This document shows, piece by piece, positions 1-21,271 of a stretch of DNA of 21,271 bases (position 1 is the stretch's first letter; each line of letters begins with the position of its first letter). Source of the stretch: a virus; the IMG/VR virus record IMGVR_UViG_3300000101_000228, positions 1 to 21,271 of that record; one strand, written 5' to 3'. The notes under the pieces are model-generated. The model did no database searches. It had not been told where the DNA came from and saw only the letters and a list, made by a program, of their open reading frames with translations. The position numbers were made by a program, and so were the translations under genes.

Positions 1-1
1 T

Positions 2-499
2 GAGTACGATAGAGCTTATAATGCTAAAATGCAAGAGATGCAGGCTCGTGAGGGTGGGGGCGGAGTGCCTAACGACGCTCAAGCCACAGAGCGTGCTGTT
101 GCTGAGGGCGTGAATACTTCAGAGAGTCCTTTGTCGTTCAAGCTTAAGAGTAAAATGCCTGGTTTCGCTAGCGGTGGTCGTATTAACAACAAACACCACT
201 TTAGTATTGAGCGTGAAAAGCTCGAGGAAGGCGTATTAGGCGAGGCTTACCCAGATAAGGTTGTTATAGACAAGGACATCAAAGAGGGGAGCGCGCTAGA
301 GAAAAAGGTTGTTTCTCATGAAGCCCAACACGTAAAGGACATGGCTAATGGTGATGCAGCTTTTGGAGATGATTGGGTTGAATGGAAAGGCAAGACGTAT
401 GAGAGAAAAGACGGCAAGGTGAAATATAAAGGAGAGTGGCACAAGGACGGGTGGGATGGATTCCCTTGGGAGAAATCCGCTATCAAGGCAGAAAAGTGA
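2..499 (+). CDS. Putative zinc metallopeptidase (HExxH), 5' end outside window
   Basis: The frame is open from the left edge, so the gene probably starts upstream; the first in-window ATG is at 29, inside a charged Gly-rich stretch that does not look like a true N-terminus. Near the C-terminus is VVSHEAQHVKDM, with HEAQH at 317-331, a match to the HExxH zinc site in which the two His bind zinc and the Glu is catalytic. About 46 residues later FPWEKSA supplies Glu (470-472), a plausible third ligand of gluzincin type. Between them lies a Trp/Lys/Gly-rich segment (WVEWKGKTYERKDGK). Small proteins of this layout occur in marine and flavobacterial phages, from memory. The next gene, a holin, starts inside the stop codon (GTGA). 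The role may be lysis, virion maturation or wall penetration during entry; the sequence does not decide. The peptidase motif is seen, while the activity is inferred. Confidence 0.6.
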   Translation, partial: EYDRAYNAKMQEMQAREGGGGVPNDAQATERAVAEGVNTSESPLSFKLKSKMPGFASGGRINNKHHFSIEREKLEEGVLGEAYPDKVVIDKDIKEGSALEKKVVSHEAQHVKDMANGDAAFGDDWVEWKGKTYERKDGKVKYKGEWHKDGWDGFPWEKSAIKAEK

Positions 500-888
500 A
501 CTTCTTAGAGAAAGTACTCTCGGGTGGCGTCGCTAAGTTAGCGGAAAGCATAGGTGGCACTTTAGATGAATTAATTACATCTAAAGAGGAGAAACTGGAG
601 GCTAAGAGAAAAATAAAAGAACTTATAATAAAACATGAGGTTGAGTTAGAGAAAAGCATAACAGATAGGTGGGTGGCAGATATGCAATCGGATTCTTGGT
701 TATCCAAGAATGTACGCCCAACTATGTTAGTGTTTTTAGTTGTATCCACTGTCACTTTGATATTTGTGGACGCTGGATATATAAGTTTTATAGTAGAACA
801 AAAATGGACAGATCTATTGCAGATCGTATTAATAACAGTGATCGGCGCATACTTCGGCGGAAGATCACTTGAAAAAATAAAGAAGTAA
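496..888 (+). CDS. Holin, GTA/3TM type
   Basis: A 130-residue protein, resembling the holin family first described in gene-transfer agents (GTA_holin_3TM). It would make holes in the inner membrane to release lysis enzyme and end infection. Residues about 1-55 are a charged amphipathic helix region, followed by RWVADMQSDSWLSKNVRP, which matches the family's conserved W..DM.SD.WL...RP block. Two hydrophobic segments come next (LVFLVVSTVTLIFVDAGYI and LLQIVLITVIGAYF), and the C-terminus is FGGRSLEKIKK, also typical. I chose the GTG at 496, overlapping the previous stop as GTGA, over an ATG at 436, because the longer form adds residues unlike any holin and lies fully inside the upstream gene; AAGG a few bases before the GTG may help initiation. 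Only two membrane segments are clear, and a third would have to come from the N-terminal helix. The family match is strong; topology is less certain. Confidence 0.8.
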   Translation: MNFLEKVLSGGVAKLAESIGGTLDELITSKEEKLEAKRKIKELIIKHEVELEKSITDRWVADMQSDSWLSKNVRPTMLVFLVVSTVTLIFVDAGYISFIVEQKWTDLLQIVLITVIGAYFGGRSLEKIKK

Positions 889-902
889 AATTTAATCTAA
901 TT

Positions 903-1184
903 ATGGGAAAATCTAAAAAGAAGGTCATAGACCTAAAACCAGAGAAAATTTCTGAGGAGCAGTTGCAAGAACTACAGCAAGTAGTGTCGGCTGTTAATAA
1001 ACTGCAGTTCGACGTTGGCTCTATGGAAGCTCGAAAGCATAGCGCCTTGCACGCGTTATTTCAAGGCACTGATAAGCTGAACGATTTACGCTCCGCTCTT
1101 ACAGAAGAGTACGGCACTAGTGACGTGGAGATCCAAACTGGTGTAATTAACTACGCAAGCGAGGATGGACCAGCTAATACGTAA
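903..1184 (+). CDS. Conserved small helical phage protein of unknown function
   Basis: A 93-residue protein with no recognised catalytic motif. The N-terminus is very basic (GKSKKKVIDLKPEK), the middle is a predicted amphipathic helix or coiled coil (EEQLQELQQVVSAVNKLQFDV, then GSMEARKHSALHALFQGTDKL), and the end has a short acidic segment, EEYGTSDVEIQTG. The KHSALH region and the EEYG..D..I..G ending resemble small proteins often found just upstream of the terminase in marine and flavobacterial phages, from memory. It starts in the context ATTATGG with no Shine-Dalgarno sequence, 14 bases after the holin, and its end overlaps the next gene by 20 bases. The helical, probably oligomeric character and the position would allow a packaging accessory or virion role, but no function can be assigned. 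Confidence 0.75.
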   Translation: MGKSKKKVIDLKPEKISEEQLQELQQVVSAVNKLQFDVGSMEARKHSALHALFQGTDKLNDLRSALTEEYGTSDVEIQTGVINYASEDGPANT

Positions 1185-1386
1185 GATCACTATAGGTAAG
1201 GACTATAAAAATGACGCCATGCATTACTCTGTTGGACAGAGTGTGTATGGTGGTCATACTATATGCGATATTGTAGAGTCTAAAGATAAATACTCTATAT
1301 TTATAGAAAAAGGGGATATAGTTATACCATGGAAGGACTTTAACAAAAACATGGCAGTATCTGTGGAATATAATCTAGAATACTAG
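1165..1386 (+). CDS. Conserved small phage protein of unknown function
   Basis: A 73-residue beta-rich protein. It begins MDQLIRKITIGKDYKNDAMH, followed by the pattern YSVGQSVYGGHTICDI and a stretch ending in IPWKDFNKNMAVSVEYNLEY. The K-I-T-I-G-x-D-Y-K, H-Y-x-V-G-Q-x-V and final F-N-x-x-M-x-V-S-V-E-(Y/F)-N features are those of a small family I associate with marine uncultured phages, always near the packaging genes. No enzyme motif, signal peptide or membrane segment is visible. The gene overlaps the previous one by 20 bases in another frame, and its stop TAG shares its last base with the next start (TAGTG), so it is probably translated by coupling. Function unknown; the family resemblance is from memory and not from a search. 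Confidence 0.72.
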   Translation: MDQLIRKITIGKDYKNDAMHYSVGQSVYGGHTICDIVESKDKYSIFIEKGDIVIPWKDFNKNMAVSVEYNLEY

Positions 1387-1979
1387 TGAGAGGTGTTTAT
1401 GACATCATAGCTAAGCCTCTTGGATCTAGATATAACAACAGTAAGTCTATTGGGGATAAAAACCTGATACTTAATACAGAGGTGTTTAATCACCAGTATA
1501 TAAATAGAGAGGCAGAGGTTACAGAGGTTCCGGTAGTTAACTCACTTAATTTATCTAAAGGTGACATTGTAGTGCTACACCATAATGTGTTTCGCCGATG
1601 GCACGACGTGAAAGGTCGAGAGAAAAACAGTAGGAGCTATCTTAAAGAGGACGAATACTTTGTTCAACCTAACCAGGTGTTTTTAACTAAGAGCCCTAGT
1701 GAAGATTGGAGCTGTGTTAGTGGCTATTGCTTTGTGCAGCCTATAAAAGATACAGATAGTTTAAGCGCTGAGGCCGAAAGACCACTCATGGGTGTTGTGA
1801 AGTATTCTGATGGGACTGTACCGGTTGGTAGTTTAGTCGGCTTCACCCCTGGTGATGAGTTTGAGTTTATAGTTGGTGGCCAAAGAATGTATAGAGTAAT
1901 GTCTAAGTTTATTACAATTAAATATGAATATCAAGGAGACGAAGAAGAGTATAATCCAAGCTGGGCAGATAGCCGTTGA
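1386..1979 (+). CDS. GroES-like protein with two tandem co-chaperonin-type units
   Basis: A 197-residue protein starting at a GTG that overlaps the previous stop by one base. Unit 1 (about residues 5-102) has DIIAKPLGSRYNN, then NREAEVTEVP and GDIVVLHHN, ending with EDEYFVQPNQVFL. Unit 2 (about 110-182) repeats the order: YCFVQPIKD, MGVVKYSDG, VGSLVGFTPGDEFEFIVGGQ, MYRVMSKFITIKYE. This matches the GroES pattern of PL.DR near the start, a G.V turn, VGD.V.F, then a Y.(V/I)...DI..I strand at the end. GroES proteins cap the GroEL chamber; phage versions such as T4 gp31 help fold the capsid protein. The position before TerS and TerL fits a late chaperone. A GroEL mobile-loop sequence is not obvious, so it could instead be a structural protein using the same fold. 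The next gene starts inside its last 56 bases. Confidence 0.55.
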   Translation: MRGVYDIIAKPLGSRYNNSKSIGDKNLILNTEVFNHQYINREAEVTEVPVVNSLNLSKGDIVVLHHNVFRRWHDVKGREKNSRSYLKEDEYFVQPNQVFLTKSPSEDWSCVSGYCFVQPIKDTDSLSAEAERPLMGVVKYSDGTVPVGSLVGFTPGDEFEFIVGGQRMYRVMSKFITIKYEYQGDEEEYNPSWADSR

Positions 1980-2199
1980 AGAGCTAATCAAAGTAGCTAA
2001 AGAAGCTATTGTTGATTCAGATGATGATATATCAGCCGATAGACTCAAGAACGCCGCTGCCACAAAAAAGCTCGCGATCTTCGATGCCTTTGAGATATTA
2101 ACCAGAATTCAAGAGGAAGAGAACTTGCTTGAGGGCAGAGAGCCTGAAGAAAAGAAAGCTAGTGTCTTTAAGGGTTTTGCTGAAGGAAGATCTAAGTAA
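1924..2199 (+). CDS. Small terminase subunit candidate
   Basis: A 91-residue, mainly helical protein placed directly before TerL, where the small terminase subunit usually lies. TerS proteins recognise phage DNA and control the TerL motor as a ring. The sequence has an N-terminal helix (KKSIIQAGQIAVEELIKVAK), an acidic loop (DSDDDIS), a conserved-looking block ADRLKNAAATKKLAIFDAFE that continues as a helix to about residue 70, then an acidic linker and a basic tail. It is shorter than many TerS proteins, and a classical helix-turn-helix cannot be confirmed by eye. The start ATG at 1924 lies inside the GroES-like gene, giving a 56-base overlap in another frame, and the stop overlaps the TerL start by one base (TAATG), which suggests coupled translation. 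The TerS call rests mainly on position, size and helical content. Confidence 0.5.
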   Translation: MNIKETKKSIIQAGQIAVEELIKVAKEAIVDSDDDISADRLKNAAATKKLAIFDAFEILTRIQEEENLLEGREPEEKKASVFKGFAEGRSK

Positions 2200-4412
2200 T
2201 GTACGAACAGACATTATTAAAAATAATAGAGCCTATAAAGAAAACCACTCTTACCAGGTTGAACAGGGGTAAGAAGTGGAAGTATGGTTACGATAAAGAT
2301 CACGATATAGTGGTTTTGTCTAAAACCGGTGTTATAGGTGAGATATACGAGATACAGGGTTTTAAGATTGCTCTACCTAAACCCACTAATGTTTTCAAGC
2401 ACGAAAGCAACAAGTGGAAAAAAGTAGATCAACCTAAAGAACTTAGCCGCATAAAAACTATATTTGACTGGAGGAATTATCCAGACGAACAAAAAGAAAA
2501 GTGGCACGGGTATATTGACGAAGAGTTTAGGCGCAGGGAAGAGGGGCACTGGTTTATGAACAACGGAGAACCAACGTACATAACTGGTAGTCACTACATG
2601 TACTTGCAATGGAGTAAAATTGATGTTGGTGCACCGGACTTTAGAGAGGCCAATAGGTTATTCTTTATATTTTGGGAAGCCTGCAAAGCTGATAAGAGAT
2701 GCTACGGAATGTGCTACCTTAAGAACCGTCGTTCAGGGTTTTCTTTTATGAGTTCAGCAGAAACAGTTAACTTAGCCACTATATCGAGTGATAGTAGATA
2801 TGGGATACTTTCTAAGTCTGGTGCCGATGCAAAAAAGATGTTCACAGATAAGGTGGTTCCTATAAGTATTAACTACCCTTTCTTCTTTAAACCAATACAG
2901 GACGGTATGGATCGTCCTAAGTCTGAGTTAGCCTATAGAGTTCCATCTACAAAGTTTACTCGTAAAAAAATACAGAGTAACGAGAGACTCGAGGAGCTCG
3001 CCGGTCTTGACACAACAATAGATTGGAAAAACACTGGAGATAACAGTTATGACGGTGAAAAGCTAAGCTTGTTAGTACATGATGAGAGTGGTAAGTGGGA
3101 AAGGCCTGATAATATATTAAACAATTGGCGAGTAACAAAGACTTGCTTGAGACTTGGAAGTAGAATCGTAGGGAAATGCCTTATGGGGTCTACTTCAAAC
3201 GCGTTAGATAAAGGAGGTAGTAATTTTAAAAAGTTATATAATGACTCAGATGTTTCTAGGCGAAACCGCAATGGACAAACAAAGTCTGGCTTGTATTCTC
3301 TCTTTATCCCTATGGAATGGAACTATGAAGGATTTATTGACGAGTACGGATTTCCAGTCTTTGATAATCCATGTGATGGAGAACGACTGGGACCAGACGG
3401 TGAATTAATAGATGTAGGTGTCGTAGATAGCTGGGAAAACGAAGTGGATGGTCTAAAAGGAGACCAAGACGCTTTAAACGAGTTTTACCGACAGTTCCCT
3501 AGAACTACGGAGCACGCATTTAGAGATGAGAGCAAGAGCAGTATATTTAACTTGATGAAGATATATGAGCAGATAGACTACAACGAAGGAAGTAGGCATG
3601 CAGCTCACACAACAACCGGAAGCTTCGGTTGGGTTAATGGAATTAAGGATTCACAGGTTGTTTTCAACCCAGATCCAGGGGGTAGATTTAAAGTAAGCTG
3701 GGTACCACCAGCGCACTTGCAGAATAAACAAATAATAAAGAATGGTATTAAGTTCCCAGGCAATGATCATATTGGCGCGTTTGGCTGTGACAGTTATGAT
3801 ATTAGCGGCACTGTCGATGGTAAAGGGTCGAAAGGGGCGCTCCATGGATTAACAAAGTTTTCTATGGAAGACGCGCCTTCGAGTACGTTTTTTTTAGAGT
3901 ATATAGCAAGACCACAAACCGCTGAGATGTTTTTTGAAGATATGCTTATGGCTCTTGTGTTTTACGGCATGCCTATATTAGCAGAGAATAATAAACCGAG
4001 GTTACTATACTATCTACGACGAAGAGGCTACAGAGGATATAGCATGAACAGACCAGATAAAACTTGGAAGAAATTATCAGTTGCTGAAAAAGAAGTAGGT
4101 GGCATACCTAACTCAAGTGAAGATATTAAGCAAGCGCACGCTTCAGCTATAGAGATGTACATACAAGAACACGTCGGGCATCTAGGCGAAGGGAATTACG
4201 GAACAGTGTACTTTAACGAGCTGCTAAATGATTGGGCTAGGTTTAATATAAACAACCGAACTAAGCATGACGCCTCTATAAGTTCTGGTCTAGCTATCAT
4301 GGCTTGCAATAGACATCTGTACGCACCAAATGCAAAAATAGAAAGACAACCTTTGAACTTAAGTGTCGCAAAATATAACAATAAGGGGTTTACATCCCAA
4401 ATAATAAACTAG
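2199..4412 (+). CDS. terL: Terminase large subunit (TerL)
   Basis: A 737-residue DNA-packaging motor that pumps DNA into the prohead with ATP and cuts it with its nuclease. In the ATPase half, the Walker A position is YLKNRRSGFSFMSSAE (about 173-188), a deviant form lacking the lysine of GK(S/T). Walker B is LSLLVHDES (289-297) with D295-E296, and the coupling motif is CLMGSTSN (327-334). The nuclease half has the RNase H-like acidic residues: GAFGCDSYD (D531, D534), AENNKP (E596) and TKHDAS (D691). The length is somewhat above the usual 450-650, due partly to about 90 extra N-terminal residues. The start overlaps the upstream stop by one base, with AAGGAAG about 10 bases before, one of the few Shine-Dalgarno-like sequences here. 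The portal follows after 4 bases. The architecture is certain, the subfamily less so. Confidence 0.93.
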   Translation: MYEQTLLKIIEPIKKTTLTRLNRGKKWKYGYDKDHDIVVLSKTGVIGEIYEIQGFKIALPKPTNVFKHESNKWKKVDQPKELSRIKTIFDWRNYPDEQKEKWHGYIDEEFRRREEGHWFMNNGEPTYITGSHYMYLQWSKIDVGAPDFREANRLFFIFWEACKADKRCYGMCYLKNRRSGFSFMSSAETVNLATISSDSRYGILSKSGADAKKMFTDKVVPISINYPFFFKPIQDGMDRPKSELAYRVPSTKFTRKKIQSNERLEELAGLDTTIDWKNTGDNSYDGEKLSLLVHDESGKWERPDNILNNWRVTKTCLRLGSRIVGKCLMGSTSNALDKGGSNFKKLYNDSDVSRRNRNGQTKSGLYSLFIPMEWNYEGFIDEYGFPVFDNPCDGERLGPDGELIDVGVVDSWENEVDGLKGDQDALNEFYRQFPRTTEHAFRDESKSSIFNLMKIYEQIDYNEGSRHAAHTTTGSFGWVNGIKDSQVVFNPDPGGRFKVSWVPPAHLQNKQIIKNGIKFPGNDHIGAFGCDSYDISGTVDGKGSKGALHGLTKFSMEDAPSSTFFLEYIARPQTAEMFFEDMLMALVFYGMPILAENNKPRLLYYLRRRGYRGYSMNRPDKTWKKLSVAEKEVGGIPNSSEDIKQAHASAIEMYIQEHVGHLGEGNYGTVYFNELLNDWARFNINNRTKHDASISSGLAIMACNRHLYAPNAKIERQPLNLSVAKYNNKGFTSQIIN

Positions 4413-4416
4413 AAAT

Positions 4417-6777
4417 ATGGCTGAGTCAGTGTATATTAATTTCCCATCTCAAGCGGTCCCTGACCTAGAGAAAATGAGTGCTGAGTACGGGCTTAAGGTG
4501 GCTAAAGCTATTGAGCAAGAGTGGTTCAAAGATTCGCACAGCAATAGATACACTGCTACAAACCAAAAATTCCACAATCTAAGGCTGTACGCGCGGGGAG
4601 AGCAGTCTATACAAAAATATAAGGATGAGTTGTCTATAAACGGCGATTTGTCCTATCTTAATTTAGACTGGAAGCCTGTACCTATTATACCTAAGTTTGT
4701 TGACATAGTAGTGAACGGTATGTCTGAGAGGATGTTCAACGTTAAAGCATATTCCCAAGATCAGTTTGGTGTAAGCAAGAGGACGGAGTACATGGAGTCT
4801 GTGATGCGAGATATGGACGCTAAGGCTTACAACGACCAAGCAGCGGAGATGTTCAATGTGGATCTATACGAGAACAATAAAGAAGATCTACCTGACACTC
4901 AAGAAGAGCTAGATTTACATATGCAGCTTGATTATAAGCAAGCGGTGGAGATCGCAGAGGAGCAAGCTATAAATGTTTTACTAGAAGGTAATAGATACGA
5001 TTTAACTAGAAGAAGGTTACTTTATGACCTAACAGTGCTTGGGATTGGTTGTGTTAAAACAAATTTCAATTGGAGCGATGGAGCCACTGTAGAGTATGTA
5101 GACCCTGCTAACATAGTATACTCTCACACAGACTCACCGTATTTTGAAGACATATACTACATTGGCGAGGTTAAGACTATTCCTATAAACGAGCTAGCAA
5201 GAGAGTTTGATAATCTCACCGAGTCTGACCTAGAGGAGATATACGCTAATAATAGTAAGCGTGGAAGAACGCATACCACAGATAAAAATAAGGTTCAGGT
5301 GTTATACTTTAATTTTAGAACACACACTAATGACGTTTATAAAATTAAGGAGACTGGAGCAGGTGGTTACAAAGCTATAGAGAAGACAGACGCGTTCAAT
5401 CCTCCTACAGACAAAGAGGGTGGTTACTCGAGACTACAGAGATCAGTGGAGTGTATATTTGAAGGGGCTATGGTTTTAGGCACCAGTAAACTACTTAAGT
5501 GGCAAAAGGCTGAGAACATGATGCGGTCTAAGAGTAATTTTAACAAAGTTAAAATGAACTACTCTTTAGTTGCGCCGAGAATGTACGAAGGGCGTATTGA
5601 ATCTATAGTTAGCAGAATAACAGGGTTTGCTGATATGATCCAATTAACACACTTAAAGCTACAGCAAGTTTTATCACGCATGGTGCCTGACGGAGTGTAC
5701 CTTGATGCAGATGGACTTGCTGAAATAGATTTAGGCAATGGCACTAACTACAATCCACAGGAGGCTTTAAATATGTTCTTCCAAACAGGTAGTGTTATAG
5801 GTAGGAGCTTCACAGCCGATGGGGATCAGAACCCCGGTAAGATACCTATTCAACAAATATCAAACGGCGCGGGGCAAAATAAGATGGGTAGCTTAATCCA
5901 GACGTATAACTACTATCTTCAAATGATTCGTGATGTGACGGGGCTAAATGAAGCTAGAGACGGTAGCATGCCTGACCCTAAGTCTTTAGTTGGTGTACAA
6001 AAGCTTGCTGCTGCAAACTCTAACGTAGCCACGAGGCACGTACTGCTTGGATCCATGTTTTTAACTTCAGAGGTTGCTGAAGCTCTGTCTTTGCGTATAT
6101 CTGATATACTAGAGTATTCGCCCACTGCAGATGCTTTTGTCCAGTCTATAGGCGCGCATAATGTAGCTACGCTAAAAGAGATGTCAGAGTTGCACCTGTA
6201 CGATTTTGGTATATTCTTAGAGTTAGAGCCAGATGAAGAAGAGAAGCAAATACTAGAGAACAATATACAGACAGCCCTTGCTCAGCAGCTAATAGATTTA
6301 GATGACGCTATAGATATTAGAGAGGTTAAGAACTTGAAGTTAGCAAATCAATTGCTAAAGATAAAACGCAGAAAGAAACAAGAGCGTGACCAGCAAATCC
6401 AACAGCAAAACATTCAAGCGCAAGCACAAGCTAATGCGCAAGCTCAACAAGCCGCAGCTCAGTCTGAGATACAAAAAAATCAGGCAAAAGCTCAAACCGA
6501 CACGCAACTAGAGCAAATAAAATCTCAAAGTAAATTAGCTTACCTTCAAGAGGAGGTTAGGTTGAAAAGAGAGTTAATGCAGTTTGAGTTTGATTTGAAT
6601 CAAAGTTTACGCAATCAAGAGAGAGAATCCGCGGAGAGAGTTGAGGGCATGAAAGAAGCTGGTAAAGATAAACGAGAAAAAGTCAAAGCGAGTGCTAAAA
6701 AGTTCGAGTCTTCAGGTAATGATATACTAGGAGGCGGAATGGGTTTAGATAAGTTTAACCCGCAAATTGGAAATTAA
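4417..6777 (+). CDS. Portal protein (podovirus, P22-like size)
   Basis: A 786-residue protein that forms the dodecameric ring at one head vertex, through which DNA is packaged and leaves, and which nucleates head assembly. The identity rests on its place between TerL and the scaffold/capsid genes, its size (P22 gp1 is similarly large) and portal-like segments: KPVPIIPKFVDIVVNGMSER near residue 90, TVLGIGCVKTNF near 208 and VEYVDPANIVYSHTD near 225-240. It is followed by a long helical region and DVTGLNEARDG...P..LVGVQKLAA near 507-532, a pattern common in podovirus portals. Residues about 645-760 are an extended Gln/Ala-rich and then charged coiled coil (for example QAQAQANAQAQQAAAQSEIQ), likely the C-terminal barrel that reaches into the capsid. 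It ends 17 bases before the scaffold candidate. Confidence 0.9.
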   Translation: MAESVYINFPSQAVPDLEKMSAEYGLKVAKAIEQEWFKDSHSNRYTATNQKFHNLRLYARGEQSIQKYKDELSINGDLSYLNLDWKPVPIIPKFVDIVVNGMSERMFNVKAYSQDQFGVSKRTEYMESVMRDMDAKAYNDQAAEMFNVDLYENNKEDLPDTQEELDLHMQLDYKQAVEIAEEQAINVLLEGNRYDLTRRRLLYDLTVLGIGCVKTNFNWSDGATVEYVDPANIVYSHTDSPYFEDIYYIGEVKTIPINELAREFDNLTESDLEEIYANNSKRGRTHTTDKNKVQVLYFNFRTHTNDVYKIKETGAGGYKAIEKTDAFNPPTDKEGGYSRLQRSVECIFEGAMVLGTSKLLKWQKAENMMRSKSNFNKVKMNYSLVAPRMYEGRIESIVSRITGFADMIQLTHLKLQQVLSRMVPDGVYLDADGLAEIDLGNGTNYNPQEALNMFFQTGSVIGRSFTADGDQNPGKIPIQQISNGAGQNKMGSLIQTYNYYLQMIRDVTGLNEARDGSMPDPKSLVGVQKLAAANSNVATRHVLLGSMFLTSEVAEALSLRISDILEYSPTADAFVQSIGAHNVATLKEMSELHLYDFGIFLELEPDEEEKQILENNIQTALAQQLIDLDDAIDIREVKNLKLANQLLKIKRRKKQERDQQIQQQNIQAQAQANAQAQQAAAQSEIQKNQAKAQTDTQLEQIKSQSKLAYLQEEVRLKRELMQFEFDLNQSLRNQERESAERVEGMKEAGKDKREKVKASAKKFESSGNDILGGGMGLDKFNPQIGN

Positions 6778-6794
6778 TTATATAATATTTTATT

Positions 6795-7958
6795 ATGGAG
6801 GAAACAAACAAAGAAGAAGTGCCTCAAGAGGCGCCTAAAAATGAAAATGTCACAAAGGTAAAAGTTAAATCTTTAGCTATAGAGCCTGAGGTCTATAAAG
6901 TAGATTTAAGCAAACCTGTAGAGCCTAAACAAGAAGTAGAAGAGAGAAAAGAGGAAATAACAGTAGTCAATGAAGATAAAGCTGATATCGAAGAGGCAGT
7001 TGAAGAAGCTGCACAAGAAGAGAACGTTAATAACGAAATTCCCGCGATTGAAGAAGTGACCGACGAGGTTGTAACCGAAGAAGAGGTTATCGAAGCTTTA
7101 GATGCAAATGAAGAGACGGGTAAAGATATACCTGAGAACGTCCGCAAGTTAATGGACTTTATGGACGAAACAGGTGGGGATCTTCAGGACTACGTGAACC
7201 TGAACAGAAATGTTAAAGACCTAGACAATCAAGATGCTTTACTCGAGTACTATAAGAGAACTAAACCTCATCTAGACTCGGGAGAGATAAACTTCCTTAT
7301 GGAAGACAACTTCTCATTTGACGAGGAAGTGGATGATGAGAGAGATATTAAAAGAAAAAAATTGGCCCTCAAAGAGCAAGTTGCCGAGGCCAAAGCCTAT
7401 CTAGACGGGCAAAAGTCTAAATACTATGAAGATATCAAAGCTGGAAGCAAGCTCACAACTGAGCAGCAAAAAGCGGTTGAGTTCTTTAATAGACATACCA
7501 AGGAGTCAAAGGAAAACCAATCAGTGGCAGAGAAACAAAAAGCTAACTTCACCCAAAAGACTAACCAAGTCTTTAACGATAAATTCAAAGGTTTTGATTT
7601 TAAAGTGGGGGACAAAAAGTTTAGGTATAATGTTAAAGATGTAAGTAGCACCAAAGAAACCCAGAGCGACATAAACAACTTCATCGGAAAGTTTCTTGAT
7701 GAATCTAACTCTATGTCTGACGCTCGTGGGTATCACAAGGGTCTTTTTACAGCTATGAACCCTGACACTGTAGCGCAGCATTTCTATGAGCAAGGCAAAG
7801 CCGACGCTCTAAAGGAAGGTGTTGCGAAAGCCAAAAACATAAACACTACAGCCAGAAAATCTCATGGGGAAACAACCATGGGTGGTTTAAAGTTTAAAGT
7901 TCTAGGCAATAATTCTAACGACTTCAAGGTGAGAATTAAAAATAAAAACAACAATTAA
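6795..7958 (+). CDS. Scaffolding protein candidate
   Basis: A 387-residue soluble protein between portal and major capsid genes, the normal place of the scaffold that templates the prohead and then leaves. Residues about 1-115 are strongly acidic and Glu/Val-rich with low complexity, probably disordered. The middle (about 115-240) has NVRKLMDFMDETGGDLQDYV, then DALLEYYKRTKPHLDSGEIN and a highly charged helix. The C-terminus is basic and Lys/Asn-rich (NDFKVRIKNKNNN), as in scaffolds whose basic end binds the capsid protein. No protease motif is visible, so there is no sign that it is a fused maturation protease. It starts in the context TATAATATTTTATTATGG without a Shine-Dalgarno sequence. Position and composition support the call; no catalytic or binding motif does. 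Confidence 0.75.
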   Translation: MEETNKEEVPQEAPKNENVTKVKVKSLAIEPEVYKVDLSKPVEPKQEVEERKEEITVVNEDKADIEEAVEEAAQEENVNNEIPAIEEVTDEVVTEEEVIEALDANEETGKDIPENVRKLMDFMDETGGDLQDYVNLNRNVKDLDNQDALLEYYKRTKPHLDSGEINFLMEDNFSFDEEVDDERDIKRKKLALKEQVAEAKAYLDGQKSKYYEDIKAGSKLTTEQQKAVEFFNRHTKESKENQSVAEKQKANFTQKTNQVFNDKFKGFDFKVGDKKFRYNVKDVSSTKETQSDINNFIGKFLDESNSMSDARGYHKGLFTAMNPDTVAQHFYEQGKADALKEGVAKAKNINTTARKSHGETTMGGLKFKVLGNNSNDFKVRIKNKNNN

Positions 7959-7972
7959 AAAATTAAGAAAAA

Positions 7973-9463
7973 ATGGCAAGTACATTTGGATTTCACGACG
8001 GCAACGGGGGCACCCCAGCACCGGCACCAAAAATGCAGACATTATCGTCGGCATATATAGATTTTACAAGCGCAGACGCAAATTCCGCAAATTGGGCACA
8101 ACAATACGTTCCGGACCTTATGGCAAAGGAAGCAGAGGTATTCGGGAACCGATCGGTTTCTGGGTTTTTAGAAATGGTTGGAGCTGAAGAGGCTATGACT
8201 GCGGACCAAGTCGTTTGGTCTGAGCAAGGTAGATTACATCTATCTGGAACAGGTGCAATGACATCGACTGACGGCTTGTTCGTTGTAACGAAAGACTCTG
8301 ATGGAGGCACGACGGGCGATATAGGTATCCGTATAGGAGATATGATTTTAATCTCTGATGCAAATCAAACTCTTAGAGGGTACGTCACAGGTACCGAAAC
8401 TGAAACAAGTACCATATCAACTACCGGGCAGTTTACAGCGAAATGTTATGACGCTGCGGACTTTACTGGTATTTCGGCTACAGATGGTGAGGTTTCCTTC
8501 CTAGTGTTTGGATCTGAGTATGAGAAGGGAAAAGAAGGTCGTGGTGGAGCTATCCAACCTAACTTCAAATCTTATAGCAACCAACCTATTATCATGAAAG
8601 ATAAGTATGAGATCTCTGGATCTGACGCTTCTCAAATTGGTTGGGTTGAAGTTTCTGGTGAGGATGGGCAATCAGGTTACTTATGGTACCTAAAGTCTGC
8701 AGGTGATACTAAAACACGTTTTACAGATTACTGTGAGATGGCGTTAGTAGAGTCTGTTAAGGCAGCTGGATCTTCAGGTGTCGAAGGCCTGTCTGGCAAC
8801 CTAAAAGGTACAGAAGGTTTATTCGCGGCAGTTGAGGATAGAGGCCACGTGCAATTTGGATTTCAAAACTCGATTGGTAGTGGTGATAACCTAGCTTTGT
8901 CAGATTTTGACGACATTCTAAAGGAGTTTGACAAGCAAGGTGCGATTGAAGAGTACATGATTTTCTGCAACAGAACATACGCTTTGGAAATAGACGATCT
9001 ATTGGCTACTATGAACTCTGACACGTCGGGTACTTCTTACGGAGTATTTAACAACGAGGCTGATATGGCTCTTAACTTAGGTTTCACTGGGTTCCGTCGT
9101 GGATCTTACGATTTCTATAAGACAGATTGGAAGTATCTAAACGACTCCGCTACTCGTGGTAGCGTTAAGGATGTTTCGGCAGTTGTTGCATCTGCAAGCG
9201 CTGCTTTAGGCACCGTGGCTGGCATGTTCGTTCCAGCTGGAACCTCTACTGTATATGACCAACAGTTAGGCAAGAACCTTAAGCGTCCTTTCCTACACGT
9301 TCGTTACAGAGCTTCTCAGGCGGATGATCGCAGATTCAAGACATGGACCACTGGTTCTGTTGGAGCTGCGTCGTCTGATTTAGATGCTATGGAGATGCAC
9401 TTCTTAACTGAGCGTTGCTTAGTTGTACAAGGAGCTAACAACTTCATGATGATACGTGGATAA
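7973..9463 (+). CDS. Major capsid protein
   Basis: A 496-residue protein following the scaffold candidate and ending at a strong terminator, as the main shell protein does. The N-terminal arm is Gly/Pro/Ala-rich (GNGGTPAPAPKMQTL), then WAQQYVPDLMAKEAEVFGNR, an N-arm/helix region of the type seen in HK97-fold capsid proteins of marine podoviruses. A beta-rich insertion (about 95-180) carries many Thr, Ser and Gly. The C-terminal part has HFLTERCLVVQGANNFMMIRG, which resembles the closing strand of such proteins. No obvious prohead protease site or protease gene is present. Codon use differs from the neighbours: CGT is the most common Arg codon and ATT/ATC outnumber ATA, as expected for a very highly expressed gene. 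The leader is only 14 bases, A-rich, without a Shine-Dalgarno sequence. Confidence 0.87.
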   Translation: MASTFGFHDGNGGTPAPAPKMQTLSSAYIDFTSADANSANWAQQYVPDLMAKEAEVFGNRSVSGFLEMVGAEEAMTADQVVWSEQGRLHLSGTGAMTSTDGLFVVTKDSDGGTTGDIGIRIGDMILISDANQTLRGYVTGTETETSTISTTGQFTAKCYDAADFTGISATDGEVSFLVFGSEYEKGKEGRGGAIQPNFKSYSNQPIIMKDKYEISGSDASQIGWVEVSGEDGQSGYLWYLKSAGDTKTRFTDYCEMALVESVKAAGSSGVEGLSGNLKGTEGLFAAVEDRGHVQFGFQNSIGSGDNLALSDFDDILKEFDKQGAIEEYMIFCNRTYALEIDDLLATMNSDTSGTSYGVFNNEADMALNLGFTGFRRGSYDFYKTDWKYLNDSATRGSVKDVSAVVASASAALGTVAGMFVPAGTSTVYDQQLGKNLKRPFLHVRYRASQADDRRFKTWTTGSVGAASSDLDAMEMHFLTERCLVVQGANNFMMIRG

Positions 9464-9482
9464 TAACTACATATGCTAAACG

Positions 9483-9516
9483 CCAGGGGGTTTCGGCCCC
9501 CTGGTTTTTGGTTTTT
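9483..9516 (+). terminator. Rho-independent terminator after the capsid gene
   Basis: A perfect 8-bp stem: CCAGGGGG (9483-9490) pairs with CCCCCTGG (9497-9504) around the 6-base loop TTTCGG. TTTTT follows directly, then GG and a second T-run. It lies 19 bases after the tandem capsid stop codons TAATAA. Such a terminator would let transcripts from upstream end after the capsid gene, raising capsid mRNA over downstream tail genes. Read-through must occur unless a promoter lies between it and the next gene at 9534. Confidence 0.9.
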
Positions 9517-9533
9517 TTAAATTATATTATATT

Positions 9534-10367
9534 ATGGCTAAAAAGCAAACAAAAAATACCGAGGTACAGGAACCTCAAATAGAGACGATGGTGGCAGAGA
9601 AAGCCCCAACAAAGAACTACGAAAAACTTGAGAGAAATAAAACCCCGAAATGGGAGATAAAAGATAGGCACTATTACCTTAAAGGAAGGAAGAGCCCTCT
9701 AACAGCTAGATTACCTGGAAAAGGTTTATATTGGTTCGATGAGGAAAAAGGTCAAGATAGAGAAATGCTCTTAACCCGTAACCAAAAGACATTATTTGTA
9801 GATGAAATGGTTGGACCTAAGCAGCTACAGCAGATTATTTTTAACTCTGGAGTCCTTACGGTTAACAAAAGGAATCAGAACCTACAGAAACTACTCTCGC
9901 TGTATCACCCTATGAAAAATAAGATGTATGCAGAAAGAGACGACGTAGCTACAGCCACCGTACAGGTGGATAATATAGAGATGGAGCTAGCCGCTATGAA
10001 CGCTGCTGTAAATACAGATATAGACATGGCTGAGGCTATCATGCGCGCTGAGATCGGTTCTAAGGTATCTAGCATGAGTTCTAAGGAGCTTAGACGTGAT
10101 CTATTGGTATTTGCAAAGAGAAACCCTAGATTGTTTATAGAGTTGTCTAATGACACCAATATACACCTAAGGAATGTAGGTATTAAAGCCACTGAGCTAG
10201 GGATTGTGAAATTATCCCCAGATCAAAGAACGTTCATGTGGGGAACTAATGACAGGAAGTTAATGACTGTGCCTTTTGACGAGCACCCATACTCGGCTCT
10301 TGCCTCTTGGTTTAAGACTGACGAAGGAATGGAAGTCTTTAACTCTATAGAGAAGAGATTACAATAA
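9534..10367 (+). CDS. Unknown, structural candidate between capsid and connector genes
   Basis: A 277-residue protein isolated between two hairpins, with an ATTATGG start context. Residues 1-40 are Lys/Glu/Gln-rich and probably flexible. The next part has DRHYYLKGRKSPLTARLPGK and LYWFDEEKGQDREMLLTRNQ, resembling a small beta domain. A central helical segment rich in Ala and Met (VQVDNIEMELAAMNAAVNTD) follows. The C-terminal third, with LLVFAKRNPRLFIELSNDTN and later FMWGTNDRKLMTVPFDEHPY, ends in SALASWFKTDEGMEVFNSIE and looks like a small winged-helix or mixed domain. Similar proteins follow the capsid gene in other marine phages, from memory. Possible roles are head decoration, head completion or a regulator of late expression. 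No catalytic motif is visible, and no function is assigned. Confidence 0.8.
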   Translation: MAKKQTKNTEVQEPQIETMVAEKAPTKNYEKLERNKTPKWEIKDRHYYLKGRKSPLTARLPGKGLYWFDEEKGQDREMLLTRNQKTLFVDEMVGPKQLQQIIFNSGVLTVNKRNQNLQKLLSLYHPMKNKMYAERDDVATATVQVDNIEMELAAMNAAVNTDIDMAEAIMRAEIGSKVSSMSSKELRRDLLVFAKRNPRLFIELSNDTNIHLRNVGIKATELGIVKLSPDQRTFMWGTNDRKLMTVPFDEHPYSALASWFKTDEGMEVFNSIEKRLQ

Positions 10368-10383
10368 TAATCATCCATAGGTA

Positions 10384-10411
10384 GAAAGGCCCCCAATACA
10401 GGGGGTCTTTC
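10384..10411 (+). terminator. Hairpin, possible attenuator or weak terminator
   Basis: An 11-bp stem: GAAAGGCCCCC (10384-10394) pairs with GGGGGTCTTTC (10401-10411), with one G-T wobble and the 6-base loop AATACA. The only T-rich stretch is inside the 3' arm (TCTTTC); the bases after it are CATACTATG, so there is no clean U-tract. It lies 14 bases after the TAATAATAA-like stop region of the upstream gene and 24 bases before the next start. It may be a leaky terminator, an RNA-end stabiliser or a processing site. Confidence 0.6.
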
Positions 10412-10435
10412 ATACTATGAAACATAAAAAGAATT

Positions 10436-11134
10436 ATGGCAATAAGTATAGACACTATATATCAGAGAGTATTAGCTCTTGCTAACAAAGAGCAACGCGG
10501 TTATATAACTCCACAAGAGTTTAACTTATTGGCAAACCAGGCTCAGATGACAATTTTTGAGTCATATTTTTACACAAAAAACCGTAGCGATAAATCAGAG
10601 GATTCAAGAGCAGATGACACTGAGACTAGCATATCAAAGCTGCTAGACATGAAGCTAAGGCCTTTCACGGCTATGACGGCTATGGTAGGAGGTGCTGGTG
10701 GTAAGTGGTCGTATCCAGACTCATACCAAGTGGGTAAGTTGTTTTTCAATGGATACCAGTGTCATAGATTATCTATAAACGATTTAAAGAGACAGACCAC
10801 ATCTAAAAGGCATGTTGGTATAGAACCGATATACTCAGATGTAGTTGAAGGAGATCGTGACATTATAGCGTATAATGGCGTTTCAACAATAAGCAGCGAC
10901 TTACGATGCGAGGCTATATCTAAGCCGATCGATGTAGCTTGGGGGTATGTAGTTATAAACAACAAAGCCCTGTACAACGCTAACACTTCTGTAGATTTCC
11001 AGCTGCACGACTCAGAGGAGGATACTTTAGTGGATAGGATTTTAGCAATGGCTGGTATAGTAATAAACAAGGTGGGTTTAGCTCAAACCGCATCTCAGAC
11101 CGTGGCAAACGAGCAGAATCTCCAAAACGTATAA
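10436..11134 (+). CDS. Head-tail connector/ring-type protein candidate
   Basis: A 232-residue protein, first of the connector group. The N-terminal block NKEQRGYITPQEFNLLANQA (17-36), continued by MTIFESYFY, is a helical signature I associate with adaptor or ring proteins of marine and crAss-like podoviruses, where it likely docks on the portal. The middle is beta-rich (GGKWSYPDSYQVGKLFFNGYQ, in two parts) and the later part alternates strands: DIIAYNGVSTISSDLRCEAI, then WGYVVINNKALYN. The C-terminus is a helix, TLVDRILAMAGIVINKVGLA. It would sit below the portal and join head to tail. The gene starts in ATTATGG after the second hairpin and ends TAATAA directly before the next ATG. The assignment is by motif memory and gene order. 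Confidence 0.62.
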   Translation: MAISIDTIYQRVLALANKEQRGYITPQEFNLLANQAQMTIFESYFYTKNRSDKSEDSRADDTETSISKLLDMKLRPFTAMTAMVGGAGGKWSYPDSYQVGKLFFNGYQCHRLSINDLKRQTTSKRHVGIEPIYSDVVEGDRDIIAYNGVSTISSDLRCEAISKPIDVAWGYVVINNKALYNANTSVDFQLHDSEEDTLVDRILAMAGIVINKVGLAQTASQTVANEQNLQNV

Positions 11135-11137
11135 TAA

Positions 11138-12034
11138 ATGGGAATTTTAACTAGCAACACTCCAGGCGCATACTACGACGATGATAGCGAGTACGGGGGG
11201 TATAGGTTTATAGAACTGTCAGAGATAATAAAGTCATTCACAGCCGTATATGTAGGAGAGGGTAAAATATGCGAGAATGTTAGCTCGGGTGACGTGGTGT
11301 TCCATGCTATCAGGGGTTTACAGGAACTTAGTTACGACACTTTAAACTCTACTAAAGAATGGGAGGTTGAGGTACCTTCTAGCTTAACTTTGGTTATGCC
11401 GCTAGATTACGTTAATTATGTTAAGCTGTCCTGGAGCGATAGCAACGGGATAGAGAGACTTATATACCCAACGTCAAAAACATCAAACCCCAGCAATATA
11501 GTAGAGCCAGTTGAGGAGTGGGGAGGTTTTGAAACAACTAGTCCAGGAACAGATATAACTTCTACTGAAGACTCAGACACTAAGACAGCATACAAGGGAG
11601 CTACGCCTATTACTGCAGAAGCAGACACAGGCGAACCTATCGGAGCGGATGGTGGTAGATATGGTATAGACCCACAACACTCTCAAGCTAATGGTAGTTT
11701 TTACATAGATCACAAGGCAGGTAAGTTTCACTTTGGATCTGCTTTAGCTGGTAAAACTCTAATACTTAAGTACATTAGCGACGGTCTAGTGACAACTAAC
11801 AACGCTTTAGATTTCACAAAATCTATAGTACCTAAATTTGCGGAGGAGGCCATATACAAGCATATACTATATGGAGTACTATTATCTCGTAAAGATTCAC
11901 CTGCAGGATTGGTGGCACAGATAAAAAAAGAAAGGTTTGCTGAGACTAGAAAAGCTAAACTTAGGTTGTCTAATATAAAATCCGAGGAGATAGCGCAAAT
12001 ACTACGAGGCGGCTCTAAAATAATAAAACACTAA
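11138..12034 (+). CDS. Tail ring/tubular adaptor-type protein candidate
   Basis: A 298-residue protein 3 bases after the previous gene. The N-terminal helix region contains ELSEIIKSFTAVYVGEGKIC and FHAIRGLQELSYDT, then strands ending YVKLSWSDSNGIERLIYP. A Thr/Glu-rich acidic linker (about 118-168) follows. The C-terminal half has GRYGIDPQHSQANGSFYID, GKFHFGSALAGKTLILKYIS and a helix with YKHILYGVLLSRKD. It closes with a basic segment, KAKLRLSNIKSEEIAQILRG, and IKH. These blocks recur in proteins next to the hub gene in many marine podoviruses (recalled). The pair with the upstream gene suggests stacked rings that build the neck. No enzyme motif is present. Confidence 0.6.
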   Translation: MGILTSNTPGAYYDDDSEYGGYRFIELSEIIKSFTAVYVGEGKICENVSSGDVVFHAIRGLQELSYDTLNSTKEWEVEVPSSLTLVMPLDYVNYVKLSWSDSNGIERLIYPTSKTSNPSNIVEPVEEWGGFETTSPGTDITSTEDSDTKTAYKGATPITAEADTGEPIGADGGRYGIDPQHSQANGSFYIDHKAGKFHFGSALAGKTLILKYISDGLVTTNNALDFTKSIVPKFAEEAIYKHILYGVLLSRKDSPAGLVAQIKKERFAETRKAKLRLSNIKSEEIAQILRGGSKIIKH

Positions 12035-12036
12035 GC

Positions 12037-15000
12037 ATGCCAGAGATGAAACGCAGCTTCGTTAAAGCGAAGATGAACAAAGATGTTGATGAGCGCACGC
12101 TTCCACCTGGTGAGTATAGGGATGCTTTGAACGTACAAGTGGCCACCTCAGATACTGGGGATTCTGGAGCTCTACAGAATATCATGGGTAACGCTAAGGT
12201 CACAAATGTCGTGCAAGGCGGATCATATGTATCCGCTTCAGGAGATACGTGTGTAGGGATGGTTAAAAACACTTCTACAGATAAAATATATTACTTTATA
12301 TCCTCTCTGAATCTTGAAGGTTCAGTTTCTAAAGATTACATATTAGAGTATGACACTATTAATGGTGAGTTAAGATACGTATTTGTAGATATATGGAGGG
12401 TTGCAATAACTCCTGGCGTAATTAACGATGTGGCAGCGATCTCTGTTACTGGCAATAAAGCTATACGCAAGGGAATGAAGCTTGGGTCTGATACCAGCAT
12501 AACCGTAACTCACGCAAGTCCCACGAGTATAACCTTATCTAGCGGTATAACGACTACTACCGACCAAGAAATATTTTTTGTATCAGAGCGTGTTTTAGAG
12601 TTTCCTACCACCGGACTTGTAACAGGTATAAATATACTTGATGATACTCTTTTCTGGACGGATAACGCTACAGAGCCTAAGAGAGTCAATGTAACTAAAT
12701 CTTTCAAAGGCACAGGCGGTCAGACGAGTTACCCTGACTTCCGACCTGGGTCTTCAATTTACCGACAAGTGTTTAACGGTGACACCCCTGATTTTCACAC
12801 GCGGTTTGTTAAAGATAACTCAGACGTGCCGGGTGGTTTAGAGGTGCTTATTGATGAAGGTAATGGTAGCGAATCTAACTTCCAAGTGGAGTATGTTAAA
12901 CGCAGCGACATAACAGTCATACGAAAAGCGCCCACGCAAGCTTTGAATGTTGAGATGTCCACAACTATTATACCAAGGCAAGGGGATACGGAGGGTATTA
13001 TTAGCGGCGCAGTTATATGGAATGGATCGCACCCTGTAGGTGAGACTATAACAGGTTTAGAGTTCAATAACCCAATGAGCTTTCTTGAGGACGATATAGT
13101 ATTGTTTTCAGTTATAGGTGGTGGAGCAGGCTCTAATGGTAAGTACGATGTGATGGCTAGGGTGATATCTAGTAATGTTGAAAACCCTGACAGTGATCCA
13201 CAGAGCACAGGTTTTAAGTTTCTAGTTTTATCTATATCTGCTGAGCTAGATTCCTCGTTTAACGATTGGAGAGTAGACCTTGACGAAGGCCAAGCGGTTC
13301 TTGAGGATAAGTTTGTTAGGTTTTCATATAGATACAAGTATCAGGATGGGGAATACTCTACGTTTGCCCCGTGGTCGGAGATTGCTTTTCTACCTGGTGA
13401 GTACAATTATTTTGCTCAAGAAGGCTACAACAAAGGCATGAGTAACAGCTTACATAATATTAAGCTTAAAAATTATGTACCAGCAGATATACCACTAGGT
13501 GTTGCAGAAATAGACCTCCTATATAAAGAGACTAACAATCCCACGGTGTATACTGTTAAGACAGTTGAACCAACAGATACTACGTACGTTCTAGAGACAG
13601 ACTTGGTTCACGCGGTTGTTCCGTCAAACCAGCTAATACGCCCTTGGGATAACGTGCCTAGACAAGCTTTGGCTCAGGAGGTAAGTGCTAATAGGATTAT
13701 ATATGGAAACTACTTACAAAACTATACTGTAGAAAAAGACCCTGAGATACGCTCTCGGATAAACTCTGTTCCAGTTGATTTGCTTGAAAACGGAGTGTCA
13801 TCAATAAAATCTCTAAGAGAGTATCAGATTGGAGTTGTATTCAGTGATGAGTATGGTAGAGAAACGCCCGTTTTAACAAACGAAAAAGCGGCTGTAAAAG
13901 TGCCTATGCTTAGTAGCTCTAGATCAAATAGCCTGAGTGTTAACATAGACAGTAGTACGCCTGTTCCAACCTGGGCTACCCACTACTCTTTTTACATAAA
14001 AGAACCTACTACGGAGTATTACACTTTAGCTATGGACCGATGGTACCTAGCTGCAGATGGTAATATATGGTTGTCTTTCCCTTCTTCTGAGAGAAATAAA
14101 ATAGATGACGAAACGTTTTTATATCTAAAAAAAGCCCACGGCACTGACATAGCCGTAACAAGTGGCCAAAAGTATAAGATACTATCTATAAAAAACGAAG
14201 CGCCAGACTATATAAAGACAAAATACGTATACCTACAGGCAGTTACAAACACACCTGGATCTAACGCTAATGTTGGAAGCTCTAGCGGTGGATACCCTCT
14301 TGTTGGGCAAAAGAAGATATCTGTTGACACATCTTTGCTAACGCATCTTAACCCGTCTAAGTCTATTAGGGTGAGATTCAAAAACACTGCGGACTTAGAG
14401 TCTGATAGTGGCGAGTCTCAATTTTACACTGTCGATAAAGTGTCACCAGAAGGAGAGAAGACAATATTCCATATACATGGCGAATTAACCACTGACGTAG
14501 CGTGGTCAACGAGTGAGGGGGATAACTTTGGTACTTGGGAAGGTAGAATCGATACTTTACAAATGGAGATTCACGAAGGAGAACCAAAAAACCTCCCTGA
14601 GTTTGACGGAAGATTTTTTGTGAAAGTGCTGCAGAGTTTAGAGGTGACAGACTTGATAACCTCTTTCAGTAACGACAATACCTCCTTTAAAGTGAGTGAC
14701 CAATGGGAGGTGTCGTATGCCAACAACAGCGCATACAAGATCCCAGAGGCAAATGAAGCCTTATCTGAGAACAACCTTGCGGTGCTAAAAACAGCGGCTC
14801 ATTTTGAATCAAACGCATATGATGGGGTTCACCCAACTGAGCATAGCAGCCACTTCCATGCACAAAGTGGACAATCAGCTTATGGATGGGATGCCACCGC
14901 AACGGGTCTTAGTATAACTGGAGATCCTATAGAAAAACTAAACGGTGGTGGGGGAGCGGTATTCTGGGAATCAATGAGAGGCAAGTTCTTTATAGATAGG

Positions 15001-17634
15001 TGCTCGGCTTACTCCTGGAGCGGCTATAGCGGGGACCTACCTGGTAGCATTGAAGACGATGTAGAGTACTGGGCTAGTGACGATAGCGTTTCAGCGGAAG
15101 CTTTTATGCTTGAGAAATTTCCAGGTACGAACAACAACATCCATAGTTGGATCATTGCCAATTTAATGACAAACTCAGGTTATCTTACGTTGCCGAATGG
15201 GGATGACCAATACGACAATAATCCCACCACTAACACGAACGGTTACGGCATAGGTGGTTTTGGTATACCTAGTAAAGGTATGTGGAATGACGGGTATTGG
15301 GGATATATGGACATAAGCTACAATGGGTATAATAATACAAACTACTTAAATTGGTCCATGGTGGGTCCAGGCATGGGCCCGGTTAGTGAAGTCATGAACG
15401 TTTGGTTTTCACCACAGGCAAACCCTTTCATAAAAGTACGCACTATAGACACGGATCCTGGGCGAGAGAGTGAAGCCAACTTCATGGAGAAGCTTAGAAT
15501 CAATGGTACTAAATTTAGGTTTTCAAAAGACCCGGACCGCACTGTTTACACCGTAAACCCTTGGCTACCGTTATTCGACTCAACGAATCTTGGAGGTTAT
15601 GAGGGGCTTTACAATGAGGCGTATGTTATGACGAAGCAACCAGAGAACGAGGATGGTCGTGTTTACAGCGGAGGAGCTTTTAACGCATTTACTATAGGTG
15701 ACACGACGGTCAACGGCAACGTCATCGATGACTTTTACTTACAAGGGCACTACGGGATAAGGAATCACTACACATCTAATGACGAGGGTCAATGGGATAC
15801 GTTCACAAACGCAAGACAGAAGTGGACTATAAAAGTAAGTCCAGAATTTGGGTCTGGACCTCACGGTTACACTCCTATCACCGGAACGCAGGCACCATAT
15901 GGAGCTCCAGGGCTACAACCTGTTAGAGCTCTACATCACGATGGGACAGACAGTGATATTATACAGATACTAACACCTATTCTTACAGACGAAAGTGGTA
16001 GCGATATAAGCGGAGGGTTTGTTCGCAACCCAGCAGTTTGGGAAACAAAGCCTAAAGAAGCTGCAGATGTAGATATATACTACCAAGCTAGTGATATTAT
16101 TCCTTTACGTGTAAGTGACACTACTAGTCAAGAGTTTGCTCCTAACGGAACTACTTTTGTAATAGGTAGCAATACATTTACTATAAACAGCTGGGATAAA
16201 CAAACAGCTACTTTAGGGTCAAATTTATCAACCTCACCCACCGGTTTAGATGTGGTTTTCACGACACCTAACGGTAGGAAAACAACAGTTAGTATAACTG
16301 GCACAAGTGGTCAATCAACTATAAGTGTACCAGAAAATGTTAGCTTCTCTAAGCATGAGCTGACATGGGGGAATTGTTGGAGTTTTGGTAACGGTGTAGA
16401 GTCAGATAGGATACGCGACGACTTCAACGCACAGCAGGTCGACAATGGGGTTAAAGCATCAACAGTTATAGCTGGGCAGCTTAAAGAAGAAAGAAGAGGT
16501 AGTGGGGTTATTTGGTCTGGTATATATAACTCAACTTCAGGTGTTAATGACACGAATCAGTTCATAGCTGGGGAGAGCATAACTAAAGACCTAAACCCTT
16601 CGTATGGAAGCATACAAAGGCTTTTAACTAGAGATAATACTTTGGTGATGTTTTGTGAAGACAAAGTCCTAAGAGCCGTTACAAATAAAGATGCTTTATA
16701 TAGCGCAACAGGTCAGCAACAGATAATCGCTAGCAACGCTGTTGTAGGGGACGACACCCCATATGTAGGTGATTGGGGTATATCAAAAAACCCTGAGTCT
16801 TTAGCGGTCTCTGCTCACGGGGCGTATTTCACAGATATAAACAGAGGCTTTGTGTTGGCATTATTGGGGAATGGTATATCCGCAATATCAGCTATAGGCA
16901 TGGATAATCACTTCTCTAATCTAAAAGATCTAAGCGCCAATAGCTATATAGTAGGTACCTTCGATGATAGAAAAAAGGAGTACAACCTCACAACTATTAA
17001 AAACTCTTCTGAGACCGTTTCTTTTAGCGAAAAAGGTAGGGGTTGGGTAAGTTTTAAAAGCTTTATCCCACAGGCGGGTATTAGTTTGAATAACGAATAT
17101 TACACTTTCAAAGACGGAGACTTATGGAAACATCACGTTGATAAAAACGAAGATGGAACTGTTGTTAATAGAAATAGCTTTTATGGTTATCCCTATGAGT
17201 CTAGCGTAACAACTGTATTCGCTGACACAGGTGGGGGAGTCAAAAGCTTTAACACTATAAAATATGAAGGCTCTAAAGGGCGCATAACAGCTTTTGTTGA
17301 TTCAAACGCAAGTATATTAACTGGAGACTATAGCGTAAACCTAGGGTTAGACACAAATGAAACCACGTACGATGGTGAGTACTTTAATTTAAGTGCTCAA
17401 AATGGATGGTACATGGAGAGCATGAAAACAGATCTACAAGAGTCAGGGGAATCAGAATTTAAAGACAAAGAAGGCAAATGGTTTAGTACACTTACAGGCA
17501 AGACATCTTCTACGGTAGACACATCTGAATTCCTAACGCAAGGACTCGGTTTGGCTAGCGCGACGCATAGTGGTACAGCGCCTGAAACCGTTACGGTATC
17601 CGTGAAGAATAGCTCGGGAGCACCATGGGATTAA
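12037..17634 (+). CDS. Giant tail hub/stabilisation protein, propeller type
   Basis: At 1865 residues this is the largest gene here, over a quarter of the window. The N-terminus has KMNKDVDERTLPPGEYRDAL (12-31) then NVQVATSDTGDSGALQNIMG, a signature shared by tail tubular/stabilisation proteins (T7 gp12 or P22 gp10-like role). Beta-propeller-type repeats follow, and RYKYQDGEYSTFAPWSEIAF (431-450) resembles the fibronectin-like part of the same family. The centre (about 950-1330) is rich in Trp, Tyr, Gly and Asn (for example KGMWNDGYWGYMDISYNGYN). Residues about 1490-1660 return to propeller style: AYFTDINRGFVLALLGNGIS and GTFDDRKKEYNLTTI. It would close the tail and carry fibres. The start ATG follows the previous stop by 2 bases. 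The function is well supported as a class; the central part is unassigned. Confidence 0.78.
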   Translation: MPEMKRSFVKAKMNKDVDERTLPPGEYRDALNVQVATSDTGDSGALQNIMGNAKVTNVVQGGSYVSASGDTCVGMVKNTSTDKIYYFISSLNLEGSVSKDYILEYDTINGELRYVFVDIWRVAITPGVINDVAAISVTGNKAIRKGMKLGSDTSITVTHASPTSITLSSGITTTTDQEIFFVSERVLEFPTTGLVTGINILDDTLFWTDNATEPKRVNVTKSFKGTGGQTSYPDFRPGSSIYRQVFNGDTPDFHTRFVKDNSDVPGGLEVLIDEGNGSESNFQVEYVKRSDITVIRKAPTQALNVEMSTTIIPRQGDTEGIISGAVIWNGSHPVGETITGLEFNNPMSFLEDDIVLFSVIGGGAGSNGKYDVMARVISSNVENPDSDPQSTGFKFLVLSISAELDSSFNDWRVDLDEGQAVLEDKFVRFSYRYKYQDGEYSTFAPWSEIAFLPGEYNYFAQEGYNKGMSNSLHNIKLKNYVPADIPLGVAEIDLLYKETNNPTVYTVKTVEPTDTTYVLETDLVHAVVPSNQLIRPWDNVPRQALAQEVSANRIIYGNYLQNYTVEKDPEIRSRINSVPVDLLENGVSSIKSLREYQIGVVFSDEYGRETPVLTNEKAAVKVPMLSSSRSNSLSVNIDSSTPVPTWATHYSFYIKEPTTEYYTLAMDRWYLAADGNIWLSFPSSERNKIDDETFLYLKKAHGTDIAVTSGQKYKILSIKNEAPDYIKTKYVYLQAVTNTPGSNANVGSSSGGYPLVGQKKISVDTSLLTHLNPSKSIRVRFKNTADLESDSGESQFYTVDKVSPEGEKTIFHIHGELTTDVAWSTSEGDNFGTWEGRIDTLQMEIHEGEPKNLPEFDGRFFVKVLQSLEVTDLITSFSNDNTSFKVSDQWEVSYANNSAYKIPEANEALSENNLAVLKTAAHFESNAYDGVHPTEHSSHFHAQSGQSAYGWDATATGLSITGDPIEKLNGGGGAVFWESMRGKFFIDRCSAYSWSGYSGDLPGSIEDDVEYWASDDSVSAEAFMLEKFPGTNNNIHSWIIANLMTNSGYLTLPNGDDQYDNNPTTNTNGYGIGGFGIPSKGMWNDGYWGYMDISYNGYNNTNYLNWSMVGPGMGPVSEVMNVWFSPQANPFIKVRTIDTDPGRESEANFMEKLRINGTKFRFSKDPDRTVYTVNPWLPLFDSTNLGGYEGLYNEAYVMTKQPENEDGRVYSGGAFNAFTIGDTTVNGNVIDDFYLQGHYGIRNHYTSNDEGQWDTFTNARQKWTIKVSPEFGSGPHGYTPITGTQAPYGAPGLQPVRALHHDGTDSDIIQILTPILTDESGSDISGGFVRNPAVWETKPKEAADVDIYYQASDIIPLRVSDTTSQEFAPNGTTFVIGSNTFTINSWDKQTATLGSNLSTSPTGLDVVFTTPNGRKTTVSITGTSGQSTISVPENVSFSKHELTWGNCWSFGNGVESDRIRDDFNAQQVDNGVKASTVIAGQLKEERRGSGVIWSGIYNSTSGVNDTNQFIAGESITKDLNPSYGSIQRLLTRDNTLVMFCEDKVLRAVTNKDALYSATGQQQIIASNAVVGDDTPYVGDWGISKNPESLAVSAHGAYFTDINRGFVLALLGNGISAISAIGMDNHFSNLKDLSANSYIVGTFDDRKKEYNLTTIKNSSETVSFSEKGRGWVSFKSFIPQAGISLNNEYYTFKDGDLWKHHVDKNEDGTVVNRNSFYGYPYESSVTTVFADTGGGVKSFNTIKYEGSKGRITAFVDSNASILTGDYSVNLGLDTNETTYDGEYFNLSAQNGWYMESMKTDLQESGESEFKDKEGKWFSTLTGKTSSTVDTSEFLTQGLGLASATHSGTAPETVTVSVKNSSGAPWD

Positions 17635-17652
17635 TGAACAAAACAAATAGAC

Positions 17653-19491
17653 ATGCCTAATTGGACTACAACACCAGGTGTAACAGTTGTTAATGGAGGC
17701 GAATCAGCAACTATTACTTCAGACATAGTTATATCTCCAGCTGCGGGGTACAGTATAGTGCCTGAGAACTTCATTATAGGAGGAGCCACGGAAGAAAGCG
17801 TCAACACGTGGAGTGGGGGTAACGTGGGTAATATTGTAAAAAAAGTTGAATTTATTCAAAGCAATGATGACGTCTTGGCTAGGGTGCACTGCGAAGAGGC
17901 TCACTTTTCTGCAGACTCTGATATCTTTGTGGATATAGACGAGAGTCAGATCGACCCAGTGGTAAACTCAGTATACGGTGCTTGTATTGACGTAGAGTAT
18001 CCTTTCCCGGTAAACGCTACCGCGACTGTAGTAGGTTCAACGGGCACCACTGTAACACAGAACCAAGTAGGTGACGCCACGACCCCAGCCAACTGGACCG
18101 TTACTAGGTATGAGAACGAAATGTTAAGCACGCTTTTGTTTACTGCTACTATAACGCCTGCTAGTGGCTATCACCTGTCTGGGGCGCCTTCTGTGGAGCT
18201 TGCAAACAACGCTAGTTTACCAAACAACTTTAACGTAAGCCAAGCGATCAACGGTAGCAGCGGAGTGGTTACAGTAACTTATACGGAGACAGCGTCCTCA
18301 CAGTCATTAACACCTTGCGAGTTTGGGAATAAAGTATACATAAACTACACAGTATTGGCAGATAGCGTTACATCTACAGGTACGGTGCATGGGGTTAACG
18401 TGAATAGCGGGTTAGGTCGTGGTGGTGGTGGAGTTGAAATAAAAGTAAACGGTGACAGTTCTGCACAGTACAATATAGCTGTAAAAAACACCACTAGCAA
18501 TGAATACTACAATTGGGATGGAACTTGGGTCTCAGGTTCTACAAGTAAAACGGATACTATAAGTAACGGAGGGATAAACACTCATGTAGTAGTTATACCT
18601 AGTGCAACTAGCAACGTTGATCACGATATAACGTTATCTAGCGTAAGTGGTTCTACTTTAGGGTCAAGCGTACCTGTCAATGCTGGGGATTTGCAAATAA
18701 AACAATATGGTGCCACAACCATGGCGGTGTCTCTTTTAACAAACGATACCACACAATATGGTGCGCTACCAAGCGCTATAAGTGTCACTAGACCGACTAG
18801 GTATACTGGAGATAGGTACTATAGCCCTAAAACTACATTTGGGGTTGTTAAAGGTAAAACAAGCGGCTCTTCAACTAGGGTTATATTATCAAGCTTAGAT
18901 AAAAAAGTTGAGTCTGGGATGCTTGTACTAGGAGACAACATACCTCATAACACTACGGTGAAAAGCGTTGAGCGCAGCACTATGGTGTTAAGCGCGGCGG
19001 TAAATATATCTACAACTCAGGTGCTAAAGTGCTATAGTAACACAGCGGATATCATACCAATATCTTTCCAAGTGCAGCCAAACGGCAACACCTTGAGCGT
19101 TAACAGCGCTATTAAACCTAGCAGTATATTGTGGGGAGCTGACAATGTAAAGACAAAGGTATCAGGCAATCATATCGCTAGTAGTACTATTCTTCTTGCC
19201 GACAACTCTGGTATCGTAGATTCCATGTCTGTTACTGGGGCTGGTATATCAGCAAACACAACCGTAAGTAGTGTGGACTATAGCGGGCTTGTGACTCTTA
19301 GCCAAGCCCACACGGGACCTACTGACGGTAGTGATATTTACTTCAAATCCCTCAACCCTCAAGTCGAAGTAGCTTATCTTAATGTAGAGGAGGCTGCGGG
19401 TAATATCACTATAAAAGGGTATTTACTAGCACCCATGCTTCACGGCGTAAAAGTACAGCTTTACTTAGATGATATAATAAACGTAACATAA
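17653..19491 (+). CDS. Beta-rich tail fibre/appendage-like protein
   Basis: A 612-residue Ser/Thr/Val/Asn-rich protein with few charged helices, as in tail fibres and adhesins. N-terminal Ig-like units show DIVISPAAGYSIVPENFIIG (about 24-43) and a related TATITPASGYHLSGAPSVE (about 166-184). Two copies of a 57-residue module (residues 406-462 and 510-566) share the pattern ILxx...V.sM.V.G..I..NTTV.SV....x.LS.A. The C-terminus has VEVAYLNVEEAAGNITIKGY and VQLYLDDIINVT. It has no signal peptide. It lies after the hub and before a small companion gene, so it is probably attached to the hub as a fibre or baseplate-like appendage that may contact the host surface. The receptor is unknown. Confidence 0.65.
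   Translation: MPNWTTTPGVTVVNGGESATITSDIVISPAAGYSIVPENFIIGGATEESVNTWSGGNVGNIVKKVEFIQSNDDVLARVHCEEAHFSADSDIFVDIDESQIDPVVNSVYGACIDVEYPFPVNATATVVGSTGTTVTQNQVGDATTPANWTVTRYENEMLSTLLFTATITPASGYHLSGAPSVELANNASLPNNFNVSQAINGSSGVVTVTYTETASSQSLTPCEFGNKVYINYTVLADSVTSTGTVHGVNVNSGLGRGGGGVEIKVNGDSSAQYNIAVKNTTSNEYYNWDGTWVSGSTSKTDTISNGGINTHVVVIPSATSNVDHDITLSSVSGSTLGSSVPVNAGDLQIKQYGATTMAVSLLTNDTTQYGALPSAISVTRPTRYTGDRYYSPKTTFGVVKGKTSGSSTRVILSSLDKKVESGMLVLGDNIPHNTTVKSVERSTMVLSAAVNISTTQVLKCYSNTADIIPISFQVQPNGNTLSVNSAIKPSSILWGADNVKTKVSGNHIASSTILLADNSGIVDSMSVTGAGISANTTVSSVDYSGLVTLSQAHTGPTDGSDIYFKSLNPQVEVAYLNVEEAAGNITIKGYLLAPMLHGVKVQLYLDDIINVT
18868..19038 (+). repeat. Fibre module, copy 1
   Basis: Codes residues 406-462, with ESGMLVLGDNIPHNTTVKSV followed by ERSTMVLSAAVN. 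It aligns over its whole 57-residue length with the copy at 19180-19350. The DNA copies have diverged, so this is an old protein-level duplication and not a recent tandem repeat. Confidence 0.7.
19180..19350 (+). repeat. Fibre module, copy 2
   Basis: Codes residues 510-566, with VDSMSVTGAGISANTTVSSV followed by DYSGLVTLSQAH. It matches the copy at 18868-19038 in order and spacing of the G, NTTV, SV and LS positions. The two are separated by 47 residues that are not part of the module. Confidence 0.7.
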
Positions 19492-19492
19492 C

Positions 19493-19858
19493 ATGGCATC
19501 AATAACACTAACGTTCTCAGCCCCATTAAATGTATCTTGCCAAGTAGGTGACATTGCATATGCTGTAGATACTAGTTCCAGCGGCAGCTTCACGACCAAT
19601 GGCAGCAACAGCATGCTAGAGATAGGGGAGATAAGAGAGATAAGTAACGCATCGTCAACCTCTCCAACCGTAATATGTGCAACAAGCCTCGACACCGCCA
19701 CTAACGTAAACAATAAGTTTATATTATTTAGTAAAGGAGCAGCGGTGAATTTAAGTTCTATATTAGGTTATTATGCAGAAACTAAATTTGTTTGTGACGA
19801 TCTAGAGAAGGCAGAATTATTCAGTATAGGTACCGACGTTTTTGAAAGTAGTAAATAG
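19493..19858 (+). CDS. Small conserved virion protein candidate
   Basis: A 121-residue beta-rich protein, starting one base after the fibre-like gene's stop. The first half is Ser/Thr-rich (VDTSSSGSFTTNGSNSMLEI). The second half has NLSSILGYYAETKFVCDDLE and EKAELFSIGTDVFESSK, a C-terminal signature (S.LGYYAE.KF....EKAELF.(I/V)G...FESSK) I recall from proteins in the tail region of marine Bacteroidetes-type phages. No membrane segment or enzyme motif is visible. It could be a fibre tip, collar subunit or decoration protein. The family resemblance is recalled and the function unknown. Confidence 0.7.
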   Translation: MASITLTFSAPLNVSCQVGDIAYAVDTSSSGSFTTNGSNSMLEIGEIREISNASSTSPTVICATSLDTATNVNNKFILFSKGAAVNLSSILGYYAETKFVCDDLEKAELFSIGTDVFESSK

Positions 19859-19902
19859 GCGCTAAAAAGTGTAACTATATTAGTATAATTGAATTAAATA
19901 TT
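19859..19902 (+). promoter_or_regulatory. A/T-rich leader with possible -10 box
   Basis: This 44-base gap holds TATAAT at 19884-19889 and the start context ATTATGG. No -35 box is recognisable at the expected distance, and no Bacteroidetes TAnnTTTG box is present. It could be a weak promoter for the cupin and internal virion genes or only an A/T-rich leader for translation without Shine-Dalgarno pairing. Confidence 0.25.
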
Positions 19903-20400
19903 ATGGCTAATAACGTACTACAAGAAAAGTCCAGCGCCGAGGTAGCGTTAGACTTCAGGTCTTCAGTCACTAAATTAGAGCAGAACTTAAGAAACATAGC
20001 CAACGGAGATACTATAGTAGCTGGCACAGATAGTAAACCTATAGTAACGGATAGCAAACTGGTTCCTATTAAGCACTTCTTTATGGACGGCGTATACGTA
20101 AGGGAGATGACCATGTACAAAGACACCGTTGTTGTCGGTGCTATACACAAACATTTACACATGTGCTTCTTGCTTACAGGTAAGATAACAGTTATGAATG
20201 AAGAAGAGACTATAGACCACGTGGCTCCGTGCTTTATTGTGTCCACGCCAGGGATTAAAAGGGTGTTATACGCACATGAAGATTCAGTATGGTATAATAC
20301 ACATAAAAACCCTGAGAACACTAAGGATGTAGATAAACTAGAGCAAGACATCGTGGCGATAAGTTATAAAGAATATGAAGAGTATATTAAACACAAGTAA
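19903..20400 (+). CDS. Cupin-fold protein in the virion cassette
   Basis: A 165-residue protein. Cupin motif 1 is seen as GAIHKHLHMCFLLTGKITV (79-97): His82, His84 and His86 are placed to bind metal and Gly93 closes the motif, but the usual Glu is Leu or Phe. Motif 2 is PCFIVSTPGIKRVLYAHEDS (109-128) with the P-G pair and His125, and His134 lies in YNTHKNP. Residues 1-50 are a helical N-terminal extension with an Asp/Thr-rich loop, and the C-terminus is a charged helix (ISYKEYEEYIKHK). Cupins range from sugar-modifying enzymes to simple binding domains. With only part of the metal site kept, catalysis is uncertain. It lies between a tail gene and an internal virion gene, 3 bases before the latter, so a virion or assembly role is likely. 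Confidence 0.7.
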   Translation: MANNVLQEKSSAEVALDFRSSVTKLEQNLRNIANGDTIVAGTDSKPIVTDSKLVPIKHFFMDGVYVREMTMYKDTVVVGAIHKHLHMCFLLTGKITVMNEEETIDHVAPCFIVSTPGIKRVLYAHEDSVWYNTHKNPENTKDVDKLEQDIVAISYKEYEEYIKHK

Positions 20401-20403
20401 ACT

Positions 20404-21030
20404 ATGAGTTTTGTAGTAGCCGCATCAGCTGTTGTATCCGCCGGGATGGGGGTGTATAAAGCTGTACAGGGTAAAAAAGCTGCTAATGCAGCGAAAATTG
20501 AAGCAGATAAAGCTAGGATAGAGATGGAGAAGCATAAGGAGGCTTTTGCAGCTTTAGATACTAGTAACCCATACTCAAATGTTATGGAGGATTTAACGGT
20601 GAATACACAAGCAGCAGAATTTGGAAAACAAGAAAGCATGCAAAACCAAGCTAATATCATGCAGAAGATGCGTGGAGCTGCTGGTGGTTCTGGTATCGCC
20701 GCTCTAGCCCAGACTCTAGCTAATAGAGGATCTTTGGATGCTCAGCAGCGATCAGCTAGTATTGGAGCACAAGAAGCCGCTAATCAGAAAGCAAAAGCTA
20801 CAGACGCTGCTAGGGTTCAAGAGGGCGACGTTATGAGTAGAAACATGGAGTTTGATAAAACCCAAGGGCTTATGGCTCTTTCTGCTGGAGATGTATCCGC
20901 CGCTAACGCTTTACAGCAGCAAGGTATGCAGTCTATGATGGATGGGGTCGAACAAGCTGGCACTGGGATTATGGAGGCAGGAACTAGTATTCACGACGAG
21001 CTCAACAAGCCCCTAAAAAAGACGAAATAA
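20404..21030 (+). CDS. Internal virion protein candidate
   Basis: A 208-residue Ala/Gln/Met-rich protein. The N-terminus is hydrophobic and small-residue-rich (VVAASAVVSAGMGVYKAVQG), like a membrane-inserting segment, then a charged helix (KAANAAKIEADKARIEMEKH). The middle has NPYSNVMEDLTVNTQAAEFG and QANIMQKMRGAAGGSGIAAL, a glycine-rich hinge I recall from ejected virion proteins of marine podoviruses, then Ala-rich helices. It has the character of T7 gp14-type proteins, which leave the particle with the DNA and help form the ejection channel. It begins 3 bases after the cupin gene and shares one base with the next start (TAATG). The family is suggested by composition, motif memory and position; the role is inferred. 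Confidence 0.68.
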   Translation: MSFVVAASAVVSAGMGVYKAVQGKKAANAAKIEADKARIEMEKHKEAFAALDTSNPYSNVMEDLTVNTQAAEFGKQESMQNQANIMQKMRGAAGGSGIAALAQTLANRGSLDAQQRSASIGAQEAANQKAKATDAARVQEGDVMSRNMEFDKTQGLMALSAGDVSAANALQQQGMQSMMDGVEQAGTGIMEAGTSIHDELNKPLKKTK

Positions 21031-21271
21031 TGGCAGTAAACTATGGGTTAGATAGCAGTACACTAAGCGCGGTCCGTGAGGCTGGGTTAGGAGGGGAAGC
21101 TGCAGAGCGCTTGCAAAAAGCTACGGTAGCAGACACTATAAGTGACGCGGCTACAGGTGTAAGAGATCAAGTAATAGAAAGACGAGAGGACGCTGAAGCT
21201 AGAGAAGAAGCTTGGGATGTGGGGTTCGATGAAATGGGCGATCGTGGGTCGTGGGCTTCAGGTGAACTATT
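21030..21271 (+). CDS. Virion protein candidate, 3' end outside window
   Basis: The ATG at 21030 overlaps the previous stop by one base, and the frame stays open to the window end, giving the first 80 residues. The visible part is MAVNYGLDSSTLSAVREAGL, then helical and charged (QVIERREDAEAREEAWDVGF). It follows the internal virion protein candidate, and its Ala/Glu-rich helical start fits another member of the ejected virion set. Too little is seen to assign a family. Confidence 0.6.
   Translation, partial: MAVNYGLDSSTLSAVREAGLGGEAAERLQKATVADTISDAATGVRDQVIERREDAEAREEAWDVGFDEMGDRGSWASGEL

Follow-up and report, generated by a model that had tools for sequence, protein, structure and literature searches.

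In this study we describe a phage open reading frame (ORF) that, judged from its sequence, very probably ends in a small zinc-dependent peptidase of the zincin/gluzincin type. Its relatives would make up a new family of an already known kind of enzyme: active-looking small gluzincins with an unusual leader in common at the N-terminus. Zinc binding and proteolysis are what we infer from the conserved motif and the predicted fold. As to the role, the reading that we put forward, at somewhat less than an even chance, is that the peptidase processes virion-associated late proteins tagged with the same leader. The DNA analysed, in the following called the window, is a virus record from IMG/VR. Its 21,271 bases are part of the genome of an uncultured marine phage, a relative of Cellulophaga phage phi38:1. 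The peptidase ORF (165 codons, positions 2..499, + strand) is open at its 5' end, which lies outside the window. It is followed on the same strand by a holin-like membrane protein (496..888), a small conserved ORF directly before the terminase (1924..2199; terminase small subunit by position only; cluster 0, 138 loci with the window and its copy L001 included), the terminase large subunit TerL (2199..4412; PHROG 6681, 3.4e-167), which served as the anchor for finding relatives, and the portal protein (4417..6777; PHROG 6547, 8e-140). In the PHROG search terminase, portal and other head proteins of the window gave phage-family matches. An ORF cut by the window end (21030-21269) is the counterpart of phi38:1 gp100 by gene order, so that the window reaches neither the giant late gene nor the lysis end of the genome.

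The predicted catalytic domain (residues 68-165, 203..496) consists of three strands, a helix with the HExxH motif, a beta insert and a further helix carrying a Glu. The HEAQH motif (residues 106-110, 317..331) would provide two zinc ligands and the catalytic Glu, and within PWE (residues 155-157, 464..472) Glu157 (470-472) is the predicted third ligand. A first-pass annotation of the window had proposed such a gluzincin-type site, with H97, H101 and E148 counted from the ATG at 29. This numbering is exact, the residues being H106, H110 and E157 of the ORF, and the proposal itself is supported: the Glu of PWE lies in the following helix of the AlphaFold model (155-163). Since HExxH arises in 1.5% of shuffled copies of the window protein, the motif by itself is weak evidence. 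It rises above chance because of its conservation in 106 of 107 family ORFs, the window included. Across the aligned ATG-started copies (n = 107) W156 and E157 are invariant and the P of PWE is present in 104; position 106 is His in 105 copies, the other two having a Glu and a gap there, and 106 copies retain E107 and H110. The sole exception to HExxH among the 107 is the homolog at L062:2800-3174, which reads EExxH and is possibly inactive.

The family set of 107 ORFs, which includes the window, came from a profile search of the gathered loci, and thinning to below 88% identity left 77 members. Two pairs of loci (L002/L097 and L023/L107) lie on the same contig and L001 is the window itself; counts over 106-108 are therefore partly non-independent. 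As a single query the window protein confirmed no relative in the search for related loci, and tblastn with it in phages gave nothing better than E 0.3-0.4. Relatives were reached through the TerL search, 80 loci being kept among the matches listed, and a peptidase homolog was detected in 24 of these 80 (tblastn, E 0.01), many loci being short or cut before the region. By profile scan of IMG/VR a relative is encoded in at least 576 among the 600 candidate stretches listed, 80 being kept. Among GTDB genomes it was found in one of 84 candidate stretches, on a contig of a Sphingobacteriales MAG (pattern scan). When 13 marine virus records were scanned whole with the profile, 12 gave one match each; nine of the 13 had been picked for holding the gene, and three of the four picked by terminase have it. 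Distant homologs occur in the T4-like phages pT24 (E 1.3e-10) and Cr30 (4.4e-6), both by profile, with the HExxH...WKG...PWE pattern kept, in other gene contexts and with no leader. The one in Tenacibaculum phage pT24 (L170:5755-6330) is unannotated and lies four genes ahead of a 'head completion' gene. The window protein also matches PHROG 16532, of unknown function, at E 4e-6 over residues 101-165 only, and 37 of the 77 members match it at 0.01. In the literature searched by title and abstract start we found nothing describing the peptidase family or the leader.

Terminase matches were obtained in 87 of 50,697 records. The nearest sequenced phage by this protein is MW202828 (Manatee Spring; 63.5% identity), and other near ones are Flavobacterium elemo, Cellulophaga, Tenacibaculum and Maribacter phages. 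According to the profile scan the peptidase is absent from all seven sequenced relatives tested, namely six isolates (elemoF, phi38:1, phi13:2, Calle, Panino and Gundel) and the Manatee Spring record MW202828. By their gene content the peptidase-bearing relatives look like the 'group 2' marine genomes, which in excerpts of Nishimura et al. 2017 (PMC5332604) are related to phi38:1 and comprise 36 with GroEL.

The AlphaFold model of the window protein, built with 77 sequences, shows a compact domain. Block-mean pLDDT values are 94-97 over the stretch that starts at residue 71 and reaches the C-terminus, whereas the residues ahead of it mostly score low. In the model of a second member (39 sequences) the order of elements is unchanged, and the first 23 residues are disordered. 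Foldseek returned no PDB chain under E 0.001 (E at least 0.41), and unrelated RecA chains also appear. In structural alignments (VIA) of the second model IrrE 3dte is the best neighbour (Z 5.8, rmsd 4.1, 84 aligned) and PprI is also near the top; further neighbours are 6mdx (Z 5.4), which we take to be SPRTN, VgrG2b (4.9), ArdC (4.0), abylysin (4.0), selecase and Wss1. The VIA neighbours are nearly all zincins, with an HtpG chain (Z 2.9) as the one clear exception. IrrE/PprI reach Z 5.7-5.8 across the two models, tied with others. The maximum VIA Z is 5.8, and values below 8 may reflect a common arrangement, so that the fold by itself is not decisive. The best BFVD match is A0A218MLK9 (8.9e-8), then SprT-like phage proteins and the pT24 protein, and the closest PDB profile match is MJ1213 (selecase), at an insignificant E of 0.35.

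How does this family relate to known enzymes? Minigluzincins such as abylysin and jannalysin/selecase (4jiu, 4jix, 4qhf-4qhj) have a minimal scaffold of about 100 residues, like the peptidase domain, and are among its fold neighbours (Z 2.6-4.0). However, there is no significant sequence similarity, and the family has a beta insert between the HExxH and Glu helices. The likeness to IrrE/PprI (M78) is that in both models the aligned range of 3dte, followed from end to end, puts the PWE Glu on IrrE residue 113, presumably the zinc-ligand Glu, if the last helix is ungapped; identity is 11-13%, however, and the peptidase is far shorter. Hypothetical proteins of pT24 (BPT24_172) and Cr30 share the HExxH ... 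WKG ... PWExxA pattern and SprT-like phage proteins appear among the BFVD fold matches, yet these proteins belong to another phage type and gene context and have no leader. The Pfam SprT-like model reaches 0.055 at best among the 77 members. SprT proper uses a third His. The T4 gp21-type prohead protease is a serine protease, and the head proteins there carry capsid-targeting leaders. What our peptidase would have in common with this type is that head proteins with a leader serve as substrates; but it is unrelated in sequence, is predicted to be a zinc enzyme, and would be packaged only on our proposal. The prohead protease family S78 (PF04586) matched neither the window protein nor the 77 members, and none of 16 phage records, while control genomes do match; S77 (PF03420) likewise matched none of the 16 records, but control genomes give no match either. 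Finally, excerpts of Iyer et al. 2017 (PMC5512222) describe zincin domains with an HEXXH helix, a later helix with the third-ligand Glu and a variable insert in polyvalent proteins that are encoded by phage late genes and packaged in the head or injected. Such proteins are proposed there to be processed prior to packaging, within the head or once injected; an effector role is proposed as well, and P1 DdrB is cited. In contrast to those MPTase domains of large multidomain proteins, the present family is mostly standalone (102 of 106 relatives, 112-150 aa) with a common N-terminal leader, and the likeness drawn here is to the MPTases (12 clades) in general.

Many neighbours of the peptidase start as the peptidase does, with MAFKMKG or MGYKMKG, a leader of the type M-x-[FY]-K-[LM], and 97 of 106 relatives begin with the leader pattern. 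Per contig we counted it as [FY][KR][LMI][KRGNHSY] within residues 2-12. The peptidase contigs G001-G008 and the partial G013 hold 10, 4, 6, 10, 8, 1, 2, 6 and 2 leader ORFs, the peptidase itself being included except in G006, compared with 0.13-0.52 in shuffles. In eight of these nine contigs the leader is common to the peptidase and 1-9 other ORFs, which are mostly small and basic. The G006 peptidase begins MGFKLPK, outside the pattern, and no other convincing leader protein was seen in that contig. Eight related records that lack the peptidase (W01-W07, G010) have 0, 2, 0, 0, 1, 1, 0 and 1 leader ORFs against 0.28-1.07 in shuffles; the leader is thus at chance level there. Some pattern matches in both groups look like chance, and one match in elemoF, where the peptidase is absent, is a structural protein whose first residues are MFKMK. 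Altogether 132 leader proteins contain 22.4% K+R versus 12.8% in other ORFs, and past residue 14 their SPxK frequency is 4.18 per 1000 aa, compared with 0.45 when shuffled and 0.26 in 1,528 other ORFs. Six leader proteins matched no Pfam family up to 0.1, two of five gave a weak PHROG match (0.013, 0.046), and for two there was no credible match in phage records. On L172 (939-4106, 7312-7716), L205 and other peptidase contigs there are small basic proteins of the MAFKMKG type with repeated SPxK/SAxK, and the few that were scanned match no known family. A leader protein at L094:417-959, together with its cluster of seven, contains hydrophobic segments rich in Gly (GMIPGVGNIADAAN), reminiscent of membrane or pretoxin regions; it has no Pfam match. 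We also considered the leader as a translation-start signal, the region before the start being A-rich. We think this unlikely, because the leader codons vary synonymously and the motif is internal in extended forms. The common leader and the basic neighbours suggest that the peptidase works on phage proteins rather than opening the cell.

A possible mechanism would be as follows. The zinc would be held by H106, H110 and E157, with E107 as the general base. The leader would gather tagged late proteins in the procapsid or the ejection machinery, where the peptidase might trim or activate leader proteins, perhaps including itself, during virion maturation or after ejection; packaging and substrate are again what we infer. 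A virion protease had been among the possibilities named in the first-pass annotation, and as a possibility it stands. The late location, the common leader, the basic partners and a neighbouring gp80 homolog all point in the same direction as virion-protein processing. This homolog of phi38:1 gp80, a protein deposited as structural by similarity, adjoins a leader gene in G002 (BLASTP E 2e-13). In excerpts of a jumbo-phage survey (PMC7824862) a zincin is suggested for extra maturation cleavages. However, we found no virion proteomics of a peptidase-bearing phage in the literature searched, and the seven sequenced relatives that lack the gene mean that the wider phage group manages without the peptidase. 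The peptidase-bearing genomes may be one clade, in which case the co-occurrence of the leader may only reflect descent. Points against virion processing are also the G006 peptidase with no convincing leader partner, the structural MFKMK protein in an elemo phage that has no peptidase, the weak fold matches (VIA Z up to 5.8, RecA among the Foldseek rows) and the pT24 and Cr30 homologs that have no leader. A bolder version, which is possible but which we regard as doubtful, is a cargo system of uncultured marine Bacteroidota podoviruses. Here an [AG][FY]K[LM] leader would recruit basic proteins and the metallopeptidase into the particle, and the metallopeptidase, not a serine prohead protease, would process the cargo for assembly or ejection.

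Instead of phage proteins the peptidase might cleave host proteins, as a host-directed effector that is ejected with the DNA or made late, with the leader marking ejected proteins. Effector-type zincins do appear as weak Pfam likenesses: among the 77 members (matches to E 0.1) Peptidase_M91 was found in 24 (best 0.0036), Peptidase_M90 in 22 (best 5.7e-5) and eCIS_core in 13 (best 0.0029). The structural neighbours include VgrG2b and ArdC, and an effector role is also allowed in the excerpts of Iyer et al. (PMC5512222). However, these E-values are weak and the window protein matches no Pfam family up to E 1. The late block, the fixed neighbourhood and the strong conservation suit a phage substrate at least equally well. 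All in all we hold an effector to be rather unlikely.

The window copy differs from most relatives in its N-terminus. Among the first-pass suggestions was a longer virion protein, begun outside the window, to which the ORF would belong, and for the window a longer protein fits: bases 2-130 (ORF residues 1-43) reach 0.524 bits per codon when read in the ORF frame, where pieces of window genes give 0.12-0.46 in frame and -1.58 to -0.32 off frame (5-95%), so that this stretch is very likely coding. It is probably the tail of a fused upstream protein. The following leader-like stretch TTG-S-F-K-L-K (residues 44-67, 131..202; pLDDT mostly low) aligns with the conserved start of the standalone relatives, and the TTG at 131, on which the family start methionine falls, could be an alternative start. 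In tblastn searches of the 80 TerL loci listed no match begins before residue 39 of the ORF. L125 has a comparable extension containing a second leader-like motif. For the relatives the suggestion does not hold: because 102 of 106 are short and standalone, the extension looks like a local fusion. The extended forms in the window and in L125 would be compatible with a peptidase that frees itself or its fused partner and has no further target, for which P1 DdrB is a published precedent (excerpts of PMC5512222). But the 102 relatives of 112-150 aa have nothing to release, and self-processing as the only function seems improbable to us.

The gene order was compared in 108 loci, L001 and the window counting as two although their DNA is identical. 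It is usually GroEL, GroES, variable ORFs, an 'MNILKYYR' ORF, the peptidase, 0-6 ORFs, the holin, small ORFs and the terminase; a few loci (L056, L109, L158) have the peptidase ahead of GroEL. The slot between the holin and the ORFs before TerL is variable, with ORFs of very different sizes, e.g. in L088 (1193 aa) and at L130:7916-8683, some of them LamG/lectin-like by eye. The 'MNILKYYR' protein (L172:6464-6904 and homologs in 83 loci), encoded between GroES and the peptidase, has phi38:1 gp78 as its counterpart by eye. It is this small conserved ORF, which looks like a winged helix by eye and immediately precedes the peptidase in 47 of 108 loci, that might speak for a regulatory protease of the IrrE/ImmA kind, removing a repressor and so switching on late genes. 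IrrE/PprI as the top fold neighbour, though tied with others, would fit as well. However, the peptidase gene is itself located among the late genes, the only family matches of the upstream protein are to a PHROG of unknown function (1.9e-5) and, poorly, to Pfam (0.028), and its counterpart in phi38:1 is present where the peptidase is missing. No M78 (IrrE/ImmA) model was among the Pfam matches of the window protein or of the 77 members. We therefore give a regulatory protease little credence.

The holin gave rise to the remaining reading, that of an endolysin or lysis accessory. As annotated before, the holin starts inside the peptidase stop codon, its GTG (496-498) overlapping the TGA (497-499) in the sequence GTGA. 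For the window holin the match to PHROG 3427 'holin' has an E-value of 1.4e-28, and that to GTA_holin_3TM (PF11351; 4.9e-5, 24.3 bits) stays just under the cut-off of 24.8; the holins of several relatives start with MNIL, MSIL or similar at the corresponding place. A holin lies downstream of the peptidase in 106 of 108 loci and is adjacent, with no ORF between, in 35. The observation that no classical endolysin is nearby is correct for the window, which has no M15_3 match, but not for the relatives, whose endolysin sits in the late region beyond the reach of the window. Peptidase_M15_3 was found in 8 of 34 peptidase-bearing records, a set that consists mostly of fragments and contains the window; among the 8 records of at least 47 kb, 7 have it. 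In G004 the peptidase is at 6.9 kb and the M15 gene at 50.0 kb. The eighth long record, G002, has a DUF5675 gene (1.7e-27) beside an ORF that by eye resembles the M15 neighbour of G004, and thus by eye in the M15 slot. The DUF5675 gene at L180:15350-15817 (- strand) seems to occupy the slot where other relatives hold the M15 endolysin. Since relatives possess a classical cell-wall enzyme, the peptidase is not needed as one. With ORFs intervening before the holin in 71 of 106 loci, and with Pfam and PHROG matches that include no lysis family, a lysis enzyme paired with the overlapping holin is not supported and very unlikely.

In conclusion, if leader-tagged virion proteins are indeed processed by this enzyme, it would be a metallopeptidase counterpart of the head-maturation proteases in widespread uncultured marine phages, and a short tag would predict which hypothetical proteins enter the particle. 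The conservative part alone would give a name to an enzyme family that is now annotated as 'hypothetical protein' or as a PHROG of 'unknown function'.
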